Shown: positions 1 through 64,000 of the stretch, in pieces | Position numbering within the stretch: the stretch's first letter is position 1 | Layout: each line of letters starts with the position of its first letter | NCBI GenBank assembly: GCA_963681505.1 | Contig: OY811977.1 | Location: forward strand, 5,808,961 to 5,872,960 | DNA length: 64,000 nucleotides | Direction of reading: 5' to 3' | Source of the DNA: Eunapius fragilis | Taxonomy: Eukaryota > Porifera > Demospongiae > Spongillida > Spongillidae | The notes under the pieces: model-generated | What the model was told of the DNA's origin: nothing | Databases searched by the model: none | Seen by the model: only the letters and a program-made list of their open reading frames with translations | Translations under genes and position numbers: made by a program

Positions 1-188
1 ACTGAAATGACCACATAAATGTGTACACACATACACACACTCAGTGTACATACATGTACATGTACCTCCATGCAGGTGTACATACACACACATACATCAC
101 ACACTGTATGTGTACACATGCATGGAGATACATGTAGGTAGGCTATAAATCTAGTAGACTGTGCATCTAAAAATGACCACATATGTAC

Positions 189-227
<39 letters not shown>

Positions 228-470
228 ACGCGCGTGTGTATGTGAGTGTACACATTTTTAGATACATCACAGTCTACTAGATCTATAACCTACACCTACC
301 TACCTCCATGCATGTGTACACACACATACATCACACACACATGCATGGAGATACATGTACATGTACATGTAGGTAGGCTATAAATCTAGTAGACTGAAAA
401 ATGACCATGTGTGTGTGTGCATGTGTGTATGTGGTGTGTGTGTTGTGTACACATGCATGGAGGTAGGTAG
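1..470. repeat. CA/GT-rich cluster with inverted and direct repeat copies
   Basis: The block is rich in ACAC/GTGT and TACATGTA steps with a pure TG tract at 191-226. A segment of about 50 bases at 124-175 (core GGCTATAAATCTAGTAGACT) reappears as its reverse complement at 253-307 and again in direct orientation at 345-405. The first two copies form an imperfect inverted repeat with the TG tract in the loop. No coding signal is seen. Confidence 0.85.
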
Positions 471-580
471 GTTAGTCTTGACTATCTGTACATGGATGAA
501 TCAATACATAGGATATTTTGGCATTAATTCTTGCTACTTCCTATTGCATAACTATTAAACGATTCTTCCAATGTTTGGGA

Positions 581-810
581 CAGGTAAGCAGGTATGTTGT
601 CAAACATGTACAGGTAAGCAGGTATGTTGTCAAACATGTACAGGTAAGCAGGTATGCTGTCAAACATGTACAGGTAAGCAGGTATGTTGTCAAACATGTA
701 CAGGTAAGCAGGCATGTTGTCAAACATGTACAGGTAAGCAGGTATGTTGTCAAACATGTACAGGTAAGCAGGTATGTTGTCAAACATGTACAGGTAAGCA
801 GGTATGCTGT
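581..810. repeat. 30-bp minisatellite, eight units, each with a 5' splice-site consensus
   Basis: Units begin at 581, 611, 641, 671, 701, 731, 761 and 791 and differ by only one or two bases; the last is cut at 20 bases. Each unit starts CAGGTAAGCAGG, which contains the animal splice donor consensus CAG|GTAAG. Because 30 is a multiple of three, long open frames exist in several frames on both strands, but their decapeptide repeats (such as GKQVCCQTCT) are a by-product of the repeat and are not evidence of a gene. Confidence 0.95.
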
Positions 811-2160
811 ACAAGTAGTCCCCCAGTTCTGTTTTTATGTCTTTCTCTGAGTAATGTGAGATGTTTACATAAACACCCACAACTAATTAATAGGAGGTAC
901 GTTGTAACCACAAAGACTGATACCAGCAGCTACTTCCCACAATACTAGTGCTTCAACTGTCCACACCATGGCCTATTTATTCTTTGCTCATACATCCATA
1001 TGTATCTCAACCTAATTGTAACCATATGGACCAAGCAGTATTGCCTTACTTGAATGTTAGTTACAACCTTACCTTGCTGTTCCTACACCATGCCTACTTT
1101 CCCATCCCTCCATGCAGAGTAAAGATGTGGATTTGAAACCCCAATGACAAAGGAACATAGAATGCCTGTACACTTACTAGCCATCTTTTCCACCACTAAT
1201 TCTCTACATCACACCTCCCTCTGCATCCCCTTCAAGGGATAGGTGATCCATGGGTCGCTGGTTCAATCCCGGCTCAAAGAACTTTATCTTTGTCAGGGCG
1301 TGACACATTGAAAGCTGGAGAGGGGTGGAGGTGGTGATGGAGAGGGTGGAGAATGATAAGGCTAACCATCTTTTGAGTTTTCTTGTCCATGTTGTCAGTG
1401 TAGGGTGAACTGAGACGTGAGAAAAAGGCAAAGTGAGTAGGAGGGAGTGGAGAAGAATATATATTTTTTGCACGACTGTTCTATCTATAACAAGCTAGAG
1501 GTGATATCTTTATCTAGGAGATATAAAAACTCCAAAGGTTACAGACAGAACAAAACACCTACACCATAACCTACCTGTTGACATCAGAAATATAAAAATC
1601 TCTCCAGAAATAGATTCATCAGGTAAGGGGAAATACTAAGGTTATAAAATTCATACGCTAATGTGTGCACAGTACTGTCACCTGCATATGTGAGTGTGAC
1701 AAATAGAGAAAAAAAACCTTGGAACCCAGGTAATTGTAGAACCAGCAGGGCTCTAAGTACTTTCTCACGCTTCGCTGGATGCTGAAAAACCTGAAAATAA
1801 GAGGTGGATCCATGTAAGCCTTTGATGATGTGGATGGAATTCACATGAGAATGCATGCCTCATATTTCCAGCATCCAGTAAAGCACAAGAAAAATACTTA
1901 GGACTCTGCTGGTTCTTGAAGAGGCCCACGATAACCTAAGAAGGTTTGTCTCTCTATTTTTCCATACTAACATCCACATAGCCACACTTGCACACATGCA
2001 TACAGTGTAGATCACATGTGCACTGTTAAACCACCATGTTATCTCTCTCTGCCTTGCCATGTAACGGCTTGGGCTGGTACTGCAAGGATGATTGCTCCTG
2101 CCAGTGTAAACATCCTCAGACGAGAACTTCGTACGTATTTACGTATGTACGCACATTTGA
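811..2160. other. No gene seen
   Basis: No convincing coding region. At 1258-1272 the bases GGTTCAATCCCGGC resemble a tRNA B box, which could mark a tRNA-derived SINE, but I could not find a matching A box or cloverleaf. The rest is unremarkable AT-rich sequence. Confidence 0.5.
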
Positions 2161-2382
2161 ATGTATGTGTGCATGAGTGCATGTGTGCGTATGTGTATGT
2201 GTATGTGTATGTAAGAATGTATGTATGTATGTATGTATGTATGTATGTATGTATGTATGTATGTATGTATGCATGCATGCATGCATGCATGCATGTATGT
2301 ATGTATGTATGTATGTATGTATGTATGTATGTATGTATGTATGTATGTATGTATGTATGTATGTATGTATGTATGTATGTAT
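2161..2382. repeat. (ATGT)n tetranucleotide microsatellite with a GCAT core
   Basis: About 160 bases of near-perfect ATGT repeat, interrupted near 2270-2292 by six GCAT units and preceded by imperfect GTATGTGT copies. Open frames through it are artefacts of the repeat. Confidence 0.97.
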
Positions 2383-2518
2383 ATACAATAAATCTTCATC
2401 TTCACAGCAGGTATAAGAGTGATAGATAACCCACAAAGAAATGATAAACACATGGACACACAAATGCAATCACACAAACACATGCACACATATACTCCAT
2501 ACAACACACCCACAATAC

Positions 2519-2581
2519 ACACACACACATACACGCTTACAAACATGTACATACACACACACACACACACATACACACACA

Positions 2582-2631
<50 letters not shown>
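2519..2631. repeat. (AC)n dinucleotide microsatellite
   Basis: Long AC tract with scattered AT interruptions, about 110 bases. It lies about 135 bp from the ATGT array with CA-rich sequence between. Confidence 0.97.
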
Positions 2632-2632
<1 letters not shown>

Positions 2633-3184
2633 CCTTCCCCTCCCCTCATCCTCATCAGAATAAAAGTAATGTACATTTTGGCACACAAACCTATTGCCAC
2701 AGCAACAAGAGCAGTTACTTTAACTCAAATATTTACTAGAGAGCACCACTGTGGACCAACCATTCTAGCCTTCAATGACCTTACTACTCTTGCTACACCC
2801 TCCCCATACCCAGGTATGCATTATTGAAAACTTATCTATCCAGGCAGCGTCCCGCGTAGACACTGCACCAGGTCCAGCACTGTAAAATATCCACTTGGTC
2901 TTCGAAGACAGCCTTGAATTTTGCATGACCTTAATCCGCAGAGAGGATCCTCTCTTGGTTCTCGAGGTCAACTCCTCGGCCCCGTTACCTAGCCTAGTCT
3001 CCAAAGACAGAGATCTGGATCCTTATAATAGCGCATTCGGACGCATTCCGCTCGCATCGTGGTTTCAGGTCAGGTGGCCATCTATACGTAAATGTAATAC
3101 CGCGTAACAAGGATAAATTATTAAGGATTAATGTTTAAATCTATCATTGTAACCATAGCAACATCTATTTTCACGTGCGTTTTG

Positions 3185-3283
3185 ATGGCTCCCAAATGCA
3201 AGAGATCGAATATTTGCGAAATCCAAACAAAAGTGTGCCGACATCAACAGCCTATGAGTGGAAGCGGAAAAAAAAAAACGATG
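3185..3283 (+). CDS. Candidate first exon of an unidentified gene
   Basis: A 33-codon open stretch begins ATG at 3185 (MAPKCKRSNICEIQ...) and ends at 3283 exactly before GTGAGT, a strong splice donor. A basic N-terminus of the MAPK-KRS kind is common in CENP-B/Tigger-type transposases, but no further domain is visible and no following exon was found. Could be chance. Confidence 0.22.
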
Positions 3284-4250
3284 GTGAGTTATGATCCATT
3301 GATCAGATGTAGTAGCATAGATATTAAAATAGCTATGCTACTGGTACTAGTACCGTACTACTAAGCGCTGCAGCTCCGCCAACTGCATCGCCATAATTTT
3401 TTCATGATTACATTGTTGTATTGTATACCATTGATGATACATGTAATATATATGAAATAAATAAATTAACCACAAAGTTATGTTTAGGAACTACATGTAC
3501 ATGTATCTCCCTCCTGGATGATATATCCCTTAAGAGGAGGGACCGAGCATTGGCCCGCACTAGTATTAAATTCAGGCGGCCATACAAGTTGGAGACCACC
3601 TAATGAGGGCCGTAGGAACGGGAATAAAACCTGTACGGCTAATGGATGGAAGCGTGGTCAAGATAGTCGGGGTGGGTGTGGAAGGGGGGACTCCTGCCAC
3701 CCCAGGTAGGGGGTATGGGGGAGCGCTGTAAGCCATCGGGTCTGGGGCAGAGCCCCAGAAGCTCTGCTACTATATTTTGAAGTCATGAAGTCATGATTGG
3801 TGGTTTCTATATCTGAAGCAGATTCATACCAGCCGCTATGAAAGTTTCAAATAATTTTTTCAGTAATAACTTATGCTCTAGCCAAAAACCTGTACGGCTT
3901 TGGCCGTATAGGCCGTAGTGTTTGCTACAGCCCTGACCTTGCTTGGACTTTGGGGTGTTGGTCCTTGTGGCAAGGTGTGAAGCAAGTCTTGAGAAAGCTT
4001 GGACAGCTTCCCTGCCCCAAGCTCCATATGACTCCACCACAAGGGGAATGCATGTCCATCCCAGCTCAGAACACTTAAGCATCATTGGCCGAGTGCTTTC
4101 TTAGGTCTGTGGCAACTGCTGCTGACCCTGCTGTGAGACCTGCTTCAGAGAGAAGGGATGGGTTTAGAAGTCACAGAAAGGTCAAAGGCAGCAGGCTTGC
4201 CACAGAGCCAATTCGAAGCTAAGATGTCAGCAGAACGCGTGTGCAGGAGC
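3284..4250. other. No gene seen; probably 3' flank of the reverse transcriptase element
   Basis: 3480-3780 has a G-rich, higher-GC composition unlike the surroundings and may be untranslated sequence of the minus-strand element that follows. No open frame with recognisable motifs was found. Confidence 0.3.
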
Positions 4251-6290
4251 TCATGTCCAAGTCCACTGCCAGCTTCTGATGCAGGCACGATGGCAGGTTT
4301 GGAGCACTACATCCCTGAACTTATTGTGCCTGGATACAGCATCACCACCTTGCTTACATGTTAAGGCATGGTGTCCTAGGGGATCCAAAGGGTGTTCTGG
4401 GCACAAAGCACAGGGAGGTGAGCCAAGTGAGGTGTCTAGCCCTAGCCACCACTTGATGGCCATTTGGTGTTCATTGGGGTCTAGGCTTAGACACAGGCCT
4501 GGAGATGGAACAGCAGAGAACCATGCAGAGGCATGGGGCAAAGACACTGACAGGAGATGAGCCTTGTCAGCAGTAGAGCTCTCTGTGAGAAGAGAGTTAA
4601 ATTGAGTAGACTCTAATGTGGCTAACAAAGTGTGCTGTCGACAAGGAGTAGTGGCCAGACTGTCGACATCAACTGCACTCTCAGGGGGTACAGGCATGTT
4701 GTACACCGCCTCAACCAGGAAGTTATCTGAAGGTGAGGTGAGGCCAGCAGTATTGATGGATGCAATAAATGCTGCAGTAGAGTGGAGTGCTAGTAAGCGG
4801 AGACCCAGGCCACCTCTGCTTAAACTCAACTGGGCCTGCTTCCAAGAGCTGTCAGTAGTGTGAATGTGTCTGACCTGCTGATCGAAGGCATGCAGCGCAT
4901 CTAATGCCAGGGATGGAGGAGTGGACCGTGCAACGTGGACCAATTTAGTAAATCCAACACACATGCGTAGCAAAATGAGAGCAATCTGAGGATCACATGA
5001 GCCAAGCTTCTCCAAAGAGGATAACAATATGGAAGCAGCAGCACGTTTGGAGGCAATAAAGGATGAGCAAAAGGCCACATCTCCTATGGGTGCTCCAAGG
5101 ATGGTAAGGTTGGGTGTGCAAGATTTGTTCATCTCTGAAGGAAATAAGCTCAGGTCACCTTGACTGAAAAGCTCACATTTTGGTGGATTTAAATGAAGCC
5201 CCAGTGAGGGACCTAAATCCTGATGTACCACATGTTGGACAGAGGAAGATGGACCAGCCACCACCCCATCATCCAGGTACCAAGCATTAAAAAGTAGATC
5301 TTGGCAGCTATCATCCTTGGCAATGGTAAGAACCAGATGGTGCATGACCAAGGCGAAGTAGAAGGGGCCCAGAGGATTCCCTTGCTGCACACCAGTCTCT
5401 AAGGTCAAAGTTCCCATAGAATGCCGAAGGAAAGAGTGTTGCCTGTAGCACCACTGGGTCCATGGGAGTAGGAGGGGGAAATGTAGGGCACATTGATCAA
5501 GGAGGGACTGCACGGCGAGATACTAAGTTAAAGGCATTTTTCATATCCACCTTAATGCATACAAAACCAGGACCACTCACATCCTTGGGTGAGAGCAACG
5601 CCGAGCTGGAAAGGCTGTATGTAAGAAAGCGGAAGCATCCTTTTTAATTAAACCACAAAGACATTTGCTTGTGAGTCGGTGAAGTGATTCACCCACCGCA
5701 ATGGGCCTAATGTCCTGTGCGCCTTTCCTTAAAGCAACTAGGCTACCCCCTGCCATGTACTGAGAAATTGCAGCTGGAGCTTGTCCTGAGGCCAGGATGT
5801 TGATTACACCTCGAAGGAGGGAGCAAATAGAAGTAGGAACTGGAACTTCAGCCACATCAAGGAGGTGTTGGATGCACAAGCCTGTGGAGCCAGCTGCAAA
5901 AGCCTTGGGGAAGTACCAAAGGGCAGAGAGCACATTGAAGTCTGGTGGTAAGGTTTGAGAGGACATGCAAGTGACTGATGAGCAGGAGGAACTGGGGGGG
6001 GGGGGGGGGGGGGTCTCATGGGATGTTTAGCTGATAGTTTCGTCCATGTGTCCTCAGTATTGGGAGCTAGGCCTGAAGAGATAAGGATCTGGCAAGCCTT
6101 TCCATGAAGCCGTCCTTGGCGAGAGAAATTGCTTCAGCAATCCTCTTTTCATTTACATCAGGAGATGAAGACCAAGACACATGCTGTTTTGTACGAGCCC
6201 AGAGGGAAGCAAACTGACCACACTCCCAGGCCTCACACAGCAGTTTGATGTCAGTAGGGTGGTGACGGCGACCACGGCATGGGGCAGAGG
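4251..6290 (-). mobile_element. Decayed reverse transcriptase element, R2-annotated invertebrate type
   Basis: On the minus strand the finger region is visible near 5640-5790 (IRPIAVGESLHRLTSKCL), then the palm: QQGNPLGPFYFALV near 5370 and the catalytic motif YLDDGVV near 5265, followed by GLHLNPPKCELFS and LGAPIG. The C-terminal end (4251-4340) has a CALC...HALTCKQGG zinc-ribbon-like stretch. This order is typical of a reverse transcriptase family abundant in sponge and cnidarian genomes that databases often label 'type-1 retrotransposable element R2'. No long terminal repeats or integrase were seen beside it. It is broken, with several interruptions including a G-homopolymer insertion, and is an old copy. 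Whether it is a true LINE or another retroelement class I cannot settle from sequence alone. Confidence 0.8.
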
Positions 6291-7618
6291 GGAGGACTCA
6301 TTTAGGTAGCATAAAAAGTTATATATGACATTTCCTTTATATTTACCATATTTACTAACACATTTGCACCACATTTGATTAATTGTAAGTCAAAATTATT
6401 ATACAGTGATATACACTGAGCCTTTGGCCCCAAGTCTAAATAAATCAATGATAGTAGTTAGCTATAGTTTCAAATATATCTTTACCGATAATAATTCTTG
6501 TGATTGCAAACTGCCTGTAAATTATTTTGGTCTATGTCAGTTACTGAAACTGTTCACGTATCGCACGCCTCACTTCCCAACCCAACGGGGTTATCCCTCT
6601 GCAATAGATTACATATAAAAATGACAGCCAGTTGCATTTGAAACGAATAAAGTAAAACTTCAACAAAAGGTAACAATTACATGTATATGTATTATGGTAA
6701 TCTAGTAAGTACCCATGGAGGTGCCATCCTGCTTCAATAGACCCAATCCTTGACCTTTACTGCACTGCTTAACACATGCCCCTGGGGCATGATATACATG
6801 TAAGCCCATCACACACAACAGATCTACTCAGCAGCTGGGTTTTCATCTCTTAGTAATCACCCTCCCACCACACTCCCAGTGCCTTGTCACACTTGTGCAT
6901 TTGAATGTACCTCACACTTTCTGTCTCTCACATCACCACCTGTATGAACTTGTACTCTTGCTGTTGTGTACCCTCTCATTATTGCCATTTGTTGCTCTTA
7001 TCTAAATCGGTAGTCGGTCCTCTGAGGGGCCACTGCTCAACACATGGCTACCCTAACCCTAGGGCTAACACCCTGAGGTGGGGTCACACAGGTAAAGCAA
7101 CAGCCTCTGCTGGCCTCTAGGGTACATGACCCACACCACATTAACCCCACAATGAGGCCACCTAGGACATGGTGGTGTGTGCCCTACCTAAGACCATGCA
7201 TATACAATGTAGTTGGCGCACCAATCACCCTACAATGGCTCCATCTGCTGTATGGCTGTCGGCTCTTGCCTCCCTTAGCTATCTCTAGCGATTTGGGCAC
7301 ATGGTCTCATGGCGTGCTCTGCCTGACCCCCTTTTACAACATCCAGTCAACAGGGTGCATGTACTGGGCTAGCTGCTAGTACGCATGCTACATGTAAGTA
7401 AGCTAGGAATTTATGGTAATATAGTTAAGTTTCTCTTGGTTTTCGGAATGTGCACGTACATGTATGCTAGCTATTTTAACATATACAAGAGTTGAAAATA
7501 AAGTAGAACTTAACCATTGGCATTCTACAACGCATAACAAAAGAAATTCACATTGCTCGGATATCTTGTGGAAAATATTTGATAAAGGATAACAGCATTT
7601 TATGCATAATGCTTAATT
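6291..7618. other. No gene seen
   Basis: No coding region found. The stretch at 6358-6385 (CACATTTG.ACCACATTTGAT) has a near copy at 18109-18135, so part of this is dispersed repeat. Confidence 0.4.
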
Positions 7619-8028
7619 ATGAATTTATTTTCCATACAGATATGTTTGCTCCTTGTTCAAATGAAAATCAAGAAGGATCTATTTTTAATGAACGTGCTGA
7701 TAATTATGAAAGTGGTTAATGTTCGTGGTCTTAATATTGACGGTGATGGTACAGAAAATATTGTTGGTCTTAGTATTGACAGTGGTGGTACAGAAAATAT
7801 TGGTGGTCTTAATATTGACAGTGGTGGTACAGAAAATATTGGTGGTCTTAATATTGACAGTGGTGGTACAGAAAATATTGGTGGTCTTAATATTGACAGT
7901 GATGGTACAGAAAATATTGGTGGTCTTAATATTGACAGTGGTGGTACAGATAATGTTCGTGGTCTTAATATTGATGGTGATGGTACAGATAATTTTGGTG
8001 GTGATAATGATGATGATGATGGTTGTAT

Positions 8029-8059
<31 letters not shown>

Positions 8060-10945
8060 AGTGATGATGATTATGACAATGATTATGGTAGTGGTGGTAA
8101 CGATGAAAGGGATAGTGATGAGAGTAATAACGCTGATGGCGAAATGGATAATGACATGAGTCAGTCTTCATCATCAGAATATGTGAATAAATCATGGAAG
8201 AATATAGCCATGTTTATGAAGAAGCATAATCTAACAGATTGTGCCGGGGGTGAACTGCTAAAGTTATTAGAAGAACACAATCAAAATGATGAATTACCTT
8301 CCTCCATTTATGTGTTAAAGAAAAGCTTTTAGTTTAGATGTTGATGTAGTAAAGTATTGTGCTCTATGTTTAAAGGAGGTGACGGAATTGTGTGATAATA
8401 AGCAGCATAAAGGAATTTGTTGACACATGATATTACCCTTTGAAGAACAAATGAAGAGGATGTACGAAGGTGCGTTTGTAAATATCAGTCAGTATTTGCA
8501 CTAAGGGATATGTTACAACAGTAGGTAGCATGTGCAATTGAAAGCAATTGAAATAAACGTATACAAGAGCATTGAGAATACTTAACTTCACAATGAATTA
8601 AGTTACGGACAGTTGTACAAAATCTAATTGTGCGTGAAATAGTATGAAAATGTATAAGGTGCTTTTTGTCATATATTATTCCATTTACGGGTATTAATAA
8701 ATTTAAATACTTATTATTCATTGTAGGGATGTGGGAGATATTGAAGGAACAACATAGCAAGCGGAAAAATGACAAAGATGTTATTACAGATATATACGAT
8801 GCTGATGCTCTGAGTTCAGATCCATTTTTTGATTTCCCAGAAAATGCAGGAATTATGCTTTGTACTGACGGTGTTCCTGTGTTTAAATCTTCAGGTATGT
8901 AATATTGATATATAAATATACAGAATGATGTCACTCTTTATTTCCAGGAAATGGTTTCTGGCCTATTGAACTTGTCATTGTTAATTTGCCACTCCATATC
9001 AGAGTTAATCGTAAATACATAATATTAGCTAGTATATGGTATGGACTTACTAAACCAGACATGAATATACTGTTGAAACCTGTTTTAAGTAAACTACATG
9101 AGCTTCATACAAATGGTACAACTCTTATAGTCCGGGACAGCATTGAGGAAGTAAAAATAATGTGCCATTTATTTATTTTAAAGGTGTCTTTGGGGTCCGA
9201 TAAGAACGTTCCTTATATTGGTTTCACTAGCCCAACTCGTTTTAACAAAAAATTCAGTGAGTTGAATTATAACTATAAACATTATTTCACAATTAGCAGC
9301 TAATTATATTCATTGAAAACACTTGCCGTTACATAAAAACGCTGCAGTTAGGAACAAAGGAAAGGGCTTATCGATGAGATTGTTGAGCAACGCTCTTACC
9401 AATTACAGCTGTTAAGTAAACTATGGGTTCACAGTTACGTTGTTTTGCTTACACAAGGTTAAATATGGCTCCAGTAATGAGGCAAAAACTTTAAAAACTT
9501 GTCTTGAAAATCTTATGGACAGTTTTTAAGCAAAAAATGAGATTTTAGGTATTTTTGGATATCATTACATGTAGAATCAAAGTATGATTTTTAATTTTGG
9601 ACGCGGTACTGAAATATTGTCAAACTGAATAATTTTTTTTAGTACCCCCAATAAACTTGACTTCAAGTTACGCTATATATAGTTTCGTTTTCTCACCATA
9701 CATAGCTTACATATTTTACCGAATTGTGGTGATTGATTTCCTATGAATATAATTAAAATACATGCTACATAAACGTATACTTCCTTGATGCTGTCCAGGA
9801 CTTTAATACAACCGATGGAACTAAAACACTGAAATCTAAGTTGTTATTATGTGTTTTCGACCTTCCAGCAAGAGCTATGGCTGTGAATATGAAAGAGTTT
9901 AATGGGTATTATGGATGCTTAATTTGTTTAGACAAAGGAATACGCATAGGCAAACAAAATTTACCTACAGAGCCGCATAATGAACGAACTATGGAAATGA
10001 TGATAAAGTATGCACTGGCTAAGGGCATTTCAATATATGGAGTGAAAGGTCCATCAGTTTTAAATATATATTGTGAAACATGTTGTTATAGATTACATGC
10101 ATTGCGTGTTATTAGGTGTAGTAAAACAGCTTCTTGATATTAGGTTGGATCCATCATATAGTTCATTTTATTATTATATAAATCCTACAAAGGCAAAAAT
10201 TAAAAAGTATTTGCTTAACATAAAACCCCAGATATTTTTAGAATACATGCCCGTTTTCTACTTGAAAGAGTGCATTGGAAAGCCTCAGAATACAGGGCAT
10301 GGTTGTTGTATTCTTCTCTACCAATATTGATCCAAGTTTTACCTGGTGACTATGTTCACCATTATGCATTATTAGTTAGTTCAATGCATGTGTTATTGCA
10401 GTAGAGGATCTGAAATTTTCCCAAAAAGCTCTGAATGCATTTTATGTTATACTGCCTACTTTATACTCACAGCATGTGTGCTCAGCAAATATGCATGCGT
10501 TAATTCATTTGCCTCTATGTGTTGCGCGATGGGGACCCTTGTGGGCATATTCCATGTTTGGACAAGAAATTTATCATAGTAATCTCAAGCGAAAAATTCA
10601 TGGTACTCGTAATGTTTTGCCAAAGATTTGTAAATTTATGAAACTTGAGTACTTGCATGATAACTTCACTTCATTACCATAATTGGATGTAAATGTGGGG
10701 AAACTTAAGCTGGTAATCCTTTTGCCTGAAGAGAGAAAGGCATTTCTAAAAATAGGTATTAACATAACTGGACCCATTGTAACTTTCCGTGGGTTGCAGA
10801 GGCTGTATGATCAAATACACTCATACAGCCAGAAATCAGTAAAGAATGGGTCCATTTGTGAGATCGAACTCTTTCAGGAACTCCGTTGTCTTTGGTCCAA
10901 AAACTCCACTTGTCTCTATTGCCCCTGGAGTGAAAAAGTAGCATG
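7619..10945 (+). pseudogene. CACTA/EnSpm-type transposase (Tnp2 family), decayed
   Basis: Several blocks in order match the metazoan EnSpm transposase. 7619-8332 is an N-terminal open frame: 12-residue repeats (GLNIDSGGTENI), an Asp-rich tract, then a conserved end (LLKLLEEHNQND...SSIYVLKKSF). 8350-8404 gives a zinc-binding-like CALCLKEVTELCDNKQHKGIC-type stretch. 8730-8894 reads ITDIYDAD...ILCTDGVPVFKSS-like and continues after a clean 53-bp intron (8895-8947, GTATGT...TTTCCAG) with GFWPIELVIVNLP and KPDMNILLKP. After a probable 614-bp intron (9184-9797) comes DFNTTDGTKTL, VFDLPARAMAVNM and YGCLICLDKG. Then, in shifted frames, DYMHCVLLGVVKQLL (about 10090) and HALIHLPLCVARWGPLWAYS (about 10490). 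Frameshifts between 10060 and 10480 and in-frame stops elsewhere show it is not functional. No terminal CACTA repeats were identified. Confidence 0.82.
7720..8080 (+). repeat. 36-bp coding tandem repeat followed by a (GAT)n tract
   Basis: Seven to eight units of 36 bp encode GLNIDSGGTENI-like 12-mers. They are followed by GATGAT repeats encoding poly-Asp. Both lie within the N-terminal open frame of the CACTA-type transposase, an expansion not needed for transposase activity. Confidence 0.9.
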
Positions 10946-11305
10946 AGTCAAGGTGTTTATGCTTCTGCATTTTCCTATCTAGATTGTAACATTAGCTTGC
11001 AAATCTAATATAATAATCTATGCTGACATGTCTCACACTTATTGTGACTCATATTGTTAGTGTTGACAGAAACTTCCCACCGAAGTGATTGACAAGACGT
11101 CCTGGACAGGCTTCTAGTTCCCTGTGACGGTGAGTGTATCTGTAAAGATGTACAAATGGTTGTGTGTGACATGTGTGTCTATGTGTTATGCAGGTGGTGT
11201 TTGGGGTTTTTCATCAGTTTCACTCTGAAAAGGATGAGCACTTGGATTGTTACATTATCAGAAACAGTTTATAACCCACTCGACCAGATGCCATAATGAC
11301 GTTTG
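10946..11305. other. No gene seen, up to the assembly gap
   Basis: Nothing recognisable between the last transposase block and the gap. Confidence 0.4.
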
Positions 11306-11505
11306 NNNNNNNNNNNNNNNNNNNNNNNNNNNNNNNNNNNNNNNNNNNNNNNNNNNNNNNNNNNNNNNNNNNNNNNNNNNNNNNNNNNNNNNNNNNNNNN
11401 NNNNNNNNNNNNNNNNNNNNNNNNNNNNNNNNNNNNNNNNNNNNNNNNNNNNNNNNNNNNNNNNNNNNNNNNNNNNNNNNNNNNNNNNNNNNNNNNNNNN
11501 NNNNN
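11306..11505. other. Assembly gap, 200 N
   Basis: Exactly 200 undetermined bases, a conventional gap size; true length unknown. Open frames drawn across it have no meaning. Confidence 0.99.
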
Positions 11506-13065
11506 ACTGATGCTCTCCGACCATGCACATCATCAGCACAGCTCTCAACGTGGGTGTGACATACGTGGTGCGTTCATCGACGGAGTAAAACCAATCACAG
11601 CTTAATACTGCATGACCGTGACAGCCAGTTGTATTGATGCCCTGGTGTAAAACAAAGTTCCAAGCCTATTGATATTGTTTGTAGGCCGCTAAACAAAGCA
11701 CATACACACATACAGCAATGATCTGATCATGCATTAGGCAGAAACAATTTCATATCCACAGGGCTTTATAGTACCTCAGCTGCGCTGGGCTTCGATTGGA
11801 GGTTATTGACAAATAATCTTTAGTCGCGTGGTCACGTGTTTCTTGGCGCTTAAAAATGGCTGTGTGAAAAGTAGGTAAGTATTATGTCTCTCTTATAGGT
11901 AGGCAGAGAGATCAACGAAGGTAAGCGGTCTTTATGGTTGTGTAATGATGCTCAATTTGGCCATGCGTTTCATCTTCCGTAGTTATTCGCGTGTCAAAAA
12001 AAAAGAACACGCTGCTGCGTGGTAATTCTACGGTGGAATTCACTAATCACTTGTGCAGGGATCGTAGTAAGTGTTGAACGTGTGTGAATGTTCTTTTAAA
12101 CTCAAACCAGGCAAATCGATTTACGAAGAAAACATAAAAAGGTAGAGTCTTTACAATGCCGTGTTCTTTACAATACAATAGATACACCGCTGAAGACAGA
12201 AATCGAGCGTACGCTTGGCAAGTAAACTCAAGTACGTTGGAAAATGTGTACCGTTTTGACATTTACCGTAGCGTGTTCTTTAATACAGAAAGCAGACAGC
12301 AAGCACAGCATAAAACCACTGGTCCACTACTAAACAAAGGATCAAACCTGCCCTAGAAATGGCAAGTACTACCCGCTGAAGAACTTGCTATGCGCACTCT
12401 ATGTTCACAGCGCTTCAGTTGCTCCCAGTAAGTCATGGATGTTTATACCGCGGCTACTGACTTGACGCGCACTTTATCTCAACTTCAGGACCGAATGGAT
12501 GCTAAGCAGCATTGATGATGGAGGAAAGAAGTATAGAAAGCAGAATTTCGTACTGCTTATTCATGTCGTTGTGATTTCATTATATAAAGTTTGCAACTCA
12601 TGTTATTGTTGGTTATTGGGAATGGATATAGTAGCCGAATGCAGATCGGGATATGCTACGATAACCACTCGTATACCGAAACTCTGCATACAGACATCAA
12701 ACGTATGCTGAAACGTTACAAGGGTCAGTATACGGTCATGAAACGTATACTGATTGATATACAGAGGTCGTATGCAGACCTGATATCATACGTATATACA
12801 ATGTATCCGTATCCGGAGTTATCGGGAGTCTGCATTCCAGTCGTACCTAAAACTGCATACGCGACGATTGCAGACCAGTTTTGTGTAATATCAATGCAAT
12901 ATACAACACCGCATACGGTATGCCTTCGCGCAGTGATTAATACCTTAATTACCTTGCATAGAAATCATCTTGATCTTTTGCAACAGACACTAATATAAAT
13001 AATATGATTACCCATAATGCTAGTTATTCAAATCTTTTAACCTTAACTATACCGATCACCTAATA
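11506..13065. other. No recognised gene; one unassigned 135-codon open frame
   Basis: An open frame of 135 codons on + (12591-12998) has no known motif. The DNA around 12650-12880 is unusually rich in GCATAC/GTATGC/GTATAC steps in both orientations, which suggests imperfect palindromic repeat rather than coding sequence. Confidence 0.35.
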
Positions 13066-13804
13066 TTATATAAAATTAATACCATTATTATAGTTCATGT
13101 ATGTGGGTTTCTTCTCACTTATGCCTTGTGTTACATTTGTTTCACTTTGCTCTGCATCTGAATCTGGAGTGATGTAATTGTATACATGTACACATACAGT
13201 TGCATATCATTTACTGAACTGATTCACTACTTCCTTCTTTATCAACAATAAAATAATCTGAAACAAATTGAGAGTGACTGAATAATGTTAGCGGGGAAGT
13301 AGAATTCACCTGATACATGTATATCAGTCACTTCTTTCTCAACACCACATGTATCTGCAGCAATTTATTGAGTAACAAAGTGCATTAAGGTACCTTGGCC
13401 TTGTGTTATTATTCAATGTATATTATACTGCATAAAATCTGCTGACCTGATTCATCACTTCCTTCTTTATCAACAATACCAGTGGCTGTAAATGAAATAA
13501 TCTGAATCAAATTGAGAGTGACTGAATAATGTTAGCGGGAAAGTACAATTCATCTGATACATGTATATCAGTCACTTCTTTCTCAACATCACAAGTACCT
13601 ACAGCAATGTATGGAGTTAACAGGTGCATTAAGGTACCTTGGCCTTGTGTATTACTACATACTGTACCTGATTCATCACTATCAAAATTACCAGTGACTG
13701 TAAAAATCTGAATCAATGAATAATATTGCTAGCTTAAATTAAAAACAATTCACCTGATACACCCTGTACATCTGCAGACACTTCTTTCACAACATCACAA
13801 GTAT
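13066..13804 (-). CDS. Array of six mini-exons of two alternating types plus a candidate last exon
   Basis: A repeat of about 225 bp occurs three times. In each copy, on the minus strand, two short segments are bounded by splice sites. Type A: 13754-13804 (51 nt), 13554-13598 (45), 13310-13354 (45), encoding TCDVEKEVTDIHVS-like peptide. Type B: 13668-13697 (30), 13447-13485 (39), 13219-13257 (39), encoding ATGIVDKEGSDES-like peptide. All six lengths are multiples of three and all start and end in phase 1, ending TCAG before the donor. Introns are 52-92 bp. Two donors are weak: after the middle A exon the bases are AT, and after the last B exon there is no GT. A further segment, 13066-13163, starts after CTCCAG in the same phase and runs 31 codons to a stop. 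An integrase-domain gene lies upstream on the same strand; whether they share a transcript is unknown. Confidence 0.5.
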
Positions 13805-13903
13805 CTGCAGTAATATACGAAGTAACAAGTACATCAAGGTACCTTAGCCATACATAAAATACAGTATAGTTACAATTTTACAATTCTTTAGTCACAAGAA
13901 TCT

Positions 13904-14459
13904 ATCTCAGCCTAGCCTCGTTCCCTGGCCGTCAATTAAAGTTTTATGAAAAAAGACGGCCTGGTCTCCATTGCAACTCCGTTAGTGCGCATGCGCTGGC
14001 CATTACCAGAAAAAGTGGTAATCGTATATTTTGCTTGTAAACCTTTCCGTAAACTAACTCGTTACCGGTCTGCCTCGTTCAAAGTGCCAGGCTTTTTCAA
14101 TTAAAAACATATCGCGCACGTGCACAAAATACATAGCTACGCGTAGTATGGCAACGACATCAAAGTCTTGCAGGATTAGTGGCGATGTTGTGTCTCCTAC
14201 ACATTGTATAGCACATACTACGCGTAGCTATGTATTTTATGCACGTGCGCGATGTGTTTTTCATTGAAAAAGCCTGGCACTTAGAACGAGGCAGACCGGT
14301 AACGAGTTAGTTTACGGAAAGGTTTACAAGCAAAATATACGATTACCACTTTTCTGGTAATGGCCAGCGCATGCGCACTAACGGAGTTGCAATGGAGACC
14401 AGGCCGTCTTTTTTCTCAAACTTTAATTGACGGCCTGGGGACGAGGCTGATCTCAGCCT
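13904..14459. mobile_element. 536-bp foldback element with 10-bp target duplication
   Basis: The element proper is 13914-14449. Its arms are each over 200 bp and nearly perfect reverse complements (outer end AGCCTCGTTCCC / GGGGACGAGGCT, inner part with GCGCATGCGC and CTACGCGTAG), around a loop of about 70 bp. It is flanked by direct copies of ATCTCAGCCT at 13904-13913 and 14450-14459. Long terminal inverted repeats with a 9-10 bp duplication fit a Mutator-like (MULE) non-autonomous element. No open frame of note inside. Confidence 0.88.
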
Positions 14460-14571
14460 CACAAATAATACATCTATGTGTACAAAATATTAGAGACCAC
14501 AAAAACAAAATGTGCCTTGTAAAAGTCTACAAGTTTTTTTGTATAAACACAAGCTACACATGTGTACTGCA

Positions 14572-15809
14572 CCTAAGATATCAGACACTGCTTCTTCCCC
14601 TTGGTTGTACCAGGAAATGGTGATAAATGAGGAGGTTGACCAAACACCAGCTGGTAAGGAGTTGTCTTTGTTGTTGCATGCATGCAAGTGTTCATTTTAT
14701 CTGCAATTATAAATATCACTTACTGATGTAGTAGATAATTATCCTTACATTGAATTTCATGTAGCCAGTCTGTCCAGGACTTAATTCCCTTGCTTTCATG
14801 AAAATGACAAGCTATCATTTCTTCCACTTTCGCATTGCCTCTTTCTACCAGACCTTGGCTTTGAGGATGGCGTGGTCTGCCATTGACAATGGTAATTTCA
14901 CCAGGCCAGTTCTTTACCAATTCGGCTATCAAAGTGCTTGCAAATTCTCGCCCATTGTCAGATTGCAATATTTTGGGTAAACCAAGATATGCAAAAACTT
15001 TTGTTGCAAGGTTCCAGGCCACCTCTTTGCTACTCTTCCTCTGACAGGCAAATAGTACATGGAATTTAGACCAATGGTCCATGTAGTGTCCTATTCAATT
15101 ATATGGTCCATCAGGTCGGTGGCGCATGTCTATTAGGTCAACCTAGCTTGTTAAACACCACTGTCAACTTTGTTTTGTTGTGCATAAAGTGTAACTCACC
15201 TGACCTCTACTCATAAATCCTGATGCAATGATGGGTTTCAGGGGTGCTTGATTGCACTGTACTTTTTGAGTACTGCAAAGGGGGCACAGGCTCACAAACT
15301 TCTGTACAGCTGACAGTGGAAGACACTCATAGCATGCCGAAATCTGTAATAGTAAAAACCATACTCTATTATACAGTATAATATTCATGAATCAAATTCT
15401 ACCAGAATACCTCTGCAAGAGTTTTTTTTGTAGCCCACATGACCTCGCTCTTGGCAATGCACCCTGTGAAGTATCTCAATGAAGTCTTCAACATAAGCCA
15501 CTCTTCTAACGTGGCTAAGCATGGTGGTGTCACTATAATCCTGTATGGTTTAAAACAGAAAAAACAAGTACAAGTAAAAAATATTTATCACATTTTTCTA
15601 ATGCTCACCTTTTTTCTGGCAGGCAAGCAAAGCACATCCGACAGACCAAGCGCAGGATAGGACATTAGGGAAAATTTGCGTGACTTTACCCTGCCAGGTT
15701 TCTTCCCTGACAAGAATGAATCCACCAAAAACGTCTTGAAGGTGTCCTTTTGATCATCCATATCGCATATATAACCGATCCGCTCTAAATAACGCCTAGC
15801 AACTGACAA
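14572..15809 (-). CDS. Integrase-core gene, KRBA2/GIN-like, intron-containing
   Basis: Minus-strand blocks in order: an N-terminal block at 15612-15809 ending at a GTGAGC donor; a second exon-like block about 15420-15530; a block at 15205-15358 with a CPLC zinc-binding pair (SLCPLCSTQKVQC) bounded by AG and GTGAGT; and the integrase catalytic core at 14735-15145 with MDHWSKFHVLF, QSDNGREF and QSQGLVERGN, that is the D, D, E catalytic set with about 37 residues between the last two. A small block near 14615-14653 reads LVFGQPP, normally found just after the core. This is the arrangement of KRBA2- and SCAND3-like host proteins taken from an LTR-type or Ginger-type integrase. No long terminal repeats, gag or reverse transcriptase flank it, and it is spliced, so it may be a domesticated gene; an old element copy is the alternative. 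Confidence 0.62.
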
Positions 15810-15974
15810 TTGGTTGATGAGGCAGCTGTACGCAACGTATGGTGTTGAAAAAGCCCAAACAGCTTGGAGACCAAGATACTGTTATCTATGGAACGGTACG
15901 ATACAAGTTGTAATAGCTTCAGTCCTTTAATTCGAAATGCAACTGATTACGTCAATACGTTGGTGCAAATCTCG

Positions 15975-16045
15975 AGATTGCGCAAACAAACCATGGATCC
16001 AGGGTTTGCGCAGGGCAATCCCTGGATTGCGCAAATCCATGCTTC
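15975..16045. repeat. Short nested palindrome with TTGCGCAA steps
   Basis: CATGGATCCAGGG at 15992-16004 pairs with CCCTGGAT...CCATG downstream; GATTGCGCAAA occurs on both sides. Function unknown. Confidence 0.5.
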
Positions 16046-16093
16046 GCGCATAACATATACATTTTGTAATTCACTACGATTTGAATCCGTCAT

Positions 16094-16627
16094 TTTAAAG
16101 ATTCAGTTCTATGTCTGCTTTCCGTGATCGCATCGAAACTTCAAAGTTGTTTAGAACTACAACAAAGATTACTTAGTAGTACTTATTAAGATTCCTACCT
16201 GCCCTTTTCCCACACACCACACACCATTAAGATTCCTACCTGTACTGTGTCCTTGGCTTTATTTTTCCACAGACCGCACGCAAACGCACTGTGCACTGTA
16301 CAATCCACTGTTAAGTTCGCAAACGCACATACCCCCACCACTCACACCAACCCACACACTGTTTAGTCCACACACTCACTATTCAATCCACACAAATCAC
16401 ACACATGCACCATCCACACATTACACATAACAATTCAGTCCATACACATATGCATCATCCACACACTACACACACACTGTTCAGTCCTCATCGCACACAC
16501 ATTCACCGATCTGCATGCACACTACGCACTGAGCAGTTCACACCACACACACTTTCTAGTCCACACACACAACATCACACATTGTTCAATTCCCCTCCCA
16601 CACACAATTTTTAGTCCAAAATACACG

Positions 16628-16670
<43 letters not shown>

Positions 16671-17210
16671 CACCACACTGTTCAGTTCTCATCAGACACA
16701 CAAATGCACCCATTTATACACAACGCACACACTGTTCAGTTCAGACATTATTTAGGCATGGTATGTACAGTAGGTGTAAGCATGGTAATGGTCTCTATAT
16801 GTGATGCTATGATAAAACCATTTCGCTCTAACCTTATGGCTAATTCTCCAGAACAGCTATTGATAACATGAAAGTATTGTTGCTGGTAATATTCTTCAGG
16901 ATCCAGAGACATATGGTTTTGATCTCCAGCATCAAGCCACGTTGTCCCCTATGACATCTAGGCAGAGCAGAACAGAACAGATTGTGGTGTGTGTGCTGGT
17001 GTGTGTGTGGGCATGTGTGTAATGAAAGTGAACTTAACTGTGTGTGGATTGTACAGTGTGTGTGTGTGAGTGTGTGTTGTGTGTGTGTGTGTGTGTGTGT
17101 GTGTATTGTACAGTGCCTGTGTGTGCTATATGCCAAGGACGGGTAGGGCTTTATAGAACTTTGAAGTTTCAATGCAATCACGGAAAGCAGACATAGAACT
17201 GAATCTTTAA
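16094..17210. repeat. Giant inverted repeat with CA arm and GT arm
   Basis: The outer ends pair closely: 16094-16150 (AAGATTCAGTTCTATGTCTG..) and 17155-17210 (..CAGACATAGAACTGAATCTT). Inside, the left arm is CA-rich tandem sequence (16200-16740, including a pure CA tract at 16635-16668) and the right arm GT-rich (16980-17110). The word CTGTTCAGT recurs many times in the left arm at spacings of about 40-60 bp. Probably a foldback element; no coding signal. Confidence 0.8.
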
Positions 17211-18981
17211 ACACTGCATACTAATTTTCCGTATTTACTATTAATCAATTGGGTGCAATTGTATATGTAAATATTGAATATGTGACATTTCCGCTATCGT
17301 ACATGAAAGCTTTATACTTCATACGGTTGTGATATCACATGTACAATACTTACTACACACCCAAAACCTATTCAGTAGAAATGGAAAATAGGGCACTCGA
17401 TTTGTGAGAAATGGAGTGCCCTATTCTCAATGTATAGTGACATGCATCAATAAGTTTTTGCTGTGAACACACTTGATTAATAGTAAATGCATTGTAGATC
17501 CAAATATTGTATACTAACTTTGGATGCGAACTCGAACGCTGATATCGCGGTCCTCAATTAGTATACTGGTAATCTCTCCTGTCTAGGCCCCCTAGACCAA
17601 ATACATGTTATACGTACCGTACAATAGAATGTCATGTTCATTAACATGAATGTGAACTCGCCCGTATATGAGCACAGCTTGGTTTAGGTCCTAAGCCATA
17701 TTATTTAGGACTTACGCCAATTATTTAGGACATAAACACTCGTCATGTTGGGTAAATTTTTAATAATCGTGGCTCGAATATTTCCGGATGTTATTGAACA
17801 GTGTTATAACATTTCCGCTATAGTAAATGCATGAAAGCTTAACCGATATACGCACATCTGCGACAAAAATGTGTTTACCGTTACCAATGAATTCTTCACA
17901 CCCCTTTGAAAAGTTATACCAATTTGAGGTTACTCATGTTCACGGCTTCAGATTATGTTGTTTAAACCCATTCCAGCTATACCTAAGATTCCTCTGCTGC
18001 CTCATTTAGCAATTTTTGGACAACTTTACTTTAGCTAAACAAAAATATTTCGGACGTTAATCGGTTAAATTTGTATTACTACAGTGTTGATGTCGCATTA
18101 ACCTGACCACATTTCCACCACATTTGATCAACAGTAAGTACAATGTAAGTACAAATCATTACACTGTGTGAGCTACTACAGGTATCAGCTATTGTTGTGA
18201 AATTTGATATACAAGTTTGTCGCGCGATTAAATCATAGGATAAGCTAAGCATCCATCTTAATCCGGAGCATAAACTCCCCGGAGTAACGCGTGCGATGGC
18301 AGTGGTGTAGTATCGAGAGGCGATTATGAAACCAGTAAAACAGCTCTTATTTAACTGGTTTCCTTGGTTATAGGATCTCCCTTCTGCATGGGTGCGGCCA
18401 AAATTCCGTTAGGGAATTAATCACTTATGAAATCTAATCACTTCTGTGGTCGATCTCATATAAATTCAGATCCTAGCATGAATGTTACAAGAGCCAGAAG
18501 AAAGTATACGATCGGAATAGAAAGCCGGTTTGAGCTATTGGAATAAGTCAGAACTGGGCATACAAGGTAACTGCTCTTTTTAGTGTAGTGTATGATGCAA
18601 TATATGCATGCGTGCTCTGCCCGCCTTGTATGCATGCATGGGTTTGATTTAGCGTGTCAATGCGCTCTTTAGCTTGCTGGCCGACATAAGCATTTGCCGC
18701 GGCTAATAATGGAGAAAGGATCACAACCGAATACAGTAAAAAAATGAGGTGGATCTTACCAGGACCTTTGATCACACTGATTTCCCGAGCTTGGCAGTAG
18801 TACATTTGACATGATCTTTTATTTTTTAAACGTAAGCTACCAGATCTTTTTTCCTTTGAAGAGGTCATAGAATGTTTTTTTTCTTTTTCTAAAGGTTGGT
18901 AGGTCAGTTAGTTAATTGAGTCTCTCATCACACTATTCCGTTATGTCAAAACTTAAAAAGGATAAGACGCCGTCTTAGGGG
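17211..18981. other. No recognised gene; small hairpin and dispersed repeat words
   Basis: A perfect 12-bp stem lies at 17387-17425 (AATAGGGCACTC/GAGTGCCCTATT). ACATTTCCGCTAT followed by ATGAAAGCTT occurs at about 17284 and 17811. TATTTAGGAC is repeated at about 17700 and 17720. An unassigned 106-codon minus-strand frame at 18548-18868 has one hydrophobic segment but no known motif. Confidence 0.4.
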
Positions 18982-19208
18982 TAGTCTCGTCCCCAGACCC
19001 AGATTCCCCACAGCTGCGGGTGGATTACATCACCGCTATGTGGAAAGTGGGTCTGGGAAATAAGAACGACGCACTTGTTCCAAGCGTCCCTCAATGTTTA
19101 TGTCCAAAAACAGTACGGCAATCTAAATTTTGAACTAATCTTGCACAATTAGAAAGCAATAAGCGCTATCATTTCCGCATGATACGCGTATGGCAGCACT
19201 GAATATAG

Positions 19209-19366
19209 CAGGGGCGGATACAGGATTTTTCAAAAGGGGGAGTTTAGACCCGCGATACGAAAAGTGGGTGGGGGGGCTGCTTAGCAGAAGAGGGGGAGGT
19301 ACCTTATATGAAAGGGGGGAAGCAACCCCAAACACCCCCCCCCCCTCCCCCCCGTATCCGCTTCTG
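19209..19366. mobile_element. 158-bp non-autonomous element with CAGGGGCGGATAC ends
   Basis: Left end CAGGGGCGGATACAGG and right end CCGTATCCGCTTCTG are imperfect inverted repeats. Ends of the CAG(G/T)GGCGGAT type followed by G/C runs are common in small hAT-like elements; the family call is inference. No clear target duplication is left. It abuts the Walker A codons of the RecQ-like fragment. Confidence 0.6.
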
Positions 19367-19497
19367 ATTTGCCGTATCCAGTTGGCAACTGAACTGACGA
19401 AAACATCTTTTCCTAGCATGAAGGTCTTAATTGTCTCCATTTGTTGCGTACGTGGGTTAGCAAATCCTAGCCTTTGAACTGCGCGCAAAACCACCTC
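19367..19497 (-). pseudogene. RecQ-like DNA helicase fragment with Walker A motif
   Basis: The minus strand reads AVQRLGFANPRTQQMETI, then FMLGKDVFVS, matching the N-terminal part of RecQ helicases just before the ATP-binding loop. After a 4-base insertion (TCAG), a second frame continues LPTGYGKS, the Walker A motif, ending at 19367 where the 158-bp element begins. RecQ helicases unwind DNA using ATP; this piece alone cannot. It sits inside the MULE-like element, so it may be a captured host fragment, or the elements may simply have piled into an old helicase gene. Confidence 0.66.
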
Positions 19498-19507
19498 CTG
19501 AATATGC

Positions 19508-20467
19508 GTTTCTCAGGGGCGGATGCAGGATTTTGGCGAGGGGGGGGGGGGGGGGGTCCGACATGAATAATTGATGACGAGGAGGGGCGCGCGCGAAGCG
19601 CGGGAAAAATATTGTGCTGCGCATTCCAATTTTTCCACAGATTGTAAGGGGGCCGGGGATTGGAAACTAAGGCAATCAACACCAATAAATGAGTGACACT
19701 CCGTTACATTTCTGCCGGCTATTGTAGTCTTATGGATTTAAATGGCTGTGTTGTTACATGCATGCGGTTTCCATTGCTATTTGAACCACTTAAATTTACC
19801 ATCACACTCCGGCAGATGACCTACTTCAAGCAGTGAACAGTATAATTCAGCATAACATAAGCGCGCGAAAAAATTTTTGCACACATTCCACAGATTGTGC
19901 ATGCAGGGGGGTTAGAAACGGAAGCAATCATAACCAATAAATGCGTGCCACTCCGTTACGTTCTGGTTTCCAGGCTATTGTGGTTTTGCGGATTTAAACG
20001 GCTAGTGTGTTTCGTCGCAGATTTGCACTGTACGCGGCCGGCTTAGTTTCTTTGTTAAATTTTATAATTTAAATTTTAAATTTGCAATGGTCTTGCAGCA
20101 AGGTGCATTCAATCTTGATGGGTACTAATAATAGAGCACGAATCAAAATAACTGCGGAAAGAATCGCTCTATATTACGACGGTGGGTTCATTTTGGAATA
20201 CATTTACCTTACGTATAAATACCAGCCTACTACGTATCTCGCAATTTACAGAACTAAAATATAGTACTAACCAACGAATAAGCAATAAGAATAAGCTATT
20301 TAGCAACTTCACGAAGTGCACTCCGTATAGAAATGTATATCTCACGTGCGACACGTCATATGCTAATTATATTCATATTCAGGTTCGAGGGGGGGGGGGG
20401 GGGGGGGGGGGTCCAGACACCCTGGACCCCCCCCCCCCCCCCCCCCTTGGATCCGCCACTGGTTTCT
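19508..20467. mobile_element. 948-bp element with CAGGGGCGGAT ends and 6-bp direct flank GTTTCT
   Basis: The element is 19514-20461, left end CAGGGGCGGATGCAGG, right end TTGGATCCGCCACTG. GTTTCT directly abuts both ends (19508-19513, 20462-20467). Both ends are lined with homopolymer G or C. Inside, about 150 bp is repeated directly (19590-19750 and 19859-20010), sharing GCGCGCGAA and ACTCCGTTAC words. No open frame with known motifs. hAT-like by its ends, though hAT duplications are usually 8 bp. Confidence 0.68.
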
Positions 20468-20493
20468 TGCTCGCACGTTCCCACTTCGATGTC

Positions 20494-21225
20494 TACCGTA
20501 CTGACAAGACGTTTTGGCGGCGACTATTTGGCGGAAGGCTCCGCCAACTGTGCCGCCATGAACTTAATATTAAATTTTTTCCGCCAACATGTTATCAGCG
20601 GATCCACGGCGTCGCGGAAGGGGGCGGGGGGAGGGACATTACGCACATAATTGTATAAGTATCCGTAGACCTATGGCTCTTAATCTTGCCCTGCTAAATG
20701 ATTACCGTACATGTAAATGTACAATGCACCGGCATACGGCGCCTGCAGTGTTTATACCGGTACTACTATATACCCGGTAGCGGGTCGGCCATACGAAATA
20801 ATTCCTTTCTCCCCGCTATACAACTGATACTGTTCAATTCATGGAAGGCTGACCCGACGGCTGAGCCGTGCACCCAGTCGATTCAATGACGGTGCATCTG
20901 AATCAGAATCCGATTCAGATCTTTCTGATGCTGAGGTTGACGACAAACTTCACTCCAATGGGGATGCTTCAGAGGATGAGGAGGAGGATGCAGCCTGGCT
21001 GCCGCTTTTGCGGAGGCAGCAGGTGCTCTTCGGCCTATTCAGTCTAAATAGAAGTTTGATCAACAGCTACGCTAACATTCATCATTTCATTTCCGCCAAA
21101 TATAAATCGCCATAAATTTAAAGATTCTGAGTCTTCCGCCTATTACAAATCGCCAGTTAGTTAAAATAAATAGTTTTGGCTCCGCCAAATAGTTCTCTCC
21201 GCCATGACGTCTTGTCAGTACGGTA
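20494..21225. mobile_element. 728-bp element with CCGTACTGACAAGACG terminal inverted repeats and TA flanks
   Basis: The element is 20496-21223. Left end CCGTACTGACAAGACG, right end CGTCTTGTCAGTACGG, followed inward on both sides by GGCGG/CCGCC words. TA flanks both ends (20494-20495 and 21224-21225), as in Tc1/mariner-type insertions. It contains the acidic open frame listed next. Confidence 0.75.
20828..21115 (+). CDS. Acidic open frame inside the TA-flanked element
   Basis: An open stretch of 95 codons without its own ATG at the start. Its centre is very acidic (ASESESDSDLSDAEVDD, then DASEDEEEDAAWLP). Ser/Asp/Glu-rich tracts ending in a WLP-like motif resemble the N-terminal part of PiggyBac-type transposases, but no catalytic region follows. 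Likely a remnant N-terminal exon of an autonomous parent element. Confidence 0.35.
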   Translation, partial: YCSIHGRLTRRLSRAPSRFNDGASESESDSDLSDAEVDDKLHSNGDASEDEEEDAAWLPLLRRQQVLFGLFSLNRSLINSYANIHHFISAKYKSP

Positions 21226-21447
21226 ATTGCGGCACACCTTCCACTTGAAATCAGGTAATCAGCAACTTGCACGCCTTATTAAGGTTACGTCAGCGTCGTT
21301 ACGTATGTACACATCCGTCTCAATGTTTTGGTACGCTCGGAACAAGTGTGTCGTTCTTATTTCCCAGACCCACTTTCCAAGTAGCGGTGATGTAATCCAC
21401 CCGCAGCTGTTGAAAATCTGGGTCTGGGGACGAGACTATGTTAAGGG

Positions 21448-22481
21448 TACACAGACAGCTCCATTCTTTGATCGACTTCTCCCCCGCCCCCCTCCCGCTA
21501 GTGTTTTGTGTTACTTTTTGGTCAAAATCAATTGGCATGTAGCCCTTCGCAAAACAACGTTACGCAAATTACACGAGTATAGGCCGGTCGAGTTCCCCTG
21601 CCAGCTTATGTTGTGCACTAGAGTACTAAAGGCCTAGTTACTTTTACTCTGATTATCGCCTACTATTGTATACCTGAAGCGGTACCAATGCACGCATATG
21701 GCATCTCTTTTATACTACCACCAACGATGCGATGTACAAACGGACAAAGCATCGCAATGTAACACAAATTATAGAAGTCAAAACAACCCTGCATGGGTTA
21801 GCGGCGGTGGGTGCAAATCATATATATTCATATTCAATTCTACCCCCCCCCCCCCCTCCCCTCCCCCCTTACCCGGGGGAATAAAGCGACCATTTATTTA
21901 CTTATGATGCATTTAGGGAAAATCATCCAGCAGCCTAGCGCCTAATTTTATACCGATTTCCACCCATCGATTCGATCGTGCAACGCAATCGTAACTATTT
22001 ACGTCACATCTTCTCTTATCATTAAATATCTGTTATCTCCTCCTGAGGGACAACTATTGTAGGCTTTAACTCTTTATATCTTCCAATTCGACATACACTA
22101 CACAGAAATACCACTTGCATGGTCGTACGCCAATCTCTGAGGATGACTAGCCCACCTAGCGGTTCAGGCTAGTAAGTATTGATTTACGTTAGCCTCTAGC
22201 ATTTATACATGTATATATTTAATAGTAATAATAGTATCTAGACCGGCGATTCATTGTTATTATTCACTTGTGCCTCATGATTATGTATTATGAATATTAT
22301 GTACTAGACAACTCAAAGGCCATTCTATAAAGACTGATTTTGACCTGCAGTGGTGCATGTGTGTTTCATAGTAGAATTCACCCATATACTGCACTGTGCC
22401 GGCCATATACAGACAGTCATCGTTAGTTGATTATAAGCGATTTTAGTAAATGAAAAAGAATTCAAATTAACTGTACGTTCC
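21448..22481. other. No gene seen
   Basis: Contains a C-rich run at 21842-21870 and otherwise no recognisable feature. Confidence 0.4.
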
Positions 22482-22817
22482 ATGTACAGTGAGGAAAAAA
22501 ATCAAGACAAAGTGATGTATACACTCACCCATTATATAATATGTGCTGACTGGTGCCTACTTTTCGTTGGTCAAGGTGCTGTTAATTGGTACCGCGTGGT
22601 CGCAGAGGAGCTAAAACTGCTCAAGGTTCAAAACATAGTTATTATAACTGCATGCAATTGTTCTGAGGGATGGAAGCCATCTTTCAGATTAGAAGGCATA
22701 GGTTTAAAAGCGTACAATGATTGTTTGATGTATCAGGTCTATGTTTCTCTCATGAACATATCTATAAGACAAAATATTAAGATGATGGAACATTATGATG
22801 AGAAGCAAACTCATTGA
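22482..22817 (+). CDS. Unassigned 111-codon open frame
   Basis: Reads MYSEEKNQDKVMYTL..., with a hydrophobic stretch near IICADWCLLFVG. An AG before GTGCTGTT at about 22576 could be a splice acceptor. No family recognised; it may be an exon or chance. Confidence 0.2.
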   Translation: MYSEEKNQDKVMYTLTHYIICADWCLLFVGQGAVNWYRVVAEELKLLKVQNIVIITACNCSEGWKPSFRLEGIGLKAYNDCLMYQVYVSLMNISIRQNIKMMEHYDEKQTH

Positions 22818-23168
22818 CTTCATGCATATTAGAAAAAATGGTCCAATAATTCAATGAAGTGAAATATGAAAGTGAGTGCTATAAAAATATCTTAGGCACC
22901 TGCCCCGGACTTGTCTCTTGGCAAAAAAAATGTGGAGTTAATTCTGACCACATTCACCGCTCATTTCTTTATATTTCTACGTTTTATTACTTATTCCATG
23001 AGAGGAAAAGAACTCACAGGGCTGGCAGAGGTAAGATTTTATGCTCTTAGAGTAGTGAGCCTAACAATTTACTGTTCTTAAGTTTGTATCAAAGCATTCT
23101 GAGTATAAGTTTGTATCAAAACATATGTGATTTTCAATGTTAATTTGTTTGCGTGACAATGTTTCCAG

Positions 23169-23324
23169 GATGGCAGCTCAATTTGTTTGGAAAAATGAAA
23201 TGGTGATTGAACTTGATCTGCGAAATGAACTACATAATTTGCAGCCAGAGATAGTAGAAGTGAAGGAGGATGTCATTATGACTGTAAAGGATAATGACAC
23301 CAATACATCACGGAACATAAAACG
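23169..23324 (+). CDS. Candidate exon, unassigned
   Basis: Bounded by a good acceptor (TGTTTCCAG at 23160-23168) and a good donor (GTAAGA at 23325). The open frame begins MAAQFVWKNEMVIELDL with acidic content after it. The W-x(4)-I-x-L pattern resembles the start of MADF/Myb-like domains that accompany some DNA transposons, but the match is too short to call. Confidence 0.3.
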
Positions 23325-23599
23325 GTAAGAGTTCTGCATTTACAAGTATTATGAGATCATTTGTCTCTATACTGATATGATGCCTTAACGTTGAATGCAA
23401 CACCTACTGTTCACCTCATAGATAATTGCAAAGCCAAAGAGTGATTTTATTCTTTTATTTCTAACTAAATTTACAATTGAACTACCATTTGAAAAAGACG
23501 AAAGTCACCCCAAAAAAAAGTTTTAGATATATTCCAGGACACACGTATCTACATCACATAGGAAACTAGCCACATCTCTGAGCAGCTCTGGGGTACTTC

Positions 23600-24690
23600 G
23601 TTGTACTTTGAATTCATGAACTCAAGGCAAAAGTCAAAAATTTGTCGCTGGAACTGGAACAGTTGGCTTCCATTGCAAACACACAACCACATGCTGCCTT
23701 CTCAGCTTTTACCGATGGTTTAGCAAAAGGTAGGTTTATGTAGCAAGAACTATCCACAACATTGACCATCTTTTACAACTACTCAAAGAGTTACTGAGGA
23801 AAAAATTTATCCCCCATCTGATTTGGAGAGAGAGCCACTTGCTCTTCCTGCTTGCTTAGGAGGCCTGGGCCTACTTCCCACCTCTCCACCCACTGAGTAT
23901 TATGCCTCCATGAAGGTCACACAGCCTCCAGTAGACCATATCATTAAGCAAGATAAAATATATTGATATGAGATCCTTTAATACCAACACTATGCCAAAA
24001 CTGAAGTCCTCAAATCCAAACGAGAACAACATTCTAGCGCAGCTTCTACTCTAAAGGATGTTCTTCCACCTTCTTTTGCCCATGCCATGGACCTCTCCCA
24101 AGAAAAAGGTGCATCCACCTGGCTATAAGTTATACCACTTGAAGAATATGGTTTTGTGCTCCATAAGGGAGCCTTTCAGCTGGATGCATTGGCTTTACGC
24201 TATGGCTAGAACCCTGTGAATGCCCCTCTAAATTGCGCTTGTGGCCACTTTTCTGTTGAACATGACCGATGGGTGGTGGGTATACATCAATTAGTCAGAG
24301 ACTTAACAGCTGCTCTCTTGAAGCATGCCACACAGAGCCTCATCTACAACCCATGACAGGTGAGGTGATGAAGATGGTGCACGATTGAATATTGCAGCAG
24401 GTGGCATTTGGTCGAGACAATTTTAACTGGCATTCAAAAGATCCCTTTATCTGCATGCTACTGTAGCCATGAAAAAGAGAAAAAGAGGACATATCTGTGA
24501 AGTTGAACATGCCTCTTTACTCCACTCATTCTCTCTTGCACTGGGGGCTGTGGGCCTCAAGCCATAACAAGCTGTAAGAGCCTACCTAGCCTCTGACAAA
24601 CGGAATCAGGCCTATACCTTAACCATCATGTGGTTGAGATTCTGTCTTGCCTTCTCTTTGCTGCGAAGTCAGGTATGTGTATTCGAGGGG
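23600..24690 (+). mobile_element. Reverse transcriptase element fragment A, C-terminal third
   Basis: Conserved pieces appear in order in different frames: SIANTQPHAAFSAFTDGLAKG, ALPACLGGLGLLPP, QEKGASTWL, IPLEEYGFVLHKGAF, then near 24640 RFCLAFSLLRSQ. These mark the end of a reverse transcriptase protein common in sponge and coral genomes. The copy is broken many times and old. The catalytic part is not in this fragment. Confidence 0.7.
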
Positions 24691-24699
24691 CACGCTCTC

Positions 24700-25826
24700 A
24701 CCTTGGCCATTAAACAGGGTCTTTGCACAAGAGCGCAACGCTTTTAAATGAATATATTTCCTTAATATGATTGTCAATCTAAATGAATTTATGAACGTAC
24801 AATAACCGCGTTTAGTCAAATAAGAACCCACTGTTTTTATTATTTAGCAGTTCAAAAGATGAAATCAAATAGACTGCAATTAACTAAATTGACAAAACAA
24901 TTTAGGACAACTTTTAATTAATAACGTCATTTATAAACTGCAGAATGACGTTGATGAGATTTTGAAAAAGTATGAAATTTGATTTGCGTTTTACTGGTTA
25001 ATATTCAAAACTACAAATCAAACTTGAAAAAGTTATATGACCACAACTTATTAATTAAATTTGAGTTTTAATAACGCACCATGCATGAAATAATCCATTA
25101 CCAAATCAAATAGTGTTTTGTACTTCATTTTATACTTGATAGTTATTTACCACATAACAGCTTCTACCATAATAACTTTAAAGCAAATGATGGTCTTAAA
25201 TGTTTATTACTCACTATTGAACCTAGTAACTTAAGATCAGTACTGTTCCACCGCATATGCATATCTTGTATTACTTATTAGTAGTTATTAAAATCAATCA
25301 TCGAAAACCGCAATCTTGAATAACTTTGTTAATAGAGGGCTTTGAATATTTTGATTTATGAGGGTTTTAATACAGTTACTTAACCGCCTATAATAAGTAT
25401 TTGCCTAACTACTGCAACATATGTTAAAGAAATCAAGCAGCTAATTAATTTCAATCCTAAGTTATTGGGATTTTAAAGCGTTGCATTCTTTTGCGAACTT
25501 CCTGTATGTCCACTACACATCTTCCACATGACCTGGTGTCAAGGGAAACCTTTCTACATGAACAACAGAATCACATATTTTGTTTTTGTTTCATTTAATT
25601 TCTATTAACGTTTCAAATATAAAAATACATGCACTGCAGGGAATTCCCAAAATATAACATAACTGCTTACATTTAAGCACACCTTATAATTCTATATTGT
25701 CTTTGATGGGTAGGCATCTACCCAGGATGGCCCTTGAGATTGCACATTCCATAATTCATCTAATAGTTGCTAGGTATTAGCTTCTACTGCCAAAAGCTTT
25801 TGTAGACCCAGAATGCATTTCCTCGT
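24700..25826. other. AT-rich, no gene; holds a dispersed repeat also found at 40.4 kb
   Basis: No coding signal. The 69 bases at 25316-25384 recur as reverse complement at 40397-40464 with few differences (core TTTGATTTATGAGGGTTTTAA), so part of the stretch is mobile or repeated DNA. Confidence 0.55.
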
Positions 25827-26850
25827 TTGTTGCCTGCTACCTCCTGGCATAACAACTATTGGTACAGGGGAGATATCGAGACGCAGACACATTCAGACAC
25901 ATCATTGGCCAAGCAATTCTGTCATGCACCAGGGATGATATTCAGGAAGCAACAGGAGCACTGCAAATGTGTATGGGAAAACAAGAAGGATGCTATCCAT
26001 GCTAAGCATGAACGGTTTGAGCTTCATGATACAGATGCAGTAATTTTGGTAGATGCCACTATTGCAATCAATTCTCTAAACAGAGGAAATGCTCACAGAA
26101 ACTTTCAATATTTATGCCCTTCTATCTCAATTGCTTTGATTAACACCTACAGTGAAAATGTCAATGTATTCATTGATGGTCATACACTTTCGTCTAGAGA
26201 AGGAACAACTCAAGGGGCCATGGAAATGTATGCCCTAGTATTTCTTCCATTAATTTATTGTCTTTCCACCAATGCTATTAAACAAGTCTGATACACATGA
26301 TGCTACAACAAGTGGGGAACTGTCTAAAATTAGATCTTAGTGGGAGCATCGTGTTGAGATTAGTCCTCAAAATGGCTACTTTCCGAATGGATCAAAAACC
26401 TGGATGGTTGTAAAGAAACAAATATTTTAAGAAGTAATATTTGAAGGAACTGGTGTACATGTCATTCTAGATGGGAAGAGATATCTGGGAGTGACTCTTG
26501 GGACTTGGACCTTCACTGAGAACTTTGTAATTGAGAATGTATTGGAATGGACTAAAGAGATTGAAGTTCTATCTGCCTTCGCAGTTAGTCAACCTCATGC
26601 CTATTCATGCCTCCTATGCATGCTATACTCATAGGCTATTCAGCAAGTGCACCTATCTCAGCAGAACATTTCCCATATATTTTTGTACCCTGGAGGAAGC
26701 CATCAGATATAAGTTTTCTCGCTGCAATTAACACTCAGTGATGTTGAGCGTGACATACTAGCCCTGCCATCTAGCTTAGGTGGCCTTGGTATTATAAATC
26801 CTGTAACTTTAGTGACTTTCAACACCTCACCTCTTGTAACGTATCCACTC
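25827..26850 (+). mobile_element. Reverse transcriptase element fragment B, catalytic middle part
   Basis: Reads DAVILVDATIAINSLNRGNA (first catalytic block), ALINTYSENVNVFIDG and SSREGTTQGAM; further on, in other frames, GYFPNGSKTWMVVK, KRYLGVTLG, SQPHA and ALPSSLGGLGIINP. Same family as fragment A, but the two overlap in content (both contain the SQPHA and GGLG regions), so they are separate insertions. Broken in several places; old. Confidence 0.75.
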
Positions 26851-27001
26851 CTCTTATGCCACTTTATCCATCAACAATCCATCACATACCCTATCTCCTG
26901 CCAGGAGTCTCAAAGGGATTTCAAATGAAGAGCAATTAACTACAAGTGATAATGTGATGAGAAGTCATTGAAAGTGGACAATGGATAGGACTTCAATGTT
27001 C

Positions 27002-27261
27002 ACAAGTAAAGAAAAACATTCTCTAACGAGAAAGTTGGTGGGATATAGGAATTGGAGGCAAAGATGGTGTAAAAAGGAAGGGAACAAGGTTTTGGGAAAA
27101 GAAAAATGAGCTATTGTTAGCACATGTAAATGTTGCAGTACATGCCAAAAGAAGTGCTAAATATAGGATTTGTTTCATTTTTCTTTTCCCAAAACCTTGT
27201 TCCCTTCCTTTTAACACCACTTATTCCTATATCAACTTTCTTGTTAGAGAATGTTTTTTTC
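27002..27261. mobile_element. Hairpin element family 1, copy 1
   Basis: Inverted repeat over its whole length, starting ACAAGTAAAGAAAAACATTC and containing GAGAAAGTTGGTGGGATATA and GGTGTAAAAAGGAAGG on the left arm with complements on the right. Loop about 70 bp. Followed at 27688 by its companion module. Confidence 0.85.
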
Positions 27262-27687
27262 CTCTATTTTTTATGATATTGTCGATAATATCTGCGAATA
27301 CTGGCAAGTGCTGACAAGTTATAGTTATGACGTAGCCTCTTTAATTGAAGATCGGGCACTTATGCGGTCCACCCCCCCACCACCACTTCAATTACCGTCA
27401 CGAGCAGACGCCCGCTTTTGTTCAGGATCAGAATTGTACCGAACTCTAACTTGTCGACCTCTCGATTTTGGAGGTATTCCTCTCGTCGTTTAGCTATCCT
27501 AGACTTTTTTTGACTTTAAATTCATTTTGACAACAACCACTTCGCTAGCCAAAGGTGGTGAAACTGAATGAAAACTACGAAATTCCCACCTGTACAATTC
27601 TAATTATACGTGAATGTTGCCATGGGAGCGCTTCAATTTAGCACTCCGCATCATTACGTATGTCAGTTTCATTATATTTGATACCTG

Positions 27688-27880
27688 ACGATTTCCTTCT
27701 AGGAGTTTCTAAAGCGATTGGTATAATTTGCGCTCTATAAAACCATTCTTATCCCAAGTTATACTCACCCGAGAAGAAGAAGACGACGACGACGACGACG
27801 ACGACGACGATGGATAAGAATTGGTCTGGAAACGAGAACAAACACGATCTCTTAAAGCAAACAGTTTGAAGGCTGGAACA
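27688..27880 (+). repeat. Companion module of hairpin family 1, copy 1
   Basis: Contains the shared words GCGATTGGTATAATTTGC, TATCCCAAGTTATA and a GAC trinucleotide run (27778-27810), matching modules at 34737, 42413 and 43388 on + and 58757 and 61150 on -. Confidence 0.6.
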
Positions 27881-28249
27881 AAATATTAAAATGACCATCT
27901 TTTCCTTCTGGTTCGATAGCAACAAAGAGCTAAACTATCCTTCTCTTCGACTTGGTACACGAGTTATACGCGGATCGCGTTTAAAAAAAATGATATTCAC
28001 GGCCCGGATCAATTGTTATATAGGAACGACTAACGTAGTTCCTGTAGTTCCTAATTTGGAGTGATAAGAGGACCTCGAGCCTCTGATGCACATTATAGTA
28101 GATTGCAATAATAAGGAGAAACTCAGCTTGCATCTCGATGACTATGTATGTTTGTCGGCTATGTGCGAGGCCATAGTTTTGTACACATTTGTGGCTATCA
28201 GACCTTAGATAGTATAATACATGGATTGGTAACACTATACCTAAATACG

Positions 28250-28330
28250 CACGTGACGTCATTTCCCGCGTATAGTCCGTTACTCGTTTTTCGAGGTACT
28301 TGAAATTCCCTGGAGTCTTTGTCAGGTGAG
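28250..28330 (+). promoter_or_regulatory. Possible promoter: overlapping E-box and CRE with a downstream splice donor
   Basis: CACGTG (28250-28255) overlaps the full CRE palindrome TGACGTCA (28254-28261). About 65 bases downstream, TTTGTCAG|GTGAGT is a strong donor (28325/28326). This could be the promoter and non-coding first exon of the TRP channel gene that starts about 1 kb further on. Position and motif only; unproven. Confidence 0.3.
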
Positions 28331-28929
28331 TGTTTTTCGTGTTTTCAAACTTACTTAGATTTTCTGGCACTACAAATCGAAGGTACGTGTGTTGTATTGT
28401 AGTTCTACATAAGGTATAGGAGAGAAGGCCATAGTTGGTCAGAGTTTTGGTTGTGTACTTTTCCTCATTGAACGTAACAACTCTGATTTTTTATGGCCTA
28501 CTACTTGCTGCTGCACAAGACGTATTGCCCTGTGGTACTTTTAAGGCTCGAAAGCCCTCGCCTGCGAAGTTACATTCAAAAATAGGTGTTTTCTGTACTA
28601 CAAGTGATCACTTTTTGTGGGATTTTACTCACGAAACATTGGTACGTCATGAACTAGAAGTTATTTTAAATTATTCTTGAATTGTTTAGTCAGTATTCCA
28701 TTTATAAATTGTCAATTGCGTCGCAGCTTCTTCTACATTGATTGTCGAACCGGCTCGTTCCTGGGCCCGAAGCCCATGAAGTTGTCTATTTCTTTGACCA
28801 GCTTCACCGCGGGGTGGCGTGTTTAAACGGGACCCTTCAACTTCCAGGACCGAGGCAATAGCACTCCGAACGATACCTGTAGACATCTACAAGGAATCTG
28901 GATGTCAAATAGTTTACGGAAATCGAAAC

Positions 28930-29145
28930 GCGCATGAAATCCGTAATCTTTATCGTTTCCAATCCATGTATTATACTATCTATGGTCAGACCCATACCTC
29001 CTGAGATAGAGAATACGAAAGGTACAAAGGTGCTGCCATGCTCGATTTCTCTCACCTCCCGAGAGACTGTTAGTACAGCACATATGAAATCACTTTTATT
29101 ACATAATTCACCCGAAAGGTTCCGCTTCCATATTTTAGCAAATTG
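28930..29145 (-). mobile_element. Reverse transcriptase element fragment C
   Basis: The minus strand reads VREIEHGSTFVPFVFSISGG near 28990-29060, the conserved block before the end of the same reverse transcriptase family as fragments A and B. Only this block is clear; short, broken and old. Confidence 0.5.
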
Positions 29146-29284
29146 AAATTTACAACTCGAAATCAGGTATTACCTTTAGTATTCAATATGAAATAAAATG
29201 CTACACGACTATCGATGTATTGGCGATTTCTCCATATTTTGGTTGTTACATTAGCAGTTAAACTACCATTTTTTTTTTGCTCAG

Positions 29285-31449
29285 TGGCGAGGACCATGAT
29301 CCTGCATTGGAGCAAGCGCTAAAGAATAAAGACTATATTGCGGTAAAGGATATTATCAATAACCTTATGGAGGAACTGAAATGCATAACTGAAGACGAAA
29401 CTGAAACGGGTGTTCAAGAATCTGGTGCTAGAGGCCAACGGAAGTCTGAAACTCATAGCAAGGATAATATGAACGCCTCTAAAAGTGAACGAAAGGAGGA
29501 AATTATTAAGCAACTTCAGGTCAGTATAAACAGTTTTATACACAAAATTTTTTAAGTTTGATCCACTCCGTACACTCCGTAATGCTCTGGACTGACAGCG
29601 CTGCTTAACACAGGCAATTGAAGATAACAATAGGTAATTATATAAATAGATTCACTGCATTCATGCGCAGAAATGATTTATTAATAGATCAGTTGTAAAG
29701 GCTGTATTGATGGCACGTCAAGCGCATAGGAAGGTGATATATCGCGTGATGATGTTGTGCAGAAAATTTGACGAACCGTTTAAAGTTGCGGCTATATCAG
29801 GATTCAAATATACAACTCCATTCAGAATGCTCATCAAGCATATGCCAGGCAAGTTAATATTCTTTGTAAACAGTGTATAGATTAATTTTTTATTGTATAC
29901 AATGGTAGACGTGGCAGAAGCGTTTTTAGACATGTGCGTAACTGAAACTGGTAAGGTTGCTTTTCCTGTAGTATAATTTATACCACTATATTCTCGTCGT
30001 AACAACATTTGGACAACACCGCAATAATTATTCAGAGAATGAAGATGAATTTGAATACAACTATGACTTTATTGATGATTTTAGAACTGAATGGGTCCAA
30101 TGTGCACTGGATCAAACCGCACATAGTGAAGAAAACGCCAGCTGTGTGAATGTTGTTTCGGGAATATTTGTATTTTTATTTTGGTTATGCCTACTTCCTG
30201 GCACCATTCTCATTCTGCTCTCAAAATGTTTAATGGGAAGAATTCATTCTACTGAACTGAAACGAGAGCAAGTGGAATGCCATGCCATTATTCATATGGT
30301 AAAGTGCAACGTGCATGGGTACGTACATTGTATATGAGATATTACATGTTGTATGATTTAACCATCTGTTTCTGCTTTATTCCGCACTCAAGGCACTTAG
30401 TGGTCTACTTCCAATGGTTTGTATTTGATTTTGCAGGGGATCTAACGCGATATAATTAAATTTTAAGATGCTGATGCGTGCAACCTAAATTGCAGGCATG
30501 ATGCCGGCGGTTAATTAAAAATTCAGGCCACTGTAACTCCTCGAATGAGCATTCCAATTTGCAGTGCGCAAGAAAGAGGATTTAGAGGACACAAGTGTCT
30601 CTTAGAATATCAAGTGATTTGAAAACTTGAATAAAATATGCATTAGGACCATTTTCGCAGCAACTATCCCGTTTATTTAACTCAAACAACAAAACCGGCA
30701 AATTATTAGAACTTCGTTTTACGGTTCCCTATACATTTTAGATGTTAATAATTTAGTATGAAAAACTAATGTTGACATATTTGCGTATACTCTGCTCACG
30801 GTACAAAAACAGGCAGCTACAAATGTGCATTGTACATAAACTAAGCCAATTGAGGGCAAATGACCATGGCTGGGTTTTTTTTTGTAGATTACTCCCTTAT
30901 TCAAACAGTTTTCACAACCAGATGAGGTGGTTTAAATTATTTATTCATTAACATATTATCATTTCTGCCAATAAGCGACATGAGCTTATGAACGACTAAT
31001 TCGTACACAGATAATTTAGCAAATGTCATTTTTATATGTCATTGTGATAGATACTTCTGTACAAGTCAAATACGCTATTATTCCACTTTTCATCAGTACG
31101 ATGGTTATGTTTAGCAGATAAGAGGGAGGGAAGTATTAACAGTAGCGGCTCGCTAGTGTGGAAAATCACACCTCGCTAGAGTAGAAAATAGCGATGATTT
31201 ATTGACCTCATAACGTTATTCAGATCGCCTGCTTTAAAACTGTGGATCACTGATTACTATAGGTTGTTTTTCAATTTAAGCGAACTTTAATAAACATTTT
31301 TAAAGTTTTAAAATGACTGTATCTTGTTTTTGTCGCTTCGCACACGCGCACGCACACACATTGCATTGCAAAACGACACATATGGGCATACGAGTCAAGA
31401 AAATGAGATACAAACCACGCAGCGTACAACAAGCGCACGCACGCACACG

Positions 31450-31484
<35 letters not shown>

Positions 31485-31631
31485 TTCACCTTTTTCGTAG
31501 CAACAACACAGGTACATGTGTGCTAGTTGGATATTGAGACCCGTGTCGATCAAAGCGCTAGATAAGTAAAATGTTACATTTGTGCATAACAAAATGTGCG
31601 TGATTTTTCAGAGCTTCTGGAGTTTTCTGAA

Positions 31632-31689
<58 letters not shown>

Positions 31690-34600
31690 ATGTGTGTGTG
31701 TGCGCGTGCGTGTGTGCGTGTGTGTGCGCGCGTGTATGTGTGCGCGCGTATGTTGTGTGAGTGCGTGCGTGCCCTTGTTGTACGGTGCGTGGTTTGATCT
31801 CATTTGTTGACTCGTATGCCCATATGTGTCGTTTTGCAACGCAATGTACATGTGTGTGCGTGCGCGTGTGCGAAGCGACAAAAACTACAGTCATTTTAAA
31901 ACCTTAAAATTGTTTTAGGGTCACGCATAAGCCAAGCGCTTAAATTGAAAACAACCTAATCAGTGATACCACAGTTTTTAAAGCAGGCGATCTGAAAACG
32001 TTATGAGGTCAATGAATCATCGCTATTTCCCACTCTAGCGAGGTGTGATTTTTCACTCTAGCGAGCCGCTACTGTAATAGTTGACATGAATCGTATTCAA
32101 AATGTGTATCTGTACAAAAAATTATAAATATATAACGCACTCCGGAACATTGATCAAATTTGAACTTGTTTCGACTTAACACAAGATCCGTTGAATACTT
32201 ATTTCTGGCATCAATTGCTTCAAAATGCATACATTTTGATGGCAAGATATTTGGCGTTGTTTCCTGCCATGTACCCTAACCTGAATGAAATCTAAGTGAT
32301 GTGGTGCTAAGATATAGTTAGTCTAATGAGTGCATTCTCCTAGGTGTTTAGAGCAGTTAGCATATGCTTTGAATTTCAAATGATGGTACAGCTATGAAAG
32401 ATCGTGCATGATATATGAGATGCATAGTGCATGCAGTAATATGTAAAATTTACAGGTGTTTGGTTAGCATTGTATAAGTTCATTGCACAATATTTGTTTA
32501 GATCTCACACCAACGACACAACCTACTGAAACACAGAGTGGTGAAAAAGTGGATACAGCAGAAATGGAAAAATGAAGCAATAAGAGTCTACATCCCATAC
32601 TTATGTCTGTATGTCATCTTTCTTGCATTACTCACTACCTTCGCGCTGATTTCACCAAGACCAGTGAACAATTCAGCATGTAAGAGACTACCACAACATT
32701 AAAAAAACTCATCACTTATATTTCACATTCCTTCTACACAGGTTGGATGATCAACAACACTGAAAACATGAGCCAAGGCTTTGAGAATAGTAAAATAGGT
32801 ATTGGAATTTCATGTTATGTACTTCATTTGAGCAAGATATAATATATGCCTACTCATGTGCTTTTACAGTTCAAAACTATGTCCCCCTTGCACTGCACAA
32901 TGTGTTTTTTTTTTTTCCCTTTACATTAATTGAACTTTTAATTATTTTATAGACACACCCTTTGGAAATAGCAGCGTCGGCCGACGCGTCATGAATTTCA
33001 TCAATGGTTAGTACTTAACGCCAACAATTTACTGTGCTCATTCTTTTTTTTAAAATGAATTCCTCTACCATATTAAAGACTTTGTATTTTAAATAGTACA
33101 GGACAGTTTACCTCTGCGAAAGTTCGATATACTAAATAGAATTTGCCTAACATACAAGAAATTGACATGTACATCTTTGAGCACTTTTTAGCTACCGATT
33201 TCGCAGCTACACCATTTGTATATCTTAAAGTAATTTCTCAGTTTTCCTTATTTTAACCAACACAACGTAACCTTCTGATGTTCGCACCGCCTGTGCTATA
33301 ATTACTGTATTTGGATTTGTATATGGAAGCCCATTTGTACGATTGCAAGAGGAGCCACAGGTATGTTGTTCCTAAGCTCTTTCAACGAATCTATCATTTT
33401 TATACTGAGTGACTTACAATAACATTGTAGATTTCATACACAAATGCTCGTTCCCGCGAGTACAACATAAGTTTATGAGCACACGTCCGATAAGTGCAAA
33501 ATTATTTCCCGGGCCCTGTTAAATCGCGCATGGCAATGATGTTCGCATAGCATTATGGGAACGAAATATTTTCTCTATTTTTACAATCATCACAATCGAT
33601 GGTGATATACTGCGAGTTGCCTAATATCAGGCCAGGCTCAGGCTTGTGACCGGCCTGACGACTGACTAAAGATGCTTCTGCAATCAATCTGCTTCGAACC
33701 GCATTGGGTCCGCTTCGTAGTAAAGTAGATATCTTTGCAGTGATATAAACCATTTAATGGGCCTGGCGCAAGGTAAATCTAGTGGCCCGTGGAGGCAGCA
33801 AAAGTGAGTGCGAGAGGGGCGATTCTGCTTACCACATGGGTTGCATTTGGGAATGTATATGAATCATGCTCTATTATCTATGATACATTTTTTTTGAAAT
33901 ATGTTTTTTCTTTCTGTTTAGAGCTTCATTTGTTCATGCTGTTTATTTCAATTCCTTACTTTGGCACCTATAGTTGGTTTTCGTTTCATAGAATGGTATT
34001 TGAGGTTTAATTCATAACAACTTACCACATGCACTGTTTTCATGCATGTGCTCAGTAAACTACACGTTTCTGAACTATTGCAATATGATAGCAATGAATA
34101 ACTCATACAACTGAGGTTGGTTTGCTCTATGGGTACTTCACCCGCATTAAAGAACATCGCTATTTTACACTTGAAATCGCCATTTTCTACGAGGGGAGTG
34201 CTCGCAAAAATGGGATTTCAATGGTTGCATTTGATGGTTTTGCACTACATGTTGAAAACAGAAAGTACAAGTAAATAAAAACATTCTCTCTGAGAAAGTT
34301 GGTGGGATATAGGTTTTGCAGGCAGATATTATACTGCATGGTGTAAAAAGCTAGGAAACAAGTTTTTTCAGAAGGGAAAATGTAATAGTCCTATTCTTCG
34401 ACTAAGGCATATGCTGTTTCTGTGCTAAATATAGGACTATTACATTTTCCCTTCTGATAAAACTTGTTTCCTTGCTTTTTACACCATGCAGTATACTATT
34501 TGTCTGCAAAACCTATATCCCACCAACTTTCTCCGAGAGAATGTTTTTATTTACTTGTTTCCTTCATTTTTTTCTAACACCCAATCACTGTTGCATCGCA

Positions 34601-37600
34601 GGTTTCCCCCCTTTCATTCTGATTTAATTCACGTATTGTGAAAATTTTCTAGGTACTTTTGCTTAATTAGACTTGATAAGACCGTGTATAGGCTTTTAGG
34701 CTTTTTGTGTATCAAAGCCTAACATCGACTAAGGCGAGTCCTCCAGCAAATTCTAAAGCTATTGGTGCAATTTTCATTGCTTAAAAGTTTTCCGGTCCCG
34801 AGTTATGAGTTCCCAAGAAGCAGAAGCAGAAGAAGCAGAAGCAGAATCAGAAGACGACCCGCCCATTATTTTTGGAAGGGGAACGAGGACAGCTGTATTT
34901 TTTATTCTCGACAACCACGCGGTTCTACGACGTGAAACGAAAATGAAACTACTCAGTTTTGATTTCTAGATCGATTGGTGCAACAAGTTAGACAATCCGA
35001 TCATCGGGAGCGAAGCTACGGTAGGCTCGCGGGATTTTAATTAGATTCATAGTCGGGGTCAAAACCTATATGGAAGTCTATTGCGAGACTTCCGATTGAG
35101 GGTATGACGTAAGAAAAGATCACAATAAGAACGAATCCTGCAGATCCCATTGAAACGGATACCGTAAAAAAATCAGCCCGTATAATTGAATTGATTCCAT
35201 TGTATTGATATAAGCCTATCTATGTGTAGCTCTCTATATAAACATTGCGGAAACTCTACCTGAATTTTGTAGATAAAAGCTAGCTCTCAATAATGCTTTG
35301 ACAATGCATTACTCTTCAGCCACATTACACCTCGATGCTATAGCTTTCCTGCCTAAGCCGTTTCCGCACGCATTAGACATCTCAAATCGCATTGAACCTC
35401 ATCAATCTAGATTGATCCGGTGTGTAGACAGAAACTCCTAATGACCATGCAGTTTGGATGATGCCACTCACTAAACATCTGCAACATTAATCACTAATAG
35501 GTATCACAAACTCTTACAAAACCTACAGAATTTGTACAGAAGAGCTCTTTGATCAATTAATTCACACCCCTTGAAGCGAAGTATCACCATCTAATGTTAT
35601 AAGCACGCGTCCTGCGTGTCTAGTTCAAACGATTGTGAGACAAAATAGTTTCTTATATTAGAATTACCTTTTTTTAAAAATAAGTGAAAGGAATATTTCC
35701 ATTTCTACCGAAATGGAAAGTTATAAGTAAAGCAACATTGTACTGAATGAACTTCTATAATTAAAAATTCAATGTATGATCATTCAGTGTCGGGCAGTCC
35801 GATTATGAACGGTTTTGCCTATGCAGAAAATGAAAGTTGTTGCCATTTCAAGGAGATTAGCTATCACAAATATAGTTTCATATTTATTTAGCATAAACTT
35901 GCATTTTATATTTTTATTGCAACTACAGATAATGAAATCACCTACTTGTTTGCTGCGAGAATACTGTTAATACTGTTTGTATCGATTTTCATATTGTATG
36001 AGAGCTTGCAGCTGACAACCCAGCAGCAACGATACTTCCTAGACTGGCATAATTATCTCCAATTGTTTGTATATATTGGGACAATTATTTTTGTTTCCCA
36101 ATTTGGAACCAAATATGGATGTGAAAGTTCTGCTATATGGCAAATTGGCGCGTTAGTGGTTGCTGCAGCATGGTTTAATCTTATTGCACTTCTGCGGTGT
36201 GTACCAACTATTGGAGCTCCTATCAATCTTCTCTTCATAATTGTACACAACTATATCAAGCTTGTATACCTGCCTGTACTACTAGTAGTGAGCTTTGGCC
36301 TCCCGTTCTATATGCTCTTTGCACGTGATGAGGACAGTATAGTGAGTTGACTTATTAACACAAATGCATCGAGTGTTAGTTGTACACAATTATACCACTT
36401 TATTTGTTAGAGCAAAGTGGGCATACTGAAGGCATTTTCAACACCAGCATGGTCTGTTTTGAGGACACTGGTTGGCACAACAGGAGACACGGGCTTTGAT
36501 ACAACCTTTGTGGAAGCTCCGCTGCCTTATTCCCCTGTGGGAATTATTCTCTATATAACTTTCCTAATACTAATACTGGTGTTATTCAATAACATGTTGG
36601 TAAGCAACCACCATATGATACAGAATTACACCCATATCTCTGTCTTTCAGATTGGAATTGCAATTGGTGAGAACATCCAGATATTAGATGTCATTAACCT
36701 ACAATCCCAGGTATTTAATTTACTCATGTGGTATTTAAATATGCATAGGAAGAAAATACCCTTCTTCATCATCTTTAAAAACCCAATACAGTAACGCAGC
36801 TGCATAGCCAATTAGTCTGCTTTTACTTCTCGTAGCTATCACCTTAAATTGTGTAATTTGTCAAAATATAAATTACTTGTGCTCAGTAGCTAAAAGTATG
36901 ATATAATACATTGCACACCTTTGGTGATCACCAATGTATTAAGAAATTCTAACATGATATGTAAACATGATATGTAGATTTGGCAAGAGGGACAAGAAGC
37001 ATGCACTAGTGATTGTTTTTAAAATATATCTTCATGCAAGTAATCTAATGATATGCATGCATTTTATGTATTTATCAAAATCAGTATTGTTATGAAGTAC
37101 AGTTTTTAAGAATACGTTACCTGCTTGAATGGTTACATCAACTCCATAAGTATTTGTGTTGGCTGTATAAAGTATCAAATGTAAAATTATGGTGCATGTA
37201 CCTCCATAGCAAAATTCGAGAGTAATCACCTACACAATGCCGATGGCTCCATTATGTGCCAGGCAGGCAATGAACATGCATAACATTGCATCCATACTTT
37301 AATACACAAGTCAGTGAAATTAAGATGAATGAAATACTACCATGCAGTCAAGATCAGTTGTATGAGCAGAGCAATTCACACTACTATCACTGCTTGCTAC
37401 TTTTTCAGATTGTTATATATGGGGGCTAATGTGTGGTCCTTTTCCTCATGACATATTTCTATCTGTGTGAGTGTGAAGAAATTAATGGGAAGATATATAT
37501 ATTTTTACTACAGTTGAGACGCATTATACATTTTAATACAGACACTATATATTTAATTGACATTCCTAATACATTATAAACGTTCCTGAAAGCCACCTCA

Positions 37601-38545
37601 AATTCATGGACACCTTATACTATTTGATGTCTGTTGCAATGGGTACATAGTTCAGATGTAAAATACCATGTAAAATAAGGCAACAGATTTATTTCAGATG
37701 GTTCATGCTCAGATGCATGTCATCTTTGCCACATTAGTTGTAATTGAAAATGAAGTGGATTGCTGTAACAAAGCCATATATATTTAGGTCCACCATTATG
37801 CTCACTCACAGTTCTGGGTTCTCTGATCTCACAAAAGTCTACAGTAGCATATGATATCAAAGAAAATGAACCTATACACAATTAATGTGAATAGATTAGT
37901 TAATTGCTTTTTTGCATCAACTCATGCACATGCATTGCACTGAATGGAGAATAGATACTACCATAACATGCACTTTGGCCTACCTATTCAAATATAGCAC
38001 TTTGCCAACTTACTTCAAGCCAACTGGTGTTCTACCATATATTTCCATAGGTCATAAATTATCTGTGTCTTTAGATTATTGTGACTTCACTATATGTCTG
38101 ATTTTAGTATTTATGCAATACACAATAATGCATGATATAGTAATATTGATGGATATACACTATTATATGCTCCCTGTTGAATTGGAACCACTACCTATAG
38201 GTCCATATGTTCCCTTTATAACCAAGAATTTGGTAACTGCTCCAACCAAATTTCTCTTTTACGTTGAATATTAAGTTCCAACTAATGCAATAAATACATA
38301 CATGGTCTCTTACATTGCACAATTAATGGCAGGTCAACTTCATTATTTCTCAACAAGAAGAAACGTCCATCTTTGTAAGAAGGAAAGACTTACAGAAGAT
38401 TTTCACAGCTGACGATTCCGAATGTGAATATCAGGACGATATCATAACAGAATCTCGTATAATAGAGCTGAATGAAGCACTACTTAAACAGCTCAGAGAA
38501 GATATTAAACAGTTGGCTAACAGCTCTGCACGCATAACACAATAG
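29285..38545 (+). CDS. TRP-family cation channel, TRPA-like, at least 12 exons
   Basis: Exons: 29285-29519, 29614-29633, 29688-29848, 29909-29950, 30036-30298, 32502-32679, 32742-32798, 32953-33006, 35929-36341, 36411-36599, 36651-36710, 38333-38545. Phases match at every junction and the frame stays open for 627 codons to TAG. All introns are GT-AG except 29849-29908, which is GC-AG (GCAAGT donor). Domains: acidic N-terminus without clear ankyrin repeats; pre-S1 linker LLKHRVVKKWIQQKW; S1 (YLCLYVIFLALLTTFALI); S2 to S5 in the 413-bp exon, including WFNLIALLRCVPTIGAPINL and LVYLPVLLVVSFGLPFYMLF; pore loop LRTLVGTTGDTGFDTTF; S6 LYITFLILILVLFNNMLIGI; C-terminal coiled-coil-like tail. Such channels pass cations across the plasma membrane in response to chemical or physical cues. 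An upstream start exon was not identified; the first in-frame ATG is at 29367, giving about 600 residues. Introns hold a CA/GT foldback and a hairpin element. Confidence 0.88.
30511..30672 (+). repeat. Repeat family 2, copy in TRP intron
   Basis: Starts TTAATTAAAAATTCAGGCC and continues ACTGTAACTCC, AAGAAAGAGG, AGAGGACACAAGTGTCTC, ATGCATTAGGACCATTTTCG. Matches 50900-51060 (+) and 60812-60970 (-). Confidence 0.75.
31140..32074. mobile_element. 935-bp foldback with CA/GT arms, in TRP intron
   Basis: Ends CAGTAGCGGCTCGCTAG and CTAGCGAGCCGCTACTG are perfect inverted repeats, flanked by TAA on both sides (a 3-bp duplication of the PIF/Harbinger kind is possible). Arms of about 340 and 430 bp stay alignable inward (GCCTGCTTTAAAACTGTGG, AAACGACACATATGGGCAT and complements) and end in a CA tract (31455-31482) and a long GT tract (31634-31688). 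No coding content. Confidence 0.85.
34267..34558. mobile_element. Hairpin element family 1, copy 2, in TRP intron
   Basis: Nearly perfect inverted repeat, ends ACAAGTAAATAAAAACATTC and complement. Lies in the 2.9-kb intron between the S1-S2 loop and S2-S5 exons of the channel gene. Confidence 0.9.
34737..35100 (+). repeat. Companion module of hairpin family 1, copy 2
   Basis: Shared words in order: CTCCAGCAAATTCTAAAGC, ATTGGTGCAATTTTCATTGC, CCCGAGTTATGAG, an AGAAGCAGAAG run, GAACGAGGAC, TCTCGACAACCACGCGGTT, AATCCGATCATCGGGAG, ATTCATAGTCGGGG. This is the longest intact module. Confidence 0.75.
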
Positions 38546-39752
38546 TCCACGTGCACAAGATAAGATGCATTAATGTTAGTAACTTAAAGCAATCGATAGT
38601 GTGAATGAAATGCGAGTTATTGATACATGTATGTCAGATATATTCATGTTATTGAACAAAATGAACATAGATTTCATTAAATTCATTTTAAAATTAAAGG
38701 ATTAGAGAAATTACATATATGCTGTTAACGTTTTTGGGCCATACCGACACATCTATCATCCTTATAACAACACTAGCCACCATTTCACTGGAGCCTGAAA
38801 GGGACCACTGGTAGCCAAGAGCTGCGTGAGGGGCTGAAACAGACTAGAGTTGAGCCTTTTTGGCACACAATAGAGATCTGAACTGTTCTCATCAATCTTG
38901 CTGGACAGGTCACTGAGGAGTGGGATAAGCCATGATAAATCATGTGAGGAGACCTTGGCTTTATTGCTATATGGTTGCCTGCTGAATATGGTGATTAATG
39001 GATTGGCCTAGGCAATTGTGTTTACAAAGACCCCGTACATTGATTCATTGAAGCCTTACTTCTTAGATTTTAGAACCACTAACTCTCATTCTTTGTGATG
39101 CCTACCTTTCTTAACAATGACCAGTGATTTTTCGATTCTGCTAAGCAGAACATCCTTAGGGTTTAGAGTTTGTTTAGTTATGGACACATCTCTGTTCAAT
39201 TTCACCTGTAGTGATATGAGGTGATGGCTGTAAGGGTGTAGAGTATGGCGTCGAAGGCGCCCACATGTGACGTTTTTATTTCAATGAAGAGTAGCGGGAG
39301 GGAGGGACGAAGGGCAATTGGAGCGCGGATTCGAATGCGGGTGAAAAGTTGACTCTGTCATGTGTTAGTTGACCCTAAGGCCAAACATTGAAGTACTGTA
39401 AACACTTTTATTGCCAAGTACCACGCGGTTTAAATTGTATTTCTGCCCAAACCTGAACCGACATAATAAGAGGTTGTATATGCTCATGGTACATCATCTC
39501 CTATTATGTTATAATAACACAAATGAGAACTCCAACAGCATGGGGTTGTATTCTATGAATTTGTCTTATAAGACAGTTGAATATTCTATAAATGAATGCC
39601 CACTTGAGAAACGTGAGAGATGATGTACAGCTGCATAGTATGATAAACCTTGGCGCAAAGATGTAATGTATTGAGAATATGACAACATCAGCAAAAATTT
39701 CAAATTAGGCGCACGGAATTTGCCGGTTGGATAATTTTTGGTGTGTACTGTG
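38546..39752. other. 3' flank of the channel gene; no other gene seen
   Basis: An ATTAAA near 38677 could serve as the poly(A) signal of the channel gene. Nothing else recognised. Confidence 0.4.
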
Positions 39753-40366
39753 CTATAGACCTTTATCATGCACCATTTTGAATAAATTATCGTGCATGTG
39801 ACAATTGACTAGCGGAATGGAGAAGTCGGTACAAGATACCTGTTTTGGTGATGAGTCCGAGTTCTACAAACAAAAAAAAAACTATTCTTCCTGTACAATA
39901 TCATCGCTGAAGTAGGGGATGCATAAACTGGCTGTGGATATTTGTGGTACACAAAGAGAGCTTGTCTATCGCCAAGAAAACCATCTTTACGACCGCGTAT
40001 CTAACACAGGACTATGTTTTAAGAGAGATCACTACGCAGTTAAACCATACCTCTACACAGTGTGGGTTTTACAAGAAAAGGACGCATCGTTGCATAGCTA
40101 CACGACGAGGTACACATAAAAGAGCGGTTGTGATATACAAATGGATCGCTATGTTAGTGAGTGTTAATAGTCGATTTCCTAATGTCATGGATATACTCAC
40201 ACTAGTTGTCTTCAACCTCTGGTTGGCAACAAAAAGGTCTCAATCCCTCAACAAACTAACCAAGCTTATACATTATGAATGAAAATAAATGAACATCTCC
40301 GTAAATCGTCCAATGACTGGCACATGACAATAATTATTCAAAATGGCGCGTGAATAAGGTCTATAG
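39753..40366. mobile_element. 614-bp element with about 60-bp terminal inverted repeats
   Basis: Left end CTATAGACCTTTATCATGC and right end GCGTGAATAAGGTCTATAG are inverted repeats continuing inward over CCATTTTGAATAA and CATGTGACA. Inside is an unassigned 112-codon frame (39944-40282) without known motifs. A non-autonomous DNA element by structure; target duplication unclear. Confidence 0.78.
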
Positions 40367-41923
40367 TATCGTGCTTTCCATTTATAGGTAAATGGTTAAG
40401 TAATTGCATCAAAACCCTCATAAATCAAAATATTCAACGCCCTCTATTAACAAAGGTATTCAAAAATAACTACTCTTGCAATAAGTAACCTAAGAGCACC
40501 AAGCAGCATGAAAGTTATACCTGCTGATGCTAGTGACCCAATGATATCCAGAGGTGACACAATCATGATTCATTCTTGATGAGGCCACTAATATGCCTCC
40601 CTTAACAACAGCCCTTATGCCCCAAGGGGTGCCACACCTCCTCCCCCTAACCATAAAACAGGAAACAGTCCTCCTTGAGCACCTCTCCCAGTACCACCAG
40701 GTGCCACAGTACAAAGGCCAACAGGCTGATGTGCAAAGTGAAGGCGTGCAGGCCTAGTAGCAGGATTGTCCAGAAGCACATCACTCTCGACTAGGCCATT
40801 GCTCACCACAATCACTACATGTATCAGTGTTACTAAAGCTGCCTGTGGGGGCTGTGAAGGAGATGTAGGGAGGTGGTGTCATGAGAGCGTAAGACTGGTT
40901 ATACATTATATCCTGCTGCATGGACCTCTGCTTTGATCAGTGGACACTGTCCACATCCCTATGACCCATCACTTTCTTCAAAGCACTTTTAAAAGCTGGG
41001 GATCATTAATTGTTAGTTGAACTTTGCTGGGCTTTGCCAGAATGTGGTATGGCAAAATGTGAAACACCATGTCCACCTTCAGAGGTGTTGAGGCTCCACC
41101 TTGACGGTGGGCAGAGGTGTGGCACAGCTATGTACTTCAACACCCGATTCCGAGAAGGGATCAATATACGATAACATTACAAATAATACGCACATCAAGA
41201 AATGGGCATCATGCTATAAGGTTATCCATATTACATATACTAACAATTCGTATGTAAAATTAAATAGCTGAAATGGATGCATAAATATATTTTGAGAAAC
41301 ACACCTCAAATGGTGCCAAGTCATACTTTAATGGCTTTAGGAAGAAGCATCACACAACATTTTGTTTGTTCATATATACTTGTATTCATAAGATTCATTT
41401 CTATCAATTCAGTTTGTGGATGACACAAGTTAATTAGTTCATTCTCTATTAAATGATAAAGCAGGTCCTTATAGAAGAAATGAACTCATTGATATTCATT
41501 CACCCTTCTACAATCTGTCAATGAGATGGTTATGTGCACTTTTCCAGCAATGAAGGCGAACCTGTTTTTCCCAGATTCCTCTAACATGTATCTAACCACT
41601 TCAACAATTACTCTATACCTTTTTCACTTCTCACGGTGGATATTTTGCAGCTTCCTTGAAATGATAATGTACAATTATTGCTTTAGCGGAAAACTGTAAC
41701 AGTTGTAATTTAGTGCTATATTTCAACATTTTTCTCTAACATTCCTTGAAAACGTGTATGCATCAGTGTTCACAGTATTGCCACATTATAGAAAGTTCTT
41801 TAAAAATATAAATTTCACAGGGTGAGAGCGGCCATAGAAAACAAGATCCCCGAAATATATAGTACTAGCCTGCTGGCACCTAAATTAGAGGCTTATACTA
41901 ACATCAGATTCCCGCATTTGACC
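40367..41923. other. No gene seen; starts with a dispersed repeat
   Basis: 40397-40464 is the reverse complement of 25316-25384. At 40600-40800 both strands lack stops in some frames and encode Pro/Gly-rich text with no recognisable domain. Confidence 0.45.
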
Positions 41924-42200
41924 ACCAGTAACTAAAAATATTCTCTATGAGAAAGTTGGGGAGATAGAGGCAATGGTAGTGTAAAAAGCAAGGAAACAAG
42001 GGTCTGTAATAGTAAGGGAAAATGTCATAGTCCTATATATAGCCCGTTTGTAGCTTAAACTATGTTCGTATGCAAATGAAAGGACTATGAAATTTTCCCA
42101 TAGTATTACAGACCCTAGTTTCCTTGCGATTTACACCACCATTGCCTTCAAATGATTTATCTCGCCAACTTTCTCATAGAGAAGTGATTTATTTACTTGT
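41924..42200. mobile_element. Hairpin element family 1, copy 3
   Basis: Inverted repeat with TTCTCTATGAGAAAGTTGGGG and GTGTAAAAAGCAAGGAAAC words and their complements; ends more diverged than other copies. Only 481 bp from copy 4, same internal sequence (GGGTCTGTAATAGTAAGGGA), so these two are closest relatives. Confidence 0.85.
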
Positions 42201-42412
42201 TTCATTAATTTTTTCTCATATCTAATTGTACGTCTTACCCTGACCATATAGTAGGTTGTAAATCATTTGCTAATCCTCCTGTAGTTATCTGGTTTGGTAT
42301 AGATAATTCTAAACTTTTCAAGATTCGGCCGTAATGATACGAGTAACGTTTAGTACGGCCCAAATCTAACAATACAATTACCAAAGTATACAATCGATCA
42401 TAGTATAGACAC

Positions 42413-42650
42413 TCCTCCAGCCAATTCTGAATGTATTGGTGAAATTTGCATTCTATAAATGTGTTCCTATCCTGAGTTATGTGTGGTCAAGGAGGATAAT
42501 TACGGGACTGGGTACGAGGACAAGCAGTACCCTTTTGTTCTCAACAACCGCGCGGTTTTGATGCATAAATCAAACGACGAAACTACTTATATTCGTCTTC
42601 TCGTTCGATTAAAACAACTAGCAAAACGATCCGATCGTTAAGAGTCTCGA
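42413..42650 (+). repeat. Companion module of hairpin family 1, copy 3
   Basis: CTCCAGCCAATTCTGAATG, ATTGGTGAAATTTGCATTC, CCTGAGTTATGTGT, GGGACTGGGTACGAGGAC, CTCAACAACCGCGCGGTTTT and ACGATCCGATCGTT in order. An open frame of 60 codons crosses it but does not match the other copies' frames. Confidence 0.7.
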
Positions 42651-42681
42651 TATAAACAGGTCGCGTGTTTCTAATGATTTC

Positions 42682-42953
42682 ACAAGTAAATAAAAAACCT
42701 TCTCTATGAGAAAGTTGGTGAGATATAGGATTTGAAGGCAATGGTGGTGTAAAAAGCGAGGAAACAAGGGTCTGTAATAGTAAGGGAAAATGTCATAGTC
42801 CTATACTTAGCCCGTTTGTATGTTCGTGTGCTTAATATAGGACTATGACATTTTCCCTTTCTATTACAGACCATTGTTTCCTTGCTTTTTACACCACTAT
42901 TGCTCCTATATCCCACCAACTTTCTTATAGATAAGGTTTTTTTAGTTACTTGT
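42682..42953. mobile_element. Hairpin element family 1, copy 4
   Basis: Inverted repeat starting ACAAGTAAATAAAAAACC, ending GTTACTTGT, with the same GGTCTGTAATAG arm sequence as copy 3. Confidence 0.9.
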
Positions 42954-43544
42954 TTCATTCATTTTTTTCTTTGTTCGTGCACATTACTCTTGTTGCGTAA
43001 TTGATGATGCGTAATTGATCGCAATTGATCCGTAATGTTCAACCACCAATGTCATATTGTAAATCAAGCTTAGAAAGAGTAACATTTTGAATAACTTTAT
43101 CGGTATTACTCTTTCGATTGCCTCGTTTGGTTTTGCAGGGTACGCTTAGCCTTTCCGTACCGCACTCTCTTCGCCAAGCAAGCAGATTCAGGACCCTCCC
43201 AACGTTGCCTTTAGCGGACTGTTTCTTCTCTGGGTCTTCTTGATACCCTCGCCCGTTTCTATTTTGGGTCTGCTTGATACCGCCATTTCTACTTTAAGAT
43301 ATCTAAAATGTTATCTAATTATGCGTCTTACATATACCGTATAGTCCATTGCTTAAAATATAACATCGGCTATTTTATATGAAAGCGGCTCTTCCAGCCT
43401 ACTTCGTAGCTATTGGTGACATTTTCATTGTTTAAAAGTGTTCATATCCCGAGTTATGCATTGCCAAGAAGGAGAAGGCTGTCACAAAAAATTTGGTCCG
43501 TACGAAGGAAAAAACAACTGTTTTATCCAATTAAGCGGATTTCT

Positions 43545-43702
43545 GGTATAGTCGCCAGGGCGGTTGGTCTTTGTTCGCCACCCCTCTGTATTTCGTTGTT
43601 ACGTAGCGTACGGTAGGTGGATTGTAACACAAAATTGCTTAACCAAGTTAACCGTTTGAAAGGAAATATGGCGAACACTCCCTCCCCCCTGGCGACTATA
43701 CC
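43545..43702. mobile_element. 158-bp element with 16-bp perfect terminal inverted repeats
   Basis: GGTATAGTCGCCAGGG at the left and CCCTGGCGACTATACC at the right. Inserted inside the split module just above. Confidence 0.72.
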
Positions 43703-43837
43703 TGACGCTACCCTAGCATCACTCTAGCTCCCTTTATTACTTGCATATGTACGCGGCGCCGTTCTAAGTAGCCAGCTGAAAAAAAAAGCTTGGGCACACT
43801 TTGCATGTATTGTTACTCAGAGATCGAATAGCGGACT

Positions 43838-43970
43838 GTTTTTGGCAAGGCAGGACCACTTTTGGCAGACAAATATAGTCCGGCCGAACCATTTTTGGCG
43901 ACGAAAAGTGATCCGGCCGGACCAATTTTGGCAACCAAACGTGGTCCGCCGGAACACTTTTAGGTAGGAC
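43838..43970. repeat. Three imperfect tandem units with TGGTCCGGCCG words
   Basis: Units of about 40 bp share (G/A)TCCGGCCG(G/A)ACCA, TTTTTGGC and AAACGTGGTCC-like pieces. Confidence 0.6.
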
Positions 43971-44455
43971 CAGTTATGCCGTGACAGACCATGTTCCGGG
44001 ACTGAGTACGAGGACGGGCAGTACCCTTTTGTTCTCTACAACCGCGCGGTTGTATAACATAACACCAAGAAAAAATTACTTTAACTTCTATTTCGACTGT
44101 TATAGCAAGCTAAACGATCCGATCGTCGGGAGTCTTGTTTTAGACGGGTTGCGTATTTTTAATGAGATTCATAGTCGGGGCCAAATCCTGCATGGAAGTT
44201 TCTAGAGAAACTTCCGATAGTCGGGGTGAAGTCCTATATGGTAGTTTCTAGCGACACTTCCGATAAGGAATGTGAGATTTCATTGCCTTATCTTGTACCT
44301 AGGTAGTAGGCCATTGTTGAGATGAATTTCTGATATGAAAATGATTTAATAATATTTGCACATGTGGTTTCATAAAATGCTTCATTATGATTTACAGAAT
44401 TACAGTCTTTGAAAGCACCTTACATTCTTGACAGTTAAATTTATGGATGCTCCAT

Positions 44456-47400
44456 TTAGCAGGTCCATTTGCAATAATTACTTGGACCCGCACAGCATTT
44501 GTCCTCTTGTGAGTTCCATGTCAAGCAAATCTGTTCATAGGAAGGATTTTTTGCCTCACAACATGGGCATGTGCAAGTGTTCTTTAGATAGTTGAAACTG
44601 GATGTGTGAAAAGAGTAAAATATCAATTAATATATAGCAAATAGAGTACTAAATTTCATTTGCCACATTTCAAACTTACATTGCAAAGCAAAATTATGTG
44701 GCATACAGTAAAATTGGTGTCAGATGGTCAGAAATGTACATAATAGTGGTATACGTGTACAGTTTTTGTATGGAACGATGGGAACAGATGGACTCTGGCT
44801 ATTCTTACCTGCATTTCTTTTTGGGGTTTCCATCACAGATAGCCTTGTTACAATCATAAGGTGTGGAGGCATCTTTGCATGTAGTTTGAACACACAAGCA
44901 GTCGCTTGAGAGCTTGTAGCCTTTATCACATTGCCTTTTGCATGAACACTTGCAAGTGTCATAGTCAAGCTCATATGGTTTATCGCAGTACTGCAATGAG
45001 CAAGTGCATTTGCACAGCTCAGAATTCCAGATTTGGTTGTAGGGGCAGGTGTTGTACGTTGGGCATTCACAGGTGCACGTGTTGTTGTTCACTGTTTTAG
45101 GGTAAGGGCAACTTGTTTCATGACATATGCATTGACAGCTGTCTTCATCCCAGACTAGTGGGTAGGTGCAATAGGATTTTACGGGACATTCGCATTGGCA
45201 GGATTGGTTGTTAAAGGACTTCGGTGGTGAACAATAGCTGTCCTTGTTTGGGCATTCACATTGGCATGTATATTCATTAAAGGACTGGCCGTATGGGCAG
45301 TTAGCTGGCTTATAAGGACATTCACAGTCACAACTCGTTTTATTGAATACCTGTGGACCAGGACAGTACTTCTCTACAGGGCATTGGCACTGACATGTCT
45401 CATTGATAAATACATGGGCCTTGCTGGGACACTCCTTTGTCTTGTTCAGACACTCGCATTCACAACTGTACTCATTCAGCACCTGCGGGGGTGGACAATA
45501 CTCCTCTGTAGGGCACTTACATTGGCAGGTGTCGTAATCGAAAACTTGAGCATAACCTTCGCATTTTTTTTCATACGCACATTCGCACTGGCATGTATCG
45601 GCATTGAATACTTTGCCCCTCGGACAGTAAATTCCTTTGTTAGCGCATTCACATTGGCAAGTGTTGTCATTGAAGATTTTTCCGTAGGGACAGCTTTGTG
45701 GTTTGTAGGGGCATTCACAGTTGCAACTTGTAGCATTGAATACCTTTGGCCTCGTACAGACCTTTATTATTGGGCACTTACATTGGCAGGTGTCGTAATC
45801 GAACACTTGAACATAATCCTTGCATTTTGTTTCATACGCACATTCGCACTGGCATGTATCGGCATTGAATACTTTGCCCCTCGGACAGTAAATTCCTTTG
45901 TTAGCGCATTCACATTGGCATGTGTTGTCATTGAAGATTTTTCCGTAGGGACAACTTTGTGGTTTGTAGGGGCATTCACAGTTGCAACTTGTAGCATTGA
46001 ATACCTTTGGCCTCGTACAGACCTTTATTATTGGGCACTTACATTGGCAGGTGTCGTAATCGAACACTTGAACATAATCCTTGCATTTTGTTTCATACGC
46101 ACATTCGCACTGGCATGTATCGGCATTGAATACTTTGCCCCTCGGACAGTAAATTCCTTTGTTAGCGCATTCACATTGGCATGTGTTGTCATTGAAGATT
46201 TTTCCGTAGGGGCAACTTTGTGGTTTGTAGGGGCATTCACAGTTGCAACTTGTAGCATTGAATACCTTTGGCCTCGTACAGACCTTTATTATTGGGCACT
46301 TACATTGGCAGGTGTCGTAATCGAACACTTGAACATAATCCTTGCATTTTGTTACATACGCACATTCGCACTGGCATGTATCCGCATTGAATTCTTTGCC
46401 GCTTGGACAGTAAATTCCTTTGTTAGCGCATTCACATTGGCATGTGTTGTCATTGAAGATTTTTCCGTAGGGACAGCTTTGTGGTTTGTAGGGGCATTCA
46501 CAGTTGCAACTTGTAGCATTGAATACCTTTGGCCTCGTACAGACCTTTATTATTGGGCACTTACATTGGCAGGTGTCGTAATCGAACACTTGAGCATAAT
46601 CCTTGCATTTTGTTACATACGCACATTCGCACTGGCATGTATCCGCATTGAATTCTTTGCCGCTTGGACAGTAAATTCCTTTGTTAGCGCATTCACATTG
46701 GCAAGTGTTGTCATTGAAGATTTTTCCGTAGGGACAGCTTTGTGGTTTGTAGGGGCATTCACAGTTGCAACTTGTAGCATTGAATACCTTTGGCCTCGTA
46801 CAGACCTTTATTATTGGGCACTTACATTGGCAGGTGTCGTAATCGAACACTTGAGCATAATCCTTGCATTTTGTTACATACGCACATTCGCACTGGCATG
46901 TATCCGCATTGAATTCTTTGCCGCTTGGACAGTAAATTCCTTTGTTAGCGCATTCACATTGGCATGTGTTGTCATTGAAGATTTTTCCATAGGGACAACT
47001 TTGTGGTTTGTAGGGGCATTCGCAAATGCAACTTGTGGGATTGAATATTTTGGGGTTTGGACAGTAATTTATCACTGGGCACTTACACTCGCATGTTTCG
47101 TAGTCAAATTGTTGCGCCTCACTGCTGCATTTATACGTAATGTTCTGACACTCGCAGTTGCACGTGAGCGCATTGAAGACTTTACCATTTGGACAGTACG
47201 CGTCCTTGTTTGGACACTCGCATGCGCAGGTATAAGGATTAAATACCTGAGAGGGCGGGCAGCTGGCGGGCTTGTAAGGGCACTCACAGCTACAGGTGTC
47301 TTCATTAAACTTCTGTGGCGCGTAACACTGCTGTACCTTCGGGCACTGACATTTGCATGTCTCCAAGTTGTAGATGTGACCTTCCTTCTCGCAGGTTTTG

Positions 47401-47865
47401 GGTCCGTCAATGCACACGCATCTGCAGGTGGTGGTGTTAAAATACTTAGGCGGCACGCAATAAGGAACGCTATTGCATTTGCAATCGCAAGTCTTAGGAT
47501 CAAGCGATTGTCCAGGCGGACATTGCGCGTATGGAGGATACGCAATTTTGCATCCACATTCGCACGTGCCCGGCTTGAGCTGTTGACCATACGGGCAGCT
47601 TTTGATGGAGCATGGTTTGCAGCAGCACGCGTCCTTGTCAAAGTAGTTGTAGGCCGGGCAAGACCTGTACTCGCATATTGCGCTTTCGACAACCTATATA
47701 AATTTAGGGCAATGCGGATTGATCACACAACTACACAAGATATATACATCCATGCGGCGAGAAATATTTAAGACAAAGGGGAGGAGTAGCCGGTGCTACC
47801 GCACTTACCATAAATGCAGCGGCTGCAATAACCGCTGTCACAATCAGTATATTTTGTGTCGGCAT
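44456..47865 (-). CDS. Secreted Cys-rich repeat protein, Balbiani-ring-3/VEGF-C silk-homology type, 1027 aa
   Basis: Three exons on the minus strand: 47809-47865 (19 codons), 44809-47693 (2885 bp) and 44456-44597 (46 codons plus stop). Splice sites are GTAAGT...TATATAG and GTAAGA...CATCCAG; phases (0, then 2) fit exactly. The start is MPTQNILIVTAVIAAAAF, a signal peptide, so the product is exported. The body is about 40 units of roughly 22 residues, each ending C-x-C-x-C with a preceding (V/I)FN or FDY (for example KIFNDNTCQCEC). This is the spacing of the Balbiani ring 3 repeat also found in the VEGF-C/D tail. The middle is an 87-residue higher-order repeat (four units, 261 bp) present five full times plus one partial. 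The C-terminal exon has a different pattern (CTCPCCEAKN, CCAGPSNYC). Likely a disulfide-rich extracellular structural or adhesive protein; exact role unknown. ATTAAA about 105 bases past the stop may be its poly(A) signal. Confidence 0.9.
45450..47050 (-). repeat. 261-bp higher-order repeat within the Cys-rich gene
   Basis: The same sequence recurs at exactly 261-bp spacing (for instance the GTAGCATTGAATACCTTTGG word at about 45726, 45987, 46248, 46509 and 46770). Adjacent copies share private variants: two carry CPRGKVFNAD with CAYETK, others CPSGKEFNAD with CAYVTK, showing recent duplication or gene conversion between neighbours. Confidence 0.93.
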
Positions 47866-47931
47866 CTTTTAGCCAAGGTTAGTGAACTCTTTAGTAGGCA
47901 AGTTTCGTTAAAAACAGCTGGGAGCGCGCGG

Positions 47932-47939
47932 ATTATATA
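47932..47939 (-). promoter_or_regulatory. TATA box of the Cys-rich protein gene
   Basis: TATATAAT on the minus strand, about 67 bases upstream of the start codon at 47865, the right distance for a short 5' leader. Flanked by a GCGCGC run. Confidence 0.55.
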
Positions 47940-48453
47940 CGAAACGTTTGTACTTATTTGGATTCGGAAGGTTGATTTACGCCCTGATTCTTATAGACAC
48001 ATGCGCCTTTCGGTGGCCTCCTGATTGTGATGTGTTCTCTACAGCACTCTATCAACAGGATGTGCAAGTTTCTTGTTGTTCCATTTTGTCTTGGTCCGTC
48101 CTTGCATGCATGGCATGGTCTTGATCGTATTATTCTTTATGTATAGCAACTTTTAGAACTGTGAAGAATTAATACAACCACCTGCAAAGCAGGGGGGACG
48201 TACGAAGGGGCGGGACAGAGGAAGAGAGAGGGGGGGTTAATACTTTATTCACAACAATCAATGCAGATTGCCTAATTGACTGCTATGAATAATATTATCG
48301 AAGGGCTGGGGGGAGGTGGGGTCCTAGATCCACTACTATTTTATTTAACTATTTCATAGCAAAGCCATTGGATTAGTTAACTAATTGGTATAGTCTATGC
48401 ACAAATTCAACTCGAACGCATTGGTACATTCTTTCATATATTTGCGTCCGCTC

Positions 48454-48507
48454 GGGGGGGGGGGGGGGGGGGGGGGGGGGCGGGAGGTGGAGTTGTACCA
48501 CCTCCCG
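48454..48507. repeat. 27-base G run next to a 10-bp perfect hairpin
   Basis: G27 at 48454-48480, then CGGGAGGTGG, loop AGTTGTA, CCACCTCCCG. Both can form stable non-B structures. Confidence 0.9.
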
Positions 48508-49615
48508 CGCGAAGCCCGGAAGCTTTCGGTGCACTCAGAAAACGAAAAACTCATACAGATGTGCGATTATTGAAAAAAAAAAGTTGATTAGCCAATGAAT
48601 ATTAATTATTGGGGGTACCCATGCAGAGGGGGGTGGGGGGTGGGCGAATGCCCCCTTGCCCGATTGAGCGGATGCCTATGATTATATAATATTATAACTT
48701 TCATACCTGTGTTAGAAATTTTATGTCGATCATTAAACATTTTCTGGTTCCGTTATAATGGACTCTTTAAGGAAGCACAATGTTCAAGCTTTTTCATCGA
48801 GGCGTGTTTTCTATTTTAACTTTGTTCCTAGAAGTACGAACTGATGCATACTAATTAACATTTAATTGTTCTTGTTTGATATGCAGACCGAACATATGTT
48901 AATAATCTGCCTAATTGTCAAGCAATATAAGGAAATCTAGAAGTTTGCGTGATGTATTGTGCTGCCGTTTGCATCTCGTACGCTTTGATATAGTACGCAC
49001 TAAGTATTTTCACAGAAGCACTATTACAGATGGATGATCAGCAATTAGGTGCTCGCTCCTATAGTGTTAGTGCGGCGTAGCTACATGCAAGAAATTGTGT
49101 ATGTTTGGCTATTTATTATTGAGCACTGTAAGATCTCTTTAATATGATGTACATGTAATGATAAGTGACTCTCTGAACTCTCTAACTCACTGCTTTTATG
49201 TATATGTTTATTGTTAACGCCCATTTTATCGGGACGTCCCCTTAACGACATTCCTATAGTTCAACAATTCCCCGATAAAGTGTTTTTTAGATGGGAAGGG
49301 TAGATTATGACTAGCATTTACTTTGTTTTGCTTACGTACTGTCTACCACTGCGGGATCAAATGCAAGTTAACTTAATCATTCGCCCACGTAAACCCCGCG
49401 ATGCATACCCCTTACAGTATAACGCAATCGAATGGCGCAATGGATGAAATAAATGTAAGCACCGCACAGCTGAATATTATCCTCAATAAGCGATTACACC
49501 AAGACTTGGGAGCTCTGCAAGGGCAAAATAACTTGATAACACCAATTCCGTAACTTCTTTTTATCCTATTCCTACTTTCCGTTATGCATAGCTCTATGAA
49601 CGCAAACCAAAAAAG

Positions 49616-49734
49616 CAGTGGCGTCGGAAAGGCACTTAACCTGGAAGGGGGGGGGGGGGGCTGCAATATTAAGTATAATGAAATTCATTAACAGTTGTTC
49701 GTAACTTAGAATACCCATCTAGAAATCTGGAGCG

Positions 49735-49767
<33 letters not shown>

Positions 49768-49780
49768 TCCGTTGCCTACG
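49616..49780. mobile_element. Small element with CAGTGGCGTCGGAA ends and G14/C30 flanks inside
   Basis: Left end CAGTGGCGTCGGAAAGG, right end CCGGTTCCGTTGCCTACG are imperfect inverted repeats; just inside are G14 (49647-49660) and C30 (49735-49764). Similar in design to the CAGGGGCGGAT elements at 19.2-20.5 kb. Confidence 0.6.
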
Positions 49781-50899
49781 CAAAGGTGTACTGCTGATTC
49801 CATTTAAACACGCGGTACAGCAAAGACCACCCCCAAACCGACTCGATCAGGTTCGCTATGAATATTGAATTCATAGTGCGGACTCCACCTAAAGCAAATC
49901 GGAGCCGGATCGATCTAGATACGGTTAGATGTCGTTAGAGTGCGGAAGCGGTTTTAATGACACTCACCAATTCTCAACCAATTGCTAATGCAGGTTTGGA
50001 TTAACAAATAGAGGAATTGGTTCGCTTTTTCCCTGTGTATGACATGCAGTGGTTGAAGATCTCAACTATTAATATATGCATCCTGACGTGCAATGTGTTG
50101 TTCATCATGCATGCAAAGATAAGTGGGGAATTTCCCTCATGTCAAGATGAATATCCCCCTCCCCCCCTCTATTTAATTTGGTACTTTTGCAACTGATGTT
50201 ATTTAGCGCCTAAATTTATTTTTTATATAGTTACACATGCAGTATGGCAGTGACATAGCAGTACATGCGGTAGTTGTTTACGGGAATCCATAGTAAAAAG
50301 GGAACTACTTTATGGCTGTCATATTTCTCCGCCGCTCGCCATTATGACATGTATATATGGAGGGGTGTCGTGTAAACAGAAGCCAAATTTTCTTAACATT
50401 ATGTATAAACAATGCTGATGATGCATAAATAGTACGTTATCCAATTACAGTAAATTCTTGTACGTAGAGCGTATGTAATAGTAAACATTCTTCCAGCTGC
50501 CAAAAATAAGCCTCAATGTGAAATAATCAATAGATGAGAGCATTTCAAGGATTCGTCAAATACATGTACCTATAGAAAAAAAAAAAAAAGAGCAATAGTG
50601 AAAAGGAATGAATAAATTAAGATTTCGCGTCTAGCGTTGTGAGTACGCAATGATTACATATATATGGCTGCTACTTATAAGACAGGGACACGGCAAATTT
50701 AATCCAACGCTGCGCAAGAATACTCAATACGCAACTCTATATATGCACTTCTATAACACAATAATGCGGCACAGACACAGCGCCCCCATTGGGTTCACCA
50801 CGGGGCGTATTCGGATCGAGACGAGGGTAAATCCCCCATTACGACATAAACAATTAACAGTTCAGTCCCCTTCACAATAATTAAAACTGATGTACCCGT

Positions 50900-51060
50900 A
50901 ATTACAAATTCAGGCCACTGTAACTCCATGATGGACAGACTAATTTTCAGTGCGTTAGAAAGAAGATGTAGAGGACATAGGTGTCTCATAGAAATAGAAA
51001 TAATTTGAAAATTTGAAAAAATATGCACTAGGTCCCTTTTCGATCCCATATATATGCATA
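50900..51060 (+). repeat. Repeat family 2, copy 2
   Basis: AATTACAAATTCAGGCCACT, GTAACTCC, AGTGCGTTAGAAAGAAG, AGAGGACATAGGTGTCTC, ATATGCACTAGGTCCCTTTT in order; immediately followed by the CCCATATATATGCATATATGGG palindrome region. Confidence 0.8.
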
Positions 51061-52345
51061 TATGGGACAGCCTCCGAGAAAATGATATATCGCTATATTT
51101 ATATGAAAGTCATAAGAATGATTCACGTTTGAATCTCTATAACTTTGGAGCAATAATCCCTATTGACTTCCTATTATGAACACTTCATACTGCACCATTT
51201 CTATATGTTAACATAGATTTTGGGGGCTTGCATTAGCTTCGTGCCAGTGTTGCAACGACCGATACCCCTTGGGGTTGAAACTGGCCATATCTTTCGGCAG
51301 GAAATCTAAATTCACTTCAAACTTGGTTTATGCAGAGGGATCCTGTACCTATATCGATTTGTCCTGTTCGTTTTACTTCATCCGTTACGGAGATATAGCT
51401 GTGCAAAGTGTGTGCACGGTTTCCCGCTCGATTAGCGCCAATGATTTAGGCACTCGCCTCCCATACACTGAATGTCTAAACTGTGCACGAATCGAGCGGG
51501 AAACCTTGCATGCATTTTGAACAGTTATATCTTGGTAACGGATAAGGTATAAATTAACGAGCAGAACAAATCAATGGAGACAGGAAGGGGTATCGGACGT
51601 TGCAACATTGGCATGAAGCTAATGCAAGACCTTAAAACCTTTAAATTTTATTTTACCTTATAGAAATGGTGTAGTATGAAGTGTTGAAAATAGGAAGTCA
51701 ATAGAGTATACCGTTTCAAAGCTATAGCGATTCAAACATGAAACATTTTTATAACTTTTATGTATATCGCTATACCGGGTGTTAGCGAATGGAGGCAATG
51801 GTTTTAAACGGGAATAACTTTTGCGCGGATTGAGATAAAAATCGGAGATTTTGAAACTAACATTGTCACGCTAGGCAAATAGTTATATCACCGCGGAAAA
51901 GCTCGCAAATCCTTCAATTACATTGGTTCGCTAAATGACGCATGCGCAGTGGATAGCGAAAATGTTGGCGCCTATCCCAGGCCTAGCTAAGATCGTCATT
52001 TAGAGAACCAATGTAATTGAAGGATTTGCGAGCTTTTCCGCGGTGATAAAAAGTCATAAAATGTTTTCTAAGTTAGAGGCGAAACAGTTGAAGGGATCTA
52101 CATCGATCTGGTCAAGTAAAAGCGCAATCGAAAGTCAATTAATTTTAATTAATAAAAATTAACCAAATTTGTTGACAAACAATTTACCTACGGTGACAAT
52201 GTTAGTTTCAAAATCTCCGATTTTTATCTCAATCCGCGCTAAAGTTATTCTCGTTTAATAGCGTTGCCTTCATTCGCGAACATATATATCATGCATTTTC
52301 TCGGAGGCTGTCCCAAATACATATATGGAACAGTGCCCCGCAAAA
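51040..52345. mobile_element. Foldbacks within a foldback
   Basis: Outer arms: GACAGCCTCCGAGAAAATGA near 51067 and its complement TTTTCTCGGAGGCTGTC near 52295, with CATATATGG words outside. Inside are two separate inverted repeats: 51087-51776 (arms ATATCGCTAT..., centre GTTTCCCGCTCGATT / AATCGAGCGGGAAAC) and 51777-52283 (ends GGTGTTAGCGAATGGAGGCA and TGCCTTCATTCGCGAACA). The second holds a third, 51896-52048 (TATCACCGCGGAAAAGCTCG and complement). No coding content. Confidence 0.8.
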
Positions 52346-52689
52346 TCACCCTTAAGATACTTTATAGGACAAGCAAATGAAAAGTAACGCTCGCATTGAA
52401 ATATATAGTTAAATACAAATTTAGTGCCTAACAACTTTATGATGAATAGTCCAATTTTTTACGCAAAAGGACCATGCGATATAAGCTCTTTCGAGTTCGC
52501 GAAAATAAAACATTTGAAAAAGGTGATCTTGCTGGACACTGTCCCATATATGGAAGTTCTATGGGAAAATGGGTCTTGTGGATTTGTATATATAGCATAA
52601 AAATCAAATCGATATATCCCGAAATATTGCCGCTATCGGGTTCTTATTTTGAACACAACATATATGTGAACCTATCCAATTTCATGCGG

Positions 52690-53060
52690 AGTACGACGTT
52701 GCAAGAACCGATACCCCATAGAGTTCGAAACGGCCATATATCTTCCAAATCGTGAAATCGGTTCAAATTCGATGCGTACGTAGAAGGGTCCTGTCACTAT
52801 TGTATTGTTTTGTTCGTTAATTTTTACTTTTTCCGTTACAGAGGTATAGTTGTGCAAAGTGCGTGCACGGATTCCTGCTCAATTCGCGCCAATGATTTAC
52901 GCACTCGTCTTCCATGCATTGAATGCCTATTTCATTGGCGCGAATCGAGCGGGAAACAGTGCGAGCACTTTGCACAGCTATATCTCCGTAACGGATAAAG
53001 TAAAAGAATAACGAACAGAACAAATCAATAGCGACAGGCCCTTTTACATACACACCAAAT
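52690..53060. mobile_element. Second copy of the 51.1-51.8 kb foldback
   Basis: Shares ACGTTGCAAGAACCGATACC, GTGCAAAGTGCGTGCACGG, GCGCCAATGATTTACGCACTC and AACGGATAAAGTA words with 51087-51776. Arms about 52790-52895 and 52935-53040. The left side and 52320-52540 also resemble 60545-60770. Confidence 0.75.
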
Positions 53061-55630
53061 TTGTACCGATATGTACGCTCCTATGTGGCCGCTTTAACTC
53101 TTTGACCCTCAATTAAGTGCACGTAAATGTGCAATAATTGTCACCCACCTTCACAGCCAAGTGCACATATACGTGCACATATACGTGCACAGATATAGAA
53201 AGCCACTATTTGACGCATGCTTACTCACTTTGTGCACAAAAAAGCTTCAGCCTTCAGGGGCATAGAGCTATGACTGCATGGTGTGTTAGTATTTAATTGA
53301 AAGAAACGCGGGAACTAACAGCTGCAGGTGTACACGCGATGGAGTCCTATCGTCTCCAAAGCCTCACAATATAAGCGCCCGCTTGTCTACTAAAACTTGG
53401 GAGAACGAAGCCTTTTAAAGAACCTGCATGGACTTTGGAAATAACACACAGGAATAATACTGTCGTATTTTCATCGTCTATTTCATAGGATACTCGATGT
53501 ACGGCTTCGAATCCCTGACCTATTGGCTCCGCCTAATTATAATATGGCTATGCCGGGCAACCGTTCTTTTTCAAGTTAGTTCTCCATATATATCAAAGCA
53601 AACATCGTAAATTCATTTATACCATAGTTAGTATCTTTAAGTAAACTAACCGTGAGATTCTTCAAAAATGACGACTACTAAGAAACGGGTGGCCATATAT
53701 TTTTCAACAATCAATTAACTGCGTCATCCGTATTGATCCCATTTTCCCATAGAACGTTCCATATTATTTCTGCATCGTACCAGACTTAGAGATGTGATAT
53801 GCAATTTGAAATGTCATATACTTACCGCAAAGGTTTAATACCAATTTTACGCAGCGCACTTAGTCAGTTATGCGTACCATGTGAACAACCCATACTCATT
53901 ATGCATTCGTGCGATCCTCTGGTAGATAACTGATTTGTTGCAGCTGACTCCATCGAGTCTTAATTGGAGTCAGCCGCCCCCCTATACTCCTACCAGTGCA
54001 TGGATCGCTTCGTTTCCTCCAGGCGGCATCTTAATTTCATAATTTTGTAATGCCCAAACCGCAACTCGGCTACGAAGCAGATCCAATGCGGTTCGAAGTG
54101 GATTGAGTGCGTAAGCGCCTTAAGATGAAGAGGGCAACCCGCAACCGTATATAAAACGGATCGTTCGCTTATCTCTTAATTTGTCGCAATCGAATGGACA
54201 AACAGTATAAGGGAACATAGAGCTTCAAGCTTAGAAAGAATGAATGCTTTACTAGTTTCTTTTGCCCTACATAACATTATCTTCGTTGTTGTTGTCGTAT
54301 AAGCTTGGATCCGTATGATACGGAAATAGTACTGTCGCTTGAAAATATATCCTCGCGGTGCCCCTAGAGATCATATCACATCTTGAGCGAGCAGTACCTC
54401 TTTTGGTATTTCGCTACGAAATGACAATACACAAAAAAATTATTCTGCATGGCATCGTTTTCAAATTGAGGTGCTCCTTCGTTAGATCGACTGTTGTGTC
54501 ATACCATATGACACAATCACCACCAAATGGCCATTAACCTTGCAATTGCTGACCTTTGGCCATTTAAAACTTCCTTATTAGTATAATAGACAACTATACA
54601 ATATGAGCGTGAGATAGTCAATGGCTTGGCCTCCGGGCGAGGTGTTGCCACATTCTTGAAGGGCGGTAGTCTCACTCACGGTGGTTACATTACATTGAAA
54701 TTTGAACAACAGGTCCGCGCCCACTATCAATATTAAATACTAGCAACATGGCTCATTACTAAAATAGTAACGACTATAGGTTGAAAGAGGCCTGTGTGCC
54801 TGAAGATATCGTCGGAGTTTTCACTTAAAGCGCAACCTACATATGCAGTAAGGACTTCGCCACCCGACAGTGCTAATTTCTAGCAATGATACCTTGGCAA
54901 ACACTTGCGTCACTGCCAAAAGCTCACGAGGTGCCAACGGTGCTTACGTTTTCTAAAAATTGTTCTTATATTTTCTCAGGGTTAGGGTTGAGCGTATATG
55001 GTTCAACACCTTGCTTCGCCATTAGACCACAGCCAGCTTGGTATGTAGATTCCCATTCCAACATGTGCATGGTCCTCACTTCATGGCCTGATCTATTAGG
55101 AATGAAAGGAATAGCTAACAAGAATTACATTAATTCTGTCCGAATGCTCCCTCGTGCTTAGCTTGCTTTTGGTTTAATTCCAATTGTGATTGAGTTGATT
55201 GTTTGCCCAAAAGGGGGCAGGCAACACAACCAGCCAGTCGGGTGCATAGGGGAGCTGATCTCTTCCCCTGAGCCTGACTGGAACCAAGAGGTGATGCTGG
55301 TCTCCTTTAGTCAGCTCATACCATGACACTGGTCGAGGTAAGGTGGCTAGGTAAGGGGTAGAAGTCAGAAGGGTGCACCTGCCATTGATGTATAAGCAAG
55401 AATACAGCAATACATGTACAAGTACAGCCACTAAACAGGTGAAGTCGTGGATGCGTATGCAATGCAGCTAGAAGTTAGCTGTAAACTGAGTGATTGCAGC
55501 CTGCCACCATCCGTTTTCTACATGATGGTATGACCTGGAACCATATCAGGTGTCAATATTTTTGGGATCAGAGTGTATTAGATTGGGTTGACTGAAATGG
55601 TATGGTACTTGTGTTGTATACTGTACTGTC
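53061..55630. other. No recognised gene; small repeats and hairpin
   Basis: 53150-53192 has GTGCACATATAC units in tandem. A hairpin GCTGACTCC/GGAGTCAGC lies at 53944-53975. 54350-54425 shares GAGCGAGCAGTACCT-like sequence with the regions after 58975 and 61330, so it is probably a further fragment of hairpin family 1's companion sequence. Two unassigned frames (54886-55161 +, 55174-55431 -) have no motifs. Confidence 0.45.
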
Positions 55631-55634
55631 ATAC

Positions 55635-55995
55635 AGTGAATGGCATTAGGAGATTTTCAGCAGAATTTATATGAATGAAGCTCTCCTTGGAAGTATCAAG
55701 CACTGTTTGCACTACCTTGCTGACAAGTTGCCACTCTTGGCTAGTTACATCAGTACAACAATGTAAGTCACATTCGATAGCTTTGATGCTTCTGTCACAT
55801 GATCTGCAACACACCACCCCATCATGTAAGAGTATCTAATTATTCTTGAAGATTCTTGCTGTTCAGTGTAGAATGACAATGTAGCAGTCAAATGGAAGGC
55901 ATGTGGCACATAGAAGCCGGCCACAGGGGAGTTGTATTGGTTGTCCTAGCACATCAAGACAAATCGGGCACATTAACTCATTATTGCAGACTACA
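55635..55995 (-). pseudogene. RING-finger gene fragment
   Basis: The minus strand at 55890-55985 reads NELMCPICLDVLGQPIQL then PCGRLLCATCLPF: the first half of a RING finger (C-x2-C ... C-x4-C-x2-C), with the usual His after the third Cys position not evident. Further on (55635-55817), in another frame, CCRSCDRSIKAIECDLHCC precedes TSQEWQLVSKVVQTVLD. The pair resembles RING-bearing proteins of unknown role that are multicopy in sponges and corals. RING domains usually mediate ubiquitin transfer. The second half of the RING is missing and the frame stops after the first block, so this looks like a broken copy or separate exons. Confidence 0.45.
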
Positions 55996-58680
55996 TCTGT
56001 GTAGATGGCAATTTAATTTTGTATGATATTTTTGTGGTGCACAGTATCAGCTGGAATACTGCCTCATGCATCTGGTTTCCACCATTGAGCCACATAACAG
56101 GGAATATTATGTACTCTATGGTGAAAGAGGAAGGACTGAATTGTGAAAGGAAATTTTTTTATTGCACACAACCTTGCAGGTATTGATGGCATAGTTGCAC
56201 CAGTCAAACAGACATTAAGTGCTTAATTCGTGATGCAACCTGTACATGTTTCATCATCATGCAGCACTTGAACTTGAAGAACTTGCATGGGTGTTGAATC
56301 TCAGGATTGTCTTTTTGTGTGTCGATATGAAAGGTTGACAGTAGCTCTTCACGAATTGTTGCTTGTTTAGTTAAATGGCTTGCAACCACATAACCAGCAC
56401 AAATCATCCAATTGACACTTGTACTTAGGTTCCATTGTGGCTGTAGATTGCTCTTGGTGTGTAAATTATTCACGGTTTTGTAAGAGATCTTACGCCTAGT
56501 TTGCAAGCGCGTAGCACGAAGCCGAATTCATCAAATGATTCACTGATCCTTTCTCTTTTTTTCTGAGCGCTTTAAAGCTCAATTAATAAGAGCAATTTTT
56601 TACAGTATGAAATCGAACTCATGGCATTTGTAATTATGTTGAGAAGAGCCTTTATGCGTAGCCACAAGTACATAGTAGTAATAATAGTATTCGATTGCGC
56701 AAATAGTCGTTTAATATTTCAGATGTTTACTAAACATAAATTCCTTATTGGTTTTCGCATTGGTACAAAAGGCCAAGTGCAGCCAACCTCCGAAGTTAAG
56801 TGTCAGTTAATGAGCTTTATGGCGACCATTTTTAAAAGATATACCGTAATTCAATCCTTACGATCTAATTTCAAAACCTAATGTCACTTACGGAACAGTC
56901 GACTGTCAAAACAAGCCTAATTGCTCACCAGACGAATGTTTTTCACGGCGCGGGGATGTCATGAGACAGTTGACAAGAAAATACCTTTGTACTCTAACAA
57001 AGACAAAACAGAAGAATCAAAGGGAGTGGATTGCCCTGGAGGAACCGAAATAACCATTCACCGGCATTAGGGATTGTTTCGAAAAACGCTGGAATTATGT
57101 CGTTTGATATACGCTTTCAACATCCCCTCACGTCAGGTTTTAGATGAAGGTTAAGATTCCCCCGAGTTACTGCCATGGTGATGTGGACAGTAACCAACGC
57201 CTTTTCACTCCATGTGAGCAATAGCCTATGAGACAGGTGACCAGCAAGGGGATCGCTTGGGGCCTCTCTTCCTTTGGTTAGTCTCCCAGAAGCTGGTACC
57301 ATCTATAGCTGCAGATCGTCGATAGTCGTCTCACTTGCTACACCATAAAGGTATTGGACGATGGGATTGTACGTAGGAGGCTCTGAGAATGCTGTGCCAG
57401 AGTGATTGCAATTCTTAAGAGCTTTGACCTCATTTAGTTTTTTTTTCTTCCCCTGAATGATTCGAAATAGAATTTTGAATTCCTTCGAACAGGGCATGCG
57501 TGAAATGGATCAACACACCTACATGTATCTTGGGGGGTTCTAGGGCGCTACTGCACTACTATCGGAGATCGGACTTTCGGCTCTATATACAGAGTATCAA
57601 ATCAGCCCACCAACTGCAAGGCGTGCTCCGCGACCTACTTTAAACAATGAACCACACTACGTAAACCTTGTTTATCTGTTGCTTCGTTTCTGTGTAAGCT
57701 TTAGTATAATAGCACACCCGTCATCACCCTCCTTGGTTGCTGAAGCTCTAGGCATTTTCGACTCGCCAGGTGTAGCTAAAACCAGGAGCAGGAGCAGAAG
57801 TTTCTACGTGTATGCATGTGTGTGCATGTGTATGTGTGTGTGTGCAAGTGTGCATGTCTTGTTTATTGCTTGCATGCACATGTTCTTTGAACACATTTCT
57901 CTTACATGTTATGAAAAAAGCTGTAAGTGATCATTTCTAGACGCAAACAGGAATCTACATGTAGAAAGGATTCAGTAGTGAGAGCTATTTAGTTGGACGT
58001 AGCCCGACCTTAGCGTCAGCGTAAGGTCTCTCACGGCGGCCTGCTCTTATTAAACGCGTGGAAACCAGGCCGCAGCGAAGCCCCATAGCAACGAACCAAT
58101 CAACCGATGTCCTAAGAACAAGCAATGCACGAGGTACATGAAACATAATCAACACCTAAAATCCATCCTGCATGGTAGTGACAACACATCTGACCTTTAT
58201 TGTAGGCATAACTCACATGGCCAGGCGTTGCGAACCGTCGGCTTATCTGGTTCTTCGAAAGCTACTGACTTATGCACATGGGGAGCACCGACCACGTGTG
58301 TTCAAAAAACGATAGCGACCCTCGGTGACTTTGATGGGACATGCCAAAATTATCACTGTAGAGTTCGTCGAATGTACTATCATTTACTGGAGTGGCAAAT
58401 TTTCTGAAGTGTTTTCAAGCCTTTGGAAATCCACCATGTTTGTGTCATTTCGGGGTGGGGAATATTTGCGCAATGACGTTTGATTTGACATTATGTTGAT
58501 ATGTGTATAGATTGACTTTGAACTGAATTACGTAGCTATAGTATTCTTTACTCTCTTAGCCGGAGAAGGAATGGCAGCTCCCAATTGTGGCACAATCGGA
58601 ACCTACACGAGTATGTTCCATATAGAAATCCTGCAGCATCATGAAGTCATTAAAAAGTCACTCGCGTCTAGCGGGACAGC
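55996..58680. other. No recognised gene
   Basis: Open frames of 60-100 codons occur (56204-56506 -, 56621-56881 +) without known motifs. The first could be the upstream part of the RING-type fragment on the same strand, but no clear splice sites connect them. Confidence 0.35.
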
Positions 58681-58730
58681 CAAGAATCGGGTCACTTCGC
58701 TCTACGAAGAGCGAAGTAACCCGATTCTTG
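58681..58730. repeat. 22-bp-arm hairpin
   Basis: CAAGAATCGGGTCACTTCG.. and its complement pair over 22 bases with one mismatch around a 6-base loop (TACGAA). Too tight to be chance; lies at the edge of the companion module of hairpin copy 5. Confidence 0.85.
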
Positions 58731-58756
58731 ACAATCGAGTAATATCAAATAGGAGA

Positions 58757-58975
58757 ACAGTTTTGCGTTGTTTCCATGTCCCCAGGCTGTGTACTTTTAG
58801 AGAACAAAGATGCTCGTCCCCACCGTCCGTACCCAGTCCCATATACTCCTCCGTCGACTTCTTCTTCCTTCGGGATAGTATAACTCACGACAGGAACGTT
58901 TCTAAAGCACGCCAATGTACCAATCGCTTCAGGATGTGTCTGCTTGTTATCTTCAGGTGTTTGTTAGACGCCTAA
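58757..58975 (-). repeat. Companion module of hairpin family 1, copy 5
   Basis: Reverse-strand words CAATGTACCAATCGCTTC, TATAACTCACGACAGGAACG and TCCTTCGGGATAGT match the modules in the other orientation. Confidence 0.6.
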
Positions 58976-59350
58976 CCGATCCGCCAAGTAGCTGAAGCGA
59001 GTAGTACCTTATTTGGTGTTGATCTACAAATAGCACATTACATCAGCTATCACAATGTTTATGACCCACCAGTATTAAATAACCAGCGTTATAAAATTCA
59101 ATGTTTTTACCATGCAATCTTAAGGACAATTCTGGTTCCACTCGAGCATCTAAAAGTGGAAAGATCCAGATGCTGCCAGATATGCCAAACGTTTTATGTC
59201 AACGGCGGGACCGAAAGGACCAACAAAACAACCACCCAAAGGTACGTTACAACATCGATAAATGTTGGATCGATAAATTATGAGCATGCATTGTATATCG
59301 CTAAAATGAAAGGAATAGTTTCAGGTAATAGTTACAGCGTCTTTATAGTA

Positions 59351-59591
59351 ACAAGTAATAAAAACATTCTTTACACGAGAAGGTTGGTGGTATATAGGAA
59401 TCAAAGGTGATGGTGGTGTAAAAAGCAAGGGAACAAGGTCTCTGATTGAAAAGGAAAAATGAAATAGACCTATATTAGCAGCATGTTGTCATATTTAAAT
59501 GTGCGTGCTAATATAGGTCTATTTCATTTTTACTTTTCAATCAGAGACCTTGTTCCCTTGCTTTTTACACCACCATCACCTTTGATTCGAA
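59351..59591. mobile_element. Hairpin element family 1, copy 5, one end lost
   Basis: Left end ACAAGTAATAAAAACATTC is present; the inverted arms pair well (GGTGGTGTAAAAAGCAAGGG and complement), but the right terminus is replaced by unrelated sequence after CACCTTTGATTCG. Confidence 0.82.
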
Positions 59592-60544
59592 CCGCATATG
59601 ATGGGAACTCTCGCCGTGATACTACATGTATACAGTACGTGCATGTATCGTACAGAGGGGCGGGGCACATGGGCACCGAGTACGTATCTCGTTCGATCTC
59701 GGTAGCTCCTCGGCTTTGTCAAGTGCAGACTATGAAACTGATGTACATGTTATGAGCCCAGTCGTACAGATGCTTCTCGCACTAAGGTATTCAATGCTAT
59801 CCGCAATACAACCGTTACAAACAGTAGTAGTGAAAAAAGCTAGCTTTACCGCAGCGAAACAGATGTAGCCTGTAACGACATGTACAGATAGTACTGTGTA
59901 TTGAATATGTGTGCATATCCTACAACTCATTGTCAGGTTTTGCAGTTAATTCTCCGCTGGGTAATGCTTGCTTCTACCATAGATATTATGCTCCAACTCA
60001 CGGATTATGCACAGATTTAAATACCTTGCCGGTAGAGCGCGAGAGGCATCTATATGGCAGGAAGACATGAACATCAGTTCCATAGTCTGGGCTTGGCTAT
60101 ATTAGCACCCACAGCTGCTTTATAATCGAGACACCCCCGCTTTGTCTGCACATATTCAGATGTTTACGTGCCCTGCCCCTGCTTAAGTACTTTCTACTTT
60201 GCATGAGTAAACATCAATATTAGTCGTTTAAGAGGCCTCGTATAATCAGTTTCAAGATGACTATGGGACTTAGAGGTTATATGCAAAACCTAAGGTCCAA
60301 ACATATCTACTCTATACCAACATCAATGAGCACGCATGCACGTAATTTCCCGCATCTGTATAGTAGTAGCAGTAACGTCGCTTGTTTAAATCCCTTATCA
60401 ATGACGCTGATAACAAACGTTTCTGTCTTTCTCGAAGGAGAACTGACACCTCTATCTCTGGGCGGCGGAATCGCTGTGTGTACCAGAACCTGCTGCATGA
60501 TATGTGGTATATAATTATAGTCAGTTGTATGTTGTGTTTGTAAC
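59592..60544. other. No gene seen
   Basis: Only short unassigned frames. Confidence 0.4.
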
Positions 60545-60970
60545 ATACAATAATATGGAACAGTGTCCAGCAAATTATCAAATGTTCCAGACAAGCAAAA
60601 TAAAACTATAACGCTCGCATTGAAATGTATGGCTATAATTATAAATTCAGTGCCTAGTAAGTTTATGATGGATAGTCCATTTAAGGATGCGTAAGAACCA
60701 TATGATAAAAGCTCTTTAATTTGGAGTTCACAGAAATGAAAAGACCTAGATGGGTGATTTTGCGGACACAGTCCCATATATATTATACTATATACATAAT
60801 TATATATATATGGGATCGAGGCAGCGAAAAGGGACCTGGCGTATATACTTTCAAGTTTTCAAATTATATCATATTCAAAGAGAAACCTATGTCCTCTACA
60901 ACTTCTTTCTTACGCACTGGAAATTAGTCTGTCCGTCATGGAGTTACAGGGTCCTGAATCTGAACCTGCG
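60545..60970 (-). repeat. Repeat family 2, copy 3, rearranged
   Basis: 60812-60970 is the reverse complement of the family's start (ends GGAGTTACAGG.TCCTGAAT). 60545-60770 resembles 52320-52540 in forward orientation. In the 50.9-52.5 kb copy these two parts have the same orientation; here they face each other around an AT palindrome (60770-60812). A separate end fragment lies at 61764-61790. Confidence 0.68.
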
Positions 60971-61149
60971 TCAGCAGGTTCAATATAGGATTGATTGAGG
61001 AATGATGAATGTCATTAAAATTTTTAAATCGCGTCGGGAGGGACAACGGAGAAACGGATCACTTATCTCGTTGCAGCAATCGAACGACAACACCAAGATC
61101 TACGTTTTCATGCTAGTTTCATGTCATTAAACTATGCGCTTCCAGACAA

Positions 61150-61290
61150 ACAAAGAACCTGCTTCTCGTGCCCATTCCCAAAAAAATTGTTCGTCGTCGT
61201 CGTCGTCTTCCTTAGGAAGGTATAACTCGAGCTGCGAACGGTTTTAAAGAACGACAATAGTACCAATCTCTTCAGAATTTACCGGCACGT
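61150..61290 (-). repeat. Companion module of hairpin family 1, copy 6
   Basis: GTACCAATCTCTTCAGAATT, GGTATAACTCGAGC and a GTC trinucleotide run (61194-61211), the complement of the GAC run in copy 1. Confidence 0.65.
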
Positions 61291-61436
61291 TATCCTAGCA
61301 TGTCATTTGGACACATATCACATCTAGAAAGAAACTACAGCGAGAAATACCCTATTTTGTTGCAAGTTCTATGGCCATCTAGCAAGTTCTAGCAAGTTCT
61401 TAATAAAAATTAAAAAAAGAAAAAAAAACTTATGAA

Positions 61437-61732
61437 ACAAGTAAATAAAAACATTCTCTAACGAGAAAGTTGGTGGGCATATAGGATTGACAATGTTGGT
61501 GTAAAAAGCACGGAAACAAGTGTGACAGAAATGTTACTGGAAATTGAAATAGGCCTATATTTAGCCCAGTCACATTTAGGCAGCGCACGCCTGAGAAAAT
61601 GGGCTAAATATAGGCCTATTTCAATTTTCCAGTAACATTTCTGTCACACTTGTTTCCGTGCTTTTTACACCAACATTGTCAATCCTATATGCCCACCAAC
61701 TTTCTCGTTAGAGAATGTTTTTATTTACTTGT
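61437..61732. mobile_element. Hairpin element family 1, copy 6, most complete
   Basis: Almost perfect palindrome with both ends (ACAAGTAAATAAAAACATTC ... complement) and a loop of about 35 bases. Likely the youngest copy. Confidence 0.93.
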
Positions 61733-61790
61733 TTTTAATTAAGCGTACATTTTTATTGCACGCGTGTTACAGTGGCCTGAATTTTTAATT

Positions 61791-62210
61791 ACGCGTACAT
61801 TTTTATAGCAAACTTCAGCTTTGATGCTCTTTCCGGGAAATTTTTTTATCATATGCGCTACGTCTCTTTTTGCTGCCACAACCCATATATACTTGGGGGA
61901 AAAAAAAAACAGATTCATATAAAATAAGGACAAATAGCTAATCATCATATGCATGAGGGTAAAAACGGTCCCAAGCTTTTATCTACTCAGAATACATTGG
62001 AAAACAGTCCCAAACCACTTTTATAATTGAGAGTGCTTCAAGGCATATAACTATGTTTAAATGTGAAGGTTTACAACGCATGCGCGTCTGCGTTCACGCC
62101 ACGTGATGACCATTTTTCGTCGCGTATACCTCACAAAATGTTAATCTGTGCGATTTCCAGGATCTGATGACCTCTGTACTGTGGAACACCACTACATCTT
62201 CCACCACTAG
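61791..62210. other. No gene seen
   Basis: AT-rich sequence, no motif recognised. Confidence 0.4.
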
Positions 62211-62211
62211 T

Positions 62212-62820
62212 CAAGTAGGGGCCATGCAGCTTATAGGAAAACGTCGTGGGTGCGCTACCCAAAGCCAGCGCCAGGTGAGTTAAGCTTTGCTTATTAGGAA
62301 ATTTGAAAAATATTATTGGGAAGTCATTCTAGTGGCGGTTTTTGGCTAGTAAGAACCGCTACGCTTCATCACCCGGTAAGCTTTTGTGCGGTACCATGTT
62401 TGTTCATAACCTTCTTAGACTGACCTTTACGACTGTTGGTCGACATAACATCAGGAACTGAATAATGGTGCTTTGTACTGTAGGCGGAAGAGTTGTGTGT
62501 GCTTTTAATTTTGCTACATTCATCTGAACAAGAGCGCTAAAAGGAAACGGTAAGTCGCTGGCTATAGTTGTTATCAATCCTTTTCCTTCCACAGATGGTG
62601 TCCTGTGGGGTATCGCTTTGACAGCAGTGAAGAACGGTTCCGTTCTTACCACGTACCGCCGAGGTAAAGCATGTATCGATCAGTGATGTCTCAGTATGCT
62701 TTTCTTTTTATGAACAGGTTTTGTCCCAGTTCTCATCAACTTTCTAAGCATAGCACGGGGGTTACATTACATTGAAAAGGTGGACAATAACCTACGCCTG
62801 CAATGAAATGCTAATTACCT
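62212..62820 (+). CDS. Candidate exons of an unidentified gene
   Basis: Three segments with splice signals and matching phase 1: 62212-62274 (donor GTGAGT), 62595-62663 (acceptor TTCCTTCCACAG, donor GTAAAG) and one starting 62718 after TTATGAACAG. They read ...WVRYPKPAP, DGVLWGIALTAVKNGSVL and GFVPVLINFLSIARGL. The phase agreement is the main support; no domain recognised. GGTTACATTACATTGAA in the third also occurs at 54680, so that part may be repeat. Confidence 0.33.
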
Positions 62821-63249
62821 AGCAACGACACCATTAAGTCCTTAGTTACCACATGCCTTTGTTTACGGCTTCGCACTTTGTTACTGCTTCACGTGGCACT
62901 TATAACAATGATAAGGTTAGTATTAGCATTCCATGCTCTACCAAAAGATGTCAACAACTTGGTACAACAGTTTCTTAGCGCTCGGATTTGTTGCTGGAGA
63001 CTCGCCTATACGATTGCGGTAGGGTTCAGAAAAGGTCTTGGACTGAACTATCCGCCAGAGGGAACGGCTAAAGCCTTTGTGTGCACTTCATAGACAAGGC
63101 GAGCTACAATATTTTTGTATTTTCTTAGATGGCCATTGCTTTAGTGGCTTGATAAACCACTCGCGAAAACCCTGTAAACTGCCGCCATGTTATACATTTA
63201 ATTAATGGTACGGTGTGCTCTCATGACGGACCAGTTTTATTTTTTCCTT

Positions 63250-63470
63250 TTGGCTTGTGGAGGTCGAAGGGACCGTAATTGTGGTGACAAGTTCAGAAAA
63301 TGCTCTGCATGACTCTTTTGAACCTTTCCACCTTGTTTGGAATCCATCATCACCGTCAAACTTCACACTATCACCTGTCCTGGGTTCACCAACTTTGCTC
63401 TCTGCTAGCTGGTCAGTACCCATACCAAGGAATGGAATCATCACTGGATACACTGTGAATGCAGCTGTCA
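63250..63470 (+). CDS. Fibronectin type III-like fragment
   Basis: Open stretch after a pyrimidine-rich acceptor. VLGSPTLLSASWSVPIPRNG, then IITGYTV, is the characteristic S-x-S-W ... NGIITGYTV pattern of fibronectin type III domains (strand B to strand C). Only about half a domain is present; the following strands are replaced by the minus-strand transposon-type ORF from about 63470. Either an exon or a fragment. Confidence 0.5.
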
Positions 63471-64000
63471 GTCATCATCAGAGAATTAAACTGTGCATGG
63501 ATGGCTTCAGCCCCTTGCTCGCTCATACTGCCAAATCCCATTTTGGTTGCCTCTACTAGTTCTGTAGCATGATCCTCAAGCAGGTGCATTTTCACTGTTC
63601 AACGTACTGTTGGAAGGCTGCAGTGAAAGCATCCATAGGTCTGTGTATAAAATGTAATAAATACACATAAATACATAAAGAATTACCTAGGCGAGTGTTA
63701 CCTTCTTTTTTTGACATGTGTACAGCAAACTTAGTAACCAATGTGGTGAACTTCTCACACCGTTGCATTCTCCATAAGGGCTGGGCATTGTTCAGCAGTT
63801 TTTTACACTGAAGAGCACGGAGTTGCTATGTTTGATGGCTGCAGCAGTAAGAAATGGAGATTTTGATACAGGTTTGTATAGTTTACTACCTGTAGTGCCC
63901 TGTTGACATGATTTCCAATGAATGCCCCATCTCGTTTGCATTTGCAACCATGCATTTCACCAGTACATCTTGCAGCAACCTTAGTATCATCTGTGATGCT
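63440..64000 (-). pseudogene. Transposon-type ORF of unknown superfamily, running off the window
   Basis: The minus strand reads KMHLLEDHATELVEATKMGF, then EQGAEAIHAQFNSL (63440-63596): the C-terminal block 'KxHxLEDH...GEQGxExxH' of a multicopy DNA-transposon protein in sponges and cnidarians. Upstream blocks at 63720-63820 (CEKFTTLVTKFAVHM) and 63895-63990 (CKCKRDGAFIGNHVNRALQ ending at a possible donor) fit the same protein in other frames. Start lies beyond 64000. Function in transposition presumed, not shown. Confidence 0.5.

Follow-up and report, generated by a model that had tools for sequence, protein, structure and literature searches.

The locus at positions 44456 to 47865 of the window (the whole stretch of 64,000 nucleotides of Eunapius fragilis DNA that was analysed) raises the question what kind of protein is built from its long series of cysteine units, and how this series came to be so long. 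The first-pass annotation had described a completely readable gene with intact splice sites, a signal peptide and a TATA box. Its coordinates were found to be exact, the gene lying on the minus strand (47865-44456). It consists of three exons that encode 1027 residues; the spliced frame is open over 1027 codons up to the stop TAA, both introns are of the GT..AG type and the frame is kept across the splices. The features of the gene are as follows.

47933..47939, minus strand: TATA-like heptamer, 74 bases before the ATG, from a pattern search
47809..47865, minus strand: exon 1, start codon and hydrophobic core of a predicted signal peptide, 19 codons; joined in phase 0 at GTAAGT
47694..47808, minus strand: intron 1, 115 bp, GT..AG, read directly; the splice preserves the frame
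44809..47693, minus strand: exon 2, 962-codon open frame; PF03128 at E 1.6e-91 in 23 stretches of the spliced protein
44809..47693, minus strand: content of exon 2, namely the end of the predicted signal peptide, an N-terminal cysteine-rich start, 40 regular C-X10/11-CXCXC units and the start of the C-terminal module
47016..47279, minus strand: diverged and apparently older four-unit block (units 5-8), 63% identical to a young block
45511..47047, minus strand: 261-bp higher-order repeat of four units (87 residues), 5.9 copies, 98% matches (TRF)
44598..44808, minus strand: intron 2, 211 bp, GT..AG, read directly; the acceptor CCAG/TTTCAAC (cut before TTTCAAC) preserves the frame
44456..44597, minus strand: exon 3, C-terminal module with CxCPCC and the TAA at its end; a similar exon lies behind three other genes of the family

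An acceptor for exon 3 at 44581 was out of frame, and 44597 was used. Hydropathy shows a hydrophobic N-terminus: the stretch in exon 1 is of the signal-peptide type, with a Kyte-Doolittle mean of up to 2.93 across residues 6-16. The TATA-like heptamer is present, but it is weak evidence, as on each strand of the window the pattern recurs about every 955 bases and would, by an estimate from this window-wide rate, turn up by chance with a frequency of about 15% in 150 bases. The protein contains 186 cysteines and has a calculated mass of 113 kDa and a near-neutral pI of 6.6. Cysteine makes up 18.5% of the mature chain, the figures for which assume cleavage after residue 24, a point of our own choosing. 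There are 12 N-glycosylation sequons, five of which are NAT, one in each young block. The strand opposite the repeat exon (window 45231-47771, plus) is also open, for 846 codons; this frame is most likely a by-product of the repeat, because one open block makes all of them open.

About 40 CxCxC units resembling those of Balbiani ring 3 protein and the VEGF-C tail had been announced for this gene. The protein has 42 CxCxC motifs, and 40 regular units consist of a leader, a cysteine, 10 or 11 residues and C-X-C-X-C, the loop being 10 residues long in 31 units and 11 in nine. In 1000 shuffles of the protein the CxCxC motif was met 6.0 times on average and 16 times at most, and C-X10/11-CXCXC, which occurs 41 times in the protein, 0.19 times on average with a maximum of three. 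Phe occupies the fifth position from the end of the loop in 33 of 41 loops, and in 39 of 41 the fourth position from the end holds Asn or Asp. The likeness holds, since Pfam CXCXC (PF03128) is matched at 294.1 bits against a gathering cut-off of 15 and its cysteines are spaced as in the published BR3P motif, C-X10-C-X-C-X(1,3)-C (PMC10328876), except for the nine units with the 11-residue loop. A better match to another domain family was looked for, and at E 0.1 Pfam names PF03128 only, with no EGF or other disulfide-rich domain in the protein. A sequence search of solved structures returned nothing at E 1; the heparin-binding part of VEGF-A (entry 4deq) scored weakly, and differs from the window protein, which is near neutral. 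Prokaryote genomes gave four pattern matches and viral contigs one, none of which was confirmed. Motif and profile thus support the placing of the gene as a BR3P-like (CXCXC) protein of a known kind, with repeats of the VEGF-C type present along the whole chain rather than at the C-terminus alone.

Units four positions apart are the most alike: mean identity is 0.67 at this lag, whereas lags 1-3 and 5-6 give 0.26 to 0.30, in agreement with the 261-bp repeat of four units in five to six copies that had been proposed. Between any two of blocks 1 to 5 there are 1 to 9 base differences, and between block 6 and these blocks 38 to 43. When block 6 is compared with block 5, 36 of the 38 differences lie from column 142 onward, so that the first half of block 6 resembles blocks 4 and 5 and the rest has diverged. 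That neighbouring blocks share variants was also confirmed: five bases (columns 89, 92, 100, 110 and 139) set blocks 4-6 apart from blocks 1-3, and one more variant, at column 160, is common to blocks 3-5. The near-identical blocks lie beside a diverged block with the same unit order, which supports the suggested homogenisation. In a best-match comparison with the block units, units 5, 6, 7 and 8, which precede the array, matched A, B, C and D in the same order, and units 34 to 36 matched D, A and B, again following the block; no clear block order was seen for units 1-4, 32, 33 and 37-40. Because units 5-8 and 34-36 stand in block order, the present array seems to be younger than the four-unit order itself, its young copies appearing to stem from amplification or homogenisation at a later time. 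Changes among blocks 1-5 number six synonymous and four nonsynonymous; the expected nonsynonymous share is 82% (p 0.0035).

The window lies on contig C7, which at 10.09 Mb is 4.6% of the assembly (24 contigs, 218.9 Mb), and the gene lies at 5.85 Mb on it. When the whole genome was searched with the exon 2 protein, at least 41 matches were obtained, 41 of 41 on C7 (48 of 54 candidates scored); a small relative as query gave at least 70, 70 of 70 on C7 (59 of 59 candidates scored). PF03128 itself gave seven matches over the whole genome, all in the window gene (150 of 306 candidates scored), the 13-position model being too short for a genome-wide E-value, so that this result carries little weight for other loci; PF03128 was over its cut-off in all seven paralogue stretches scanned, one of which (L045) also had two weak Pfam matches under their cut-offs. 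The regions fetched around the matches contain, besides the window gene, 19 open frames with at least two full units. By our count they represent 16 to 18 relatives, fragments included, because two L048 frames overlap and are probably one gene, and two L047 frames mirror two L046 frames. The relatives form a cluster at 1.415-1.493 Mb and also occur at 6.83, 7.11, 7.24, 7.31, 8.61 and 8.75 Mb. The largest (C7:1483826-1492705, L041/L042) is a single open frame that runs for 2960 codons and contains 133 CxCxC motifs. L046 (C7:7.236-7.246 Mb) and L047 (7.309-7.319 Mb) carry small CXCXC frames as mirror images of each other, with 98.4% identity across 9 kb, and are either an inverted duplication or an assembly duplicate. 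The small relatives L034, L035, L036 and L038 (C7:1.415-1.454 Mb) have 3 to 7 CxCxC motifs. Four of five of these small relatives have a tail of the KGTRKG type, with much Lys, Arg and Gly; the window protein is near neutral.

Some other features of the window and the genome were recorded. An ion-channel-like exon lies at window 35892-36350, plus strand (Ion_trans 8.9e-5, under the Pfam cut-off), and the next open frame, at 36411-36794, has no Pfam match. Remains of mobile elements are found at window 4251-5522 (minus), 8929-9303 (plus) and 14720-15094 (minus), with reverse transcriptase and integrase core under, and Transposase_21 over, the Pfam cut-off. The tandem repeats of the window fill 32 TRF rows and include, at 580-810, a 30-bp repeat of 7.7 copies (97% matches) that is open on both strands. 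Elsewhere in the genome there are 84 matches of the cathepsin type (Peptidase_C1). In nine stretches read, which were picked by position, CGASYAF occurs in three and CGSCW in the others. Loss of the catalytic cysteine together with CGASYAF is a mark of silicatein, the enzyme of siliceous demosponges, and on this ground the genome was taken to be that of a demosponge. Of the three silicatein-like exons read, one (C7:9172342-9172464, L052) shares its contig with the CXCXC gene at 8.754 Mb, at a distance of about 0.42 Mb; C5 and C3 carry the remaining two.

Across the family, arrays with periods of 60, 195, 219, 261, 312 and 324 bp were found. The 2960-codon frame has 29.2 copies of 195 bp followed by 7.3 copies of 324 bp; there are 7.4 copies of 312 bp at C7:1430663 and 7.7 copies of 219 bp at C7:1475623, and 60-bp arrays occur at C7:8613392 (24.9 copies), 8609266-8609890 (7.6) and 7106567 (8.6). 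A period of 60 bp holds one unit, 195 bp three, 261 bp four, 312 or 324 bp five, and 219 bp two full units and an incomplete one. When unit types of one gene were compared with those of another, no clear pairing appeared (with the second unit of the 195-bp block, A and old B gave the same score, 78). By their sequences, several genes appear to have been lengthened separately, each by its own repeat pattern. Selection was assessed in six arrays, that of the window and five others in four genes, using 5 of 6, 28 of 29, 7 of 8, 7 of 8, 5 of 6 and 23 of 24 copies; the diverged sixth copy was left out in the window and the last copy in the other arrays. The ratios of nonsynonymous to synonymous changes, counted as distinct changes per site, were in the same order 0.145, 0.227, 0.375, 0.367, 0.266 and 0.144, with binomial p values of 6e-5 to 0.005 that are rough, the copies in an array not being independent. 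None of the 848 cysteine codons in these arrays was changed. This is selection at the protein level, and it is purifying in all six tested arrays. Several higher-order repeat lengths under the same constraint on one chromosome make the family a good case for the study of length change in repeat proteins.

Behind the repeats, a cysteine tail is common to four genes, that of the window and those at 1483826, 1475623 and 1458883. The same four have a downstream last exon with C-x-CPCC and further cysteines, in the relatives 28 to 39% identical to that of the window gene, the only gene whose splice sites were determined. When C-x-C-[PA]-CC was sought in the fetched family regions, a set without the window gene, it was found in those three relatives only, and exon 3 of the window gene has no Pfam match at E 0.1. 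This C-terminal exon may be a cap or a cross-linking module. AlphaFold2 modelled eight units as 16 strands (mean pLDDT 84.1) and four diverged units as eight strands (mean pLDDT 80.4); thus one beta hairpin per unit is predicted, and with a pTM of 0.47-0.48 the models leave the overall rod shape unfixed.

We consider it fairly probable that the gene encodes a demosponge BR3P-like (CXCXC) protein that is secreted, about 1000 residues long and structural or adhesive, in which a chain of beta hairpins is held by disulfides and carries a cysteine-rich end module. The open gene, PF03128, the selection in six arrays, the AlphaFold2 strands and the similar C-terminal exon in four genes count for it. 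A disulfide-bonded, rod-like matrix, fibre or adhesive protein would be the likeliest role, and the first-pass guess of such a function suits the anatomy of the protein. The four cysteines of a unit would pair within the unit or between neighbours to give an extended rod, chains would be linked by the C-terminal module or by unpaired cysteines, and the product would be a structural or adhesive part of the sponge matrix or skeletal fibre. Unequal crossing-over or gene conversion would determine how long an array is, and the cysteines would be retained by selection. The unit has a precedent in this respect: CX10CXCXC is found in BR3, a salivary protein of midge larvae that weave silk, and how VEGF-C is held in the matrix depends on its tail (PMC5816233).

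Part of the evidence could be read otherwise. A near-neutral pI of 6.6, with which heparin-type binding is not obvious, counts against a matrix protein, and a 'Balbiani ring protein3' of snail plasma, enriched on columns with parasite larval proteins (PMC5433772), fits a soluble protein equally. The product might then be a soluble protein of the mesohyl or surface mucus that binds ligands such as microbes or glycans, variation in length being of use for avidity or diversity, in keeping with the strongly different lengths and periods of the arrays. This seems unlikely, however, as Pfam finds no domain besides the repeat in the window protein and selection in the tested arrays is purifying, not diversifying. 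The protein could also be a growth-factor-like propeptide, or a relative of VEGF-C whose growth factor domain was lost or is unrecognised. Against this, the PDGF/VEGF cystine-knot domain (PF00341) is absent from its Pfam matches at E 0.1, a PDGF profile search of the genome, run without a working positive control, gave no match (as did one for innexin, likewise without such a control), and the survey of PMC10328876, in its part on sponges, records no VEGF there; we regard a growth factor origin as very improbable indeed.

Two further explanations bear on the cysteines and on the repeat as such. Metallothioneins are small and cytosolic and have few or no aromatic residues. The high cysteine content of the mature chain, and the occurrence of CxCxC in parts of the metallothionein literature, would suit a metal-binding storage protein that uses CxC pairs; yet the chain has 1027 residues, 36 Phe, 72 Tyr and a signal-like start, and the regular C-X10-C spacing and the hairpin prediction point to disulfides, which makes such a protein very improbable. 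Hardly credible is a tandem-repeat artefact, either a satellite open by chance or a dead gene. The open opposite strand and the many tandem repeats of the window would agree with it, but the selection in six arrays with every cysteine codon kept, the similar exon 3 in four genes and the in-frame introns do not. We retain the disulfide-linked structural or adhesive protein as the preferred reading.

The nearest known systems differ from the window protein in several respects. The Balbiani ring 3 protein of Chironomus, a 185-kDa secretory protein, has the same CX10CXCXC cysteine units (PMC5816233) and is secreted, as is predicted for the window protein; it comes from a midge salivary gland rather than a sponge, and the comparison is with its published description, not its sequence. 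The silk homology domain of VEGF-C/D and of cnidarian VEGFs has the same C-X10-C-X-C-X(1,3)-C unit, of which cnidarian VEGFs typically have four (PMC10328876), whereas the window protein is without a PDGF/VEGF domain and has 40 regular units, and its largest relative 133 CxCxC motifs. Muc1 of caddisfly and moth silk is a silk component with a CXCXC motif as well, but there the motif lies near the C-terminus of a mucin and not in a long array (PMC9432349). In Montipora, annotations as 'balbiani ring 3-like' were considered probably artefactual because VEGF domains are encoded in the proteins concerned (PMC6385260). The same in motif and phylum are the sponge BR3P-like proteins noted as false positives in a VEGF survey, in which 5 of 11 sponge blast hits were genuine BR3P or BR3P-like (PMC10328876). 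That the BR3P unit occurs in sponges is thus already in print; the passages concerned describe no gene family, repeat structure or location for these proteins, and no report of a gene family, higher-order repeats or location was found in the open-access literature searched. What the present analysis adds is the family on one contig, its differing higher-order repeats, the strict retention of cysteines in the tested arrays and an end exon common to four genes.

The phylogenetic origin of the CX10CXCXC signature has been called unknown (PMC5816233). Many arrays in a sponge genome, in a phylum for which the survey records no VEGF (PMC10328876), fit a repeat that existed as a free-standing secreted protein. 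A wider reading, which we offer as tentative and on balance doubtful, is that sponges have a silk-like CXCXC family of a few to more than 130 units on one chromosome, several genes of which were separately lengthened, and that its members together make up the disulfide-linked part of the fibre, cuticle or attachment matrix; on this view the VEGF-C tail of other animals would have been borrowed, as a small piece, from a structural repeat that predates VEGF. Should the product prove to be a skeletal or adhesive material, it could be considered as a candidate non-collagen component of sponge fibres.
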